Origin: Tridacna crocea
Taxonomy: Eukaryota > Mollusca > Bivalvia > Cardiida > Cardiidae
Assembly (NCBI GenBank): GCA_943736015.1
Contig: OX031065.1
Location: forward strand, 32,502,427-32,566,426
Length of the DNA: 64,000 nucleotides
Reading direction: 5' to 3'
Shown here: positions 1 to 64,000 of the stretch, piece after piece
Numbering within the stretch: position 1 is the first letter of the stretch
Layout: each line of letters starts with the position of its first letter
Notes under the pieces: generated by a model
What the model was told of the DNA's origin: nothing
Database searches by the model: none
Seen by the model: the letters and a program-made list of their open reading frames with translations, nothing else
Translations under genes and position numbers: made by a program

Positions 1-20
1 TGTCATTGTCATGTTTTCAG

Positions 21-52
21 GGTACATGTATCTTGTATGATTTAATTGATAA
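21..52 (+). CDS. WDR89: WDR89-like candidate micro-exon
   Basis: A 32-nt open stretch between a good acceptor (TGTTTTCAG ending at 20) and a donor GTATAG at 53. It reads GTCILYDLID plus two bases and is in the phase needed to join 2561-2597. WDR89 has a comparable WDL strand at this distance before the next repeat. It is supported by phase and splice sites only; a chance acceptor cannot be excluded. Confidence 0.4.
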
Positions 53-85
53 GTATAGAGGCACTCTGATTGGCTATGAATTAGT

Positions 86-313
86 TTAACTCTTTACCAC
101 ACAATCTCTACTTATAACAACCCTGCGAAAGAAGCCTTTAGAAAACATTGTTGGAAAAGGAGAAAATGCTGGTAACCAGCATTTTCTCCTTTTCCCACAG
201 TGTTTTCTTCCCTTCCCAAAACAAATTTCAATTTTTGAGTAACATTTATGTTGTCGTCTGCAAATTCTTTCAATTTGGACATGTCTAAAATTTTGTCGTT
301 TTGTTAAGAGCTA
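86..313 (+). mobile_element. TTAA palindrome element, type A, near full length
   Basis: Left TTAA at 86-89; the right end is degraded to CTAA. The central palindrome has slightly mismatched outer arms (GTTGG against CCACA). Confidence 0.85.
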
Positions 314-355
314 ATTCTTTACCAAAAAAGAATTTTTTTTTTTAACTTGCCTAAA

Positions 356-584
356 TTAACCCTTTACTCCACAGATACCCATTTCTACGCATTGCTTGCA
401 GGAGCCTTTGGAAAACATTGTAGCAAAAGGTGAAATTGCTTGTGACGAGCAATTTCACCTTTTGTCACAATGTTTTCTATGCTATCAAAAGGTATCATAT
501 ACACATAAGAAACTGCTACATCCTTGCTGTTATTTAGGGTCAATTAGAGATACCATAGAAATGCCTTATCGGGTAAAGGGTTAA
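356..584 (+). mobile_element. TTAA palindrome element, type B, full length
   Basis: TTAA at both ends, 229 bp. Ends read TTAACCCTTTACTCC and, inverted, TTAACCCTTTACCCG. The stem contains CAAAAGGTGAAATTGCT with loop TGTGACGAG, distinct from type A but at the same place in the element. Confidence 0.88.
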
Positions 585-741
585 ACACAATTTGAAGACA
601 ACAAAATAAATCTGACTATAGAATTAAGATTTGCTTTTGAAATATTATGGGGAAAAGGAGAAAATGTTGGTTACTAGCACATGTATTTAAAGATTTCTTA
701 TTTAGGTTCAATGAAAGTCAGATTGTGTGGTAAAGGGTTAA
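581..741 (-). mobile_element. Type A element, internally deleted
   Basis: Shares its left TTAA with the preceding type B copy. It retains GACAACAAAATAAA, one palindrome arm (GGGGAAAAGGAGAAAATG) and the right end GATTGTGTGGTAAAGGGTTAA split at the TTAA; the second arm is lost. Confidence 0.6.
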
Positions 742-914
742 TTCTTTACCAAACGCCATATATAGACTTTTATCTATCGAAACAAATCAAAATAATAAAT
801 TGAATGCGACTCATTTCATGTTTATTATCAAAAGGTAGAAAATAAAAAATGCTGGTAACCAGTATTTTCTACTGTTCCAGTAATGTTTTGTAGAGCTTTC
901 ATATGACTTTTTAA
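738..914 (-). mobile_element. Type A element, strongly degraded
   Basis: TTAATTCTTTACCAAAC at the start and a decayed palindrome around TGCTGGTAACCAGTA; adjoining copies share its TTAA ends. Confidence 0.4.
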
Positions 915-1115
915 CCCTTTACCAGGCAGTCCTAAGTTTTGACAACCCCAGAGAGACATATTTTTGTAAACATAGTGGGAAAAGGAGAAAATTCTAGTTC
1001 CCAGTATTTTCTCCTTTTTCCACAATAATTTTCTACTTTTCAAAGGCAAATCCCATTACTCTAGACACATTCATATTGTCATCTGCAAAATCGTATCACT
1101 TTCAGTTTGGTCAAG
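911..1115 (+). mobile_element. Type A element, 3' end lost
   Basis: Begins TTAACCCTTTACCAGGCAG. Both arms are present and share the change to TTCTAG...CAGTA at the tip. The right terminus is missing after TTTGGTCAAGTCC. Confidence 0.65.
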
Positions 1116-1189
1116 TCCCTTTTTATATTCCCAAAGGGTCATATTCTTCTGTCCGTATGTTCATCCATCTGTCTGTATATTTCCATCTG

Positions 1190-1421
1190 TTAACTCGTTG
1201 CCACACTATCCCAACTTTTAACCTGTGAAAGTAAGCTTTTTGAAAACATTGTGGGAAAAGGAGAAAATGCTGGTAACCAGCATTTTCTCCTTTTCCCACA
1301 ATATTTTCTACCATTCCCAAATTGAATTTCAGTTTACTGATTCTCATTTATTTTGTTATCTGCAAAATGTTTGCTTTCAATTTGGACTAGTCCAAAATTT
1401 TGTCATGTGGTGAAGTGTTAA
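1190..1421 (+). mobile_element. Type A element, full length
   Basis: TTAA at 1190 and 1418 with an almost perfect central palindrome; the left end has the variant CTCGTTGCCACAC. Confidence 0.85.
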
Positions 1422-1473
1422 GCAATTTCTTGTGTGCACAACTCCTATAGTTTCTGTTGGACTAACTTGAAAA

Positions 1474-1864
1474 CATCTTTGCAAGCCATTTAGGCTGACG
1501 ATTCATTACGCTACTCTACCCTTGGCGGATCGAGCTCGATTTTTACATTCCCCCATACGCTTTTTCATTGGATGCAGCCAGCTCTAACTGCAACAAATGA
1601 AATCGCTCGTAGCAAAGGTCCCTACCTTTCGAATAGAAGGTAAACATGGAAATCCATGTGGATGTCTGCTTATCGCTTCATGTGTATTCATAAGTGGTTT
1701 TTAAAACGATATTTCGTTTGCTTTTTAGAAATATGATGTAAAGAGGGGGGGGGGGTGGTAATAACCAGCACCCAATAGAGGGTGCATCGCAGGAATCTTG
1801 AAATTGGGCTCTATCACCCAAGGTAAGATCCATGTAGTGATCGTAACCTTGGCTCGCGAAGATG
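1474..1864. mobile_element. Mutator-like TIR element, family G, short copy
   Basis: Left end CATCTTTGCAAGCC and right end GGCTCGCGAAGATG are inverted copies. Flanks ACTTGAAAA (left) and ACTTGAAAC (right) form a 9-bp target duplication with one mismatch. The interior holds a second inverted CCTTGG motif and CATTGGATGC, as in the copy at 44696-45244, and a G-run near 1743-1754. No open frame was found. Confidence 0.6.
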
Positions 1865-1983
1865 ACTTGAAACTTACCATAATGAATCTCTATGATGTTT
1901 AGTTGTGCTAACTACTTACACATGAATCTCTTTAGTTGTTCTAGAGTTATCTGCCCGTATTTCCTGAAATAACCAATTTTTGT

Positions 1984-2110
1984 TTGGCACTCATTAACAA
2001 GCCCTTTCGGGCATATATGCACTACTCTGTATACCTTTTGTTTTCTTTATTGTGTGGCACAGGATTAAATACAGGATTATTTGGGTTGAAAGCAGCTGAC
2101 TCTTTATTGT
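1984..2110. repeat. Fragment of dispersed repeat K
   Basis: Contains CACTCATTAACAAGCCC and GCACTACTCTGTAT, matching by eye a segment at 55325-55390. Nature unknown. Confidence 0.35.
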
Positions 2111-2116
2111 TCTTGA

Positions 2117-2368
2117 TTAACCCTCTACCAAATAACAAAATTTTAGACTGGCCCAAATTGAAAGCACTTGCAGACGACAAAATAAACATGGCTCAAAAAT
2201 TGAAACTTGACTTTAGGAAAGTAAAAAAAATTGTGGAAAAAGGAGAAAATGCTGGTTACCAGTATTTTCTCCTTTTCCCACAATGTTTTCAGAGGTCTTC
2301 CCACAATGTTTTCAGAGGTCTTCTTCCTCTGGGTCGTAAAAACCAGGGATTGTTTGGCAAAGGGTTAA
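2117..2368 (-). mobile_element. Type A element with internal 22-bp duplication
   Basis: TTAA at both ends. The right arm ending CACAATGTTTTCAGAGGTCT is repeated in tandem (about 2278-2322), which lengthens the element to 252 bp. Confidence 0.85.
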
Positions 2369-2849
2369 ATGTACATGTATTTTGGAATAGTCCAAACTCA
2401 TCTTCTTAGTACATGTACTTTGAAGAGCAAGGATGATTCAAAATTCATATTTTATCTGATATTAAGTGAATAAAATATTAAATTTAGGGATCAGTTTTGA
2501 AATTTTGAAATTAGACATATAAAATATGATTTGAATACGAAAAATTTACATTTTGTTCAGGTGGACCCAAGAAAGGAATTTGATGTCTAGAGTAAAGGTG
2601 CCAACAAAAGAATTATAGGTCTGGAGTAAAGGTTTAAATTCAATAATGAAATCTTTTTTTCAAAAGACGATATTTTATTCTTCTTTATCAAATCAAGGTC
2701 TTTATTTGCTGTTTGTCCTTGTACTAATATGATTTCATAAAGTTTTCATTAGGAAATGATAAATGTTTGTAATGTTGCTATGCTGGGGTTGTACTTTGCA
2801 AACTTACCATAGGTTTATCCAAAACATATTTCGGTCATCCCTTTCTTAC
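2369..2849. other. AT-rich intron sequence
   Basis: No repeat family recognised. The candidate WDR89 micro-exon 2561-2597 is the only feature seen. Confidence 0.5.
2561..2597 (+). CDS. WDR89: WDR89-like candidate micro-exon
   Basis: A 37-nt segment after the acceptor TTTTGTTCAG and before a weak donor GTGCCA. Read with one leading base it gives WTQERNLMSRVK and joins in frame to EKDSIEYLLD of the next exon. Another frame runs into a stop, so only this phase works and it is the phase required by both neighbours. Evidence is phase and position; the weak donor lowers confidence. Confidence 0.4.
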
Positions 2850-3082
2850 TTAACCCATTACCACACAATCCCTACTTTTGACAACCCTAAGAAAGAAGCC
2901 TTTAGAAAACATTGTGGAAAAAAAGAGAAAATGCTGGTAACCAGCATTTTCTCCTTTTCCCAACAATGTTTTCTGCCCTTCACAAAACTTAAATTTCAAA
3001 TTTTCAGTCATTTTTATTTTGTCATCTGCAAATGCTTTCAATTTGGACAAACCTAAAATTTCGTTGTTTGGTAATGAGTTAA
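2850..3082 (+). mobile_element. Type A element, full length
   Basis: TTAA at both ends, TACCACACAATCCCTAC left end, palindrome with one base inserted in each arm region, right end TTTGGTAATGAGTTAA. Confidence 0.9.
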
Positions 3083-3099
3083 TGCATTTCCCTGTATGT

Positions 3100-3134
3100 C
3101 GTCTGCAAATACTCTTGATTTGGTAAAGAGTTAA
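3100..3134 (+). mobile_element. Type A right-end remnant
   Basis: GTCGTCTGCAAATAC through TTTGGTAAAGAGTTAA; only the last 35 bp of an element, directly after the preceding copy. Confidence 0.6.
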
Positions 3135-3329
3135 ACTTTTACAGGATGATTAAGTTGTAGACTTGTCCATGTTGATTTACAGACTTTGCAGATAATTATT
3201 CAAACACAGCTGATTTGAATTGTTCTTGAGGGATAGAAAGCTTGCTGGAAACTATAATACTCATTTCCCACAATTTTTTGAGTCCCCGCCCCCCATGGGA
3301 TTTCTACAAAACCATATACATTTGGGGTA

Positions 3330-3425
3330 GTGGGGTTTTTCAACAGAGTGTCCTTGGGTAAGACAGTTCAGAGCCCAAGCTGAAACCCATAGCATAATTG
3401 AATATGTGAAATAGCTCCATCATGC
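3330..3425 (+). repeat. SINE-like fragment
   Basis: CAACAGAGTGTCCTTGGGTA and following text resemble the SINE body at 38955-39060 (GAGTGTCCGTGGGCAAGACAC). Heads and tail are not recognisable. Confidence 0.35.
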
Positions 3426-3527
3426 AACTGAAAATAGTGTTAAAAGTATCAGAATACAACAGGATTCACCAATCAATCATTGGAGGCAAAAACAATGAAC
3501 AAACATTTCTGAATGGCACTAACCTGA

Positions 3528-3637
3528 CTCTTTACCAAATGATAAAAATTCAGGCTTTTCAATTGAAAGCATTTATTTTCCTTGATGATGTGGCTCAGTT
3601 GGTGAGATTTCTTGTTGAAAAGGTTGAAAACAATATG
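3528..3637 (-). mobile_element. Type A left-half remnant
   Basis: ACTCTTTACCAAATGATAAA and AATTGAAAGCATTT are recognisable; the palindrome is mostly gone. It runs into an E-family fragment. Confidence 0.35.
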
Positions 3638-3722
3638 GCTTGCAACATAGGAAGAGGGGCATTTGGACATTTGCAGAAAGTGTCAGTGTACAGTGACCCA
3701 TTCTGCAGAGACATTTTTTTTT
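3638..3722 (+). mobile_element. E-family TIR fragment
   Basis: TTGCAACATAGGAAGAGGGG and CATTTGGACATTTGC parallel the TIR of the complete E element at 14213-14475, with many substitutions. Confidence 0.5.
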
Positions 3723-4124
3723 TCTAATTCAATGCAAAATGGCCAACTGGGACCGATTTTAAGTTACATGGTCAAGTACATTTTTGATGTTTCGAGATTT
3801 ATCTTGAAAACTATAGAGTTTTTACATTGAACTTGTCACATCTATGAACCACCATTAGGAAATGCAGGAAAAAAAGTTAAACCCAGATTGACCTTACAAC
3901 ACCGCAGTTATATACCCTTGTTTTTGTAAAGTGGTGTCATGGTAAAAGGGGGCTTCATGTTATATTTCATTCCATTTCCTGTGGACGCAACTCCTCCCAT
4001 ATGTCTTGATTGATTTGAATAGAATTTTCACAGAATGTTTGTCATCATGTGACCTATCGCATATGTCAAGATTTTGCAATGTGTAGCTGTGTAGGAGAAA
4101 TTACATGTTATCAACAATTATTCG
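3723..4124. other. Unassigned intron sequence
   Basis: No recognisable repeat or coding signal. Confidence 0.5.
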
Positions 4125-4353
4125 TTAAACTTTTTACCACACAAGAAATTTTAGACTGGTCCAAATTGAAAGTATTTGCAGACGACAAAACAAAGGTGAC
4201 TGAAAAGTTGAAATTTGTTCTGGGAAGGGTAGAAAACACTTTGGGAAAAGGAGAAAATGCTGGTTACCAGCATTTTCTCCTTTTCCTACAGTGTTTTCAA
4301 AAGGCTTCCTTCTCAGGGGCGTCAAAAGTAGGGATTGTGTGGTAATGGGTTTA
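4125..4353 (-). mobile_element. Type A element, full length
   Basis: Left TTAA intact, right end TTTA. It belongs to the subgroup with the CACTnTGGG stem variant. Confidence 0.85.
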
Positions 4354-4437
4354 TACAGATGTATTCAAAAGTGTTAAAAAGGACAATGGTTAAAAGACAA
4401 AGCAGTTCACTATATACTGTAATGACATTTTTTGCAG

Positions 4438-4520
4438 GAGAAAGACAGTATAGAATACCTTTTGGACTGTGTGCAATTTTCAGAGGAAAGTGGTTTGACT
4501 TTGCTGGCTGGAAACCACAA
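4438..4520 (+). CDS. WDR89: WDR89-like exon (WD40 repeat strand)
   Basis: Acceptor TTTTTTGCAG ends at 4437 and donor GTATGAG starts at 4521. The 83 nt read EKDSIEYLLDCVQF, then SEESGLTLLAGNH plus two bases. This corresponds to the strand of WDR89 that begins with a DYL motif and leads into the G-x-I-x-L blade edge. It joins to 5855 to complete an Asn codon. It lies 85 nt after a type A element (4125-4353). Confidence 0.75.
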
Positions 4521-4614
4521 GTATGAGTCTTAATTACTTTTCAATTTAGGCCTCTTATGAGTTGTACATAGATCCCTGTTATAAAAGTGATGAGCTACAG
4601 TCTTGTTTGAAAAC

Positions 4615-4802
4615 TTAAGCTTTTACCAAACAATCCAGGGTTTGACAACCCTAAGACAGGAGACTTTCGAAATATCATAGGAAAAGAAGGAAATGCCGGT
4701 AACCAGCAATGTTTTCTAACGTTTCAAAGAGAGAAACCTCTGAGTATAGTGCTGCATTTTATTTGTTGTCTGCAAATAATTTGTGTACGGTTGAGGTTAA
4801 AT
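4615..4802 (+). mobile_element. Type A element, degraded
   Basis: TTAAGCTTTTACCAAACAAT start; palindrome shortened to GCCGGTAACCAGC; the right end is eroded. Confidence 0.5.
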
Positions 4803-4942
4803 TTGTAGTGTTTAGTATAAAAGCATTAAATTTCAAGATCTTTACAATGAATAGACATTAGAAATACAACAATTAATTCATATACCAAAACTTACACGGT
4901 AGCTTTTTGTAGTGTAATGCATGTTTTTAGTTCAGCTGTTTT

Positions 4943-5162
4943 TTAACCCTTTACCACACAATCCCGACTTTTAACGACCCTGAGAAGGAAGACTTTTGAA
5001 AACATTATGGGTATAGGAGAAAACCAGCATTTTCTCCTTTACCCACAATGTTTTCTACCCTTCACAAAACAAATTTCAAATTTTCAGTTGCTTTTATTTT
5101 GTTGTCTGCAAATGCTTTCAATTTGGACCACTCTATAAATTTTTCGTTTGGTAAAGAGTTAA
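4943..5162 (+). mobile_element. Type A element, near full length
   Basis: TTAA at both ends. The left arm lost GAAAATGCTGGT, so the hairpin tip is missing. Confidence 0.85.
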
Positions 5163-5213
5163 GCAATTCTCAAAGTATTGTTATATACCTGTCATGGTCC
5201 GCAGCTTCATTGT

Positions 5214-5410
5214 TTAACTCTTTACTAAACAATCCCTGGTTTTTACAACCCAGAGAAAGAAGCATTCTGAAACCAGCATTTTCTCCTTTCCCATTATGTT
5301 TTCTTATCTTCTAAAGTCAAGCTTCAATTTTCCAGTCACGTTTATTTTCTATTCTGCAAATGCTTTCAATTTGGACAAGTCTAAAAGTTTGTCGTTTGGT
5401 AAAGTGTTAA
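5214..5410 (+). mobile_element. Type A element lacking the left arm
   Basis: TTAA at both ends. The left palindrome arm is deleted, leaving CTGAAACCAGCATTTTC. The right TTAA is shared with the next copy. Confidence 0.8.
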
Positions 5411-5635
5411 CCCATTACCACACAATCCCTACTTTCGACACCCCTGAGAAAGAAGCCATTAGAAAACATTGTGGGAAAAGGAGAAAATGCTGGTAACCAG
5501 CATTTTGTCTTTTTCCCACAATGTTTTCTACCCTTCACAAAACAAATTTCAATTTTTCAGTCACTGTTATTTTGTCATCTGCAAATGCTTTCGATTTGGA
5601 CAAGTCTAAAATAATGTCGTCTGGTAATGAGTTAA
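5407..5635 (+). mobile_element. Type A element, full length (229 bp)
   Basis: TTAA at both ends, palindrome nearly perfect; head-to-tail with the preceding copy. Confidence 0.92.
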
Positions 5636-5854
5636 ACCATGGAAAGAACAACAGCAGTCTAGATTTGGTATCTGTATCTTTCGTCTACTCATCTTCTGGA
5701 TCAGTGGAAAATTGCTTGAACAGATTTTCTCAGGTGAATATAACAAGAGAACACATCTTGCATTATCCAGTTTTTCAGTTGTACAATTTCAATCAGGTGA
5801 TTGATATAGGCCATACTGACCCTCTTGTTTTAATTAGTATTGATATATTTTCAG

Positions 5855-5966
5855 TGGTGATATTAGAATAATAGAATGTACAACCAAGAATGAATATCAG
5901 CCTAACGTCCTTAATACATTACACAGCCATAAGTCAACTGTTAGATGTTCCCACTGGGACCCAAAG
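5855..5966 (+). CDS. WDR89: WDR89-like exon (WD40 repeat core)
   Basis: Acceptor TATTTTCAG ends at 5854 and donor GTAATC starts at 5967. The 112 nt finish the Asn codon and read GDIRIIECTTKNEYQP, then NVLNTLHSHKSTVRCSHWDPK. The H-x-STVR-x-x-x-WDP pattern is a typical WD40 repeat entry (His, then hydrophobic strand, then Trp-Asp). The exon ends in phase 0. The following intron begins with a C1 repeat element only about 15 nt downstream. Confidence 0.8.
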
Positions 5967-5980
5967 GTAATCTTTGAACT

Positions 5981-6784
5981 CTTTTTAAGCTGCACTGGCC
6001 AAAGGCCAGAGGGCTTATGTCATGGCCCGATGTCTGTCATCCATGTATTAACTTTTATTGCAAACACCTTCTCTGATACTACCCATCCAAGTTTAATGAA
6101 ACTTCACAGATATTATACTGCCATGGTCCTCTTCAGAATTTCATGATAGAATCAGATTTCTTTCAAAAACTATGTTTGCTAAGGCAACATAACTGAAAAA
6201 TAATTAACATTTTTAAAATTCTTCTTCTCTGAAATCACAAGGCCCAAGGCTTCTGAATTGGGCATGTAGCTGTATCTAATGGATCTTTAACAAGTTTCTT
6301 CATATTACAGGCCCGGGGTCAAAATTGGCTCCATTCCAGGAATCACAAGTTTAAGATGGGATTCATATAAAGATACTTCAATTTAAACATTAATCAATGG
6401 AAATAACTCCTGTTATAGAGGATAAAGCTTGTTACTATTTACATGTACCTCCGTTGATTATCAAACTGCAGTGATACATGATTGGTGCTAGGTATTTAAG
6501 TTTTTTTTTATAGAAAATATTCTGTTTTCTAGGTGAGTGATTCATTTTGATCCTAATAGTTGTGTTCACAGGAGTGGAATATTAAATTCAACGTAAGGTT
6601 TCTATCATTCAGGTTTCCTTTCCAAGAACTTTACTTTTCATGCCAGTAAATAAACCTGCTTGTATTGCCTGACATTGTACAATGTTTTCAAAAGCCTTCT
6701 CTTTCAGGGTCATGAACACTTCATTTTGTGTGGTAAAGGGTTAAAAAGCCAGTGGAGTGATACAGGGCCATCATGGCCCTCTTA
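5981..6784 (+). mobile_element. C1 element with captured type A end
   Basis: 5' end is a degraded hairpin (CACTGGCCAAAGGCCAG) followed by GGGCTTATGTCATGGC; 3' end is CAGTGGAGTGATACAGG and the hairpin GGGCCATCATGGCCC. Near the 3' end it carries a type A right end (6660-6740) joined by TTAA to the C1 terminus, the same junction as at 41442-41480. It fills much of the WDR89 intron after 5966. Confidence 0.7.
6660..6740 (-). mobile_element. Type A right end inside C1
   Basis: ACAATGTTTTCAAAAGCC to GTGTGGTAAAGGGTTAA; only one palindrome arm remains. Confidence 0.65.
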
Positions 6785-6825
6785 TGTTTCGAACTGCATT
6801 CTCAACACTTCTTGGACCACTGAAT

Positions 6826-7032
6826 TATAGATTTGTCTGTATTAAAAACATTTGCAGACAACAAATCAGTTAAGCTCAAAGAATAAGGTTCGTCTCAGAG
6901 AAAGGTGAAAAAATGCAGAATAGGCGAAAATAGTGGACACCAGCAATTTCCCTTTTTCCCACTATGTTTTTGAAAATATTTAACCCTATTTTTCAGGGTC
7001 ATGAACACTTCAAATTATGTGGTAAAGGTTAA
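6826..7032 (-). mobile_element. Type A element, degraded
   Basis: ATTTGCAGACAACAAATCAG, a decayed palindrome (GGCGAAAATAGTGGACACC) and the right TTAA joined to a C1 3' end. Confidence 0.55.
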
Positions 7033-7075
7033 AAAGCCAGTGGATCGATACAGGGCCATCATGGCCCTCTTGTTT
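7033..7075 (+). mobile_element. C1 3' terminus
   Basis: AGCCAGTGGATCGATACAGG followed by the hairpin GGGCCATCATGGCCC and CTTGTTT. Confidence 0.65.
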
Positions 7076-7171
7076 TTCTTTTTGCATCATGAATTTTATG
7101 TTTGCATAAAAGCAAAATCACTGCCAGTAGAGCGATTCCAGGTCTTCAAGGGGCTCTAGTTTTAACATTCT
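7076..7171 (+). mobile_element. D-family 3' terminus
   Basis: GCATAAAAGCAAAATCACTG, CCAGTAGAGCGATTCC and a CTCTAGTTTT end. It directly follows a C1 3' end, as also at 31857, and stops 40 nt before the WDR89 exon at 7212. Confidence 0.65.
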
Positions 7172-7211
7172 TGTCAATTATGTGTATTTCAATTTTATTT
7201 CAATTTCTCAG

Positions 7212-7295
7212 AGACAGAACCTTGTCACTGGAGCAGAAGATTCCATGTTATGCTTATGGAGCTGTACGGATAAAGATTTTCCAGTGAACACATTT
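7212..7295 (+). CDS. WDR89: WDR89-like exon (last WD40 blade)
   Basis: Acceptor CAATTTCTCAG ends at 7211 and donor GTAAGTAT starts at 7296. The 28 codons read RQNLVTGAEDSMLCLW and then SCTDKDFPVNTF. The TGAEDS...LCLW segment is the conserved end of a WD40 repeat and matches the last blade of WDR89 (TGGED..LLLW). The 3' end of a D-family element lies 40 nt upstream, so the acceptor tract directly abuts repeat sequence. Confidence 0.8.
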
Positions 7296-7331
7296 GTAAG
7301 TATATGATTGTGATCCCAACATATTGGTATA

Positions 7332-8471
7332 TTTTTAGCTCCACTGGCTGAAGGCAAACAGGCTTATGCTATGGCCCGATGTCCATGGTTCGTCCGTCTG
7401 TCTCTCTGTCCGTGCATGTGTGCGTTCGTTTGTCTGTGCGTGCATGTGTTAACTTTTATTTCAAACATCATCTCTGAAACTACCCATTCAGTTTTGATGA
7501 AACTTCACAGATATGATCCTGCCATGGGCCTCTTCAGAATTTTTTGAAAGAATTTGATTCCTTCAAAAACTCTGGTTGCCATGGCAACAAAACTTAAAAA
7601 TACCAAAAATCATCTTTTCCAAAACCATAAGGCCTTGGGCTACCAAATTTGCCCTTAGCTTTATCTAGTGGACCTCAACTATGTTCCTTCAAATAATAGC
7701 TCTGGGGTTAAGTCAGGCTTATATTCGAAAAAACTCTAAGAATCTACTTGTACCTAACCATAAGATCTTGGACAACCAAATTTTGCATGTAGATTTATGT
7801 AGTTGGCATCTACCAAGAGGCCCAAATTATAGCTTTAGGGTCAAATCTGTCTCCACACCAGCAGTCACAAGTTTTACATGGGCTTTTGTGGTAAAAACTG
7901 TAAAAATCCTCTTGTTAAGGCTAAGGCTCGTAAATTTAGCCCTGTCTCAGGGTCACATGTTTTACAGGGCCTTTTAATGAAGAAACTTTGATAATCTTCT
8001 TGTTTATAACCACATATTCAGACCTGTTTTATTTAATACAAGGATTCAAGTAACTATAGCTTAGTGGTCAAAAATGGCTTTGCCATGGGACATAGGATTT
8101 CATTGAAAAAATTTGGTTTGCCATCCAGTTTGAAAGCAATTGGCCATTGTATTAACCAGCTACCACACAATCCCTACTTGACGCCCCTGAAAAAGAAGCC
8201 TTTTGAAACACTGTAGGAAAAGGAGAAAATGCTGGTAACCAGCATTTTCTCCTTTTCCCACAGTGTTTTCTACCCTTCCCAGAACAAATTTCAATTTTTC
8301 AAGCACCTTTATTTTGTCGTCTGCAAATACTTTCAATTTGAACCAGTCTAAAATTTTGTCGTGTGGTAAAGAGTTAACCAATTTGCCAAGTATTGTAATA
8401 TTTGTCTAGTAGTCACTAGTGTTTTGACTTATTAGCCAGCGAGCAATACAGGGCCATCATGGCCCTCTTGT
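7332..8471 (+). mobile_element. C1 element, complete, with a type A insertion
   Basis: Starts TTTTTAGCTCCACTGGC and ends GAGCAATACAGGGCC with the hairpin and CTTGTTC. The interior has GTCCGTC-like runs and paragraphs resembling the C1 copies at 41419-42888 and 57790-58512. A type A copy sits at 8152-8377. Confidence 0.75.
8152..8377 (+). mobile_element. Type A element inside C1
   Basis: TTAA at both ends; flanking C1 sequence CCATTGTA / CCAATTTGCC. Stem variant CACTGTAGG against CCCACAGTG. Confidence 0.88.
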
Positions 8472-8541
8472 TCTGTTAACTGTTCATCGAACAATCCAGT
8501 GCTGTTACCTCAATGGCAATAAAGTGTGTCTCAGCCAGGTA

Positions 8542-8770
8542 TTAACCCATTACCACACAATCCCCACTTTTGACGCCCTTGAGAAAGAAGCCTTTTGAAA
8601 ACACTGTGGGAAAAGGAGAAAATGCTGGTAACCAGCATTTTCTCCTTTTCCCACAGTGTTTTCTACCCTTCCCAGAACAAATTTCAATTTTTCAAGCACC
8701 TTTATTTTGTCGTCTGCAAATACTTTCAATTTGAACCAGTCTAGAATTTTGTCGTGTGGTAAAGAGTTAA
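8542..8770 (+). mobile_element. Type A element, full length (229 bp)
   Basis: TTAA at both ends, stem variant CACTGTGGG/CCCACAGTG fully paired; first unit of the 393-bp duplication. Confidence 0.92.
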
Positions 8771-8864
8771 CCAATTTGCCAAGTATTGTAATATTTGTCT
8801 AGTAGTCACTAGTGTTTTGACTTATTAGCCAGCGAGCAATACAGGGCCATCATGGCCCTCTTGT
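8771..8864 (+). mobile_element. C1 3' terminus, duplicated copy
   Basis: Repeats 8378-8471, ending GGGCCATCATGGCCC and CTTGTTC. Confidence 0.75.
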
Positions 8865-8934
8865 TCTGTTAACTGTTCATCGAACAATCCAGTGCTGTTA
8901 CCTCAATGGCAATAAAGTGTGTCTCAGCCAGGTA

Positions 8935-9163
8935 TTAACCCATTACCACACAATCCCCACTTTTGATGCCCCTGGGAAAGAAGCCTTTTGAAAACACTGT
9001 AGGAAAAGGAGAAAATGCTGGTAACCAGCATTTTCCCCTTTTCCCACAGTGTTTTCTATCCTTCCCAGAACAAATTTCAATTTTTCAGTCACCTTTATTT
9101 TGTCGTCTGCAAATGCTTTAAATTTGAACTAGTCTAAAATTTGGTTGTTTGGTAAAGAATTAA
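8935..9163 (+). mobile_element. Type A element, full length (229 bp)
   Basis: Second unit of the duplication; TTAA at both ends; the left arm changed to GTAGG. Confidence 0.9.
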
Positions 9164-9277
9164 ACCTGCAACCACCAGGTCACAAATCAGATATGCTATG
9201 TTACCACTAAGCTACCCCACCATGCGTTCTTCATTGGAGTGTCCTACTGATAGATGTTTTAGAGCCCTAGTATACAT

Positions 9278-9470
9278 TATTTTAGACTTGTCCAAATCGA
9301 AAGCATTTGCAGACGACAAAATAAAAGTGACAGAAATTTTAAAATTTGTTTTGTGCAGGGTAGTAAACATTGTGGGAATAGGAAAAAATGCTGGTTACCA
9401 GCATTTTTTCGCTTTCCCACAATATTTTCAAAAGGCCTCTTTTCCAGGAGCATCAGAAGAAACAAAGTTG
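9278..9470 (-). mobile_element. Type A element, termini lost
   Basis: TTTTAGACTTGTCCAAATCG, palindrome around GCTGGTTACCAGC, no TTAA at either end. Confidence 0.7.
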
Positions 9471-9731
9471 AAAGCAATGTAAATCATTGCTTAATTAATC
9501 AGCCAGTCAACGCTATGAAATCTTATGGCCAAAACAGACTTTTCGTGGTTTAATCTTTATTCAGATGTCAGTTAAGTACATGTACATAGAACATTTTTAA
9601 AAAAAGGAAGTGGAACGGCCACCATACCCCTCTTGTTTCTGAAATATATCTGCTGTGAGAGTAACAAATTCATTTGCAGATTGTAATGTGTGTCTCCATT
9701 GTTGGTCTAAATTACAACATTAGATCTTTGC

Positions 9732-9860
9732 CATCAAAATTTTAGACTTATCCAAACTGAAAAGATTTACAAATAACAAATTTAATCACCTCAAATGATG
9801 AGATTTGTCTTTTGAAGGTTAGAAAACAGGATGAAGAAAAAATGCTGGTTAACAGCATTT
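9732..9860 (-). mobile_element. Type A left half, interrupted by D element
   Basis: AAAATTTTAGACTTATCC to GCTGGTTAACAGCATTT; the palindrome is cut in its right arm by the D element at 9861. The right half resumes at 10974. Confidence 0.7.
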
Positions 9861-10973
9861 TTAGCTCTACTGGCTTTCAGCCAGCAGAGCTTATGTCATG
9901 GCGTGGTTTCCGTCGTCCGTCTGTCCGTCCGTCCGTTAGTCTTTTTCTTGTTTACGCGATAAAGTCTTCATTTCTGGTCAGATTTTCGTGAAACTTACAC
10001 AGTATGTTTATCTCATCGATAGCTTCAACCCTTTTGATTTTGAAAAAAATCCAACAAACAGTATGGGAAAAGTAGCCATTTCAAGTTGAAAATTTTCATT
10101 TATTGTTTACGCGATAAAGTCTTCATTTTTGGTCAGATTTCTGTGAAACTTACACAGTTTGTTTATCTTATTAATAGCTTCAACCCTATTGATTTTGAAA
10201 AAAATCCAACAAATAGTATGGGAAAAGTAGCCATTTCAAGTTGAAAGCTTTCATTTCTTGTTTAAGCGATAAAGTCTTCATTTTTGGTCAGATTTCTGTG
10301 AAACTTACACAGTTTATTTATCTCATCAATAGCTTTAACCCTATTGATTTTGAAAAAAATCCGACAAATAGTATGGGAAAAGTAGCCATTTCAAGTTTAA
10401 AATTTCCATTTCTTGTTTACGCGATTAAGTCTGTACTTTTGGTCAGATTTCCATGAAACTTGCAGAGTTTGTTTATCTTATCAATAGCTTCAACCCTATT
10501 GATTTTGAAAAATATCCAACAAACAGTATGGGAAAAGTAGCCATTTCAAGTTGAAAATTTTCATTTCTTGTTTACGTGATAAAGTCTTCATTTTTGGTCA
10601 GATTTCTGTGAAACTTACACAGTTTGTTTATTTCATCAATAGCTTTAAGCCTATCAATTTTGAAAAAAAATCTGATAAGCAGTATGGGAAAAGTAGCCAT
10701 TTCAAATTGAACAATTTCATTGCCTGTTTACATGATAAAGTATTTATTTGTGATCAGATTTTTATGAATTTTTTAGCTTGTTTATCCCATCAATAGTTTT
10801 TTAACCCCGTTAAGTTCCAAAAAATTCAACAAACAGTAATGGAAAAGTAGCCATTTTGAGTTGAAAATGTCAACTTTTTTGTCTTTTTGCGTAACGAATT
10901 CCTATGTATGCTTTATTTAAAAGCAAACTCTCTGCCAGTAGAGCATATTCAGGCCCTTCAGGGCCTTCTAGTT
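9861..10973 (+). mobile_element. D element, complete, with about six 155-bp monomers
   Basis: 5' hairpin CTCTACTGGC-TTTCA-GCCAGCAGAG, then GTCCGTCCGTCCG. Monomers start at TGTTTACGCGAT 9949, 10104, 10259, 10414, 10569 and about 10725, a steady 155-bp period. 3' end GCCAGTAGAGCATATTC, hairpin AGGCCCTTCAGGGCCT, then CTAGTTT. It splits a type A palindrome. Confidence 0.8.
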
Positions 10974-11050
10974 TCCTTTTCCCACCAGGTTTTCAAATGC
11001 CCTCTTCCTTATCATTGTCAAGGTATGGAATTATTGGGTAAAAGATTCAA
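10974..11050 (-). mobile_element. Type A right half after D insertion
   Basis: CCTTTTCCCACCAGGTTTTC and ATTATTGGGTAAAAGATT continue the copy broken at 9860. Confidence 0.6.
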
Positions 11051-11515
11051 GCAGACAACTGCATTGACTTTTTTTCAAACTAAATAATTTATTATACAAA
11101 TAGATCTATGAACACCTGTGCTTTGCCAATCCTGTGTCGGGATTTGCCCTGCAAATGCAGAGTTCAAATGTTTGGCTTGTTTGCTTATTTGTTTGTTTTG
11201 TTGGTGTTCCAATACCATATTCAACATTTGTTGGTTATCTCGCATGTATTAATGCTCGCACCAGTCCTATTCTGGTATTTTCCCTAACTATTTATCACGA
11301 TCCTGTGTTGACCAATGATGGAAATTTAGCATTTGCTATTGGGAGCTGATTGGATTTTCTTGGGGTAACTCACTTTAAGAGACCTAGCCTAGCACTTGCG
11401 AGACAAAGGATGCACATGAAAAAAATTAGCTGTTGTAGTAATATGGCTGAAGTAATGTTGAAAGCAGCATGAATTACCAATCAACTGTTTATTGATCATA
11501 AATTATTTAGTTAAC
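11051..11515. other. Intron sequence with SINE-like tail
   Basis: Mostly unassigned. 11375-11490 (GACCTAGCCTAGCACTTGCG, then ATGTTGAAAGCAGCATGAAT) resembles the SINE 3' body at 39010-39095. Confidence 0.4.
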
Positions 11516-11516
11516 T

Positions 11517-11734
11517 CTTCCTTCCTTCTTTCCTTCCTTCCTTCCTTCCTTCCTTCCTTCCCTCCCTCTCTCCCTCCCTCCCACCTTCCCTCCTCATTCC
11601 TACCTTCCCTCCTTCCTTCCTTCCTTCCTTCCTTCCTTCCTTCCTTCCTTCCTTCCTTCCTTCCTTCCTTCCTTCCTCTTCCTTCCTTCCTTCCTTATTC
11701 TTTCCTTCCTTCCTTCCTATCTTTCTTCCTATCT

Positions 11735-11740
<6 letters not shown>
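11517..11740 (+). repeat. TTCC microsatellite
   Basis: About 220 bp of TTCC repeats with short CTCC and ATTC interruptions. Confidence 0.95.
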
Positions 11741-11766
<26 letters not shown>

Positions 11767-11767
11767 G
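11738..11767 (+). repeat. AATC microsatellite
   Basis: Seven CAAT units directly after the TTCC run; AATC tails are typical of the SINEs here. Confidence 0.85.
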
Positions 11768-12103
11768 TCACAATGCAAGTTGATTGGTCTCACATAGTAA
11801 TCATGCAAACAGAACTTGTATATTACATGATTTCCTTTAGTTTCAGGGTGATAAATCAATTATGACTTTTGTTGTCTTACAATATGACATCAGATTTTGT
11901 GACATCATATGTGACGTCATTTTATGCTTCTTTTATAAATGAAATTGCCACATGTGCAATTCTGGTTTTGCTCATTTCAGCATATAATTTGCAAGATGCC
12001 ATTATGTGATGAAAAGAATATGATGTTACGACGTTCTTTGGCTCAAGATAAAAGTTTATTGAAGGAGTATACAAAAATATTATTAAGCTCTGAAGAAGCT
12101 TAC

Positions 12104-12332
12104 TTAACCCATTACCAAACGACAATATTTTAGACTGGTCTAAATTGAAAGCATTTGCAGACGACAAAATAAAAATGGCAGAAAATTTGAAATTTATTTT
12201 GTAAAGGGTAGAAAACATTGTGGGAAAAGGAGAAAATGCTAGTTACCAGCATTTTTTCCTTTTCCCACAATATTTTCCAAAGGTTTCTTTCTTAGGGTTG
12301 TCAAAAGTTGGGATAATGTGGTAATGGGTTAA
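12104..12332 (-). mobile_element. Type A element, full length, with matching empty site
   Basis: TTAA at both ends, 229 bp. The flanks AAGCTTAC / TAATGTTTTC recur without the element at 13095-13115, with a single TTAA at 13103-13106. Confidence 0.93.
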
Positions 12333-12436
12333 TAATGTTTTCTTAGACTCAGTTAATAAAAGATTATTGCAAATGCTCATTAACGTTAGTTCCTATATTT
12401 CATAAACATAATTTGGATATTTTTTTAATTTTTTAG

Positions 12437-12484
12437 GCAAAGTTGAAAGTGAAAAAGGAGAAGAAAAGAAGTGTTCCGTATTGA
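12437..12484 (+). CDS. WDR89: WDR89-like terminal exon, basic tail and stop
   Basis: Acceptor TTTTTTAG ends at 12436. The phase-0 reading is AKLKVKKEKKRSVPY followed by TGA at 12482-12484. WDR89 ends in a lysine/arginine-rich tail of similar position, which is why this small exon was accepted 5.1 kb downstream of the last blade. No AATAAA was seen in the next 150 nt, so the transcript end is unknown. Confidence 0.6.
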   Translation, partial: AKLKVKKEKKRSVPY

Positions 12485-12535
12485 CAGTGCAGAGAAAAAT
12501 GTGAATCAACTCATTAATCAAGGCATTACTAGTAT

Positions 12536-12720
12536 TAGCCTTTACAGCAGAACAGAATTTTCGACCAGTCTAAATTGAAAGCATCTGCAGCCAAAATTTA
12601 AAAGTTAATTCTGTTGATGGAATTTGTCTTGAAAGGGTAAAAATCATTGTAGGAAAAACTGGTTAGCAGTATTTTCTATTTTTTTCTCAATGTTTTCAAA
12701 ACTTCTTCAATTACAGCATT
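12536..12720 (-). mobile_element. Type A element, degraded
   Basis: CAGTCTAAATTGAAAGCATC and AAACTGGTTAGCAG; the stem is broken. It begins about 50 nt after the WDR89 stop and may be part of its 3' UTR. Confidence 0.55.
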
Positions 12721-12764
12721 TCACATATGACAACACACATTTGACAGCATATCTCTTTGAAATG

Positions 12765-12850
12765 AATGAAAACATTGTTGGAAATGGAGAAATTGCTGAC
12801 ACCAGCATTTTTTACTTCATTCTTTATGTTTTCATAAGCTTTCTTCCTCA
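12765..12850 (-). mobile_element. Type A palindrome remnant
   Basis: AAAACATTGTTGGAAATGG with AGAAATTGCTGACACCAGC and TATGTTTTCATAAG; no ends. Confidence 0.4.
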
Positions 12851-12921
12851 GTCTATACCACAAAAAAAGAACTTTGGACTTTCCACAATTAATGCATTGC
12901 AGATGAAAATTTGTGTGTGGC

Positions 12922-13080
12922 TTGACTCTTTACCAAACAATCCCTGGTTTTTACGACCCTGAGACAGAAGGCTTTTGAAAACATTGTGGGAAAAGGAGAA
13001 AATGCTGGTTACCAGCATTTTCTCCATTTCCCACAATGTGTTCTACCCTGCTGGAATCAAATTTCAATTTTTGTGTTATT
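12922..13080 (+). mobile_element. Type A element, 3' truncated
   Basis: Left end TTGACTCTTTACCAAAC, perfect inner palindrome with centre GGTTACC, cut after CAATTTTTGTGTTA where duplicated flank begins. Confidence 0.75.
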
Positions 13081-13492
13081 ATTGAGCTCTGAAGAGGCTT
13101 ACTTAATAATGTTTTCCTAGACTCATTTAATAAAAGATTATTGGAAATGCTCATTAATGTTAGTTCCTATATTTCATAAACTTTCTTCCTCAGTCTATAC
13201 CACAAAAAAAGAACTTTGGACTTTCCACAATTAATGCATTGCAGATGAAAATTTGTGTGTAGCTTGACTCTTTACCAAACAATCCCTGGTTTTTACGACC
13301 CTGAGACAGAAGGCTTTTGAAAACATTGTGGGAAAAGGAGAAAATACTGGTTACCAGCATTTTCTCTTTTTCCCACGATGTTTTCTACCCTGCTGGAAAC
13401 AAATTTCAATTTTTGTGTTACGCAGAAGTTGTCGTCTGCAAGTGCTTTCAATTTGGACCATTCCAAAATTTTGTCGTTTGGTAAAGAGTTAA
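13077..13492 (+). repeat. Segmental duplication of 12080-13080, rearranged
   Basis: 13077-13187 matches 12080-12107 joined to 12330-12410, and from about 13185 it matches 12838 onward (TTTCTTCCTCAGTCTATACC). The copy lacks the type A element at 12104 and the stretch 12411-12837. Confidence 0.75.
13264..13492 (+). mobile_element. Type A element, full length
   Basis: Left TTGA (as in its duplicate at 12922), right TTAA. This copy keeps the 3' half that its duplicate lost. Confidence 0.85.
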
Positions 13493-13521
13493 ATGATGAC
13501 ATTTTTTGAAATGGTAAAAAC

Positions 13522-13740
13522 TGCTATTGGAAAAGAAATGTTTTCAATGTTGCTATTGGAAAAGAAATGTTTTCAAAAGCACACTTCCATAGATATAAAT
13601 ATAATGTTGGTACAACTATGTTTGTTTCTCTTTCTTCAATGCTTATAAAAGCCCACTTCCATAGGTATAAAGATAATGTTGGTACAACTATGGTTATGTT
13701 TTTAAATGCCCACTTCCATAGGTATAAAGACAAGTGTTTG
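13522..13740 (+). repeat. Short tandem repeats
   Basis: GCTATTGGAAAAGAAATG occurs twice, 27 bp apart, and CACTTCCATAGATATAAA-type blocks recur three times near 13580, 13652 and 13710 at spacings of about 71 and 57 bp. Confidence 0.7.
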
Positions 13741-14208
13741 TTAATAGTAAAATGTTATCCTCAAAGCTCTGTATAAATTAAATGGAGATTTTCAGTCAAG
13801 AACATGGTAGAAAATACCACAACCTCAAGGCTATTTCTTTCACAGAATTTCTTGCATGTCAGAAGGCATGATTTTCATGGCAAAGAACTTGATCCACATT
13901 GTGTGAAAAACTACTGTTGTTTCAGCTCAAGTAGTAATAGTGTTATATTTATTTTAGACCGAGTATTTTTTAATTAAAATAAATATCTCACACATATTGT
14001 TAAGAGTTATGTTGTTTTATGACCATCATTGGTAGTTTGAAGGAAATGCTTTCAGTTTGTATTTCACTCAGTCTCATTTAATTGTGACAAACACTTGAAC
14101 AGTGATATGGTGATTCCAATACTCATAGGACTTCTTGTGCTGGTATACATGATGCTTTGGATAGCACAGCCACTGTATTTATGGAAAATCACATGGACTT
14201 CACATCCA
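13741..14208. other. Unassigned intergenic sequence
   Basis: No gene or known repeat seen. Confidence 0.5.
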
Positions 14209-14212
14209 TATA

Positions 14213-14475
14213 TGGAGTGCAACACGCGAAAAGGGTCATTCGGACATTTGCGTAAAGTGTCGTCTCTGATCAGCGTGTGCAGTCCGTACAGGCTAATCCG
14301 AAACGACATTTTCCGATTTTATGTGATTTTCTGTGTTACGCAAGTCGACTGTAGCACAAAATCTAATGTAGTTGTAAAGTGCCGTCCCGGATTAGCCTGC
14401 GCGGACTGCGCAGGCTAATCCGGGACGACACTTTACGCAAATGTCCGAATGCACCTTTTCGCGTGTTGCACTCCA
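14213..14475. mobile_element. E element, TIR transposon flanked by TA
   Basis: 263 bp with long inverted ends starting TGGAGTGCAACACGCG; the arms extend about 50 bp to GTCGTC. TA on each side fits a Tc1/mariner-type target. The interior holds GGATTAGCCTG copies facing each other. No transposase frame. Confidence 0.8.
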
Positions 14476-14599
14476 TATACTATCAATTTTGCACTGTAGA
14501 ATCCATTCTGCAACCAGGGAGCAGCTTAATTAGCCTGTCTTCGGAGCAAGATGACTTGTTTCGGGCAATGTAATCATTCTGGATAACACAGGACAACAT

Positions 14600-14690
14600 T
14601 TTTAGCTCACCTGAGCACAAATTTCAAGATCAAAATCATGATTTTGTCCAAAGATCCATAATGTGCTCAACACAACAGTGGCTTATGAGA
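14600..14690 (+). mobile_element. C2 5' end fragment
   Basis: TTTTTAGCTCACCTGAGCAC begins as the other C2 copies; identity fades within 90 bp. Confidence 0.5.
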
Positions 14691-14883
14691 TTTTAAAGTC
14701 ATTTACTAGTCACTATCTACGAGACAGAGAGTCCAGATTTCCTAAACTGTATAGATTCCTATTCGTCTTTACACTCCTTTTGTCATTTTTCACTCAATAA
14801 AGGGTACTTGCAACAAAGTATTACAGCAGCTATGTTTGAAACTGAATAACAGCATTCATAACTTAAATATACACAAAAGCCCT

Positions 14884-15082
14884 GGGCCTGTATTCACCAA
14901 CCATTCTTGAGAATATTCTTAGTCTTATTCTCCAAGACTTTCTACATTTGTAAGTAACACAACTTCTGATTGGCTAAACCAAATGGTTTAGCCAATCAGG
15001 AGATGTGTAACTTACAAATGTAGAAAATTCAGGAGAATAAGACAAAGAATGTTCTTAAGAATGGTTGGTGAATATGGGCCCT
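14884..15082. mobile_element. F foldback element
   Basis: Two arms of about 85 bp, GGGCCTGTATTCACCAACC against GGTTGGTGAATATGGGCCC, meeting at a short loop beside GGCTAAACC/GGTTTAGCC. No open frame. Confidence 0.8.
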
Positions 15083-15197
15083 GGTTAGTGACTTGAACAA
15101 AATGGTTTAGTTTTGGTGGTACAGAAATCATGCTTACTTGCAGCTTTAGAAAAACTGGAATAAGCATATTCAAGCAGAATATACCTTGATAATCCCT

Positions 15198-15330
15198 TTT
15201 GCCCTCTTCCAAACAATCCCTAGTTTTAGATAGAAGCCTTTTAAAAGCATTGGGGGAAAAGGAGAAAATGCTGATAACCAGCATTTTCTCCTTTTTCCAC
15301 AATATTTACTACCCTGCTAGATATAACTTT
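15198..15330 (+). mobile_element. Type A element cut by D element
   Basis: CCAAACAATCCCTAG start and near-perfect palindrome; sequence stops at CTGCTAGATATAAC where the D element begins. Confidence 0.7.
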
Positions 15331-16284
15331 TAGCTCTACTTGCTGAAAGCCAGCTGAGCTTATGTCATGGCATGATTTCCGTCGTCCTTCCGTTAGTCTT
15401 TTTCTTGTTTAACCCTTTACCCCATAAGGCATTTCTATGGCATGTCTAATTGACCCTAAATAACAGCAAGGATGAAGCCGTTTCTTATGTGTATATGACA
15501 CCTTTTGATAGCTAGAAAACAATGTGGCAAAAGGTGAAATTGCTCGCCACGAGCAATTTCACCTTTTGCCACAATGTTTTCCAAAGGTTCCTACAAGCAA
15601 TGCGTAGAAATGAGTATCTGTGGAGTAAAGGGTTAAGCGATAAAGTCTGCACTTTTTTTCAGATTTCCATGAAACTTGCAGAGTTTGTTTATCTTATCAA
15701 TAGCTTCAATCCTATTGAAAAAAAGTCCAACTAACAGTATTGGAAAAGTAGCCATTTCAAGTTGAAAACTTTCTTTTCTTGTGTATGTGATAAGTCTGCA
15801 TTTGAGGTCAGATTTTCATGAAACTTGCATAGCTTGTTTATATGATCAATAGCTTAAACCTTTTTGAATTTGATAAAAAGCCAACAAACAGTATTGGAAA
15901 AGTAGCCATTTTAAGTTGAATATTTTCATTGCTTGTTTACATGATAAAAGTATTTATTTGTGATCAGATTTTGGTGAATTTTTCAGTTTCTTTATCTCAT
16001 CAATAGCTTTAACCCTGTTGACTTTGAAAACATCCAACAAACAGTAATGGAAAACTAGCCATTTTCTGTTGAAAATTTTGCTTTCTAATTTACATGATAA
16101 AGTCGGCATTTGTTGTTGAATTTTTATGAAACTTGCACAGTTGCTTTGTCTCATCAACAGCTGGAACCCTATTTATTTTGAAAAGAATCTGACAATCAGT
16201 ATGGGAAAAGTAGCAATTCAAAGTTGAAAATGTCCATTAATTTTTTTGTTTATGGGCGCTTTCCTTCACACTGATTTTACTGGT
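15331..16284 (+). mobile_element. D element, interrupted by type B
   Basis: 5' hairpin TCTACTTGCTGAAAGCCAGC, 155-bp monomers, and a type B copy at 15409-15636. The end CACACTGATTTTACTGG runs into a C1 element at the same point as the copy ending 30478. Confidence 0.75.
15409..15636 (-). mobile_element. Type B element, full length, in a D monomer
   Basis: TTAA at both ends. The flanks CTTGTTTAA and TTAAGCGATAAAG join to the uninterrupted monomer text at 10259-10275. Stem GGCAAAAGGTGAAATTGCT with a perfect partner. Confidence 0.93.
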
Positions 16285-16685
16285 TTAGGGGCCAGGGGGC
16301 TTATGTCATGGCCTGGTGTCCGTCATGTATCTGTGCATCCGTTAGTGTGTCCGTGCGTTAACTTTTATTTCAAACATCTTCTTCTCTGAAACTAATTATC
16401 CAAATTTGATGAAACTTCAAGAAATGATCCTGCCATGGTCCTCTTCAAAATTTCTTGAAAGAATTTGATTCCTTCAAAAACTCTGGTTGGCATGGCAAGA
16501 AAACTGAAAAAAGATTAACATTTTCAAAACTCTTCCTCTCTGAAACCACAAGGCCCAGGGCTACTGAATTTGGCATATTTTTTTTCAGTGGACCTTTAAC
16601 AAGTTTCTTCATATTATAGGCTTGGGTTCAAAATTGGCTCCATTCCAGGGATCACAAAATTAAAATGGGCTCCAAAATATAATCA
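16285..16685 (+). mobile_element. C1 element, 5' part
   Basis: GGGGCTTATGTCATGGCCTG, GTGTCCGTCATG, then the C1 body (CTGCCATGGTCCTCTTCA). The 5' hairpin is eroded and the 3' end missing. Confidence 0.65.
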
Positions 16686-17805
16686 CTTGCATTTTGATAT
16701 TTGTGTTTTTCCTGGCTAAATTTAGTGTGATTTGGACTATAAACTAGATTAGAAAGAATATAAAAAGAATAGATGGTTGGTGCTTTGAATTTGGAAAGTT
16801 TCTCGGGCTCGGTTCCACACGCTCAAAGGACTAAGCCTTGCCCAGTAAACTTACCCAATCGAACACAACAACAGTCTATTTTCTATTTATCATGTCTTTG
16901 CTAGTTTTGAAGTTCGATGAATGTCTGTAGTTCTTAAGATTATTTCTAGAGGCAGTTGACGGACTGATTCAGCCATTTTCTTTTTCAAACGGGATGTTCT
17001 AACAGCTCAGAACATAAGTTTGCGCACGAGCGTTCTGTTGCTATAGATTTACAACAAATATCTTGTCAACAGGCAGGATATCAGATATCAGCCCATTGCC
17101 AGTTATCTGTGCCCTCGCATGACACTGATATTACACCATTTTCAATGGAAAATGTTACTATTATTAGTAACAGGATATAATAAGGTGCTTTTATGCACCC
17201 CTAGTTTCGCTGCAACTTGGCGTTGCGAAATTCCATTCATCAGCATCCTGTCGGCTGTTCTTTGCGTAAGCGTGGCATAGCAATAAACGCATAAAAATGC
17301 AAAAAAAAAATGGATAAAATTTTGTACTTGAGCCCGTATGGTAAATCCTACGATGAAATTTGAATAGGTAATCTCACATGCAAGTTTTTCATTGCAGCGT
17401 GCTTATGAAAAATTAAATTTGCTGAACACGGCATAACGCATGGGTTACATTCACTAAAAGGAACTGAATAAATATCGAGAGTGATGACCAGTTATAGAAA
17501 GAACTATGTTTCATTGCATGGACATAAACTTTCAAATATATGGCGTCTTCTCATTTCTCTGTTCATTCTCGCTTTTCCGTTCATGTTACGTACTTAAGCG
17601 GAAGGAATAACCACTCGTGACGTTTTGTTCCACCGGGGTTCTATTCTACTCTGTCAGATATTATGCATAACATCCTACCCTGCATCGATAGTATTTTTCT
17701 ATCAAATATGATGCATAAATGCAACGAAAGAGTGTGATTATCACAGTTTTAAAGAAATTATTTCATTAGATACAATAAAAAGCAAATTTTCAACATTTTT
17801 CAACA
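16686..17805. other. Intergenic sequence without recognised repeats
   Basis: One of the few long stretches free of the dominant families. No exon with usable splice sites was found. Confidence 0.5.
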
Positions 17806-18034
17806 TTAACCCATTGCCACACAATCCCTACTTTTGACGCCCCTGAGAAAGAAGCGTTTAGAAAACATTGTGGGAAAAGGAGAAAATGCTGGTAACCAGC
17901 ATTTTCTCCTTTTCCCACAATGTTTTCTACCCTTCCCAAATCAAATTTTGATTTTTCAGTCACATTTATTTTGCTGTCTGCAAATGCTTTCAATTTGGAC
18001 AAGTCTATATTTTTGTTGTGTGGTAAAGGGTTAA
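17806..18034 (+). mobile_element. Type A element, full length, perfect 71-nt palindrome
   Basis: TTAA at both ends, 229 bp. The palindrome spans 17859-17929, with 35-nt arms around an A at 17894. A good reference copy for the family. Confidence 0.95.
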
Positions 18035-19235
18035 ATACGCCTAAATGGGTTTTATTTATCCTTTACTATGAATAAGCTAATCTGTCTGAACTGGAGTGTA
18101 GAATATTCATCAGTCTTTTTAGTGACCAGCCTTGACATTCAATCAAATGAATGGGAAAATGAGAAACTGGCTATACTACCCACGTTGGCAAGGTAGGTTT
18201 GAAAACATCAGTCTCAGTTTTGATTCAAGTTATACTGACTTTTTCATTTACAAGTTTGATTCAGATTTTATATTTGATCCTCACACAAAAATTTTGATTC
18301 ACAAAATGTGAATTTTCTTTTTTCTTTGAGTATAATATAAAAACATTAGTAAAAAATGTGAAATACTGTACATTATGTTTCAAATGATGTGTTTTACTAT
18401 TCATACTCTTTGAATTTTTGTCGCAATTTCAAAAATTGTCCTATAATCTGTTTGAAGATAATCAGCCTCTATTTCAGTATTTGAGAATTACAAGTACAAT
18501 CAAGAATCAGTTAAAGCCAAAACAGTGGACAAAAGTAAGAAATGTGTGTCCTTATCATACCATTTACAAGTATAGATATCCTTTCTTGAGGGGCAAAATT
18601 TGTTTGCTTATAAATATTTCAAATCTTCCACATTTCCAATTCTATAAAGGCTAAGTTTTGTAAAAAGGTATTTATAACTAAGGAATTTCAGGTTACAAAA
18701 TTTGTAGTTTGCTTCATTTTTTTTTTTTTTTTATAAAAGGAATAATGAAGAGGATCGATGTTTGTTTTTGATTTTTTTTAAAATGCAAGTAAAAACAAAA
18801 GAAAGCACTTCACCAATGTTATCTGTCAATTTAATGTTTTGAAAAAAGGCAATTCCATTGTAAGAAATTTCAAATTGTTGCATCATAATTATAATGCGTA
18901 TTTAAAACTCAAAAATAGTTTCTCTTTTACAAGATTTCAAAAGAATATTTACTTTAATCTGGCCCAAGATGTACGCTAAAGTAAAGGAATGACAAAAATC
19001 ACAATCAGTGACTGTTAAAAACTCGAGGTTTTTAATGGAATTGCCAATTCTTCATGAGACTTGAGTCCATAATGTTTTCTTAATGCTCATCAACAATTTT
19101 TTTCCAGGTCCACATTTGCATGGTTATATAAACTCGCAGAGTTGGGGGCTGTAAGAGGGAATATAACGAGTTGAATCGTATGTATATCCAACATGAAAAA
19201 AAAATGAATTTAAATAAAAGTGTAAAGAAAAATAT
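18035..19235. other. AT-rich intergenic sequence
   Basis: Low-complexity T and A runs (for example 18719-18733) and no recognised gene or repeat. Confidence 0.5.
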
Positions 19236-19252
19236 CGTCCCTGGGTGGGCTC

Positions 19253-19303
<51 letters not shown>

Positions 19304-19309
19304 AGAGAC
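19236..19309 (-). tRNA. tRNA-Asn (anticodon GTT)
   Basis: Read on the minus strand it folds as a 74-nt cloverleaf. Acceptor stem GTCTCTG pairs with CAGGGAC, the D arm is in GGCGCAATCGGTTAGCGC, the anticodon loop is CTGTTAA with GTT at 19273-19275, and the T arm is GGTGG-TTCGAGC-CCACC. The discriminator base is G. A box (TGGCGCAATCGG) and B box (GGTTCGAGCCC) match pol III promoters. It looks identical to the usual animal tRNA-Asn, with no intron, so it is probably functional. Confidence 0.97.
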
Positions 19310-20392
19310 CTGTGGTGTATGCCCATGCAAACAAAAATTATAGATATTATTTGAGAAAAAAAGAAGGAGCGTCTGCTTCCCGGTTATGCACGTGCATTTT
19401 TTATATAGATTTATAAACAAGTAAAACAGCGGGTCAACGAATACTTTTTTTAGTAAAATCAGTCGCTTGGTGTGCTTTTCCAACATGATCGAGATCTTCA
19501 ACCCTGTAGATGAAAATGATTGATAGATCTTACTGTTAGTCTAGATCTAGTTCTAGATCTCTATCATTTCTCTCGTGCACCATCTCATCTTAAGACATTT
19601 TAATGTGTCGATATCAAGAGTCTCAATTCGCGTTTCTTTTTTTGAAATGGAAACTGAGTGAATCAAAATAATTTAAGCGGAGTAACGTTCGACCTAGATC
19701 AATCTCCAGCGAAGAAAATGTAGCTAAAATCTACTGAGAAAATTGTCAGCAGAATGAACACAAGAATCTGGATCAAGATCTATTTTGTTAATGCGGTAAA
19801 TTGATTCGAGCACGATGAAATCTTTGTCTTTCTGGAACTGTCTAGTTTATGATTTTCCTGTACAATTTGAAAAGAGAGATAATCCCCTGAGCAGATTACC
19901 GTGAGTTGTTATAACAACTGAATGACGTAGTTGATCTGATCACGTGGAAAATTTGACCGAACCTTTACGGTACGGTGTATTCAGTGTATATTCATCCGCA
20001 TTAACAGATTGTGTATTGAAAATATTACATCAAAGGATTTTGTCGGTGTATTTTTGTGCTGTGATTTGATTTGTTACTATAATTATCATGCACTGATGAA
20101 AGATCAGGTTTAAGAAAAATTCCATGTTGTATTAAGTTAAGACTAATTTTATTTTTTGATTTATCGTTTATAAACATAGACTTATTTGTTTGAGCGTAAG
20201 AATATAAAAGTAACAGGTGCTATAATGTACAACATAATACCTTTGAGCGAAATGGCGGAGTGAATCCAGGATCTAATAAACAATTACTCGGATGTTTTGG
20301 ATTTTATTCGAATTCCGTATTTTTTAACCAAATGTAGCCCCTTCCAAAGTTTTCAGTATGAAGGGACTTTCCCTTTTTGATTTCGCTAAGTG
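19310..20392 (+). promoter_or_regulatory. Upstream region of PSKH1
   Basis: 1.1 kb without recognisable repeats, richer in CpG than its surroundings, ending at the PSKH1 start. A CRE-like TGACGTAG is at 19923-19930 and an E-box CACGTG at 19941-19946. The promoter and 5' UTR should lie here, but no TATA box or start site can be fixed. Role inferred from position only. Confidence 0.35.
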
Positions 20393-20569
20393 ATGGGATG
20401 TGTTAATGGGAAACTTGTGCCCGAGTCCCCTCCGGTCGGCGATGTGGTCACGGTGTTTCCGCCAACTTCTCGGGCCGGACAGCAACAGGGAGGCACAAAT
20501 GTGAGAAATGTACCGCCTCGAAAAGGAAGTCAACCTCCGCCAGCGGCTGGGACCAAAGGAAATAAAAAG
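20393..20569 (+). CDS. PSKH1: PSKH1 exon 1: acylated N-terminus
   Basis: The ATG at 20393 is fixed by an in-frame TAA at 20387-20389, and its context is good (G at -3, G at +4). The protein begins MGCVNGKLVPESP: Gly2 is a myristoylation site and Cys3 a palmitoylation site, the dual lipid anchor known for PSKH1 (human starts MGCGTSK). The rest, to residue 59, is Pro/Gly-rich and unstructured (PPRKGSQPPPAAG). The exon ends AAT AAA AAG before donor GTATCT. This linker is shorter than the human one, which accounts for most of the length difference. Confidence 0.92.
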
Positions 20570-20978
20570 GTATCTTGTTTTATGGATTTAATCGCAGAAA
20601 AAGTCCGTCGACCCCGCTTCTCGTAGGCAAGTGCCGAATACAGTAGCAGTGCACGGGTTCCAGTGTATTAGCTAATCTCATCACTGGTTTTGTGTATTTG
20701 GGAGGAAAGTAGGTCGAGCCGTTTCATTCATTCATTTACTGACGGCACCTTGCTTCTGTGTATTAGACGATAAGCATTGTTTTTCTTACCCTTGATTCCG
20801 CGCTCTAAGCTTTTTTTGTGCACAAGACGACATTGTACTTCTATTTTTTTTTTACTTACGAGATCTGTCCTGTCTTCTTGTAGACTAAATACAGGTCTGT
20901 TACAGTTCCTTTGAAGCAGGCATTGTATGTGTATATGATCTCTGTTTGAAGGTACCTTTTCTGTCTATCCTTTATCAG
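20570..20978. other. Start of PSKH1 intron 1
   Basis: No repeat or further exon recognised. Confidence 0.5.
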
Positions 20979-21050
20979 TTTAACTCTTCACCAAATAACA
21001 AAATTTTTTTAGACTCTTCTTCACTGAAAACAATTGCAGTTTCTAATTAA
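20979..21050 (-). mobile_element. Type A left-end remnant between TTAAs
   Basis: TTAACTCTTCACCAAATAAC start, internal deletion, closes at TTAA 21047. Confidence 0.6.
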
Positions 21051-21262
21051 CCCTTTACCATACAATCTCAACTTTGGATGACCCTGTGGAAGAAGCCTTT
21101 AGAAAACACTGTTGGAAAAGTTCCCAGCATTCTCTTCTTTTCCCACAATCCTTTTTACCCTTCACAACCCAAATTTCAACGTTTGACTCGCATTAATTCT
21201 GTTGTCTGCAAAGGCTTCCAATTTGGACCAGTCTAAAAATTTGTTGTTTGGTAAAGAGTTAA
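21047..21262 (+). mobile_element. Type A element
   Basis: TTAA at both ends; the left arm is deleted between GGAAAAG and TTCCCAGC. It shares both TTAAs with neighbours. Confidence 0.82.
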
Positions 21263-21441
21263 CCCTTTACTCCATAGATACTCATTTCTATGCATTGCTT
21301 GTTGTGACAAGCAATTTCACCTTTTGTCACAAATTTTTCTATGCTATCAATGTGTCATATACACATAAATGGTTTCATCCTTGCTGTTATTTAGGGTCAA
21401 TTAGAGATACCATAGAAATGCCTTATGGGGTAAATAATTAA
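21259..21441 (+). mobile_element. Type B element lacking the left arm
   Basis: TTAACCCTTTACTCC to TTATGGGGTAAATAATTAA; left palindrome arm and GCAGGAGCC segment deleted. Confidence 0.8.
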
Positions 21442-21834
21442 ACATCTCTCAAATAATGAAAGTTTTCTCGAAAGGTAAGCAAAAGGGTCCATCTAAATAC
21501 CACAAAAATGCACTAAGACACACAAAAACACCACAAAGGAAAAGCAAAAAAATAGATCCATATCATTGTTATGAGCTGCTTTCATCATGCTTTGATAAAA
21601 GCACGAATGTTAAAGCCATTCTAAATAATGAGACGCTACGGTGATTTTTTTTTTTCATATATATATGGACATTTATTGTGCACCATACCGTCTCAAGGCC
21701 ATTGAAAATTTCGAGGTAACAAATAGCGCTACTCTGCCTTTTTGTTTCATCGGTTTAATCTGTATTTCAGGGAAATGCAACCATATTCAAGTAACTAACA
21801 CGACCAAAGACAGGTTATTAAACCTTTCATCACC
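21442..21834. other. Intron 1 sequence, unassigned
   Basis: No recognised element; a segment near 21497-21540 resembles inverted text near 23105-23155. Confidence 0.4.
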
Positions 21835-22064
21835 TTAACCCATTACCACACAATCCCTACTTTTGACGCCCTTGAGAGAGAAGCCTGTAGAAAACATCGT
21901 GGGAAAACGAGACAATGCTGGTAACCAGTATTTTCTCCTTTTTCCACAATGTTTTCTACCCTTCACAAAACAAATTTCAAATTTTCAGTTACTTTTATTT
22001 TGTCATCTGCAATTCTTTTCAATTTTTAACAAACCTAAAATTTCGCCATCTGGTAATGGGTTAA
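21835..22064 (+). mobile_element. Type A element, full length
   Basis: TTAA at both ends; several stem mismatches (GGGAAAACGAGACAATG). Confidence 0.88.
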
Positions 22065-22725
22065 AAGCTTGTAGAAGTCATTTATAAGTTGTTAATTTCA
22101 GAAAAAAACTTGAAATGTATGGTTTTCTCTTATGTTCAGCATTTGAATTGAAAATATTTGTATTTCAAATGAAGGATTATTAGATACAAAAGCAACAGGT
22201 AAGTTTAATTCCTAGTTTTGTGCTCTATTCAGGCAAAGTTATGAGAGTTTAAACTTGCGCACAAAATCTGTGGGGAACTTTCAACTGGTTTTGTCTTGAT
22301 CATCTCTTTACCCAGAGGTGACCAGTCAAAAAAGTAACATCGCCTTTGTGGACAGTTATCTGTACTAGTTTATGCAAACATTCTGCCCTCGAACAGTTCA
22401 AGCAGAATTCTTTCTTCATCTTTATTCTCTTCCATCTTGTATTTTGCCATTTCAAACCTATCAAGGTATTACATTAATATGTCAAACTTTTAACCATACA
22501 TAATGAGATCATCCAGTTCATCTATCAAAGAACATACACCATCATTAATTACCATTCGCTAGCAAACAGTAGTTTTACGATGCCAACCAGACAATGGTAT
22601 AACAAGACAGTATGGGACAATACTTTTAATTCAGCAGATATATTAACTGATCAACAGAAAAATAAAACTTGCATGAAATAGTTTCATTAAATGGGAAAAG
22701 TAAAACTGTACATGAAAATTTGATT
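22065..22725. other. Intron 1 sequence, unassigned
   Basis: No recognised repeat or exon. Confidence 0.5.
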
Positions 22726-22955
22726 ATATTTTATCTCTATACCAAACAACAAAATTGTAGAATTGTCTAAAATTTTGAGCATTTGCAGACAACAAAATAA
22801 ATGTGGTTCAAAAATTGAAACTCGTTTTGGGAAGGCTACAAAACATTGTGGGAAAAGGAGAAAATGCTGGTTACCAGCATTTTCTCCTTTTCCCACATTG
22901 TTTTGAAAAGGCTTCTTTCTCAGGGTTGTTTATAAGTCGGGATTGTGTGGTTGAG
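22726..22955 (-). mobile_element. Type A element, ends eroded
   Basis: TATACCAAACAACAAAATTG start, palindrome near perfect, right end GATTGTGTGGTTGAG. Confidence 0.8.
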
Positions 22956-23157
22956 AAAATTTTTATTAGAAGTTGAACGTTTACATGAAAGATTTTATTG
23001 TTTGGTTCCCCATTTCTCAAAACACAAGCATACTAATATGTATTTATATGAGATGCAAAAGATGACTTTGCTAGCATACAGGTGTAGTGTTTGCATTTCC
23101 TAAGCACCTTTAGATGTCTTTGTATGTCTTTGTGGTATTTTGGGTGTGTTTGTGGTG

Positions 23158-23262
23158 TTAAGCAGGACCATTTAGAAAACACTGTAGGAAAAGGAGAAAA
23201 AATTGGTTTCCAGCATTTTCTCACAATCTATTCAAAAGCCTCTTCTTTCAGGGTACATTGCA
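23158..23262 (-). mobile_element. Type A remnant
   Basis: GAAAACACTGTAGGAAAAGG with a shortened right arm. Confidence 0.5.
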
Positions 23263-23279
23263 CAGTTGTGTTGGAAAAA

Positions 23280-23435
23280 AGTTAACCTGTTTCCAATCAA
23301 TTTGTACTTTGTGGAACCTCACAATGTTTTTTTACCTTTTCAAGGGCAAATTTCATCAGTTGACCTGTAATAAAATAGTTGTTTGTGCCCCTAACATGAA
23401 CCAGTCAAAAATATTGTTGTTTGATAAAGGGTCAC
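23280..23435 (+). mobile_element. Type A element, degraded
   Basis: GTTAACCTGTTTCC start, CACAATGTTTTTTTACC, right end TTGTTGTTTGATAAAGGGT. Confidence 0.4.
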
Positions 23436-24833
23436 AGCAGAATTGCAGCATACAACTTTGAAAACTAGAAAACAAACCTGCAGAAACAAACTGGAGGGCT
23501 CTGTTGTCTTTCAAACTATATTCAACAAGATTGAACCCTTTACTACATAACCTTAAGCTCAACCCTGAAGTAGATATACGAGGGACAATCCAGAATTAGG
23601 GGTGCTATTCCTATAATTTCTATGTTAATCCATACATGTCTACCAAATTTTGTAAGCATGACACAGGGTTTTTTTCCCTGGGCTTTAAAAATTGGGGGTC
23701 CTATTAGTTGAGGGTCATTTTGTAATTTAGGCGGTTCAAAATAAATGGATCTCTTCGTCATCAACTTTAAGCACGATTTGCAATGCATTTCACCTTCAAA
23801 CACCAAGATAGAAAAGTTGGTTGACCAGTCATTTCTGACGGAAAGGATGATTTCACTTTTTGACAGACCAAACATTTTCGTCTGAATTGCTGCTTGACAT
23901 GGCTTGATCGGCAGTTGAAGGATGCAGACAATAGAAAAATGCTACAGTTTTCTTCATTGTGACATTATTTCCGCAAACAGGACAGACTGGCAATGTGTAC
24001 TTTAAAATACTGGAAGTGGTATAAAATATGCTCTGACATACAGAGAACCCAACCAGAATTTGACTGGGCTCATATTTATGACACATGTCCATTATACTTT
24101 ATGGCAATAAGGTGCAAACCAGCCTTATTCTATAAATAAATTACTGGAAAACCACTTTCATCTTAAAATATACCTTGTAGTTAAAGATAGAGCAGTGTTC
24201 ACCTGACATTGAAGCAAGAACAGACTTAGATTTGTGAGGCTTTATTCAATTTTGTACATAATTTAGATTTTGGAAACTGGCATCACCAATGACACACTGT
24301 CATTTATCTTTGGGGTCATTTCAATTAAAATTGCGTCTATGACGCAGGATTTGTGCGTCATGGACAAACCTGATGACACATGATTCAATATCATACAACC
24401 CAGAAAGTTTCATTAACTTCAAACATAAAACTAGCAATATACAATAAAAAAAGTTGACATGTAATACTGATACAGGGCAGGTATCAATATTCAAAATGTC
24501 AAATTATGACAGCACTTTTCTGTATAGTCACCATGACTTGTGTGGCACTTCCGATGGTGTTCCACCAATTGGGGAGAGGCTGGTATCTTTCACTGGTATC
24601 TTCTACAGGCAAGACCATTCCTTGGTCTCTGGATTGTAGGGAAATATCTAGGCTTCATCTGTTGTGACTATTTTATCAAGGAAATCAGTTCCTAAACTTA
24701 GTACCGAGCAAAGAACGTCTGGGATGCCTGAACTCTTTTGTTATTATTCAGGTTGAATAAATGAGGAATCTTCTGACTGCTGGCTTTCTTCAAATTCGAA
24801 TTTATCTGTAATTGTCCTCTAAATAGTACAGTT
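23436..24833. other. Intron 1 sequence; possible decayed antisense gene
   Basis: No element recognised. On the minus strand two adjoining frames (24092-23853 and 23875-23543) overlap by 23 nt in different phase; they contain CPVCG and MHCKSC, each a CX2C pair. This could be a frameshifted zinc-binding pseudogene; I do not recognise the family. Confidence 0.25.
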
Positions 24834-25056
24834 ACTAAACTCATTACCAAACGACAATATTTTAGGCTTGTCCAAGTCAAAAGCATTTGCAGATGACAAA
24901 ATTAAAGTGACCGAAAGTTTGACATTTGTTTTGTGAAGGGTAAAAAAGATAAGAGGAAAAGGCTGGTTACAGGCATTATCTCCTTTTCCCACAATGTTTT
25001 CCAAAGGCTTTTTTCTCAGGTTAGTCAAAAGTAGAGATTGTGTGGTAATGGGTTAA
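24834..25056 (-). mobile_element. Type A element
   Basis: CATTACCAAACGACAATATT start, shortened arms (AGAGGAAAAGGCTGGTTAC), TTAA at the right end. Confidence 0.78.
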
Positions 25057-25166
25057 ATTAAAAATGTCTTTAATAGTTGCATAGCCATCTCCAGAAAGTC
25101 CCTGATAGCTTTGAACAGTTGACATCATGTCAAGACTGTTTCCCTGGCCGCTTTGTTTATAATCTT

Positions 25167-25398
25167 TTAAAAACCCTTTCCCAAACAATCCCTGGTTTTT
25201 ACGGGTCTGGAATAGTAGCCTTTCGAAAACATTGTTGGAAAAGAAGAAAATGCTGGTAACCAGCATTTTCTCCTTTTCCCACAATGTTTTCTACCCTACC
25301 ATAGAGAGAAATAATCTTTTCAGCAAGATTTGAATTGTCGTCTGGAAATGCTTTCAATTTGGTCTAGTCCAAAAGTTTATCGTTTGGGAAAGGGTTAA
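25167..25398 (+). mobile_element. Type A element, full length
   Basis: TTAA at both ends; left end variant CCCTTTCCCAAACAATC, palindrome with few mismatches. Confidence 0.87.
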
Positions 25399-26048
25399 TG
25401 ATGTTTTGCCCTTGTTGAAGAGACAACAAGAAACAAACATTCAGTTTCTTGATATAGAATATTTCGTGGTTGTCTCTTGGAGGATCTTGTAAGTTTCGGT
25501 TTGTGCGTATGCTATGCTGCATACAAAACTTGATAACTACGCAAGTTTCAAGACTTTCAATCGACATCATGGCTTACATTCACTTAGGAATTAAACTGGC
25601 CTGTTGCGTTCACATTAAACAGGAATGAGGTTGGAATTTCAACTGTTGGTTGATATGATGTCAATACAGACAAGTAGAGTTAGAAAGGTTAAAGAGCTTA
25701 CATGGAGTATAAAAACTAAAATAAGTTCATGCCGGCCCCACCTTACTGTACATTGGTTGCAATGGACACCCTTTACTTCACCCTTTTCTGCATCATATCA
25801 AATGCATTTGAAATTTGAATTGTGCAAAATTTTAGGACAAAATTCAAACAAATATTTTATTTAGAGCATCAGTACCGCTTACTCTGGATTTGCCCCTTGT
25901 AGGTTTTAAATACATGTATGTGGTGGGAAAGGAAGAAAAAAAAGACAACTTAACTTGTAACAAGCTTGTTCTCCTTTTCTGCACATGCTATTTTAATTGC
26001 CCTCTAGAAACCGTATCTATATGAGTCACATTTAATTCCTTTTTGAAT
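25399..26048. other. Intron 1 sequence, unassigned
   Basis: No recognised element or exon. Confidence 0.5.
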
Positions 26049-26140
26049 TACAACATAATCCCAAGTTTCGAAGGAGGCTTTGAAAAGAAGATAATGCTTA
26101 TAATGGGTATTTTCTCCTTTTTCTACTTTGTCTTGTACTG
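26049..26140 (+). mobile_element. Type A remnant
   Basis: CATAATCCCAAGTTTCGAAG and a broken hairpin ending CTCCTTTTTCTACTTTG. Confidence 0.4.
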
Positions 26141-26142
26141 TT

Positions 26143-26290
26143 TTAAATCATTACTACACAATATGGTTTAACATACCTCGAAATAAGAGGGCTTTTGTAA
26201 ACATTATGGGAAAAAGAGAAACAGTGACCAGTATTTTCTCTCTCCTTGTGTTTTCCACCTGTTCTTTGACAAATGAAATCCTATCATTTG
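26143..26290 (+). mobile_element. Type A element, degraded
   Basis: CATTACTACACAATATGG start, AAACATTATGGGAAAAAGAG, right part lost; 140 nt before PSKH1 exon 2. Confidence 0.5.
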
Positions 26291-26432
26291 GCTGACAAAA
26301 AATGAACAAATTGTCCATGAATGCTATCTGTATACATGTATGAGTCTAAAATCTTATAATTAGCCAGAGAGTTAAGAAAAAAGTCTCATTTCTTCCAGGG
26401 ATTAATGTGTAGTCTTTGTCTTTTGTTTGCAG

Positions 26433-27131
26433 GTTAAAAAATACAGGGATAAATTTGACCCTCGTGTGACGGCAAAATATGACATTAAAGCACTCATTGG
26501 ACGAGGGAGTTTCAGTCGAGTTGTGCGTGTGGAGCACCGTCTGTCTCGACAACCATTTGCCATCAAGATGATTGACAGGGAGCAAGGCAAAGAGGTTTTT
26601 GAATCTGAGCTTGCGGTTTTACGACGTGTCAAGCATCAGTACATTATTCAACTTGTTGAAGTATTTGAAACAAAAGACAAGGTTTACATGGTGATGGAGT
26701 TAGCAACAGGAGGGGAGCTTTTTGATCGGATTATTGCAAAAGGAAGCTTCACTGAAAAAGATGCCACAAGAGTGCTAAGAATGGTTCTTGAAGGTGTGAA
26801 ATACTTACATGGGTTGGGTATCGCCCATCGGGATTTAAAGCCCGAAAATCTACTGTATTATCACCCAGGTCATGAATCGAAAATCATGATCACTGATTTC
26901 GGATTAAGTTCAACAATACGAGGGGACAGTTTACTACGAACAACTTGTGGTACCCCAGAGTATATAGCCCCTGAAATTCTTGCCCGAAAGCCCTATTCAT
27001 GTCAGGTAGACATGTGGGCAGTAGGGGTCATAACCTACATTCTGCTCAGTGGAACAATGCCATTTGATGATGAGAATCGGACAAGATTATACAGGCTCAT
27101 TTTGAAGGCTAAATACAGTTACGCTGGAGAG
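26433..27131 (+). CDS. PSKH1: PSKH1 exon 2: protein kinase catalytic core
   Basis: Acceptor TTTGTTTGCAG ends at 26432 and donor GTAATAC starts at 27132. Residues 60-292 read VKKYRDKFDPRVTAKYDIKA and on through the kinase domain. Visible motifs are the glycine loop IGRGSFSRV (81-89), the ATP lysine in FAIK (K104), helix C E118, the catalytic loop HRDLKPEN (D193, N198), DFG (D214), APE (238-240) and DMW (252-254). All catalytic residues are present, so an active kinase is expected. Identity to vertebrate PSKH1 is very high by eye. A C2 repeat begins about 30 nt after the donor. Confidence 0.97.
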
Positions 27132-27160
27132 GTAATACAAATACTTCTTTTCCATTTTTA

Positions 27161-28757
27161 GCTTACCTGAACAGGAAGTGCTCAAGGTGAGCTTTTATGA
27201 TCGTGCTGTGTCCGACATGCGTCATCAACTTTTACCTTGTGTACGCTCTAGAGGCCACATTTTTAACCCAATACTCATGAAACTTAGTCAACATCTTTGT
27301 CTCAATAGAATTGCAGAGGAGGTCGAAAATGGGTCATGTTGGGTAAAAAACTAGATCACTAGGTCAGATCTTAGAAAAACCTTGTGAACACCCTAGAGGC
27401 CACATTTTCAGTCATATACAGTCATGTACTCTTGAAAGTTTGTCTCAATGTTTGTCTTGATGATCTGTATGAGGTTTTTGAAAATGGGTCACACTGGGTC
27501 AAAAACTTAGGGCAAATCTTTAAAAAAAAGCTTTTGTACATTGTAGAGGCCACATTATCAGTCCAACACTCATGTAAAATGGTCAGATTGTTTGTCCTGA
27601 TGATATTTATGACGAGTTAAAAAAATGGGCCAAAAACTAGGTCACTAGGTCAAATCTTAGATAAATCTTGTGTAAGCTCTCGAGGCCACATTTTCTGTCC
27701 AAAATTCTTGAAAGTTGATCAGAAAGTTTGTCTGGATGATATCTTGGAAGAGTTTAAAAATAGGTCATGTCGGTCAAAAACCAGTTTAGCAGGTCAAATC
27801 TTAGGGAAACCTTGTGTAGGCTCTAGAGGCCACATTTACAATCCAGAACTACTGAAAGTTGGTCACAATCTTTGTCTTGATGATCTCTCAGATTTCTTAG
27901 AAAATGGGTCATGTCGGGTAAAAACTGGGTCACTAGGTCAAATCTTACAAAATCCTTTGTAAGCTCTGGAGGACACATTTTCAGGTCTATACTCCTGAAA
28001 CTTGGTCAGAATGTTTGTCTTGATTATGCCTTGAATGAGTTTAAAAATTGGTCATGTGGGGTTCAAAAGGGAAGTCATTGGGTCAGAAATTAGAAAAACC
28101 TTGTATATGCTCTAGAGGCCACATGTACTCATGTCAGTCATGTACTCTTCAAACTCTGTCAGAATATTTGTTTTTGTGATATCTTTAAAGAGTTTGATAA
28201 TGGAAAATGTGAGGAAATGTCGGTTCAAAAACTACATCACTTGGTCAGTTCTAAGAAAAATCTTTTCTACACTCTAGAGGCCACATGATGTTTATCATAT
28301 TATCATATCATATCATTCATTCCAATACTCATGAAACTTGGTCAGAATATTTGTCTTGGTGATATCTTAAAAGTGCTTGATAATTGGTATTGTCTGATTA
28401 AAAACTAGGTCACCAGGTGAGATCTTTGAAAAACCTTGTGTATGCTCTATTGAAATTGGTCAGAATATTTGTCTTGATAATATCTTGAAAGAGTTTGAAA
28501 ATTGATAATGTCAGATCAAAAACTTGGTCACAAGTTTGAATACCTTGTTTACTTTCTAGAGGTCTCATTTTAAATGCAATACTCACGAAACTTGGTCAGA
28601 TTGTTGGTCTAGCTCCAGTATGCAACTGGGTCATTTTGGGTCAATAACTCATGAAAATTTTTGTAGAATGTTTGTCATAATATCTCAAAATAGATGGAAA
28701 ATGGGTCATGTTTGGTCAAAAGGTGAGCGATTTCCAGGCCATCATGGCCCTCTTGTT
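27161..28757 (+). mobile_element. C2 element, complete, with about 145-bp monomers
   Basis: Starts TTAGCTTACCTGAACAGG and ends AGGTGAGCGATTTCC with GGCCATCATGGCC and CTTGTTTT. The monomers are marked by CTAGAGGCCACA near 27249, 27394, 27544, 27680, 27824, 27967, 28113 and 28274, spaced 136-161 bp. It begins 30 nt after the PSKH1 exon 2 donor. Confidence 0.8.
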
Positions 28758-29734
28758 TTACTTTTTTGAGGGGCTGTACAGATTTAGTTACATTTCCTTT
28801 TGTGCATTACATAGAAGTTTGCATTATATCAGAGGTGCATATTTAACCCTTTGATACACAATTCTAGAGTTAAGGGCTTTAAGAGAAATTCCTCCTAAGA
28901 TCATCTCTAAAACCCATGGGGCCGGTTGCATAAATTTACAAAAAAGCTTCTGCTCTTCATTCGTGATCATTAACTGTTAAAGTGGCGTTAAACCCCAATA
29001 CAACCAACCAACCAATTATACTATGATACATTTCACCAAATTATTAATCGAAATAAAATGATCATGGATATTTCTATGCTAGTTTGTGACAAGACAAAGT
29101 GTTGGTTATACCGCCTGTATATCCCAGCTTTACATGTATCGTTTCATATCCTTGACGGATTCTTTTCCCAATTAGTAGAATTTGTCTGCAAGTGAGCTAA
29201 AATTAGAACATGGCAAATCTGATTTTCCAGAAGTGTTATTGCTTTCCTCACTTCCATGCAAATTTCATACATTTTCATTCCAGTTAATAAATGTTGTAGC
29301 TATATGTAATCATTTTTTGCTTCTCCTTTCATCTTTTCTCTCCTTTTTTGTCTTGCATTATGTTGCAATATTGGAGGGACATGAAGTAAACAATTGTAGT
29401 GTGAATCGTCCCTGTCCAGAATAAACACAAACTATTGGTATCCATGTTTAGAAAATAGAACTGTAAGTGCATGAAAGAAAGTGCCGTAAAACGATGTGTT
29501 TACCATGCAGTCATGTATAACACGCAGGCCTTTTTCAGCATCAAATCCGAGGAAAGAAGGTTGTTCGGATGTACAACAAGCATCAATAAGTTGACCAAAA
29601 TATCGTAGCTTGAAGCTTACGTCGCTATCTTGAAAAATTGTAAATGGAGATATTTCATCAAAGGGAAATAACCATTTTTAATCAAAGTGGAAATGGTAAT
29701 GATTCGAGGTGTACTCGGGGGATTATTTTGAAAA
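28758..29734. other. Intron 2 sequence with small fragments
   Basis: 28843-28900 starts like type A (TTAACCCTTTGATACACAAT). 28960-29025 contains the SINE tail AGTGGCGTTAAACCCCAAT followed by CCAACCAACCAA. The rest is unassigned. Confidence 0.45.
28960..29025 (+). repeat. SINE 3' tail
   Basis: GTTAAAGTGGCGTTAAACCC with AACC repeats, the same tail as the SINE at 54149-54400. Confidence 0.55.
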
Positions 29735-30478
29735 AAAAAAATCCCACAAGCAATATAGGAAAAGTAGCCATTTCAAGTTTAAAATTTCCATTTCTTGTTT
29801 ACGCGATAAAGTCTGTCTTTGTTGTCAGATTTCCATGAAACTTGCAGGAAATCTGAAAGTTGCAGAGTTTGTTTATCTTATCTAATATCTCCAACCCTAT
29901 TGATTTTGAAAAAAAGTTGACATACATTATGGGAAAAGTAGCCTTTTCAAGTTGAAAACTTTTTTTCTTGTTTACACAATAAAGCCTGCATTTGCATGGT
30001 CAGATTTCCATGGAACTTGCATAGCTTGTGTATATCATCAATAGCTTAAACCCTATTGATTTTTTAAAAAAATCCAACAAACAGTACAGGAAAAGAAGCC
30101 ATTTCAAGTTGAACATTTTCATTGCTTGTTTACATGATAAAATATTTGTTTGTGATCAGATATTTGTTTTTGTGAATTTTGCAGTTTGTTTATATCATCA
30201 ATAGCTTATGCCCTGTTGACTTTGAAAAAATCCAACAAACAGTAATGGAAAAGTAGCCGTTTCAAGTTGAAAATTTCAATTTCTTATTTACATGATGAAG
30301 TCAGCATTTGTGGTTGGGTTTTCATGAAATTTGCACAGTTGCTTTGTCTTATCAGCAGCTTGAACCCTATTGATTTTGAAAAAGAAACTGACAATCAGAA
30401 TGGGAAAAGCAGCAATTCAAAGTTATAAATTTCCATTTCTTGTTTATAAGAGCTTTCCTTCACACTGATTTTACTGGT
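29735..30478 (+). mobile_element. D element, 5' truncated
   Basis: 155-bp-type monomers (GTAGCCATTTCAAGTT, TTGTTTACGCGATAAAG), ending CACACTGATTTTACTGG at the junction with C1. Confidence 0.75.
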
Positions 30479-30985
30479 TTTTAGCTCCACTGGCCGAAGG
30501 CCAGCGGGCTATTGTCATGGCGTTGTGTCCGTCGTGCGTCCGTCCGTCCGTCCGTCCGTCCGTCCGTTCGTCCGTTCGTCCGTGCGTGCGTCCGTAAACT
30601 TTTTCTTTAAAAAACTTCTCCTCAGAAACTATTGACTGGATTTTTACCAAATTTCACAGGAATGTTCCTTAGGTGGTCCTCTTTCAAATTCCTTCAAATA
30701 ATTGTGCTCCATGAATAATTCTGGTTGCCATGGCAACCAAAGTAAAAAACCTTTAAAAATCTTCTCCTCCCAAACCGCTAATTGGATAGCATTATTTTTT
30801 TGCAGGAATGTTCCTTAGATATAGGTCTACAGAATTCCTTGAAAAAAAAAAGATCCATCAAAAAACATGGCTTTTATGGGAGACTCATTTTCCTTTTATG
30901 GTATTAAGTAAAATCTTTGAAAAATTTCTTCTCTCAAACTACTTGTTTTGATTTCATTGTTGTATTGAAGGTTAGTTCCAATGGT
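30479..30985 (+). mobile_element. C1-type element, 5' part
   Basis: TTTTAGCTCCACTGGCC-GAA-GGCCAG hairpin, GTCCGTCC run at 30538-30600, then a divergent C1 body; cut by a type A element. Confidence 0.7.
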
Positions 30986-31215
30986 GATAAGTCTTTACCA
31001 TACAATCCTGACTTTTAAGGACCCTAAAGAAGAAGTCTTTGGAAAACACTCTTGGAAAAGGAGAAAATGCTGGTAATCAGCATTTTCTCCTTTTACCTCA
31101 GTGTTTTCTACTCTATGAAAGAGAGAAATCATCATTTCATCAATGTTTAATTTGTTGTCTGCAAATGCTCTCAGTTTGGTCACATCCCAAGTTTTGTCGT
31201 TTGGTATAGAGTTAA
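30986..31215 (+). mobile_element. Type A element
   Basis: Left end ATAAGTCTTTACCATAC, near-perfect palindrome with centre GGTAATC, right TTAA. Confidence 0.83.
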
Positions 31216-31384
31216 AGATGGTTGCTTTACATAATCTGTAATCCTTTTCATATAAAGCAAGGGAAACTCTGCACTTTGATTAGTTCTGGTAAAGGTTTGT
31301 TGACCTCCTGGTGACCTGGTAGAAAGAGGGACAGGGCTTTACTGTTGTGATAAGGCATTTTGTTCTCCAATCAAACTGATCACT

Positions 31385-31562
31385 GACAAAGAAGAGTTTA
31401 GAAAACATTGTGGGAAAAAGAGAAAATGCTGGTAACCTTTTCCCACAATGTTATCTACCCTTCACAAAACAACTGTCAAATTTTCAGTCACTTTTATTTT
31501 TTCATCTACAAATGCTTTCCATTTGGACAACCATAGAATGTTGTGATTTGGTAATGAGTTAA
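31385..31562 (+). mobile_element. Type A element, 5' truncated, right arm deleted
   Basis: GAAAACATTGTGGGAAAAAG then GGTAACC joined directly to TTTTCCCACAATG; right TTAA shared with the next copy. Confidence 0.7.
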
Positions 31563-31782
31563 CTAAACTAGAAGACAAAATTTTTATAACTGGCCATAAT
31601 TGAAAGATGTTGCAGACAACATAATAAATCTTCAAATTAGTAAAACTTGTATCAAAAAGGGTAGAAATTATTGTGTCAAACTAAGAAAATGCAGGTAACT
31701 TTTATTTTCTTCTTTTCTCACAATGATTTTCATAGCCTTTTTTCTTTAGTGACCTAAAATGCAGGAATGAATGGTAATTGTA
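31559..31782 (-). mobile_element. Type A element, degraded
   Basis: TTAACTAAACTAGAAGAC start; palindrome decayed to AAAATGCAGGTAAC; no right TTAA. Confidence 0.5.
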
Positions 31783-31800
31783 AAAAGACTTCTCTTCACC

Positions 31801-31856
31801 GGTACAGAAAAATCAGGCCTGTGGAGCGATACAGGCGCTCAAGCGCCTCTAGTTTT
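31801..31856 (+). mobile_element. C1 3' terminus, variant hairpin
   Basis: GTGGAGCGATACAGG, then AGGCGCTCAAGCGCCT, a different hairpin sequence in the same place, then CTAGTTT. Confidence 0.65.
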
Positions 31857-31952
31857 TTTTGCATGATAAATTCATAATGTATGTTAGCATAAAAGCAAAA
31901 TCTCTGCCAGTAGTGTGATTTCAGGCCCTTCAGGGCCTTCTATCTGGTTTTG
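31857..31952 (+). mobile_element. D-family 3' terminus
   Basis: GCATAAAAGCAAAATCTCTG, CCAGTAGTGTGATTTC and AGGCCCTTCAGGGCCT. It follows a C1 end, as at 7076. Confidence 0.7.
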
Positions 31953-32349
31953 TTGATTGCAAATGTGTTCAATTTCTACAAGTCATGTTGTCTTACATAA
32001 AATCTTGAAATAAAAACATTCTCTTTGTGAACCTTTACTGTACTTCAAATCGTTATTAAAATATCAAAAGAAGTATTTAATTTATTTGAATTTGATACAT
32101 GAATTAAACTTAGCAGGGGGTTGAAGATGTCAATGTTCACATTACACAGAATTTTGAAGAATTTGAAACATGTATGTATTGTAGCATTGAAAAGATTTCT
32201 ATACATGCACAAACTCATTCTGACAGATCTTTTGTCAGTGTGACAGGAGATCGAGGTTTTTTCTCAGTCAGTAAGGCTCCATTTTTTTTCCTTGTGCTAC
32301 TTACAGTACATACATTCCTAAGTTTTAATGACCTTCAGCAACAAGACTT
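31953..32349. other. Intron 2 sequence, unassigned
   Basis: Nothing recognised. Confidence 0.5.
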
Positions 32350-32578
32350 TTAACTCATTACCAAACAACAAAACTTTAGGTTTGTCCAAATCGAAAGAAT
32401 TTGCAGACGACAAAATAAAAGTGACTGAAAATTTGAAATTTGTTTTGTAAAGGGTAGAAAACATTGTGGGAAAAGGAGAAAATGCTGGTTACCAGCATTT
32501 TCTCCTTTTCCCACAATGTTTTCTAAAGGCTTCTTTCTCAGGGGCATCAAAAGTAGGGATTGTGTGGTAATGGGTTAA
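32350..32578 (-). mobile_element. Type A element, full length (229 bp)
   Basis: TTAA at both ends, perfect inner palindrome. Confidence 0.93.
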
Positions 32579-32719
32579 AGATGTGGGAAAATTGGAAAAA
32601 TGTTTTTTGCCATTGTCTGCATTATGTTCAACTCTATGAAAGGCAAACCTGCAACATTGAATTTGCCATCAGATCTGCAAATACTTTGATTTGGACAAGT
32701 AATAAATATTGTTGTTTAA
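32575..32719 (+). mobile_element. Type A element, degraded, between two TTAAs
   Basis: The right half survives (CTGCAAATACTTTGATTTGG, AATATTGTTG); most of the palindrome is lost. Confidence 0.5.
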
Positions 32720-32944
32720 CTCATTACCACACAATCCCTACTTTGACGACCCTGAGAAAGAAGCCCTTAGAAAACATTGTGGGAAAAGGAGAAAATGCTG
32801 GTAACCAGCATTTTCTCCTTTATCCACAATATTTTCTACCCATCACAAAATAAATTTCAAAGTTTCAGTCACTTTTATTTTGTCATCTGCAAATGCTTTC
32901 GGTTTGAACAAATCTAAAATTTTGACGGTTTGGTAATGTGTTAA
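32716..32944 (+). mobile_element. Type A element, full length (229 bp)
   Basis: TTAA at both ends, palindrome with one mismatch (CCTTTATCC). Third of a chain sharing TTAAs. Confidence 0.92.
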
Positions 32945-33119
32945 AGGCAACTTTAGATGCTTTTGCAGTTTAGATCAAGATCAGACTTCTGATTTTGTGA
33001 TCTGCACTATCAGACAATATTTTGAGGCACACTCTGGTTGGAAAAGGCTGTAGATTTCTGCGAGTCTATTTATACCACAAGCTCAGAATATAGAATATTT
33101 GACTGAGCTGAAAACCTTG

Positions 33120-33312
33120 TCTCATTTATGAGTAGAGATCGGAGGTCACTAGTACAAATCCAGAGCTCGGCCATTTTCTTTCCAAGGATTGATGATAGTC
33201 ATTGCAACAGGATTTATTAGTATCTCACTGCCTATCATTGTTTCTAAGATGGTTATTTAAGAAGGCATCCAATGACTATGTAAAAATATTGTGCAAAATG
33301 ATATCAATAGAA
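33120..33312 (+). repeat. SINE body fragment
   Basis: TTTCTTTCCAAGGATTGATG, ATAGTCATTGCAACAGG and AGGAAAGCATGTATAGG match the SINE at 43165-43472 by eye; head and tail are lost. Confidence 0.6.
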
Positions 33313-33419
33313 ACTGCAGGAAAGCATGTATAGGTCCACTGGCAGCTGAAATATAAATGAATTTAATTTCTTTCTTTGCAAATGCTTGTAATAAGAAGAG
33401 TCTGGATAAATGTCATCTG

Positions 33420-33645
33420 TTAACTTTTTACCACACAAGAAAATTTTAGACTGGTCCAAATCGAAAGCATTTGCAGATGACAAAATAAATGTGTCTGAAA
33501 AATTCAAAACTGGTTTGGGAAGGGTAGAAAACATTGTGGGAAAAGGAGAAAATGCTGATTACCAGCATTTTCTTCTTTTCCCACAATGTTTTCAAAAGGC
33601 TTCTTTATCAGGTTCATCAAAAGTAGGGATTGTATGGTAATAGGT
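33420..33645 (-). mobile_element. Type A element
   Basis: Left TTAA, intact palindrome with matched tip change (GATTACC), right end GGTAATAGGT. Confidence 0.85.
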
Positions 33646-33663
33646 ACATGTAAAAGAGTACCC

Positions 33664-33883
33664 GTAAACAGAAGACCCATCTTTTAGACTTTCTCAAAGT
33701 AAAAGTGCTTGTAGACAACAATTTGAATCTGACTTGATGGGATTTATCTATGGAAGGGTAAATTACATTTCGGTAAAAGGAGCAAATGCTGGTTTCCAGC
33801 TTTTTACTCCTTTTCCCGAAATGTTCCCAAAAGTCTTTGTTGTTACGGACATTGGCGTGGAATTTTTTGGTAAAGGATTATTA
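33664..33883 (-). mobile_element. Type A element with compensated stem changes
   Basis: Left arm ACATTTCGG (33765-33773) pairs with CCGAAATGT (33816-33824), where most copies have ACATTGTGG and CCACAATGT. Termini eroded. Confidence 0.75.
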
Positions 33884-34014
33884 ACTACAATGACTTTGTA
33901 AAATAGATTTGGAATAAGGTTACAATCTTTTCCCATCATAGACCATTCATATAAATTTAAAACCCTTTTTGGTAACTTGACAGGTAGATTAATACTAGAT
34001 GCCAGGAGAGAAAA

Positions 34015-34205
34015 CCTTAAGACTAGTAAAAATTTACAGCATTTGCAAAGACAAAATTTTAATGGTTCTCAAATAATGGGATTGTCTGAAATAAAGATAA
34101 AAGAGAAGTGATCGAAAAGGTGACCATCATTTTCTCCTTTCTACGCAATGTTTTCTTAAGCCCTTTTCTTCAGGGTTGTTAAAATACAGAATTGTTTTTC
34201 AAAAA
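34015..34205 (-). mobile_element. Type A element, degraded
   Basis: CATTTGCAAAGACAAAATTT, GGTGACCATCATTTTC, CAATGTTTTC. Confidence 0.5.
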
Positions 34206-34477
34206 GATAGGAGCATTTTCAGTGAATTACTGTAATAAATGCAAAGCTGGCCATTATTTTTCCTAGACCTTTTTGACATTTGATACTTGAGTTTTTCAAA
34301 AGACAATTGATGCTCCCAGTTTAAAAAAACAACATTTATGCTAGTTCCTGGAATACATGTATATTGTGCATCCATTATGTAAGGGCTATATAAAGTAAAG
34401 AAAGGAGAAAAGAGTTGATCAAATTTTGAACAGAGCTACCCCCCTTGGTCTTGGCTAAACATGTTGATCTGTATTGA

Positions 34478-34539
34478 TTCTTTACGAGACAATGATGTAG
34501 ACTTGTCCAAATTAAAGGCATATTCAGACAACAAATTAA
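34478..34539 (-). mobile_element. Type A left-end remnant
   Basis: GTAGACTTGTCCAAATTAAA and CAGACAACAAATTAA, ending at the TTAA of the next copy. Confidence 0.55.
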
Positions 34540-34764
34540 CCATTTACCACACAATGACAACTTTTAACACCCAGGATAGAAAAAGCTTTTGAAAACATTG
34601 TGGGAAAAGGAGAAAATGCTGGTTACCAGCATTTTCTCCTTTTCCCACAATGTTTTCTACCCTTTCAAAGAAAAACCATTTCATATGATCCACACTGAAA
34701 CTGTCATCTTCAAATGCTTTCAATTCGAACTGGTCTAAAATTCTGCTATATGGTAAAGGCTTAA
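34536..34764 (+). mobile_element. Type A element, full length (229 bp)
   Basis: TTAA at both ends; perfect inner palindrome with centre GGTTACC. Confidence 0.92.
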
Positions 34765-35793
34765 ACCTGACTCAAACATTTAGATTTCCTTAGGAAAGGG
34801 TTGTCAACATTTTGGATCTGTTTTCAAAATCTTTCTTCCTCAGGGTTGTTATTTGTAATGTGTGATACAGAGTTATGCTAAAGTCACAAAAAAATCAGCG
34901 GCACCGTTATTTCGGTGGTTCTCCATTTTATTTTGCTGATTGGTAGTAAAGAGCGACAGGCAGATGTCGGTGTTTGTTCGGTGGATATATTCCTCTAGCG
35001 GTCACATAAAAGCGATGCCTCTGAATGGCAATTATGCAGCACTTGTATGACCAAACAATCATTGATCAAAAGTTGATTTGTTGCTGATATGCCGGCCTGC
35101 TGTTGCTAGGCCGATTGTTGCAGGCGCCCGGCTAATCAAAGAAATGTAAGCACAGCTTCAAAAGACTTTAAGTAGTCAGCGATTGTACACCGAGCTATGG
35201 CTGTGCTACTGCCCATCACGCCCAGGCCCACCCAGAGTCAATACAAAGGGGGCAGACTACTGGATATTTTCGCAGAGTTTTAAAGTACATGGATTATGGC
35301 ATCCAAGACGACTCCTTCCTCCCATGCTGCCGCAAGCGCTGCTATCAGCACCTGGTCTTGTTGAAGACGGGCGTACTGTGCCCTAAAGACCATCAGCCTT
35401 CTTCTTCTGTCAATTAATGGCATAACGACTTTTGCAGTCTGCAGTCTCAGTTTTTGGTTCAAATGAATTGGCTGTATTCTAGTTTTTGTTACCTTTGCTG
35501 TTAAAAATATGAATTTATTTGACAAGTACACCTTTTATGTATTGCTTGCACATAATTTCTGTAGATTTTGTGTGTCAATTTGTCCTGTTTACATTGTTCA
35601 AAGCGGAGTAGACTTTTAAAAGAAATTAGCCAACAAAAACCTCACTTCATAACAAAGGACCTCAATAGAAGTTTTTATCGCATTTACTTTCAATAGAAAA
35701 TTTCATATACAAACATGTGTGACAAAAACAAGCTTATCACTGGCTCAGAGGTAAAAGTACTGGAAAGGCATTTAGACTTGTTATAGGTTGGGT
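34765..35793. other. Intron 2 island of higher GC
   Basis: 34870-35530 lacks the common families and is richer in GC and CpG. A minus-strand open frame (35531-35280) includes RRRRLMVFRAQYARLQQ and AALAAAWEEG; I do not recognise it, and it has no clear start or partner exon. It may be a fragment of an older transposon or captured gene. Confidence 0.35.
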
Positions 35794-36022
35794 TTAACCC
35801 TTTACTGCATAAGGTATTTCTATGGTATCTCTAATTGACCCTAAATAAAAGCAAGGATGAAGCCGTTTTTTATGTGTATAGGATACCTTTTGATAGCATA
35901 GAAAATGTTGCGACAAAAGGTGAAATTGCTCGTCACGAGCAATTTCACCTTTTGCCACAAAGTTTTCCAAAGGCTCCTTCAAGCAATGCGTAGAAACGAG
36001 TATCTATGGAGTAAAGGGTTAA
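35794..36022 (-). mobile_element. Type B element, full length (229 bp)
   Basis: TTAA at both ends; stem CAAAAGGTGAAATTGCTCG with tip TCACGA; one base lost in the outer left arm. Confidence 0.93.
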
Positions 36023-36042
36023 CTCCTTCACCAGCGAGGAAA

Positions 36043-36272
36043 CTAACCCTTTCCCAAACGACAAAATTTTAGACTGGTCCAAATTGAAAGCACTTGCAGA
36101 CGACAAAATTAATTTTACTCAAAAAGCAAAAATTGTTTCCAGCAGGGAGGAAAACATTGTGGGAAAAGGAGAAAAATGCTGGTTACCAGCATTTTCTCTT
36201 TTTCCCACAGTGTTTTCAAAAGGCTTGTCACTCAGGGCCGTAAGAACAAGGGATTGCTTGGTATTGGGTTAA
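36043..36272 (-). mobile_element. Type A element
   Basis: Left CTAA, right TTAA; near-perfect palindrome. Confidence 0.87.
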
Positions 36273-36415
36273 CCCTATGCTACACAACAAAATTTTGGAC
36301 CGGACCAAGTTCAGAGCATTTGCAGTTGACAAAAGTTACAAAATAAATGTGATTTAAAAACTGAAATTTGTTTTCAAACGAATAGAAAATATTGTGGGTA
36401 AAGGAGAAATGTCTT
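36269..36415 (-). mobile_element. Type A element, 3' truncated
   Basis: Shares TTAA with the preceding copy; ends inside the left arm at GGTAAAGGAGAAATG. Confidence 0.7.
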
Positions 36416-36618
36416 GTATGTTTTCATCCTCAAAAGTGATTGGTCTAGGAAAGTGAGCATCCAAAATTTCAGTATATATTAACAGGAATGACCAGAAAAC
36501 ATTTAAGTTTTGACATGACAATAAAGACACAGATAACAAAGGGAAATAATGAAAATATACATGTAGCACTGGTTTCTCTGGAAACAGCTGAGCAAATATT
36601 AAGTTCAGAATCTTCAAT

Positions 36619-36847
36619 TTAACCCATTACCACACAATCCCTACTTTTGACGGCCCTGAGAAAGAAGCCTTTAGAAAACATTGTGGGAAAAGGAGAAAAT
36701 GCTGGTAACCAGCATTTTCTCCTTTTCCCACAATGTTTTCTACCCTTCACAAAACAAATTTCAAATTTTCAGTCACTTTTATTTTGTTGTCTGCAAATGC
36801 TTTCAATTTGGACCAGTCTAAAATATTGTCATTTGGTAATGGGTTAA
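36619..36847 (+). mobile_element. Type A element, full length (229 bp)
   Basis: TTAA at both ends, perfect 71-nt palindrome; very close to the family consensus. Confidence 0.95.
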
Positions 36848-37013
36848 GCCCTGGTACCAAAATATAATATATCGTACTTGGCCAAATTGAAAGTGTTTTA
36901 GACAACAGAATAAATGGAATTGGTCAATTCGAATTAGTTTTGGGAAAGATAGAAAACATTGTGGAAGAAGGAGAAAATGCTATTTACCAGCATTTTCACC
37001 GTTTCCCACAATG
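36844..37013 (-). mobile_element. Type A element, 3' truncated
   Basis: TTAAGCCCTGGTACC start; palindrome with several mismatches ending CCCACAATG. Confidence 0.65.
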
Positions 37014-37065
37014 TACCAAACTACAAAATTTCAGACATGTCATTCATTCGACATGTTGGAAGACA
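37013..37065 (-). mobile_element. Type A left-end remnant
   Basis: TACCAAACTACAAAATTTC AGACATGTC only. Confidence 0.5.
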
Positions 37066-37097
37066 ATGTTGAATGATAATAGTTATTTTGTGTGAAA

Positions 37098-37287
37098 GTG
37101 TAGGAAATACTGAGATTGCATTTGAAAACACTGTAGGAAAAGAGGTTACCCGCATTTTCTCCATTTTCAACAATGTTATCTACCCATTGAAAGGCATAAA
37201 CTATTATTTAATAAAAAATACATGTACCGACCCCTGTAAATTTCTTCATTATTGATGAGACTAAAAGTTCCCTGTGTAAAGGGTTAA
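37098..37287 (+). mobile_element. Type A element, degraded
   Basis: GAAAACACTGTAGGAAAAG, broken tip, right end TGTGTAAAGGGTTAA. Confidence 0.5.
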
Positions 37288-37513
37288 CCCTTTACCCAAC
37301 AACAACATTTTGGAGTGGTCCAAAATGAAAGCACATGCAGACGACGAAGTAAACATACCTCAAAAATTGAAATTTGTTTCCAGCAGGGTAGAAAACATTG
37401 TGGGAAAAGGAGAAAATGCTGGTTACAAGCATTTTTCTCCTTTTCCCACAATGTTTTCAAAAGGCTTCTATCTCAGGGTCGTAAAAACCAGGGATTACTT
37501 GGTAAAGGGTTAA
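37284..37513 (-). mobile_element. Type A element, full length
   Basis: TTAA at both ends; palindrome with centre GGTTACA. Confidence 0.9.
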
Positions 37514-37633
37514 TGATTTCTGCTTGAAAGGGTAGAAAACACTTGGGGGAAAAAAAAAGAGAAAAAGCTGGTTACCAGAATTTTCTCTTTTTCCAAAAAC
37601 GTTTTCAGGGTCCATTCTTGCCAAGGTCATTAA
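37510..37633 (-). mobile_element. Type A element, 5' deleted
   Basis: Left terminus replaced; hairpin AGAGAAAAAGCTGGTTACC; TTAA at both edges. Confidence 0.65.
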
Positions 37634-37841
37634 CTCTTACCAAACAACAAATTTTTTGACAGGTCCAAATTGAGAGCATTTGCAAACGACTAAATAAATG
37701 TGACTGAAAAGTTAAAACTTGTTATGGGAAGGGTTGAAAACATTCTGGGAGAAAATGCTGTTTACCAGCATTTTCTCCTTTTCCCAGAATGTTTTCTAAA
37801 GCCTTCTCTTTCAGGGTCGTCATTGTGTGGTAAAGAGTTAA
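37630..37841 (-). mobile_element. Type A element with compensated stem change
   Basis: ACATTCTGGG pairs with CCCAGAATGT (G to C with C to G in the partner). The left arm lost AAAAGG. TTAA at both ends. Confidence 0.87.
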
Positions 37842-38174
37842 AACATTGGGTTGTGGGATTGTTGGCTAGAACCAGTTTACATTGTACTTTCAAATCCTGA
37901 TAAAAATTTGTGTGTGTGAGACAGACCCACTTACTGATGACATTGAATTTGTTCAGCTTGTGAATAGACAAGGTTTTGGAAGAATTTCAAGTTCTTTATT
38001 GAAAAATATAATCTGTATAGCTACATGTGTCTAGCAGGTATTTGTCTTTAGCTGATTCAGGCTTAGAGTTTATGTAAATACAGATTTAGAAAACAAGATA
38101 AAGGTTGAGAGCAGGGGAGGTTGTTCAACTATTTATTGGATGCTTGAATTCAGCATAGCCAGTAGGGTACAGGA
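37842..38174. other. Intron 2 sequence, unassigned
   Basis: Nothing recognised. Confidence 0.5.
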
Positions 38175-38403
38175 CTAAACCCATTACCACTCAATCCCTA
38201 CTTTTGACGACCCCGAGAGAAGCCTTCGGAAAACCATGTGGGAAAAAGAGAAAATGCTGGTAACCAGCATTTTCCCCTTTTCCCACAACGTTTTCTACCC
38301 TTCACAAAACAAATTTCAAATTTTCAGTCGGTTTGATTTTGTCGTCTGCAAATGCTTTGGATTTGGACAAATCCTAACATTTTGTCATTTGGTAATGAGT
38401 TAA
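38175..38403 (+). mobile_element. Type A element
   Basis: Left CTAA, right TTAA shared with the next, oppositely oriented copy. Confidence 0.88.
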
Positions 38404-38610
38404 CTCTTTACCAAACAACAAAATTTTACACTGGTCCAAATTGAAAGCATTTGCAGATGACAAATCAAAATTTGTTTTAGGAAGAAAAGAACACAATGTG
38501 AGAAAAGGAGAAAATGCTGGTTACCAGCATTTTCTCCTTCACCCAGAATGTTTTCAAAAGGCTTCTTTCACAGGAGTATTTAAAGTCAGGATTGTTTGGT
38601 AAAGGGTTAA
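38400..38610 (-). mobile_element. Type A element
   Basis: TTAA at both ends; short deletion after GACAAATC. Confidence 0.88.
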
Positions 38611-38611
38611 G

Positions 38612-38835
38612 AGGAGCCGGGATTGCCCACCTTGGCTAATTTTTTTTCCAAAGATTGATGATGATCAGAGACAGGATTTGTTCCTCTCTCACATGCTGGT
38701 TGTCGTTTCAACAATGGCTATGTGGAAAAGTAAGAATATTGTGGGGAGTACAGTGAAAGTGGTAAACAATACTTTTGGAAAACGCTAACAGTTGCACTAG
38801 CCTCCACGATATGACTGATATGATATTGGAAATGG
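38612..38835 (+). repeat. SINE copy, degraded
   Basis: TTTCCAAAGATTGATGATG, TTCCTCTCTCACATGCTGG and a TGCACTAGCCTCCACGATAT-like 3' part follow the order seen at 43165-43472. Confidence 0.6.
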
Positions 38836-38954
38836 CATTTATTCAGAGCTCTTATAAAACATACAAACTGTCATAAAGAACATTCACAGATGAAAAGTTA
38901 CTTGTGGCTGGTAATCTGTATTCTCTCCTTTTCCTTTGATATTTTCGAGCCTCA

Positions 38955-39115
38955 CTAGTTTCACTGGGTTTTTTCACAGGAGTGTCCGTGGGCAAGACAC
39001 TGCAGAGCCTAGCCTAGTACTTGTGAAACGCAGGAAACATGAAAATGTGAACTGTTGCTGTGATGTAACTGAAATAATGTTGAAAGCGGCATAAAACACC
39101 AATCAAACAAACAAA
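38955..39115 (+). repeat. SINE 3' part
   Basis: GAGTGTCCGTGGGCAAGACA, GCCTAGCCTAGTACTTGTG, then ATGTTGAAAGCGGCATAAAA and AATCAAACAAACAAAT tail. Confidence 0.65.
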
Positions 39116-39119
39116 TCCT

Positions 39120-39348
39120 TTAACTCTTTACCAAACAATCCCTACTTTTAACGACCCAGAGAAAGAAGCCTTTTGAAAACATTGTGGGAAAAGGAGAAAA
39201 TGCTGGTAACCAGCATTTTCTCCTTTTCCCACAATGTTTTCTACCCTTCTCAAAACAAACTTCTCTTTTTGATCCACATTTATTTTGTTACCTGCAAATG
39301 CTTTCAATTTGGACAAATCTACAATTTTTCTGTTTGGTAAAGGATTAA
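39120..39348 (+). mobile_element. Type A element, full length (229 bp)
   Basis: TTAA at both ends, inserted just after the SINE tail; perfect inner palindrome. Confidence 0.93.
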
Positions 39349-39439
39349 TATTTTTAGAATCTTTACTAGGGTCATTAAAACACAGGATTATTTTTTAAAG
39401 GGCTAGCCTTTTACCCCATAAGTAACATTTAGATAACTG

Positions 39440-39612
39440 GCAGGACTGGTTTTTAATGCCACAGGCTCAAAGTCAACAGGCTTATGTCAAGGCACAGTTT
39501 CCATTGTGTGTGTGTTTATGCATGTGTTCATGCATGCATGAACTTTTATTTCAAACATCTCTGAAAATTCCAATCCAATTTTGATGAAACTTCATGGAAA
39601 TGATCTTGCAGT
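39440..39612 (+). mobile_element. C1 5' fragment
   Basis: CAGGCTTATGTCAAGGCACAG and TTTGATGAAACTTCATGG (split text), cut by a C3 element. Confidence 0.55.
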
Positions 39613-39950
39613 TTTTAGCTCACCTGAGCTATTGTGATCACTCACCGTCTGTCGGCGTCAGCCGTCTGCTCGTCCGTCTGTCTGTTCACATTTCTTTGTT
39701 TAGACTCTAGCATCTACAAATATTAACCAATGGGCACCAAACTTGGTCAAAATACATGTATATATGACAATAAGATCTCAGATGAGTATGATTATGGATC
39801 TAATCGGACCAGAACATTTGAAGTTATTTGCCTTTGAATTAGAAAAATCAACACCAAACTTGGTAGAGAAAAGTACAGCTTTATCTTACTGGTTGTTGCT
39901 CTCATGCTCAGCAGCCAGTTACTCAGGAAGAATACTCTGTGCTGTACTTA
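39613..39950 (+). mobile_element. C3 element, 5' part
   Basis: TTTTTAGCTCACCTGAGC, TGTGATCACTCACCGTC, GCATCTACAAATATTAACC; similar to 50032-50575. Confidence 0.65.
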
Positions 39951-39952
39951 TC

Positions 39953-40126
39953 TAGGGCCTGTATCCACCAATTATTCTTAATTGCATTCTTAGGCAAATT
40001 TTATATTTGAAAAGAAGATAGTTCATGATTGGCTGAACCCTTTGGTTTAACCAATCAGAAGTTGTGTTACTTGCAAATTTGGAAAATTTTTGAGAATAGG
40101 ACTAAGACTGGTCTTAAACCCTAAAG
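39953..40126. mobile_element. F foldback element
   Basis: AGGGCCTGTATCCACC, GATTGGCTGAACC and GGTTTAACCAATCAG arms; more diverged than the copy at 14884. Confidence 0.6.
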
Positions 40127-40818
40127 CATCCCCATAATCTCAGTTTGCCCCAAGTGTACATCAAGATCAGGAATGCAGTCTAAATTGTTTTGCTGAGACA
40201 TGCTGCGGAAAAGCAACCATGACTTTAAGCAACCATGACTTTATAATTATTTAGGTTTTATTTGTAAATTGAAAATAAGGATAAGGTTGATTCATCACTC
40301 CTTAGCGTTAATGTGGTTGGTAGATAGACTCAAATAAGCTTACATGTAGTTAGGTGCACTAGCAACCGCCATATAACTGAAAGAATGCTAAAAACGGCGT
40401 GAAACACCAAACAGAGAACCTTTTTCAAAAAGTATTTTCAACTAGTATTTTAGCACTGTAGGGATTTGAAAAGTTATAGTGTAACAGTTTGGGGTAAGGT
40501 AATCGATAATCTGGCAGATTATTGTCAATCATGACTTTAATCTGTTTTGAAATCTTTATGTCATGTATCCTTATCCCTAAAAGTATTTTGGTTAACATAA
40601 AAGGGACCGCTGTTGATGGCAAAGATCAAGATCGGATTGCACAAAATTTGCAATCAGAGTTTGAAGCTGTACGGATTGCACAAAATTTGCAATCAGAGTT
40701 TGAAGCTGTACCAAAGTGAAGCTTTAAGATAGACAAGTTTACGGAGTGTCTGGATAATAATTTTTTAACAACTGATGTAGAGTATAAAATTGGTGCAAAA
40801 ATAAGTTAAAACTCTTTA
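40127..40818. other. Intron 2 sequence with SINE tail and 39-bp tandem
   Basis: 40355-40415 holds a SINE tail (GCTAAAAACGGCGTGAAAC). 40633-40710 is a 39-bp unit in two perfect copies (CGGATTGCACAAAATTTGC...). The rest is unassigned. Confidence 0.55.
40633..40710 (+). repeat. 39-bp tandem repeat, two units
   Basis: CGGATTGCACAAAATTTGCA starts at 40633 and again at 40672; units look identical. Confidence 0.85.
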
Positions 40819-41030
40819 TTAACCCATTACCACACTATCCCTACTTTTGACAAGCCTTTAGAAAACATTGTGGGAAAAGGAGAAAATGCTGGTAACCAGC
40901 ATTTTCTCCTTTTCCCACAATGTTTTCTACCTTTCACAAAATTTCAAACTTTCAGTTGCTTTTATTTTATCGTCTGCATTTGCTGTCGATCTAGACAAAC
41001 CTAAAATTTTGTTGTGTCGTAATGAGTTAA
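40819..41030 (+). mobile_element. Type A element
   Basis: TTAA at both ends; short deletion before the palindrome, which is perfect over the inner 60 nt. Confidence 0.9.
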
Positions 41031-41190
41031 ACAATCCTATGTTTAAATGATCCCCCAAGTTGGCAGGCTTTTCTTAATATTGAAGGAAAAGGAGAAAATC
41101 CTGGTGACCTTAACGTCAAGTCCCCTTTTTTGAGCCATATTCGATATTTTGTCTGCAAAATTATTTCATCTAGGGAAGTGTAAAATTTAA
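41027..41190 (+). mobile_element. Type A element, degraded
   Basis: Shares TTAA; AAGGAAAAGGAGAAAATCC with a lost right arm. Confidence 0.5.
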
Positions 41191-41418
41191 TCTTTTTGTG
41201 GAAAGATACGGCTTGAATCTTGTTTCCCACAGTGCAAGGATAATCCTTATTTGGAACGGTATTCTGCCTTTGAAGAAATTTATCCGTTTGTTGAAAATGT
41301 GGAAATAATGTCTCTTAGTAATGTTTCAAAATGTTACTGTAAAAAGTTATGTAACTGTTCATACCCTTAAGCTTTGTATCATAGGAAGTCAGTGTGGGAA
41401 AGGGAGCATTTGTATTTA

Positions 41419-42888
41419 AACAAGAGGGCCATGATGGCCCTGTATCGCTCCACTGGCTTTTTAACCCTTTACCACACAAATTGAAGTGTTTATGACCATG
41501 AAAAAGAGGGCCTACAAAAACAATGAACACTGTCGGGCAATACAAGCACGTTAATTCATTAGCATGAAAGGTAAACTCCTTGAAAAAATAAGCTGAATGA
41601 TAGAAACCTTACTCTTTATTCATCTCATGTGAGCATAACTATTAGCATCAAAATGAATCACACTTGAAAACAGAATATTTTCTATCAAAAAACTTAATGT
41701 TTAATCAATGCAGTTTGATAATCAAGGGAGGTAAATAGTACCAAACTTTATCTTTCATAAAAAGAGTTATTTCCGTTGATTAATGTTTAAATCGAAGTGA
41801 CTATATTTTGAAGCCCATGTTAAACTTGTGATCCCTGGATGGAGCCAATTTTGACCCGAAACCTACAATATGAAACTAGAATGTGTGGTTATAAACATGA
41901 AGATATTTGAATCTTGCCCAATAAAAAGCCCTGTAAAACAAGTTTGCTCAATAAAAGGCCCTGTAAAATATGTGACCCATGAGACAGGTTTAAAAGCCAA
42001 TGTAAAACCTGTGACCCCTGGGGTGGGGGTCAAACTTGACCCCCAAAGTTAAAATTTGGGCCCTCTTTGTAGAGGCCCATTAGATAAAGCTACATGCAAA
42101 ATTTGGTAGCCCTAGGCCTTATGGCTATATACAAGTAGATTATTAAAGTTTCCCTATATAAGCCCATGTAAAACTTGTGACCCCCTGTGATGGGGCTAAA
42201 TTTGACCCCAGGGCTATAATTTGGGCACCCTTGGCAGAGACCCCCTAGATAAAGCTACATGCAAAATTTGATAGCCCTAGCCCTTATAGCTAGGTACAAG
42301 AAGATTTTGAAAGTTTTCTCTATATCAGCCCATGTAAAATTTGTTAACCCCCGGGGGCGGGGCCAAATTTGACCCCTGGACTATAATTTGGACACCCTTG
42401 GTAGACGTCCACTAGATAAAGCTACATGCCAAATTTGGTAGCCCTAGGCCCTATGGCTAGGTAGAAGAGGAATTTTAAAGTTCTCCCTAAATAAGCCTAT
42501 GTAAAACTTGTGAACCCGGGGGCGGGGCCAATTTTGACCCCAGGGCTATAATTTGAAGAAACTTGGTAGAGGTCCTTTAGATAAAGCTACATGCAAAATT
42601 TGGTAGCCCTAGGCCTTATGGTTTCAGACAAGAAGATTTTCAAAGATTTTCAAAATTTTTCAGTTTTGTTGCCATGGCAAGCAGAGTTTTTGAAGGAATT
42701 AAATTATTTCAAGAAATTCTAAAGAGGACCATGGCAGGATTATTTCTGTGAAGTTTCATTAAAATTGGATGGGTAGTTTCAGAGAAGAAGATGTTTAAAG
42801 AAAAAGTTAACGCACGGATGGACAGACGCACAAGGGACAACGGGCCATGACATAAGCCCGCTGGCCTTCGGCCAGTGGAGCTAAAAGC
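41419..42888 (-). mobile_element. C1 element, complete, reverse orientation
   Basis: 3' end AACAAGAGGGCC with hairpin GGGCCATGATGGCCC and GTATCGCTCCACTGGC at the left; 5' hairpin CTGGCC-TTC-GGCCAG and GAGCTAAAA at the right. The body has four or five paragraphs marked by GATAAAGCTACATGC, about 130 bp apart. A type A end is captured at 41461-41520. Confidence 0.8.
41461..41520 (+). mobile_element. Type A left end captured in C1
   Basis: TTAACCCTTTACCACACAAA joined to the C1 terminus, the mirror of the junctions at 6737 and 7029. Confidence 0.65.
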
Positions 42889-42904
42889 TATATATCTACT
42901 CTAT

Positions 42905-43133
42905 TTAACCCTTTACCAAACAATTCCTGGTTTTAATGATCCTGAAATAGTAGCCTTTTGAAAACATTCAGGGAAAAGGAGAAAATGCTGGTAACCAGCA
43001 CTTTCTCCTTTTCCCACAATGTTTTCTGTCCCGCAGGAAAAAAATTTCAATGTTTGAGTTAGGTTTATTTTGACGTCTGCCAGTGCTTTCAAATCGGCCC
43101 AGTCTAAAATTTTGTCATTTGGTAAAGAGTTAA
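42905..43133 (+). mobile_element. Type A element, full length (229 bp)
   Basis: TTAA at both ends; two stem mismatches (ATTCAGGG, GCACTTTC). Confidence 0.92.
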
Positions 43134-43164
43134 TGTTGCTTGGATGATAAAGTTTTTCTGCAAA

Positions 43165-43472
43165 AGGTCATGGCCTGATGGCTCAGTCAGTAGCATACAG
43201 GCCTTGAGAACAGGGGGGGTTATTGGTTTGATCCCTGGTTCCGCCAATTTCTTTCCAAGGATCGATGATAGTCATTGCGAAAGGATTCATTCCTCTCTCA
43301 AGACTGATCATTGTTTTGGCCATGGTCATGTGGGAAGCAGCCAGTGGCTCGGAGAGAATATTGTATGGAGTACTAGTAAAAGAAAATCCAGGAAAGCATG
43401 GGTAGATGCACTGGCCACCATGATATAACTGAAACAGTGTTGAAAACAGTGTTCAACAGCATACAATCAATT
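43165..43472 (+). repeat. tRNA-derived SINE
   Basis: Head resembles a tRNA: TGGCTCAGTCAGTAGCATA as A-box region and GGTTTGATCCC as B box. The body contains TTCTTTCCAAGGATCGATG, and the tail TGTTGAAAACAGTGTTCAAC runs to AATCAATTG. The V-SINE/RUDI type known in molluscs is the closest memory; assignment is tentative. Confidence 0.7.
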
Positions 43473-43479
43473 GTTTGTG

Positions 43480-43610
43480 AAAGTGTAGAAAGTGTTTTTT
43501 GAAAAGAATTTAATGCTGGTTACCAGCATTTTCTCCTTTCCCCCTGATGTTTTTTAAAGGAGTTCTTGTCCGAGTTGTTAAAATTAAGGATTGTTTGGTT
43601 AATGGCTTAA
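43480..43610 (-). mobile_element. Type A element, 5' truncated
   Basis: GCTGGTTACCAGCATTTTC tip and right end TTGTTTGGTTAATGGCTTAA. Confidence 0.65.
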
Positions 43611-43750
43611 CTCTGTACCAAACGACAAAATTCTACAATGGTCCATATTGAAAGCATTTGCAGACGACAAATTAAATGCTGATAAAATTGTGATTTCTTT
43701 CTTCCATGGGTAGAATGTGGGAAAAGGAGAAAATGCTGCTTACCAGCATT
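43607..43750 (-). mobile_element. Type A element cut by C2
   Basis: Shares TTAA; stops in the right arm at CAGCATTTTT where AGCTCACCTGA begins. Confidence 0.72.
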
Positions 43751-43830
43751 TTTAGCTCACCTGAAGACGAAGTGCTCATGGTGAACTTATGTGATTGTGC
43801 TATGTCTGTCATCAATTTTTACCTTGTAGA
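43751..43830 (+). mobile_element. C2 5' end
   Basis: AGCTCACCTGAAGACGAAGT, hairpin partner CATGGTGAAC; the downstream boundary is unclear. Confidence 0.55.
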
Positions 43831-44473
43831 GGGTTTTGATTTTGATGCTATTGAAAATTGTAACTGTTGAGGTCAATGTATAATTCCTGCAGAATCAAAT
43901 GACAGACTAGTGGAATGAGGTTTGGATATAGTATAGCTACTGCTCAATTATTCATCGATGTCCTTGTTTCATTAGTAACCGGCATGGGTCTTGAATTATA
44001 GCCGTCTGGTCCCAGGGAGCAATCCTGCTCCTTCACCAGTCATACAGGACCCTGCAAGGTCAACCAAATTTGTCAGATCAATCACATACTTGTTGATTGG
44101 ACATAAACATTGAATGTCAAACAAAATGTGTGAAGGTTAAACATGTGGATTTAACAACCCAGTCAAAACTGCATTCATTAGAGAACATGTGAAGTTAAAA
44201 CATGTGACTTCTCACAAGGTCAAACTTGCATTCTGAACAAATTTATGAAGATCAAACATGTGACATCAAAACAGCAACCTGTATTATGTTCCAAAGGATT
44301 GTATTTGTTTGCTGTTTGAATGCATCAAAAGGAATCAAAGAGCCAAGTTGGTGAGTGCAACAAAAGGATTATCAAAAAACCCATGCTTTTTGAATGTAAC
44401 AAAAGATTTTTGTCTGTATGACTGAATGTAAACATGTTATTTTTCCTCAGCCCATTAATCTTCCTTATCTTAA
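43831..44473. other. Intron 2 sequence, unassigned
   Basis: Contains AACATGTGA-type blocks repeated at about 44140-44270; no known family. Confidence 0.4.
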
Positions 44474-44590
44474 CCATTTACTACTACACAAGCTGGAGTT
44501 TCAGCAGTCCTCATGGAGAATTTTGGAAACATTGTGGAACTAGGAAACCAGCATTTCATCCTAATCTGCTATGTTTTCCACCTTTTCAGC
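44474..44590 (+). mobile_element. Type A element cut by C2
   Basis: TTAACCATTTACTACTACAC (split text at start), shortened palindrome, stops after CTATGTTTTCCACCTTT. Confidence 0.55.
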
Positions 44591-44695
44591 TCACCTGAGC
44601 ATGAAGTGCTCGCTCATGGTGAGCTATGATGTGTCCAGCATCTGTAATGCCACTAATGTGTCATCAACTTTTACTTTGTGTACACTCTAGAGGCC

Positions 44696-45244
44696 CATCT
44701 TCACAAGCCAAGGATACTAAGGTAGTACCCTTGGCCTCTCGCCTCTTTAAAAATCGAAGCTCCCGCTGCGCCATTTCATTGGATGCGATCAAAACCCATC
44801 GCGTCCAATCAAACCATTCGTAACAAGAAATCTTTCGCAAAACACAAAACAACAATGGCGGCGCCCATCAAAAACGAAAGTTGTCGTGTCTGTGACGAAA
44901 ATTTGCCAAAAAAGAGTAGACGATCGATATTTAATAAGTTTTATATCGTTTACGATCAATTATGTGAAGTATTAGGACGGGTTCTACAGCCAAATGATTG
45001 CGGATTAACGTATGTCTGTTCGTCTTGTTTCTGATCTGATGATTCCGAAAGCGCAGCCATATTTGATGCATTGCCCAACAATTTTTTTACGAGCATCTTG
45101 ATTGGTCAGAAATAACATCAGCAAAGGTTACGCAACTTCTGATATTCGATAGGTGGCGCAGCGGGAGTTTCGATTTTTAAAGAGGCGAGCGGCCAAGGTA
45201 CATAACGAACTAAGTGGAGTTAGTATCCTTGGCTCGCGAAGATG
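44696..45244. mobile_element. Mutator-like TIR element, family G, with open frame
   Basis: Ends CATCTTCACAAGCCAAGG and CCTTGGCTCGCGAAGATG are inverted; similarity continues inward for about 90 bp with CGCCTCTTTAAAAATCGA on both sides. It is flanked by the 10-bp duplication TCTAGAGGCC (44686-44695 and 45245-45254). TSD length fits Mutator-like elements. It sits in a C2 monomer and carries the frame at 44855. Confidence 0.8.
44855..45034 (+). CDS. Small CX2C...CX2C open frame in G element
   Basis: 59 codons from an ATG in ACAATGGCGG context to TGA. The protein starts MAAPIKNESCRVCDENLP, has Cys10 and Cys13, a middle with IFNKFYIVYDQLCEVLG, and ends YVCSSCF (Cys55, Cys58). This spacing resembles ZAD-type or similar treble-clef zinc domains found at the N-terminus of DNA-binding proteins. 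No transposase motif is visible. It could be a captured host exon or a small element-encoded protein; function unknown. Confidence 0.45.
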   Translation: MAAPIKNESCRVCDENLPKKSRRSIFNKFYIVYDQLCEVLGRVLQPNDCGLTYVCSSCF

Positions 45245-46165
45245 TCTAGAGGCCATACTTTCAGTCAAATACTCCTGAAAGTTGATCAGAATGTTTGTCT
45301 TGATGATATCTCAGACAAGTTGGAAAATGGATAATGTCAGTTCAAAAACTAGGCCATTAGGTCAAATTTAAAAAAAAAAGCTGTGTACGCTGTTGAGTCC
45401 AATACTCATGAAACTTCGTCAGAATATTTGTCGGATGATATCTCAAATGAGTTAAAAAATGGGTCATCTCAGGTCAAAACTTAGGTCAATATAAGGTCAA
45501 ATCTTAGAAAAACTTTGTGTACCTTCTAGAAGCCACATTTTCAGTTCATTACTCTTGAAAATTGGTCAGAATATTTGTCTTGCTGATTTCTTGGAGAAGA
45601 TAAAAAATGGGCAATGTTTGGTCAAAAGTTAGGTCACAAGGTCAAATCTTAGAAAAACCTTGTGTGCACTTTAGAGGGCACATTTTTAGTCCAGAACTGT
45701 TGAAAGTTTGTTAGAATGTTTGGTAGAATGTTTGTCTTGATTTTATCTCGCACAAATTTGAAAAAGGGCTTTGCTGGTTCAAAAACTAGGTGACTAGGTC
45801 AAATCTTAAAGTCTTGAGTATGCTCAAGAAGCCATATATTCTGTCCAATACTCCTGAAATTTGGTCAGAATGTTTGTTGTTATTATATCGCAAAAGAGTT
45901 GGAAAGTGGGTCATGTGGGGTAAAAAACTAGGTCACTACAGTAGGTCTAATCTTTGAAAAACCTTTTGTACACTCCAGAAGCCAAATTTTCAGTCAAATG
46001 CTCATTAAAGTTGGTCAGAATAACTGTCATAATATTAGCTTGGAAGAGTTTGAAAATGGGTCAATTTAGGTCAAAAACTAGGTCACCATGTCAAATCTTA
46101 GAAAAACCTTTTGCAAGCTGTAGAGGCCACATTTTCAGTCCAATAATCATGGACTATTTTTGCAA

Positions 46166-46547
46166 TGATTTAAAAAGTTTGCAATAGGAGTGGTCTCCGA
46201 CACCACCAAAGTTTAGTGTTTATGTCTTCAACCTTGTTCCTGTAACATGAAATACATATATATTGCTTCAGTTGCATGTTGACGTTTATCTCCCACTCTC
46301 CAAAGCAAATGTCCATTACAGAAAAAGGTCATGACTGGAAATCTATTTGGATATATCATATTTTATCCAGGAGCTATACATTATCTCCTGCTAGATGGCA
46401 TTCTGCAAATACTCTTCTATCTAATTTTGGCATCCTGGGTACAGAACCGCCCTACTTTTCTACACGACAACGCTTACTTTGAATTTCAAACTAAAATAAA
46501 TGTTTACTCAAAAAATGCTACCTGGTGCGATTCATTCAGCTACACAG
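46166..46547. other. Intron 2 sequence, unassigned
   Basis: An open frame runs here into the next type A element but shows no known domain. Confidence 0.45.
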
Positions 46548-46776
46548 TTAACCCATTACCACACGAGAAAAATTTGGACTCGTCCAAATTGAAAGCATTT
46601 GCAGACGACAAAATAAAGGTGACTGAAAAATTGAAATTTGTTCTGGGAAGGGTAGAAAACACTGTGGGAAAAGGAGAAAATGCTGGTTACCAGCATTTTC
46701 TCCTTTTCCCACAGTGTTTTCAAAAGGCTTCTTTCTCGGGGGCGTCAAAAGTAGGGATTGTGTGGTAATGGGTTAA
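46548..46776 (-). mobile_element. Type A element, full length (229 bp)
   Basis: TTAA at both ends; stem CACTGTGGG pairs fully with CCCACAGTG. Confidence 0.94.
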
Positions 46777-47069
46777 AGAAACTAAGTGGAAAACGATGTC
46801 AACTACATGAACAACAGAGGCATTATGTTTCATCGGAGTGACAATGTTGCAATTTTGTGTGGAAAATGAATAGGCCAAAAACAATGAAGGTACAAGGCAT
46901 TAGTAGCAGTTCTTAAAATGTTGATGCTTACTTGGTCTGATTATTAAGTTGTATCAGAAGCACTGAATAAAAAGTGTGTAAGGATTATGACACCTAACTA
47001 GTCAGTATGATTACATCGCATAAGATCAACGTTTTCATAAGGACTATACAGCCAGTCTCGGAACTTCTT

Positions 47070-47298
47070 TTAACCCATTACCACACAATCCCTACTTTTG
47101 ACGCCACAGAGAAAGAAGCCTTTAGAAAACATTGTGGGAAAAGGAGAAAATGCTGGTTACCAGCATTTTCTCCTTTTCCCACAATGTTTTCTACCCTTCA
47201 CAAAACAAATTTCAAATTGTCAGTCACTTTTATTTTGTCATCTGCAAATGGTTTCAATTTAGACAAGCCTAAAATATTGTCGTTTGGTAATGAGTTAA
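47070..47298 (+). mobile_element. Type A element, full length (229 bp)
   Basis: TTAA at both ends; perfect palindrome with centre GGTTACC. Confidence 0.94.
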
Positions 47299-47322
47299 TA
47301 TTAGAGTTGGGGGCTGAAGACC

Positions 47323-47551
47323 TTAACTCTATACCACACAATCCCGACTTTTTATGACCCTGGGATAGAAGCGTTATGAAAACATTGTTTGAAAAAGAGA
47401 AAATACTGGTAACCAGCATTTTCTGTTTTTCCCACTATGTTTTCTATCCTGCTGGAAACAAATTTCAATTTTTCAGTTATGTTTATTTTGTTGTCTGCAA
47501 GTGCTTTCAATTTGGACTAGTCCAATATTTTGCTGTTTGGGAAAGAGTTAA
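47323..47551 (+). mobile_element. Type A element, full length (229 bp)
   Basis: TTAA at both ends; stem less regular (GTTTGAAAAAGAG). Confidence 0.9.
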
Positions 47552-47855
47552 ACCATAATGTCTTTTTCTTTTGCCTTTATACTTAATGGCATAGTTACTT
47601 TGAGAAAACCCCTTACTGAAACCTGTATTCCCTTGTCCATCCCCACATCCATGTCCATTCATAAAATGTCTATTTAGCAGGTTTGTTGAAATGGGATTAT
47701 GTGAAAGAGTTAGGCAAATGTTTACAAAGCCTTTCAGCTTTAGAACAGATTTTTTATTGACAATCCAGCATGAGGGAAAACTCTGAAGCAGACAATAATT
47801 GAAGTTGTTTATATCATAAAACATGCTGCTGTTTAACCCAAAGGCAAGGCTCAAG

Positions 47856-47987
47856 TAAACCCTTCACCATATAACCCAACATTTTAATGATCTTAGCGAT
47901 AAACACTTTTGGAAAAATTTTGGGAAAAGGAGAAAATGATGGTGTCAGATATTTTCTCCTTTACCCTGAATGTTTCATATGTTTTAA
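47856..47987 (+). mobile_element. Type A element, 3' truncated
   Basis: TAAACCCTTCACCATATAAC start; hairpin AGAAAATGATGGTGTCAGA; ends at the TTAA of the next copy. Confidence 0.65.
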
Positions 47988-48208
47988 CCCTTTACCAAAC
48001 AATCCCTGGTTTTTACCAGAGAAAGAAGACTTTAGATAACATAGTGGGAAAAGGAGAAAATGCTTGTAACCAGCATTTTCTCCTTTTCCCACAATGTCTT
48101 CTACCCTTCCCAAATCAAATTTTACTTTTTATGCCATATTTATATTGTAATCTGCAAATGCTTTCAATTTTGGCCAGTCTACACTTTTGTCATGTGGTAA
48201 TGAGTTAA
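47984..48208 (+). mobile_element. Type A element, near full length
   Basis: TTAA at both ends; tip CTTGTAACCAGC. Confidence 0.9.
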
Positions 48209-48293
48209 TACTCATTTACATACATTTATTTGGGTGTCTTGCAAATGCTTTCTACATGGATGTCAGTGAAAAGTCAAGGCACCTGGTAAAGAG
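48205..48293 (+). mobile_element. Type A right-half remnant
   Basis: TTGCAAATGCTTTCTACATG and CCTGGTAAAGAGTTC. Confidence 0.5.
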
Positions 48294-48540
48294 TTCACCC
48301 TGTACTACACAATCCAAAGTTTCATGAACTTAGAGAAGAGATGTTTGAAAACATATTTCGAAAAGGAGAAAACCCTGGTTTCCTTGGTTTTCTCCTTTTC
48401 CCATACTGTTTTCTGCTTTTCGAAAGACAGCTCTCATCATGTGAGCTAAGGTTGAGTTTTTGTCTGTAATTATGCTTTCATTTACAGAATGAAGAGTCTG
48501 AAGTGTGTGTGTTACCCTTTGAATGGTGAAAGAGTCAACT
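48291..48540 (+). mobile_element. Type A element with compensated stem changes
   Basis: AAAAGGAGAAAACC pairs with GGTTTTCTCCTTTT where the consensus has ATG/CAT next to the tip. Termini are eroded. Confidence 0.7.
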
Positions 48541-48746
48541 TTGGTAGTAAACGTTTATGAAATGGACATCCTGAGTCAGTTCTAAGGCTGCAGATTATTA
48601 AAATTTCAGTGATACTTTTGTTGTAATATCTTCGTAGAAGTAGACAGTTCTTCATAGTCTGATCTATGCAGTGTCCATTTTAGATATGAAATCTGGCAGC
48701 AATTACATACTGTGCCATAAAGACTACCTCACATAAAAATTCTTTA

Positions 48747-48941
48747 CTAAAAACCCTTTACCAAACAATTTCTGGTTTTTACGACCATGTGAAAGAAGCC
48801 TGTTGAAAACCGCATTCTCTCCTTTACCCACAATGTTTTCTACCCTTCCCAAAACATATTTCAATTTTTGAGTCACTTTAAGTTTTCTGTTTGCTAATTG
48901 CTTTGAAAAATTGGAACAGCCTTAAATTTTGTAGTAGTTAA
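48747..48941 (+). mobile_element. Type A element, left arm deleted
   Basis: CCCTTTACCAAACAATTTC start; GAAAACCGCATTCTCTCC; right TTAA. Confidence 0.75.
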
Positions 48942-49155
48942 CTCTTTACCACACGAGAAAATTTTAAACCAGTCCAAACTGAAAGCATTTGCAGACGATA
49001 GAAATAAAATTAATGTGATTGAAAACTTGAGATTTGGTTTGGGAAGGGTAGAAAACATTGTGGGAAAAGGAGAAAATGCTGGTTCCCACAATGTTTTCAA
49101 AAGGCTTTTTTCTCAGGGTCATTAAAAATCGGGATTGTGTGGTATTAGGAGTTAA
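48938..49155 (-). mobile_element. Type A element, right arm deleted
   Basis: TTAA at both ends; GCTGGTTCCCACAATG shows loss of the arm segment. Confidence 0.87.
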
Positions 49156-49216
49156 ACTTGAAACCACTTGCATGCTACATAAAGGAAACTGGGCTCCAAC
49201 ATTTATACAATCATGC

Positions 49217-49352
49217 ATCTCAAGTTTCAAAATCATTGTGCTAGAAAAACTTTCAAAAAGAAAATGCAGTTAACCAGCATATTTGCTTGTTCCCACAATG
49301 TTTTCAAAAACTGCTGAAGAGTTGTAAAAATCAGAAGTGTTTGGTAAAGCGT
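49217..49352 (-). mobile_element. Type A remnant
   Basis: AAAATGCAGTTAACCAGCAT and TTCCCACAATGTTTTC; no left end. Confidence 0.55.
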
Positions 49353-49587
49353 TTAGGAAGGTACATCTTTCTGCTGAAGCTTTCAATGATAATCTTGTTC
49401 TAGTCATAAATAAGCTATTGTGCTCTGCTGCAGTTACCTAGGTTACAAAAATAAATGGGTGTGGCTTGGCTGACTCACAAACAAAATTTATTCTTATTGC
49501 GCCTTTTTATTTTTCTAAACCAGTAGATCTGTGTTTCTAGGTAAAACAGTAGCCCTCCACCTGATAATGGGAAAGGGGGGGATTTAT

Positions 49588-49795
49588 GTTTTACCCTTTC
49601 CGAAATAACAAAATTTTTACTAGTCCAAATTGACAGCACTTGCAGACAACATTTTAAGTTTGCAAATTATATTTTACTGTGGAAGGTTAGAAAAGATTTA
49701 GAAAAAGAGCAAATGCTAGTTACTTGCATTTGCTCTTTTTCCAACGACATTTAAAAAGACTTTGTTTTCAAGGTCATGACTACTTGGTAAGATTT
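49588..49795 (-). mobile_element. Type A element with compensated stem changes
   Basis: AAAAAGAGCAAATGC pairs perfectly with GCATTTGCTCTTTTT; the consensus is AAAAGGAGAAAATGC. Two paired positions have both changed. Confidence 0.75.
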
Positions 49796-49798
49796 GTT

Positions 49799-49971
49799 AA
49801 AATTTACCAAACAATCCATGGTTTTTATGACTCCAAGGAAGGAGCTTCTGAAAACATTGTGGGACAAGAAGAAAGTTCTGATAATTTTTTAACTATGTTT
49901 ATTTTGTCATCATTCTGCAAATGCATTCAATTTGGAAAAGACTAAAATTTTGTCATTTTGTAAAGAGTTAG
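49799..49971 (+). mobile_element. Type A element, palindrome lost
   Basis: TTTACCAAACAATCCATGG start and ATTTTGTCATTTTGTAAAG end; the right arm is gone. Confidence 0.7.
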
Positions 49972-50031
49972 CTCTTTACATAATTATACACCCCCCCTCC
50001 TCCTTCCCCTCCCCCTCCCCAACATTTTTAG

Positions 50032-50575
50032 CGCACCTCACCTGAGCACAAAGTGCTCAGAGTGAGCTATTGTGATCACTCACTGTCATCCATCCATCCA
50101 CATTTCTTTCTTTACACTATAGCATCTACAATTATCAACCAATCAGCACCAAACTTGGTCAAAATATATGTCATAAGATCTCTGATGAGTTCGATTATGG
50201 ATTATGGATCTAAAACATCTGACTAGAACATCTGGAGTTATTTGCCCTTGAATTAGAAAAATTGCTATATTGCACTTCGTTTACACTCCAGCATCTACAA
50301 ATATCAACCAATTAGCGCCAAACTTGGTCAAAATATATATTACCATAAGACCCCAGATGAGCTGATTATGGGTCTAATCGGACCGGAACATCTGGAGTTA
50401 TTTGCCCTTGAATTAAAAAGATTGCTATATTTCACTTTGTTTATACTCTAGCATCTACAAATATCAACCGATTAGCACCAAATTTGGTCAAAGTATATAT
50501 TACCATAAGATCTTGGATGAATTTAATTATGGGTACAATCGGACTAGAACATCTTTAGTTATTTCCCCTTGAACA
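50032..50575 (+). mobile_element. C3 element with 160-169 bp monomers
   Basis: CACCTGAGCACAAAGTGCTCA hairpin region (split), monomers marked AGCATCTACA at 50121, 50290 and 50450. The 3' end is lost before the D fragment. Confidence 0.65.
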
Positions 50576-50582
50576 AAAATGT

Positions 50583-50742
50583 CATTTTTAGCTCTACTGG
50601 CTAAAAGCCAGTAGAGCTTTATGTCATAGCATTGTTTACGTCCCTAAGTCTTCTTCTTGTTTATGCGATAAAGTCTGCATTTTTGGTCAGATTTTCTTGA
50701 ACCTTGCACAGCTTGTTTATCTCATCAAGAGCTGTAACTCTC
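50583..50742 (+). mobile_element. D element 5' fragment
   Basis: AGCTCTACTGGC-TAAAA-GCCAGTAGAGCT is a perfect 12-bp hairpin; one monomer start follows, then type A right end TTGTCGTTTGGTAAAGC. Confidence 0.7.
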
Positions 50743-51012
50743 TTGTCGTTTGGTAAAGCGTTAAAGACAATCAATAAACATACTTTCAAAATTGCAAAAT
50801 GATGTGCTATTATCCAATTAATGTTCTTTTTTTCAAAATATTTTTTGGTGATTTTTGAAATGATCAGAACGTTTATTTTTGATATTCAATCAATAGATTT
50901 AATCTCCTTTTCAACTCCTGTCTCTCAGAAAGCTAAGCTTTTGCTTCCATAATGATTGCTAAGGCTGTCTTGCTGTGGGTGGTTTAAAAACTGTCGCTTG
51001 TGTGGTAAAGAG
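50743..51012. other. Intron 2 sequence with type A end remnant
   Basis: 50740-50764 is a type A right terminus; the rest is unassigned. Confidence 0.4.
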
Positions 51013-51420
51013 TAAACTTGTTACAAAATAATTTTGTGTTTTAACAACCAATATGAAAAGTACTTCCTTGTGATCATTAAAGTAGAAAATATAACCTTGT
51101 ATTGATACCTTCTACATTTTCAAAGACATATCTATCATGCCAGCGTCATTTTTACATACATATGAAATTTATGTTTTCAAAGTGGAAAGGCTAAATTTTA
51201 TTGTCTTGTAGCGTCCTGCACAACAAGTGCTCATCTCTGTACCAAGTGACAAATTTATGCATTTGACCACATTGAAAATTATTGTTCTAATTCAGTTTTG
51301 CTCAGAAGATGATGCCTTTGATATTGCTGAAAACATTTTTTCAAAAAGGGAAAAATTGCAGCTTACCAGCATTTTTTAGGCATTTGTTGAAGACAATACC
51401 TCTTTGAACTGAATATTGAA
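51013..51420. mobile_element. Two heavily decayed type A copies
   Basis: 51013-51175 keeps AAACTTGTTACAAAATAA and TATCTATCATGCC; 51232-51420 keeps CTGTACCAAGTGACAAATT and GCAGCTTACCAGCATTTTT. Confidence 0.35.
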
Positions 51421-52107
51421 TTTTGATGACCATATATCATATTTTGTGCAAAGCCGAAGGAAATAAACCCAATTAAACACAATTTTTCTCAGACAAATGA
51501 TTTTTCGGTTGCACTCAAATATGCAGTTGGAAATGGCATGTTAAAATACACTGGGTAGGCCATCGATCGTGGAAATACTATATTTTTTAAAGTGAAAATA
51601 GCTTCACTTGCTCATACCCTTCTATTGGCGCAATGATACAAAATTTGTCTACGGATTGCTTGGTCATGGGCTTTTTCCTTCCAAAACCAGTTTGTCCTGT
51701 GACTTGTTCATCCCATGATTGCGCGCAGCTCCATCTGATTGGGCATGCAATTTATTCATCGAAGTAATTGATTGTAATGCTGAGAATTAAATGTTAACGG
51801 CCAAAGATATTTCAAAGTCATAGTTTTTGGGTACAAACTTAATTTTATTCGAGTATTTACATGGTCTCTCTATCTCTATCCATCATTGTACCGTACTGCC
51901 AAAGGAAATAATACTCCTGACTCCTTCTAATAATCAAAGTGAGACCATCAATTCACAAATGATCCTAACTTTTGTCATGAGTACTCTCCCATCAACCAAA
52001 AGGTATTCATTTACTTGGTTGGTTGACATTCAAGCCAATATTTGAGTATTATTTCTCTTTTTCAAATTATTAATTCCACACAACAGCTTCCTTGACAAAT
52101 ACCACTT
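51421..52107. other. Intron 2 sequence, unassigned
   Basis: Nothing recognised. Confidence 0.5.
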
Positions 52108-52187
52108 CAGCATTTTCAACGCTTTTTCTTTTCCTCTAATGTTTTTAAGGTGGTTAAAACATTGGATTGTGTTGTAATGGGTTATGT
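52108..52187 (-). mobile_element. Type A right-end remnant
   Basis: CTAATGTTTTTAAGGTGG and GATTGTGTTGTAATGGGTTA. Confidence 0.5.
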
Positions 52188-52378
52188 CTCCACCAAACAA
52201 CAAATTATATACTTTTCCAAATTCAAAGCATTTGCGAACTTCACACATAGCTTGAAAGGGCAGAAAACATTGATAGTTAAGAAGAAATTGCTGGTTTCTA
52301 CCATTTTCTCCTTTTCTCACATTGTTTTTTGAAGCTCTCTTTCCCCAGGTTGTTAAAACTGGAGCTTGTTCAGTTAAA
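52183..52378 (-). mobile_element. Type A element, degraded
   Basis: CCACCAAACAACAAATTATA start, GAAATTGCTGGTTTCTACC tip, weak ends. Confidence 0.6.
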
Positions 52379-53111
52379 GGTTAGCCTTTAGGATTTGTAC
52401 TGGATAGGGTGCTGTGTTTGGTCCTGAACCAAGGCTGTAGATTTCTTGGTTGAATGCCCTTTAGCATGACATTTCAGAGCCCAAAGCAACTACTGGTTCA
52501 ACTCCGGAATCTTGAGCTGATACTGTTTTGTTGAAAAGGACATATAGAATCAGTCAATCAGTCAGTTATCTCATAGCCCATCCAGTGCTTTTATCATGTA
52601 ACAGTTCCTACAGTTAGCCGTCTCTGCCAGGATTCGATCCCTGGACCTCCGCTTCTCAAGGCAAACGCTCTACCACGTCGCTACAAAAGGTAACTCTATA
52701 GCAAGGCAATATTAGTGTCCCCTTATACAAACACAAGCTTATACATTTTATTTCAAAGATTCTTTACTATTCTTTCAAAATAAAAATCCCAGCATTTAGG
52801 GCACATGTGGTTTTTCATCTACAAACACTTTCAAAATGACTCTAAGGTTGTGAATTTTTGTTGTTTGTTGAAAGGATTGGTACATTCTGGTCTTTGAACT
52901 TGTCTCCCTGAGTCATGTTTTTTTTTCCCCAAACCAACAGGTTATCGGTGCCGATTTATTAGACAAATTATAGCAATGAACCTTCTCACCTTTTGTAAAT
53001 CACTGCCCCCACATGGAGAGGTAATCATGTAGTTAAATGCCTAACCCACTTTTATGGTGAATTACTATTCTATTCTCTCATGTTTTGAAGTAGGTGAAAC
53101 AGTTAATGAAA
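52379..53111. other. Intron 2 sequence with a tRNA-like SINE head
   Basis: 52617-52692 read on the minus strand resembles a tRNA (GTGGTAGAGCGTTTGCC as A-box region, GGGATCGAATCC as B box). A 3' SINE body may extend left to about 52430. The rest is unassigned. Confidence 0.45.
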
Positions 53112-53225
53112 AGATATACACAGACAATCCAAAATTTTGATGACCCCTAAGAGAAAGATGATTGAAAACATTGTGGAAAAGGAAAAAACTGCTGAGAATC
53201 AGCCTTGTCTGGCTTTCTAGAAAAA
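53112..53225 (+). mobile_element. Type A remnant
   Basis: GACAATCCAAAATTTTGATG and GAAAACATTGTGGAAAAGG; right part lost. Confidence 0.5.
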
Positions 53226-53584
53226 CACAGTGTTAGAAAAAGGATATCAACAAACTCTCTTTTTTCTTCCAGTCAGGTATGGTTCAAAAGTTTTCCTCCT
53301 CAGGGTTGGACAAAAACAAGAGTTGGTAAGATCCATCATAATTAAGAAAAATAAATGCTATTTCCCATCAGTCTGTTGAATTTGATACTGCAGTAATGAA
53401 TGGTGTAATATTGGCATTCTTTTATAAATAGCTTTTAGAATTATTTATAAATGATAAGTTTGAAAACAGGAGAGTAAAATAAAGTAAGCTGTCATTCTCA
53501 ATTATTCACACTAAACTTCAACATGTTCAGCAGGAAATGGGACTTCTAATACCTAAGAGCTCTTTGTGTTTTCACCTTTTAGAA
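53226..53584. other. Intron 2 sequence, unassigned
   Basis: Nothing recognised. Confidence 0.5.
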
Positions 53585-53814
53585 TTAACCCTTTCCCAAA
53601 TAATCCCTGGTTTTTTTATGACCCAGAGATAGAAGCCTTTTGAAAACAATGTGGGAATGGAGAAAATGATGGTAACCAGCATTTTATCCTCTTCCCACAA
53701 TGTTTTATACCCAGCAGGAACAAATTTTCAATATTTGAGTTACGTTTATTTTGTTGTCTGCAAGTGCTTTCAATTTGGACCAGGCTAAAATTTTGTCGTT
53801 TGGTAAAGAGTTAA
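53585..53814 (+). mobile_element. Type A element, full length
   Basis: TTAA at both ends; left end CCCTTTCCCAAATAATCCC; stem with a deletion (GTGGGAATGGAG). Confidence 0.9.
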
Positions 53815-54084
53815 CACATTGACTGCAAAGTTTGACTCATTGTGCTTTTGCTGATATTGTCATTCATGATCATAATACAAGGTGCAGCCTGGTCTTGCAT
53901 CTATAGAGTCTGACAAAAGTGTAATTGTTCATGCAAAAGGAACTTGAAATAGTATTTTGGCCTGAAATAATGACTGGAAATGTTTTATTCTTTAGCAATT
54001 CAATCTGTTGCCACATATCCAAGAGTTTTAATGGCTCTGTAACAGACATCCTTGGTGATCAAGTTTTGAGTCATTTTGTAATTG

Positions 54085-54475
54085 CCCCTGGGTTATTTTG
54101 CTGGTGTTTCGTTGTTCTCATGAATTATTCATTTAGCATTTTGATAGGTTGGTTGGTTGTATTGGGATTTAATGCCACTTTAACAGCTAAGGTCATATCA
54201 TGGCGGTCGGTGACACACATGTGTTTCCTGGCTTTCTCATACCAGTACTAACACAACTTTCTTTCCAAAGTCTCCGACTACTTTTCACACATGCTTCAGC
54301 AGAGGTGAGAGGTGAAAATGCACCTGAAAGAAAGTTTGCCTCATCTGGGTATCGAACCAGGTCAATGAGTCTGACATGCTTACCACTGAGCAACCTGGTC
54401 ATTTTGATTGGTGATCTCAAATTTTCTTGGAGAAAATCTAAATTATTTTTATAACAAACAATTTGTTATTTCTAC
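54085..54475 (+). repeat. Dispersed repeat J, split by a SINE
   Basis: GTTCTCATGAATTATTC and AGCATTTTGAT left of the SINE, then TTTCTTGGAGAAAATCTAAA to its right. The same text is uninterrupted at 54715-54845. Confidence 0.7.
54149..54400 (-). repeat. tRNA-derived SINE with target duplication
   Basis: On the minus strand: head GGTTGCTCAGTGGTAAGC and B box GGTTCGATACC, then the tail AAGTGGCATTAAATCCC and AACCAACC repeats. It is flanked by ATTTTGATAGG (54138-54148) and ATTTTGATTGG (54401-54411). Confidence 0.82.
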
Positions 54476-54714
54476 TTTATACGACCCAAGGGTCATTTAA
54501 TGTTATGGCCTGGGTTTTCTGTCTCTTAGCCAAATCTTGTGCACACAATCCCTACAGGTTCCATTGGAATATTTTGAAAGTTATCACAACTTATCACAAA
54601 GAATCTTTATGATACATGGGTATGTAGTTGTGCCTGTGAATTAGAATTTGGATCTCTTAGGGTGTTCATGATCCATAGTCGTTGACCCACTTTCGATTCA
54701 TACTGTAATCAACC

Positions 54715-54845
54715 CTGGGTTATTTGGCTGGCCGTTCCTCGTTCTCATGAATTATTCATGAAGCATTTTGATTGGCATTCTCAGTTTTTCTTTGAGAAAA
54801 TTTAGGCTATTTTTATCACAAATATGCCATCATTTCTATTTTTAG
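54715..54845 (+). repeat. Dispersed repeat J, uninterrupted copy
   Basis: CTGGGTTATTTGGCTGGC, CATGAATTATTCATGAAGC, CATTTTGATTGGCATTC: the empty-site match for the SINE at 54149. Confidence 0.7.
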
Positions 54846-55019
54846 TAACTGACAAAAATGAAATTGCTCTCCCTACAAGAGAGAATGAATATGTTATTGA
54901 TCTTTCAATTGGCTATTAGGGTACTTTCCGACCATATGAATATTCAAAGGAGTTGAAAATTTGCCAGCCAATTTTCCCAGGGGCAATGCTTAAACCTGGG
55001 TTTGGAGAATGTTCATGAT

Positions 55020-55332
55020 TAAACCCCTACAAAAAAAATGTTTCCGAGGGTATACTAGAATCAGCCTGTCTGTCCACCTGTGTCTTCTTGTGTCAGTCCA
55101 TGTGTCCGTCTGTATACAAAATAGTAGGAATTTTGTGTCGCAAACTCATCCTACAGTTTAGCTGATAAATTGATCATAAATTGAATTTGTGCAAGACGCA
55201 GTGTTCAATCATCTACTCCATATGATTCCAGGGTAATCTCCCCTTGAACTTAGATATGTTTTTGTTAAATTGCCTGTTTCTGTCAAAGCACTGCAGGGGT
55301 ATTAAGTCACATTCAGTGACAGCTCTAGTTTT
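55020..55332 (+). mobile_element. H element, hairpin-ended repeat
   Basis: AACCCCTACAAAAAAAATG, then CTGTCTGTCC and GTGTCCGTCTG runs, ending GGGGTATTAAGTCACATTC, AGTGACAGCTCTAGTTTT. The CTAGTTT ending is shared with D elements. Confidence 0.5.
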
Positions 55333-56324
55333 AACTCATTTCACTGACAAGCCCCTTCAAGCTTGTATGCGCCACTCTGTGAAGCTCTTGTTTACTTGTT
55401 GATACCCAACCACACCATTCGTTTCAAACTAAGCATAGCGTTACTTTAATTATGGCGGTGCCTGTTAACACCACAATCAAGAATCACAAGAGATCTTTGG
55501 CGCTGAAAGATTGCAAGCTGAAATGGCTCCTTACACCTTAGACACTTGAACTAGTATGAAAGACAAAAGAGAACAAATCCATCCAAAAAGAAAGAAGTTT
55601 GGGAAAAAAAAAAGCAGTATTGATTCAGTAGTACATTGAATACCTTAGTAAGTTTATTGTGGCTAAATCTGTTCCAAACCGGGGCTTTTTTCCCTAAAAA
55701 TTGAGAAGGGGCCTTAGCCTTTCATTTTGGGAAATTCAAGCATGATTTTGGCCAAATTGGGAAAAATCAGACAGACTTTCAAGATACATCAATTAAACAA
55801 ATTTATGGCAGTGTACATGTATACATACAGTAAATAGAGGGTGCAGCAATTTAATTAACAAATGAAACAAACTCAACATTCAAACTTTAACTGCTTAAAC
55901 TTTGGCCAAATATCTCACAGCATTTGCAGATGTAAGCTTAGAGCCCTTTTTAACAGGACTGTGGTACACCCGTGGTAAGTTAGTACTTAAGAAGAAGAAT
56001 TGCTTTTCGGCCATCATATGATACAAGAAAATCATTATCTGTAGATGTTACAAGGCTGAACTTGGATATTAAGACTGGAGATGTAGAGTTTGCATCATGT
56101 GCAGTGATAACAATGGTCTAGTCTTCAGACAAAGGAGATTGTTGATGCCCAACAGAACCGGCACCTCATATTGAGAATAAATATGTGGAGATTTGACAAA
56201 TTGATCACCACTCAAATCATAACATTTTCTTTTTCCAGGAAAGGTTTAAAGCATTGTAGGAGAAAGAATACAAGAGACCGGACTGGAAGTTTGTTCGAAT
56301 TCGGAGTCGGAAGTCCAGTCATGG
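55333..56324. other. Intron 2 sequence; repeat K then unassigned
   Basis: 55325-55390 matches 1984-2050 (repeat K). Nothing further recognised. Confidence 0.4.
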
Positions 56325-56530
56325 TTACTCTTTGCCAATTATCCAAAATTCTGGACCTGTCCAAATTGAAGCATTCTCAGACATTTTAAAGATTGCATGA
56401 ATTAGGGGTTTAGCCTCTGTGAGGGTAGAAAATATTGTGGAAAAAGGAAAAAATGACAGTAGCAAGTTTTGTTTACTTTTCTCACATTTGTTTCTTTCTC
56501 AGGGTTGTAAAAAACAAAGAATCCTTTTAA
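56325..56530 (-). mobile_element. Type A element, degraded
   Basis: TTTGCCAATTATCCAAAATTC start, GAAAATATTGTGGAAAAAGG, broken tip. Confidence 0.5.
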
Positions 56531-56859
56531 GTAGATTTAATCACTGGCAACAAATAGAAGTACAGAGAACATAGATCAAAAGTAAGTCACTAGGTAAACC
56601 GCAGTGCCCTTTCCTTTGTACAACATGCAGGCAAGTTTTGTACCACATGATAGCTAGAAAAAATGTTTGAACACATCTAAATGTTTGTGACGGAAGCCTT
56701 CTTTGTATGGCATTTTTTCTTAACAAAGTCTAAAATAGTTATATGCTTAAAATGGCGATGAAAAGCTTGACTTGTTTACCAGATATTTTTTTTTTTACTT
56801 GTCCAAATTGCAGACTACAAAATAAGAGCTCCTTTGAATTCTTAAGCTCTCTTACTCCA

Positions 56860-57017
56860 TGAAGAATACATTTTAAACAGAAAAGAGAAAGCATTTTCTC
56901 CTTCCTGGGTTATTTTCTATGATTGGAAAGACACATTATCTGTTTCAAGTAACATTTGTTGTCGGCATATCTTTCATATATGGGCAAGTGAATGAGTCTG
57001 TTACCTGGTAAAGAGTC
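56860..57017 (+). mobile_element. Type A remnant
   Basis: GAAAGCATTTTCTCCTTCC and right end CTGTTACCTGGTAAAGAGT. Confidence 0.4.
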
Positions 57018-57236
57018 AACCCTTTCCCAAACAACAAACATTTAGACTTACCTAAATTGAAAGTGTATGCAGACGAATCATAGAATATGTCTCAAAATTA
57101 TTGAATTTGTCTGTCAAAGGTTAGAATAGATGCTTGGAAATTGAGTACATGCTGGTTACCTCCTTTTCCCACCAAGTTTTCTAAAGCTGCTGTACTCAAG
57201 GTTCCTGTAAGACAGGTATGTGTGGTAGAGAGTTAA
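57014..57236 (-). mobile_element. Type A element, degraded
   Basis: TCAACCCTTTCCCAAACAAC start, palindrome lost on the right, TTAA at the right end. Confidence 0.65.
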
Positions 57237-57552
57237 ATTGCTCTGTCAGAGGCAGGCTACAGTCTGCTCCAGTGGTGGGGTTTTCTTATCAGCTGCTCCA
57301 GTTTTCATCCAAAAACCTGTCTAACATGTAGCCCTATCAGTCATTCTGCTGAATGGAAATACTGGCTTGTTGGTTGGGAACTTATCTTTCTGTTGATCCT
57401 TCACCAAAAAATGTCACTCTTGGTGGGAGAATAGTTTGGGCTCGAGAGTTGCTCTATCACTCCAAAGGTTTTAGGTTGGAATTCCATGATTCATGGTTCA
57501 ACCAAATGATCCACATCTTAGTTCAAAACATTTCCAGGAGATACATTAAATG
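57237..57552. other. Intron 2 sequence, unassigned
   Basis: Nothing recognised. Confidence 0.5.
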
Positions 57553-57711
57553 AGACTCAAAACAGAAAATTGTCTATCGAAGAGTAGAAAACATACTGGG
57601 AAAGGGAGACAATGCTGGTTACCAGCATTTTCTCTTTTTCCCACAATTGTTTTGAAAGCTTTATTTTTAACCTAGATTTGTAAAAGTCCGGATTATGTGG
57701 TAAAGAGTTAA
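57553..57711 (-). mobile_element. Type A element, 5' truncated
   Basis: AAAACATACTGGGAAAGGG, tip GCTGGTTACCAGC, right TTAA. Confidence 0.72.
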
Positions 57712-57789
57712 AGGTGACCCTTCAGATTTAGGAATGAAAATTGTACAAAAATGTGAAAAAAAAATATCATCCTTGTACTCCCAAAACAT

Positions 57790-58512
57790 ATTAATTTTCA
57801 TCCATAAAACCCCAGGGGGGGTCACAAGTTTTATATCAGCTAGCTTGTATAGGGAAAAACATGTATCTTAATCAAGTGAACACTTACAAAGAATGCCCAA
57901 ATTATAGCCCTGGTGTCAAATTTGGCCTTGCCCCCCAGAGGTCACAGGTTTTATTTAAAAGTTCTATATGGGCTTATATTGGGAAAACTTGAAAAATTTT
58001 ACTTGTACCTAGCCATAAGGCCTAGGACTACCAAATTTTGCATGTAGCTTGACCTAGTGGGCCCCTACCAAGAGAGCCAAAATGACAGTATTGGGGTCAA
58101 GTTTGTCCTGACACCAGGGGTAACAAGTTTTACATGGGCTTTTGTGGTGAATTTTTTTTAAATCCTCTTGTTACTAACCATAATAAGACCTAGGGCTACT
58201 AAAATCTAGCTCTGTCTCATGGCTTTAATGTTTTTCAGGGCCTTGTATTGTGGACACTTTGAAAATCTTGTTTATAACCACACATTCTAGAACTGTATTA
58301 TTTGGCATGGGCTTTATTTTGTGGATTTCCACCAGGATTCAAGTAATCATAGCTTTGCCTGGGGGTCATAACTTTCTTGTAGGATTTTGTGGAAAAAAAA
58401 TTGTATGTCTTCAAGTTTGACACAAATTGGCCAAGTATTGAAATATTAGGCTTGTATTGTCATAACTTATTAGCCAGTGGAGCGATATAGGGCCATCATG
58501 GTCATCTTGTTG
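57790..58512 (+). mobile_element. C1 element, 3' part
   Basis: GTCACAAGTTTTATATCAGC and GCATGTAGCTTGACCTAG body, ending CAGTGGAGCGATATAGGG and the hairpin; the last 8 bases of the hairpin are mutated (ATGGTCATC). Confidence 0.7.
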
Positions 58513-58528
58513 ATATAAATAAATATAA

Positions 58529-58612
58529 TAGTATTATATACATGTATATAAAAGCATTTGCAGATGACATAGTATTATATACATGTATATAAAAGCATTT
58601 GCAGATGACATA
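58529..58612 (+). repeat. 41-bp tandem duplication
   Basis: TAGTATTATATACATGTATA with the following type A text occurs twice, 41 bp apart. Confidence 0.8.
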
Positions 58613-58776
58613 ATAAATGTTGCTCAAAAATTGAAATTTGTTTTTGGAAGGATAGAAAACATTGTGGGGAAAGGAGAAAATGCTGGTTACCAGCATTTTC
58701 TCCTTTCCCTGCTATGTTTTCAAAAGGCTTCTTTCTCAGGGTCGTTAAAAGTCGGGATTGTGTGGTAAAGAGTTAA
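58550..58776 (-). mobile_element. Type A element next to PSKH1 exon 3
   Basis: Left terminus lost; palindrome near perfect; right TTAA 58773-58776, 53 nt before the splice acceptor. Confidence 0.82.
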
Positions 58777-58829
58777 TCAGTTTGATTTCACAGTAATACC
58801 TTACTTTTGTATTTTTTGTTTATTTTCAG

Positions 58830-59189
58830 CACTGGAAGGACATATCCACATTAGCGAAAGATTTCATCGATAAATCCCTAGTCTTAAACCCAAATGAGAG
58901 GATGAACGCAACAGAGGCGTGCCATCATCCTTGGATTACCTCGATGGCCGCAAGTGCCAGCAACAAGAACTTGCATCGGACAATTAGTCACAATCTATTG
59001 CAAAGACAGTCTACTCGCTCCAGGGCAAACAGTTCAAAGAGTAATAAATCTACTAAGTCCACCAAATCAAACAAGTCTAACAAATCAGCCCGTTCTCTCA
59101 GGTCTGAGCATCGGCGAGTTCAGCACGAGGAGATTGAAGCTCTACATCGGGATCCAGAAGTTCAAGCAGACCTTGCATCCTTAGGCTAA
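58830..59189 (+). CDS. PSKH1: PSKH1 exon 3: end of kinase lobe and Ser/Lys-rich tail
   Basis: Acceptor TTATTTTCAG ends at 58829. Reading starts HWKDISTLAKDFIDKSL, includes the subdomain XI arginine (ERM, R316) and HPW (325-327), then MAASASNKNLHRTIS as in PSKH1. Residues about 350-385 are a low-complexity Ser/Lys/Thr run (SNKSTKSTKSNKSNKS), also found in the vertebrate protein. The stop is TAA at 59187-59189. The acceptor is only 53 nt downstream of a type A element (58550-58776). Confidence 0.95.
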   Translation, partial: HWKDISTLAKDFIDKSLVLNPNERMNATEACHHPWITSMAASASNKNLHRTISHNLLQRQSTRSRANSSKSNKSTKSTKSNKSNKSARSLRSEHRRVQHEEIEALHRDPEVQADLASLG

Positions 59190-59216
59190 AGGAGCTGTGT
59201 GGCTTTTTACCAGACA

Positions 59217-59222
59217 ATTAAA
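59217..59222 (+). promoter_or_regulatory. Possible polyadenylation signal ATTAAA
   Basis: ATTAAA lies 28 nt after the PSKH1 stop codon. It is a common variant signal, but the position would make a very short 3' UTR and the sequence is AT-rich, so it may be chance. Confidence 0.2.
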
Positions 59223-59289
59223 TTAGATCTATATTAGGAGTATTTTCAGAGGACAATATGTGTTTCAAATGACAGGAGGGGTTCATATT

Positions 59290-59465
59290 AACCAAACATT
59301 CTCAAGAACCTCTCAAGATTTTCGAAATTTGAAAGTTACACAACTTCTGGTAGGCTTAGCAATTTGGTTTAGCCAATCATAGGATGTGTTACTTTTAAAT
59401 TTAGAAAATGTTGGAGAAAAAGACTAAGAATGTTCTAAAGAATGGTTGGTGAATACGGATCCCAG
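59290..59465. mobile_element. F foldback element
   Basis: CCAAACATTCTCAAGAACC arm and GAATGGTTGGTGAATACGG arm; third copy of the family. Confidence 0.65.
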
Positions 59466-59499
59466 TTTGTCTTAGAAAGAATTGAAAATGTATGACGGA

Positions 59500-59610
59500 A
59501 AGATAAAAAGGAAAGATAAAAAGAATGTTTTCTCCTTTCGCATCTGTGTTTTCAAAGGCCGTAATCTTCAGGATCATCAAAACAAGAGAATCGTTTGGTA
59601 AAGGGTTAGC
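59500..59610 (-). mobile_element. Type A right-half remnant
   Basis: GAATGTTTTCTCCTTTCGC, CAAAGGCCGTAATCTTCAGG, TCGTTTGGTAAAGGGTTAG. Confidence 0.5.
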
Positions 59611-59703
59611 AAGGTGTTAGTAAAGGTTTCCATGACAGTGTAATGCCAGCTGATTTTCCACCTAGGAGTGCTTCAAAGAGCAAACAGGTTTTTTCAGTGG
59701 GAT

Positions 59704-59932
59704 TTAACCCATTACCACACAATCCCTACTTTTGACGCCCCTGAGAAAGAAGCCTTTTGAAAACACCGTGGGAAAAGGAGAAAATGCTGGTAACCAGCAT
59801 TTTCTCCTTTTCCCACAGTGTTTTCTACCCTTCCCAAAACAAATTTCCATTTTTCAGTCGCATTTATTTTGTCGTCTGCAAATGCTTTCAATTTGGACCA
59901 GTCTAAAATTTTCTCGTGTGGTAAAGAGTTAA
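59704..59932 (+). mobile_element. Type A element, full length (229 bp)
   Basis: TTAA at both ends; stem CACCGTGGG/CCCACAGTG; close to consensus. Confidence 0.94.
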
Positions 59933-60006
59933 ACGCTTTACCAGAAAATAGTGTCTCACCCAAAATTGAAAACATTATATTTATCAGCCAAGAAATGGAA
60001 GCTAAA

Positions 60007-60233
60007 TTAACTCTTTACCACACGAGAAAATTGTAGACTGGTCCAAATTGAAAGCATATGCAGATGACAAAATAGAGGTGACTGAAAAATTAAAATTTGG
60101 TTTGGGAAGGGTAGAAAACACTGGGAAAAGGAGAAAATGCTGGTTACCAGCATTTTCTCCTTTTTCCACAGTGTTTTCAAAAGGCTTCTTTCTCAGGGTC
60201 GTTAAAAGTCGGGATTGTGTGGTAAAGAGTTAA
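60007..60233 (-). mobile_element. Type A element, full length
   Basis: TTAA at both ends; left arm shortened by two bases (CACTGGGAAAAGG). Confidence 0.92.
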
Positions 60234-60375
60234 ATGATGAAATTTGTTTCAGCAAGGAGTTTACGTAGTGGAAAAATGTGAAAACACTGGGTTACAAGTA
60301 CATTCTCCTTATTGCACTATGTTTCTGCCTACCTGTGGATTATTGAAACACCAGTAGGATTGGTAAAAGGGTTAA
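60230..60375 (-). mobile_element. Type A element, degraded
   Basis: GAAAACACTGGGTTACAAG, right end GGTAAAAGGGTTAA. Confidence 0.5.
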
Positions 60376-60582
60376 CCCTTTACTAGACAGTCCCATGTTC
60401 TATCTAAGAAGACTTTTGAAAACATTGTGGCAAAAGGAGACAATGTGGGTAACATTTTCCCATAATGGTTTCTGTCTATTCTAATGCTTCTGTCATCATT
60501 AATTTTGAGGCATTTTTAATTTGAAGCTTTCGAAAGCTTTTTGTTCAGACATCTGAAATTTTCTCATCTGGTAAAGAGTTAA
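60372..60582 (+). mobile_element. Type A element, degraded
   Basis: TTAA at both ends; stem broken (GGCAAAAGGAGACAATG). Confidence 0.72.
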
Positions 60583-61351
60583 ATCATATCACATGTAACA
60601 AATTTGCAGCAGTATGATTTGAATATATCCTAGAAAAAGTGATAACCAGCATGAACTAGATTGTATAAATACATGAGGAAGTATTGTGGCAAAAGAAGGA
60701 ATTTTTCCTATTTGCTTCAAATATTTCAAAAAGTTGTTGGCTGCAAGACCATAAACTTTGTGTGCAGGATGTGATGAGGGAAAGGCCTACATATCTCAAA
60801 TCTAAGGCTTTGTTGTCCACAAAACTGTGCATAGGCTAAATCTGAAGATCAGACTGTATGTTATTTGCTGTCTGATGTTGATCTTCACTAAAGAAGTACC
60901 TTAGTGCTCTATGAGTGAAAATTGTGATAGTAATCGGTTTCGAAATAATTCAAGTGCTAGGGATTTTGAAAACCACATAGTTCAGAGGTTGGCTAAAAGG
61001 TCATCTCGAAACTCTGTTGAGATAAACAACAGTGCCAAAAGATTGGTCATTTCATAGTTGATATTACAATTACAGAATGTAAGTAAAAGGTTTGTTTCGC
61101 AGTGAAGCCAGGAGGTTGTTTGAGTTTCATTGCCAGTGGGGTAACAAATTACTTTTCCTCCCCAAAATGTTTCGGAGATGGCATGACATATATTTGGCAT
61201 CTGATCCCTGAATTCACTGGCAGTTCCAGGGAGCAAAAAATCTCTGAAACAAATTTGATGTGTGCTTTTTGACAGAACTAGAGCAGAATTGTTCCATAAA
61301 AAAAGTAGCATGTGAGAAAATGTTTAACTTTTCCCTGATGAATTTTCCTTA
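60583..61351. other. Unassigned sequence
   Basis: No gene or repeat recognised; may include PSKH1 3' UTR. Confidence 0.45.
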
Positions 61352-61534
61352 GTCCCTTTACAAAATAAGCAACAAAATGTTAGAATGATCCAGAAAGAAA
61401 CTATTTGCAGACAACAAATTAAAAGTATCTCATTTAATGGAATTTGTTTCTGAAAGGATAGGAAAACCTTGTGGGCAAAGGAGAAAATGCCGGTTACCTG
61501 GGTCATGAAAACTAGGGCTTATTTGGTTAGGAGT
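61352..61534 (-). mobile_element. Type A element, right arm deleted
   Basis: GTCCCTTTACAAAATAAGC start, TGCCGGTTACCTGGGTCATG junction, weak right end. Confidence 0.6.
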
Positions 61535-61562
61535 TATCCCCTTTACCAAAAAGTCTCAAGTT

Positions 61563-61767
61563 TTAATCACCAAACAACAAAATTTTGGACAGATTGAAAG
61601 CATTTGCAGACAACAAAAAATTTAGAATTTGATTTCAGAAGGGTAGAAAACATTGTGGGAAAAGGAGAAAATGCTGGTTGCCAGCATTTTCTCCTTTTCC
61701 CACAATGTTTTCAAAAGCTTTCTTTCTCAGGGTCGTTAGAAGTCGGGATTGAGTGGTAAAGAGTTAA
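61563..61767 (-). mobile_element. Type A element
   Basis: TTAATCACCAAACAACAAAA start, palindrome with tip GGTTGCCAGC, right TTAA; small left deletion. Confidence 0.85.
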
Positions 61768-61959
61768 GAAAGAAGGCTTTTGCAAATAGTGTGGGAAAAG
61801 AAAGTAATGCTGGTTACTAGCATTGACTGCTTTTTCCACAATGTTTCCTATCTATTCAAGGACTGAAAAAATACTGGTGCCTGAAGAACATTTGAATTTT
61901 CACCTAAAACTTGTTACAATATGGACTTGTCTAAAATGTTTGTGTCTGAAAGTTCTAAC
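61764..61959 (+). mobile_element. Type A element, left end lost
   Basis: Shares TTAA; AAAGTAATGCTGGTTACTAG shows changes on both arms. Confidence 0.6.
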
Positions 61960-62193
61960 CCTGTATGTTACAAACAGAATTTTAATATAAACCCTAACAG
62001 CAAAGGCTTTTGAATACTTTAGTCAGAACAGGAGAAAGTGGTGGTAATCACTATTTTCTCCTTTGCCCATGATTTTTTTTTTTCAATCCTTGAACAGAGA
62101 AATGGCATATGAATCAATCCTGCTTAGTTTGTTGTCTGCAAATGCTTTCAATTTGAACAACTCTACAATTATGGGATTTTATAAAGAGTTGGC
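61956..62193 (+). mobile_element. Type A element, degraded, tip changed on both arms
   Basis: AGGAGAAAGTGGTGGTAATC with AATCACTATTTTCTCCT: the AGTG/CACT pair replaces ATGC/GCAT. Confidence 0.65.
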
Positions 62194-62330
62194 CCTTTTC
62201 CAAAAGAACAAATTGTCAACTCTTCCAAACTTGAAGTTACTGCAGAGGACAAGTTTGAAATTGGGACTAATGAGCAGTATTTGCAGCACTTTCTTTTGTA
62301 ATGTTTTGAAGCCTTCTTCAAGAGTATTAC
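62190..62330 (-). mobile_element. Type A element, degraded
   Basis: CCTTTTCCAAAAGAACAAATT start; palindrome eroded. Confidence 0.45.
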
Positions 62331-62556
62331 CTCTTTACCAAATGACAAAATATTACACTGGTCCCAATTAAAAGCACTTGGAGACGACAAAATAAAGGTA
62401 ACTCAAAAATTGAAATTTGTTTCAAGCAGGGTAGAAAAACATTGTGGAAAAAGGAGAAAATGCTGGTTGCCAGCATTTTCTCCTTTTTCAACAATGTTTT
62501 CAAAAGGCTTCTTTCTGAGAGTCATTTTAAGTCGGGATTGTGTGGTAAAGGGTTAA
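62327..62556 (-). mobile_element. Type A element, full length
   Basis: Left TTAC, right TTAA; palindrome intact with tip GGTTGCC. Confidence 0.88.
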
Positions 62557-62620
62557 CTCTCTACCACTTGACTTATTCTGGACTCTTCCAAATTGAAAGT
62601 TTCTGCATACCACAATTTTG
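62553..62620 (-). mobile_element. Type A left-end remnant
   Basis: TTAACTCTCTACCACTTGAC and TCTTCCAAATTGAAAG. Confidence 0.5.
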
Positions 62621-63824
62621 GAACTGATAATTTAATTTTAGCAAGTCAAGGTTTTTGCATTTTTTGAGGAGGTAATTATGCCCTTTAGATATAAGAAAAA
62701 TTATATCAATTTTTTTTTAACCAAGAAATTTACATTCTTTATACATCTCACATTTTTCTTGTTTTATGTCTCACATTTGGCTGAAATTCAGGGGCGAAAT
62801 AATGTTCAAATATTGGTAAGGATTATGAGCTGAAATGCCATTTGACGTCGTCAAACTACATGCTTTACAAAATGCAAATGAAAATCACCGGTTGAAGGAC
62901 CCTTACGGAATAAGGAAACACAACAGTAGCTTCTATTTTCTATTTTACTTTGATCTGTTTTGTATGCATAAGCAACTGAAATTTGTCAAAGGGATGGCCC
63001 GTCTTCATTCTAGTGATTCATTTTCAGATGGTAAATTTTTTAGACTTGACCATGATTTTAAGCAGTTTTTACCCACAAAGATAAGAGAAGAAAAGAAGTC
63101 TTGGTTTTTGATTTTCAAAAATTGTATCAAGTTCAGAACAATGCTTGTCTACTCATCTCTTGTGACGTGGTTCATAGCTTGTCTTTTAAGTGCTGTATCC
63201 TATCTATGGGTCAACAATTATAGTTCTCAGAAACATCAAACTGAGACTAATGGAATTAGCTGTCAATATTTTTGCCTGGGGTAAAAAAGGGTGATTAGGA
63301 AAAAGTTTAACACTCGTTGTGCAACAACAATAGCTATGCACACAGGTCAATGTGTTTTCTGAGAAGCCATTCCAAATGGAAAATTTTCAGGGTTTAATAA
63401 CACAAGGCTGCCATTGAAAGAAAGGACTTCTTTAAAGGGCTGCCACATAGAGGAAGGGGTTTTTGCAGGGCTGCCATGGGTAGAAAGTGTATAATTTTAC
63501 ATCTGCAGGGTGGATGCAGCAAAGGTGTTACATAAACGCCTTAGAAATTAATAGCCTTTACCTTTCTTTGCCAAATGTGATATTACTTACTTTGTGTAAG
63601 ATAAAATTGGTATAGTAATTGTGATTGGTCATGTTTTACAGAGTGAAATATGAAGTTGGAAGACACTGACTAATCATAAGTTTTGTACAGTTATTTTTTA
63701 ACCAATCAGTGATGTGATTTTATTTTCATGTTCAATTTAGTGCTATAGAAATACGAACAAAATTATGAAGACTGTTGTATATACATTATCTCTTCAACAA
63801 ACAGTATGATTGTTTGTGAAGGAA
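62621..63824. other. Unassigned sequence with an unrecognised open frame
   Basis: A 149-codon + frame (62835-63284) has a basic middle and a hydrophobic stretch LVTWFIACLLSAVSYLWV. No homologous family is recognised, no upstream exon signal is clear, and base composition is like the surroundings. It may be chance. Confidence 0.25.
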
Positions 63825-64000
63825 CCCTTTTAGAAACATTGTTGCTAAGAGAGAAATTGCTAGAAAAATTATTTGTTCCTTTTACCTCAATGTTTTCTAC
63901 CCATCAGAGAACTTCACCTTTCTTGAGCAATTTAGAATTTGTCGTCAGCAGTTGCTTTCAATTTACGGTAATGGCATACTAAGAGCTTTTTAACTCTTTA
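63825..64000 (+). mobile_element. Type A-like element, degraded, at window edge
   Basis: GAAACATTGTTGCTAAGAG, GAGAAATTGCTAGAAAAATT, CTCAATGTTTTCTACCC, then GTCGTCAGCAGTTGCTTTC. Shares traits with both A and B; the right end is near TTTTTAACTCTTTA. Confidence 0.5.

Follow-up and report, generated by a model that had tools for sequence, protein, structure and literature searches.

Matched changes between the arms of a 67-bp palindrome in an abundant piggyBac-type MITE of Tridacna crocea are consistent with template switching and selection

The recurring palindromes in a 64,000-nucleotide stretch of the Tridacna crocea genome (contig OX031065.1, positions 32,502,427 to 32,566,426 of the forward strand; hereafter the window) are the internal part of a non-coding, non-autonomous piggyBac-like MITE of about 229 bp, and their two arms carry matching changes more often than chance predicts. 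The best explanation, which we consider probable, is that one arm is occasionally templated from the other in individual copies while the palindrome itself is kept by selection. The palindrome would be a built-in part of the MITE, kept where lineages still transpose, and in single genomic copies DNA synthesis would occasionally leave its template within the palindrome and copy one arm from the other by hairpin-primed or strand-to-strand template switching. Such a jump could spread a one-arm mutation to the other arm, giving a compensated pair, or erase it, and a jump through the centre could invert the one-base spacer. We infer that template switching is the agent and that most events follow insertion.

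Intact copies measure 229 bp from TTAA to TTAA, and the consensus termini at both ends read TTAA-C[CT]C[TA]TTACCA[AC]AC, starting with CCC or CTC. A profile search (nhmmer) made from the window’s own copies found 112 segments, which total 20,232 bp or 32% of the window after overlaps are thinned and include 47 full-length copies (31 plus, 16 minus). TTAA lies within about 10 bases of both ends in 37 of the 47, of one end in nine and of neither in one, the chance being 0.14 per end. An empty site with one TTAA is also present, as the joined flanks of the copy at 15409-15636 match an uninterrupted repeat at 9879-10025 (80%) and 50597-50733 (79%). These TTAA sites, the CYC-type ends and the interrupted tandem repeat together identify a piggyBac-type MITE; the ends of the piggyBac superfamily are reported as CCCTT, CCCAT, CCCTC or CACTA (PMC10813416). 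Kolobok elements have a TTAA target site and 5'-RR termini (PMC9587614), and we rejected this identity because the MITE termini are 5'-CYC.

The palindrome is 67 bp long and near-perfect, with 33 base pairs around one unpaired centre base (GGT-A-ACC), and lies about 55 bp from one end of the element and about 107 bp from the other. Folded as single-stranded DNA it gives -37.2 kcal/mol (z -14.5). A near-consensus full-length copy at 36619..36847 (plus strand; 229 bp, TTAA to TTAA; 248 bits) has a perfect palindrome at 36672..36742 with no stem changes, and the full-length copy at 32350..32578, in the reverse orientation (minus), has a perfect palindrome too. The palindrome first flagged, at 33765..33824, belongs to an old copy (33661..33880, minus; nhmmer 110.6 bits) whose flanks are 34% from consensus; it has two compensated pairs (k23, k24) and eight mismatched pairs of 33, and folds at -20.7 kcal/mol (z -8.7).

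The exact 31-bp core of the palindrome occurs 183,553 times in the 1,048,827,098 bp (31 contigs) of the genome searched, and a reversed-pattern control does not occur. In five arbitrarily picked 10-kb stretches, a small sample, the family makes up 21.7% of the sequence. This suggests that a single MITE family forms a sizeable share of the genome. The exact core had no match in the viral_contigs or genome_contigs collections, and in the literature searched, with few subscription journals, neither this MITE nor a study of template switching on MITE palindromes is described.

The piggyBac transposase domain (PF13843) has 118 matches in the genome, more than 20 of them full length without stops. 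We inspected 20 loci and 10 flank pairs among these matches and found no autonomous partner, the roughly 11 elements with recognisable ends sharing at most about their first 10 bases with the MITE. Loci L006-L011 and L015 hold piggyBac elements about 2,765 bp long that have TTAACCCTTTATATAC ends in common and 474-624 aa open frames, which suggests recent piggyBac activity in this genome. At L017-L020, which are 492-aa piggyBac loci, MITE copies occupy matching positions in the flanking sequence, so the MITEs appear to ride with a larger duplicated unit.

The described element most similar in kind is CMITE of Acropora corals (PMC2872659), which shares the TTAA, the piggyBac-type ends, the short non-coding body and the occurrence in tandem arrays. 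Its internal region is reported to be more conserved between families than its terminal repeats and was proposed to matter for transposition, and the interior is conserved here as well. CMITE differs in being about 100 bp long and present in about 1,600 copies in A. millepora (PMC2872659), against 229 bp and the far larger core count here. The main text of that paper uses neither palindrome nor hairpin, whereas the interior of this MITE is a palindrome over 67 bp.

We scored co-variation in the window on copies with at least 20 scorable pairs, which kept 80 of the 112 segments and dropped 32. A pair was called compensated when it was Watson-Crick and both sides differed from the consensus. There were 57 compensated cells, against 16.6 +/- 3.8 when the letters of one arm were shuffled among copies (maximum 30 in 2000 permutations). 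The original prediction, that the stem is kept while its sequence varies, is borne out by this excess and by the arms quoted in its support, all of which are present. Those at 37739 belong to a copy at 37630..37841 (minus) with k24 changed from G-C to C-G and one mismatch in 27 scored pairs; those at 49698 to a copy at 49590..49799 (minus) with three compensated and seven mismatched pairs of 30; and those at 48361 to a copy at 48295..48505 (plus) with two compensated and eight mismatched pairs of 33. The subgroup with CACTG and CAGTG arms is a change of pair k26 from T-A to C-G, seen in eight of the 80 scored copies. It includes a copy that has been tandemly triplicated (393 bp; 8152..9163, plus) and one on a different flank background (30988..31215, plus), whose sister at 25172 has T-A.

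With k26 set aside and changes shuffled within each copy, the 41 young window copies have seven compensated cells against 1.25 expected (reached in none of 2000 shuffles) and the 36 old copies 31 against 20.2 (reached in seven of 2000). Among the young copies are compensated changes of k33 from G-C to C-G (22731..22952, minus), of k19 from A-T to G-C (58590..58776, minus) and of k20 from G-C to A-T (62327..62556, minus). Three copies form a second subfamily, with 11 compensated cells against 2.0. The copy at 15409..15636 (minus; AAAAGGTGAAATTGC arm), which sits in a tandem repeat, differs from the main family by four flipped pairs, the copy at 35794..36022 (minus) has the same four, and the copy at 356..584 (plus) has three. 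Most arm changes are uncompensated, with 89 mismatched pairs to seven compensated in the young copies, so pairing decays with age.

A larger sample of 302 copies, including those of the window, gave 215 copies scored at the same threshold of at least 20 pairs; 30 further copies selected for an intact core were left out. Compensated cells exceeded expectation at flank divergence below 0.15 (3 against 0.5) and at 0.15-0.22 (5 against 2.0). There was no excess at 0.22-0.30 (11 against 9.0) or at 0.30-0.40 (22 against 20.7). The 13 copies diverged by more than 0.40, which probably belong to other subfamilies, had 16 against 4.0, and the 17 copies resembling the second subfamily had 58 against 10.6. 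Mapped by parsimony on the flank tree (mean of 20 reconstructions; about 74 internal and 320 terminal site changes in total), changes of both partners on the same branch numbered 5.4 against 0.9 expected on internal branches and 19.0 against 6.4 on terminal ones. The excess of compensation is thus roughly three-fold, over decay that is mostly uncompensated.

Two pairs were followed across the genome. At k8, both bases are altered in 106 copies whose 31-bp core is otherwise intact. Single-arm changes number 1,850 and 1,893 beside the unchanged cores, from which independence predicts 19 doubles, and off-pair controls, in which k9 on one side is combined with k8 on the opposite arm, gave 26 and 38 copies. 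Among the first 50 of the 106 doubles, 40 are Watson-Crick (T-A 22, G-C 12, C-G 6), where the single-change spectrum would give a share of 0.38 (P 2e-9). The off-pair controls are Watson-Crick-like in 30 of 64, against 0.36 expected (P 0.05), and differ from the k8 doubles (Fisher 4e-4). Specificity for the true pair against an off-pair control is therefore established at one pair. At k12 there are 481 doubles, and 35 of the first 50 are Watson-Crick against 0.37 from the marginals (P 2e-6). The off-pair k9/k8 doubles lie in an AAAA tract and are mildly Watson-Crick-like, as if templating slipped by one base in the homopolymer.

The excess doubles at k8 amount to about 2% of the single changes. 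Copying from arm to arm is rare per mutation and does not keep old copies paired. Mismatches in the outer stem occur in 95 of 671 cells of the doubles, 34 of 507 of intact-core copies, 27 of 167 of the non-Watson-Crick doubles and 26 of 288 of the k12 doubles. As the non-Watson-Crick doubles are likewise rich in such mismatches, and the k12 doubles less so, copy age does not separate the models.

Matching changes could also arise under selection for pairing alone, if a hairpin or cruciform, or an RNA hairpin, were needed for transposition, changes in one arm were purged from transposing lineages and ordinary second mutations that restore pairing survived. We regard this as rather unlikely, although several observations fit it. 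The rate of private substitution is lowered in the stem, most at the centre (0.40), and returns sharply to about 1.0 outside; intact or near-intact palindromes are found at 30-50% flank divergence; and whole pairs distinguish the second subfamily. With a mismatch survival of 0.4 the model predicts that 58% of doubles are Watson-Crick, and the 35 of 50 at k12 appears close to that value, but the 80% at k8 exceeds it (P 0.001). Nor would selection predict that almost every double is a lone copy with a flank background of its own and not a member of an amplified lineage, or that T outnumbers G 14-fold where the centre has no partner, and if it acted on RNA, G-T mismatches should be preferred, which they are not. 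Templating from arm to arm explains the private compensated pairs better.

Each compensated pair could also have been born once in a source element and then amplified. The original prediction had raised the possibility that all trace to a few master copies, and at k8 and k12 they do not. At k8, the 40 Watson-Crick doubles are spread over 36 flank backgrounds with a threshold of 0.10-0.12 and over 29 with 0.20, and all 17 k12 doubles with flanks read have their own backgrounds (16 at the 0.20 threshold). Flanks were read for the first 50 of the 106 k8 sites and for 17 of the 35 Watson-Crick k12 doubles, covering the T-A and C-G types and leaving out A-T. Flank distance among the 50 k8 doubles is similar for pairs of the same type (0.335) and of different types (0.330). 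Because older subfamilies also carry T-A at k8, we removed copies with flanks more than 25% diverged; 27 of the remaining 34 k8 doubles were Watson-Crick, on 24 backgrounds. The same change has therefore recurred on many backgrounds at both pairs, and amplification from a few masters is a most improbable general account. It does hold for some states: the k3/k8/k13/k20 and the k8-k26 subfamilies each share flanks, and most k26 C-G copies of the window fall in one region of the flank tree.

The subfamily with T-A at k8 and C-G at k26 was met at L014:3663, L015:86, L024:307 and L053:9456, with flanks about 33% diverged, and the L053 copy additionally has A-T at k2 and C-G at k3. These copies look as if whole pairs had changed step by step in the direction of the second subfamily.

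The centre base, which has no partner, varies too. In oriented copies whose right arm and right flank are both perfect, the counts of the three bases tallied are A 41,219, T 14,385 and G 1,025. T thus makes up about 26% of the oriented A-or-T copies genome-wide, and T outnumbers G 14-fold. Among 100 listed single changes of A at k8, T and G stand at 31:50, T being the rarer. The change at the centre is therefore strongly biased from A to T, and template switching would produce this bias by inverting the spacer. In the window, the full-length copy at 47070..47298 (plus) has a perfect stem and centre T, and its three nearest flank relatives have A; the copy at 34536..34764 (plus) also has T, with stem changes at none of 66 sites and flanks 30% from consensus.

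The T copies are scattered among the A copies and cluster only in part. For 20 of the 14,385, all on one contig (C1), we read the flanks: the distance between T copies is 0.265, between T and A copies 0.266 and between A copies 0.269, and at a threshold of 0.12 the 20 T copies fall on 15 backgrounds, as 28 A copies fall on 20. Seven of the 19 T copies with a scored neighbour have another T copy as the nearest (with three ties), above the pool share of 20 in 167, so some T states are inherited. In the larger sample, a T neighbour is seen for 27% of T copies and for 6% of A copies. The simple reading is a recurrent inversion of the one-base spacer that is sometimes passed on. Centre T is not enriched among the Watson-Crick k8 doubles (four of 40), and arm matching and spacer inversion may therefore be separate events.

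Inverted repeats that have undergone template switching reportedly show this combination of homogenised arms and an inverted spacer (PMC8604942). The arms of this MITE resemble the cases of template switching and quasipalindrome correction described there and in PMC8794818 in their homogenisation, compensatory pairs and spacer inversion. Those cases are yeast genes and RNA genes, and here the substrate is one palindrome at about 180,000 places.

Copying between arms does not explain everything about the stem. Relative to the flank expectation, private substitutions run at 0.39-0.40 in pairs k1-11, at 0.53-0.68 in k12-22 and at 0.64-0.77 in k23-33, and directly outside the stem at 1.00-1.05. 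These values are for the closest-neighbour setting; a looser setting gives 0.42-0.64 for the stem. The private rate of the stem is thus 0.39-0.77 of that of the flanks. Since unbiased copying between arms could not reduce how many sites are changed, another force must act too. Palindromes are intact or nearly so in copies with flanks 30-50% diverged, and because of this persistence and the low private rate, selection for the palindrome within lineages still active in transposition seems the likelier explanation of stem conservation. The conserved interior of the coral CMITEs (PMC2872659) and the palindromic CRD sites of piggyBat (PMC11707139) would be comparable cases. The original prediction had offered selection and correction between arms as alternatives, and both seem to apply at different levels: the Watson-Crick excess and the centre inversion argue for arm copying, and the persistence and low private rate for selection. 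The terminal repeats are a difficulty for selection, as their private rate shows no reduction (0.92-1.00 in the larger sample, 0.97-1.30 in the window).

It is conceivable, though doubtful, that the palindrome is partly self-preserving, each arm serving as a backup template so that error-free bypass of lesions or stalls lowers the substitution of the stem in situ. This would fit the gradient in rate, strongest at the centre, and the sharp stop at the end of the stem. If so, spacer inversion and the occasional compensated pairs would be by-products of bypass, and a selfish element would carry its own local mutation suppressor.

The arms could instead be two sites for a dimeric protein, such as a piggyBac-type CRD, and evolve together as terminal inverted repeats do, without a hairpin. 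The transposases of piggyBac and piggyBat bind short palindromes near their ends through paired CRDs (PMC11707139), and in those elements, as here, palindromic sites lie inside and the left and right ends differ. The inner arms share AAATGCT with a conserved block in the right flank, which has a private rate of 0.74-0.78 relative to expectation. We nevertheless think paired half-sites improbable: with an unchanged protein, repeating a change in the other half-site would bring no benefit, the three Watson-Crick states at k8 and the bias at the centre are left unexplained, and at 67 bp the palindrome far exceeds the CRD sites of 14-19 bp described in PMC11707139.

Gene conversion between copies, spreading stem variants and holding stems near the majority sequence, would give low stem divergence without many doubles, and the occurrence of C-G at k26 on separate backgrounds is in keeping with it. 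Conversion tracts should, however, enter the homologous flanks, yet the private rate is about 1.0 directly outside the stem, and isolated pairs with rare states, such as G-C and C-G at k8, would be hard to import from other copies. We judge it very unlikely as the cause.

Deletions may also mark the palindrome. Of those of at least four bases, 13 of 27 lie inside it, in 73 of 231 columns (53 copies), an excess that is only suggestive. The copy at 4943..5162 (plus) combines a nine-base deletion at the centre with a compensated k19.

We found no evidence of an RNA role for the palindrome. At the Rfam gathering threshold the window contains one tRNA only and no hairpin family, and G-T mismatches are not in excess over A-C mismatches in young copies (19 against 33) or old ones (35 against 30). 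Palindromic MITEs can act as RNA, as the mir-548 hairpins derive from Made1 MITEs (PMC1784062). Made1 is a MITE family that yields miRNA hairpins, and this one differs from it in lacking such evidence.

Compensatory changes are routinely taken as proof of a selected structure. Here about 180,000 copies of one long palindrome are dispersed through a genome, presumably mostly unselected after insertion, so that at each pair the rate, spectrum, tract length and orientation of templated doubles can be compared with single changes. Each ingredient is already known; it is the scale, with measurable doubles and spacer flips, that stands out, and it makes a debated mutation process directly testable. 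The strongest evidence that template switching maintains short stems has been called circumstantial (PMC8794818), and a natural experiment on this scale could resolve its role. The results also carry a warning, that covariation in repeat-derived hairpins can come from mutation alone, and they bring to light a highly successful MITE of the piggyBac type with a puzzling conserved palindrome.

The window holds other palindromes and repeats. At 14374-14436 there is a different, GC-rich near-perfect palindrome of 63 bp (GTAAAGTG...CACTTTAC), unlike the main family and possibly another hairpin MITE. A near-perfect palindrome of 120 bp lies at 14923-15042, and a shorter and less perfect one at 59314-59413 looks related to it; the two are perhaps members of a second palindromic repeat family. 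Tandem arrays of one family with a unit of about 155 bp occupy 9944-10868, 15659-16238 and 29735-30492, and simple repeats of CTTC/TCAA or GTCC lie near them in two places (11517-11770 and 30527-30595). We take this arrangement to be reminiscent of bivalve elements of the pearl/Helentron type. Among nine open reading frames of the window scanned against Pfam, only two had matches, both to the kinase domain PF00069, at 26406-27161 (plus) and 58797-59189 (plus; 25.5 bits, under the family cut-off). They lie 31 kb apart and may be exons of a single gene, MITE copies lying between them.

Follow-up and report, generated by a model that had tools for sequence, protein, structure and literature searches.

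A 67-bp palindrome as a possible DNA amplification device, with arms that change together in spreading lineages, in an abundant TTAA-bounded miniature transposon of Tridacna crocea

Human Made1 and fish Angel are foldback-type miniature transposons (MITEs), short elements that fold on themselves through their inverted ends, and Made1 is connected with mir-548. In this study, we analyzed a 64,000-base stretch of Tridacna crocea DNA, referred to below as the window, in which a reading made from the sequence alone had pointed to a palindrome with many copies whose arms appeared to change together. The passages of PMC10813416 that treat the ends of piggyBac elements describe TTAA and the 5' motifs CCCTT, CCCAT, and CCCTC, and those of PMC11707139 on piggyBac and piggyBat describe short palindromes near the ends that are held by paired C-terminal domains. 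MITE-rich genomes are known in bivalves, according to the relevant part of PMC10294476.

A profile was seeded with six full-length copies and then iterated on the window. The resulting consensus spans 228 positions between TTAA borders and carries inverted ends (TTAA-CYCWTTACCA... on the left and ...TGGTAAWGRG-TTAA on the right) and a central palindrome. This core is a perfect palindrome of 67 bases, in which two 33-bp arms pair at 33/33 positions around a 1-nt centre, and its pairs are numbered here as k, counted outward from the centre. In the 41 copies spanning both profile ends, the left TTAA was present as T in 40, T in 41, A in 41, and A in 38 copies, and in the same type of end-to-end copies (41) the right TTAA was present as T in 41, T in 41, A in 39, and A in 38. 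The first base after TTAA was C in 37/41 of these copies, the second was C in 13 and T in 25, and the third was C in 41/41; the consensus start is CCCTT in family B and C[C/T]C[T/A]T in family A, as defined below. Its length, inverted ends, TTAA borders, and very high copy number are those of a MITE, and the TTAA target-site duplication is that of piggyBac. The element is therefore a TTAA-bounded miniature transposon, piggyBac-like as judged by its ends. Because its borders are TTAA, the mobilising enzyme is likely a piggyBac-type transposase, as predicted from sequence. Several of the 15 open reading frames of at least 110 aa in the window overlap MITE copies, and none is confined to the element or explains it. 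A search of the open literature, as distinct from subscription papers and repeat libraries, found no published description of the element. A scan of IMG/VR with a 29-letter core pattern gave 0 matches, and a 17-letter core pattern gave 19 single candidate matches. MITE copies abut in 20 pairs, arranged either head to tail or tail to tail. Many of these pairs have a single TTAA in common (for example, at 5215-5635, 36044-36417, and 38178-38609) and look like insertions of one copy into the TTAA border of another.

The iterated profile search identified 111 non-overlapping copies in the window, which cover 20,098/64,000 bases (31%). We also sampled the genome (1,048,827,098 bases, 31 contigs) in 20 stretches of 10 kb, placed at round coordinates on 11 contigs (L028-L047). 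These stretches contained 235 copies, which occupied 41,605/200,000 bases (20.8%, bootstrap 15.6-26.4%), were found in 19/20 stretches, and had a density of 8.8-14.6 per 10 kb. The load of the window exceeds the bootstrap range of the sampled stretches. Extrapolation gave a genome total of ~1.2 million copies, fragments counted, and the genome-wide count of the perfect 67-mer with T at its centre is 26,428, compared with 0 for its reversed control. About a fifth of the sampled DNA is one MITE, an unusual load for a single family.

The window has further features of its own. PSKH1-type kinase exons at 26406-27161 and 58797-59189 (+), ~31.6 kb apart, have 55 of the 111 copies between them, split 28 to 27 between the two orientations; the exon at 26406-27161 encodes a protein kinase domain, and its named relatives in Mya, Ruditapes, and Mactra are 91-92% identical. 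An unrelated GC-rich palindrome at 14374-14437 has 31-bp arms (GTAAAGTGCCGTCCCGG...) and a centre near 14405. Another palindromic repeat is present in two copies, related by eye, at 14923-15043 and 59314-59414, with 50-60-bp arms and centres near 14983 and 59364. A tRNA gene was matched at 19236-19309 (-) with 68.4 bits in Rfam. Tandem arrays with units of ~130-165 bp lie at 9944-10868, 15659-16238, 27544-28124, 41994-42651, 45263-45722, and 50106-50573, and a CTTC microsatellite of ~54 units at 11517-11730 is the source of the skewed composition near 10-12 kb.

Table 1. Copies of the element in the window that are referred to in the text.
Feature	Coordinates	Strand	Remark
Old MITE copy with the reported palindrome	33669..33880	+	Profile match; arms and centre at ~33761-33828
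Near-consensus full-length copy	36620..36847	-	Top profile score, 244.3; palindrome at 36674-36740 perfect, 33/33 pairs
Two-sided k24 G>C, with 6 bp deleted from one arm	37630..37840	+	Quoted earlier at 37739
k3, k11, and k15 changed in both arms	49593..49797	+	Quoted earlier at 49698; 23% of 30 readable pairs broken
Two-sided changes at k6 and k7	48297..48504	-	Quoted earlier at 48361; 24% of 33 pairs broken
Young member of the k26 T>C (CACTGTGGG) subgroup	46548..46775	+
Tandem triplication, 393-bp unit, three k26-subgroup copies	8149..9163	-	Outside flanks shared
Family B copy; k8, k13, and k20 in both arms, k3 one-sided	357..584	-
Family B copy; k3, k8, k13, and k20 in both arms	15409..15635	+
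Family B copy; k3, k8, k13, and k20 in both arms	35794..36021	+
Perfect stem, flank 30% off consensus, separate flank lineage	34537..34764	-

The arm pairs quoted in the sequence-only reading are present in the sequence at 33765, 37739, 49698, and 48361, and the CACTGTGGG group that it had singled out corresponds to k26 T>C in both arms. The examples at 33765, 48361, and 49698 belong to old copies, in which roughly one pair in four is broken. In the lead copy at 33669-33880 (the one quoted at 33765), both arms carry k23 T>C and k24 G>T, 24% of the 33 pairs are broken, and the flank is 35% off consensus. Across 397 copies, k24 G>C was found in both arms only at 37630..37840 (7 copies have it on the left only and 3 on the right only), C at k11 in both arms only at 49593..49797, and the both-arm combination of k6 and k7 only at 48297..48504.

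Paired change was counted in 65 window copies with at least 28/33 columns on each arm, family B and the k26 lineage included. Their pair cells comprised 1760 consensus, 285 one-sided, 46 two-sided complementary, and 23 other cells, and 2000 column shuffles of this set gave a mean of 11.9 two-sided cells and a maximum of 24. Under a stricter null, in which each copy's own divergence was kept and family B, two tandem duplicates, and pair k26 were excluded, 36 two-sided changes were observed in 76 window copies versus 22.5 expected (sd 4.2); by age, the 32 young copies had 5 versus 0.91 and the 44 older copies had 31 versus 21.8. At partner offset 0, we counted 65 co-deviations versus 47.6 (ratio 1.37), and the other 16 offsets, from -8 to +8, gave ratios of 0.74-1.18. 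Elsewhere in the genome, 148 copies had 4057 consensus, 589 one-sided, 102 two-sided complementary, and 53 other pair cells, and 137 A-like copies showed 47 two-sided changes versus 35.4 (10 versus 2.3 in young copies, 37 versus 33.7 in old ones). Combined, 101 young copies had 15 two-sided changes outside k26 versus 2.9 expected, spread over 14 copies. Covariation of mirrored flank columns (k38, k43, k63, k64) reached p<0.01 in 4/35 mirrored pairs, k26 among them, versus 3% of other flank pairs. The results demonstrated that the arms co-change beyond chance, chiefly among young copies and in the differences from one family to another. In the old copies, where the profile alignment may conceal indels, most two-sided cells are attributable to chance and one-sided change dominates. 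The earlier claim that the arms change together thus stood in the comparison with chance (46 versus 11.9; 36 versus 22.5) but had to be weakened in its extent, as one-sided changes are about six times as frequent as two-sided ones and old copies are near chance.

Retention of the stem relative to the flanks, the other part of that claim, was borne out, with identity to consensus in the 65 window copies of about 90% for the stem and 77.6% for the flanks. We then separated divergence of the source lineages from decay after insertion, taking half of the arm mismatch as decay since insertion, on the assumption of a perfect palindrome at insertion, and subtracting it from the divergence. By this estimate, the source lineages had diverged by 0.019 in the stem (from 68 window copies). 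The corresponding values were 0.160 and 0.185 in the flanks (from 56 and 59 window copies), and in the terminal repeats they were 0.108 for the outer part (41 window copies) and 0.129 for the inner part (45 window copies). The stem/flank ratio of source divergence was 0.10 [0.05-0.16] in 60 window copies, 0.06 [0.03-0.10] in 128 copies elsewhere, and 0.07 [0.04-0.10] in the 187 combined. The palindrome sequence, and not pairing alone, is conserved.

For resident copies, the slope relating flank divergence to stem decay was 1.43 [0.99-2.18] for the window copies and 1.37 [1.07-1.73] for the combined set; without copies whose flank divergence was >0.45 it was 0.89 [0.67-1.26], an estimate biased downward by the truncation. 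Slopes greater than 1 may reflect either slower stem decay or the descent of older copies from older sources. On a tree of 163 copies fitted to the flanks, terminal changes per site were 606/66 for the stem and 1704/115 for the flank, and internal changes per site were 78/66 and 536/115, respectively. We read resident stem decay as proceeding at roughly 0.6-1.0 of the flank rate, on evidence looser than that for the source constraint. In 34 young copies, singletons per cell were 0.0204 in the stem and 0.0197 in the flank, and the shared-change ratio was 0.26. The stem/flank singleton ratio varied with the sample, at 0.42 (16 copies), 0.55 (23), 1.02 (34), and 0.81 (subsamples of 24), and the contrast of singleton with shared changes (1.04 versus 0.26) was dropped as evidence because the singleton ratio depends on sample size; we rely on the subtraction of arm mismatch described above.

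The copy at 34537-34764 combines a perfect stem with a diverged flank. Its 107-bp flank has 39 other places that are 86-90% identical (among 40 scored of 2224 candidates), with matches covering all or nearly all of the 107 bp. Five of these relatives were fetched, and four align within 0.2 in the flank. One of their stems matches the consensus except for two changes; a second differs from it by a single change and is truncated at one end; a third carries one change and is missing the centre together with nine bases of one arm; and the fourth is decayed. This is a lineage with a diverged flank and a retained stem, and because it has many flank relatives, in-place renewal of one core is not a sufficient explanation.

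Families A, AB, and B were set by the flank alone, and all come from one genome; an initial definition of AB by stem states was rejected as circular, k26 not being uniform, and was replaced by the flank-only definition. Consensus flank distances were 0.36 for A-AB, 0.60-0.61 for A-B, and 0.61-0.62 for AB-B. Family B has 13 copies, and the nearest non-member flank is no closer than 0.49. Its stem carries TT at k8 in 13/13 copies, TT at k13 in 13/13, CC at k20 in 10/13, and CC at k3 in 9/13, the remainder being one-sided or decayed (k20 is one-sided in 3/13), and k21 is a multi-copy one-sided exception, with A on the left in 6/13, a paired A in 1, and no change in 6. Family AB is known from four copies only, with flanks 0.09-0.14 apart, which have TT at k8 in 4/4, CC at k3 in 3/4, and CC at k26 in 2/4 (one-sided in the other two). 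Relative to A, the stem is therefore changed on both sides at k3, k8, and k26 in AB and at k3, k8, k13, and k20 in B. Two extra copies (L046/901-1129 and L043/1584-1805) have the k8 pair and flanks unlike those of A, AB, and B.

The k26 (CACTGTGGG) subgroup is largely one lineage. For 17 carriers from the window and the sampled stretches, tandem duplicates left out, 37/85 nearest flank neighbours share k26 T>C versus a base rate of 17/199, and 4/17 carriers have no such neighbour. Three of the eight window k26 copies belong to the single tandem triplication of a 393-bp unit, and across 397 copies C at k26 was one-sided in 29 and two-sided in 19. Seven loci were fetched for their resemblance to the lead copy, and its right-arm variant CCCGAAATGT was found in 4/7 (L021, L022, L026, and L027), in stems that are otherwise near-perfect. 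The left arm has a paired T at k24 together with T at k23 in three of the four, and a paired C at k23 with k24 unchanged in the other; in our reading, the T at left k23 fits CpG decay of C. Two of the four loci are 1% apart in the flank and the others 34-46%. Since the flanks are this far apart and the loci were picked by similarity, we have only moderate confidence that the lead copy's right-arm variant was inherited. The largest two-sided groups are inherited. The sequence-only reading had also considered that compensated pairs might trace to a few master copies, and this was found for B and AB, largely for k26, and probably for the lead copy; the 15 other two-sided changes in 14/101 young copies may be inherited or newly arisen.

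Two other ideas on the arms and the centre were tried and rejected. The right terminal repeat resembles the arm in family A (p 0.026) and does not in B (p 0.88), so that the arm was not kept as a candidate copy of the terminal repeat. At the centre (profile column 140), most A copies have T and ~10% of the young ones have A, whereas B has C or G. A complement swap at this column would be consistent with an inverted palindrome, but the flank sites are equally variable; T>A at the centre was significant against stem sites, 2/63 flank sites were equally extreme, and the carriers showed no flank clustering. In a wider set, the frequency of change at the centre base is similar to that at variable flank sites.

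Taken together, we consider it fairly probable that the palindrome is kept by selection among spreading copies and that the paired arm changes are mostly inherited from sources. We infer that the conservation reflects selection, that the palindrome acts in mobilisation as DNA, and that a piggyBac-type enzyme moves the element. Copies would need the palindrome, as DNA, to amplify, whether as a symmetric protein-binding site or as a hairpin extruded in transposition or replication. Paired changes would arise in source lineages and pass to daughter copies, and once inserted, a copy would be free, its arms decaying mostly one at a time and near the flank rate. Selection for transposition, which was among the explanations first offered, fits best because the constraint is seen in spreading lineages and not in resident copies. 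Several observations weigh against this explanation. The left-only k21 change in 6/13 and the one-sided k20 in 3/13 family B copies indicate that sources tolerate some broken pairs; the lower bound of the slope (1.07) and the terminal-branch counts permit somewhat slower decay of resident stems; the two-sided changes in young copies (15 versus 2.9) may not be inherited; one-sided C at k26 outnumbers two-sided C; and AB comprises only four copies. The wider proposal, that a MITE occupying roughly one fifth of the genome relies on its internal 67-bp palindrome as a DNA amplification device whose arms co-evolve in spreading lineages, is tentative, and we regard it as possible and short of probable.

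Other explanations account for parts of these results. Resident arms may correct each other through hairpin-templated repair or template switching, giving two-sided changes and reversions. The process is documented in RNA genes, in the part of PMC8794818 that concerns them, and both the two-sided excess in the 101 young copies and a slope that permits slower stem decay would agree with it. However, if unbiased, correction would touch ~14% of stem mutations (~12 excess events by hand arithmetic), a bound that comes from 183 deviating arm cells in young copies, 30 of them within two-sided changes. Correction at each transposition would keep the arms matched and let the pairs drift neutrally, and could not produce the low divergence of the source lineages: B and A differ at only 4/33 pairs with flanks ~60% apart. 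In addition, inversion of the centre base, a mark of arm correction, is not distinctive against the flank sites. Mutual correction had been put forward in the sequence-only reading, and as the main process it is not supported, given the ratio of one-sided to two-sided changes of ~6:1 and the conservation of the sequence itself; correction in place is at most a minor process, and we consider it unlikely as the explanation. Selection of the palindrome as an RNA hairpin, yielding small RNAs or a structural RNA, had been suggested as well. One strand of the MITE does fold into a long hairpin by itself (z -11.75 with single-strand DNA parameters, copy 36620..36847), but in 205 resident copies G·T and A·C mismatches were equally frequent (240 versus 242, p 0.96), with no G·U tolerance and therefore no sign of selection on one RNA strand; this comparison covers resident copies and says little on RNA action in source copies. 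The family differences at k3, k8, k13, and k20 are pair flips and not G·U routes, and tRNA was the only Rfam family at the gathering threshold in the window. The suggestion was not supported by these data, and an RNA role is improbable.

Ectopic gene conversion between copies might homogenise the core while the flanks drift, and the occurrence of the lead copy's right-arm variant at four loci with widely diverged flanks, apart from one near-identical pair, would be in line with this. But the copy with a perfect stem and a diverged flank has many flank relatives, so that lineage explains it, broken stems persist in old copies, and the B and AB stems remain distinct within one genome, which leaves conversion an improbable account too. 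The two-sided changes might, at the simplest, reflect chance and shared descent alone, with a few recent perfect masters and coincidental double changes picked by eye. In its favour, the old copies are barely above the null (31 versus 21.8 in the window, 37 versus 33.7 elsewhere), and most of the k26 group reduces to one lineage and a tandem triplication. It does not explain the excess at partner offset 0, and flanks are ~60% apart between families whose stem was kept and changed in pairs; we judge it very improbable.

If selection among spreading copies does maintain the palindrome, a copy that lacks it, as hairpin or as symmetric site, would be a dead end. The element would also contain a built-in clock, as arm mismatch dates the insertion if the palindrome was perfect at that time. 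With about a million copies, such a clock would split the constraint on sources from the decay of dead copies, and the role of a MITE hairpin in spread would become testable. If the palindrome is required in cis, it would be a second recognition element beside the terminal repeats, and this requirement may help to account for the huge numbers of a non-autonomous element.

Compared with known systems, the element differs from Made1 and Angel in that it has a separate central palindrome between flanks that are mostly non-complementary. REPINs, bacterial REP doublets that form hairpins, offer a parallel in logic, as far as the pertinent part of PMC3116915 describes them; they are bacterial and tied to RAYT tyrosine transposases, whereas the host here is a bivalve, and the element is not counted as a REPIN, nor is kinship in sequence claimed. 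Template-switching hairpins resemble it in that two-sided stem changes are predicted, as set out in the part of PMC8794818 noted above, but the resident stem mutations seen here mostly remain one-sided and the sequence is conserved. The element is like piggyBac-type MITEs in its TTAA borders and short inverted ends, which start with CCCTT in B and with C[C/T]C[T/A]T in A, and unlike them in its mid-element 67-bp perfect palindrome, which is more constrained than the terminal repeats. Like the transposase sites of piggyBac and piggyBat described in PMC11707139, it places symmetric DNA within a TTAA element; there the palindromes lie near the ends (19 bp in piggyBac, 14 bp for the innermost of piggyBat), whereas here a single long one, a putative site, lies near the centre. 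By analogy with these sites, a symmetric transposase-binding site would be one concrete possibility for the palindrome, and an extruded hairpin would be another.
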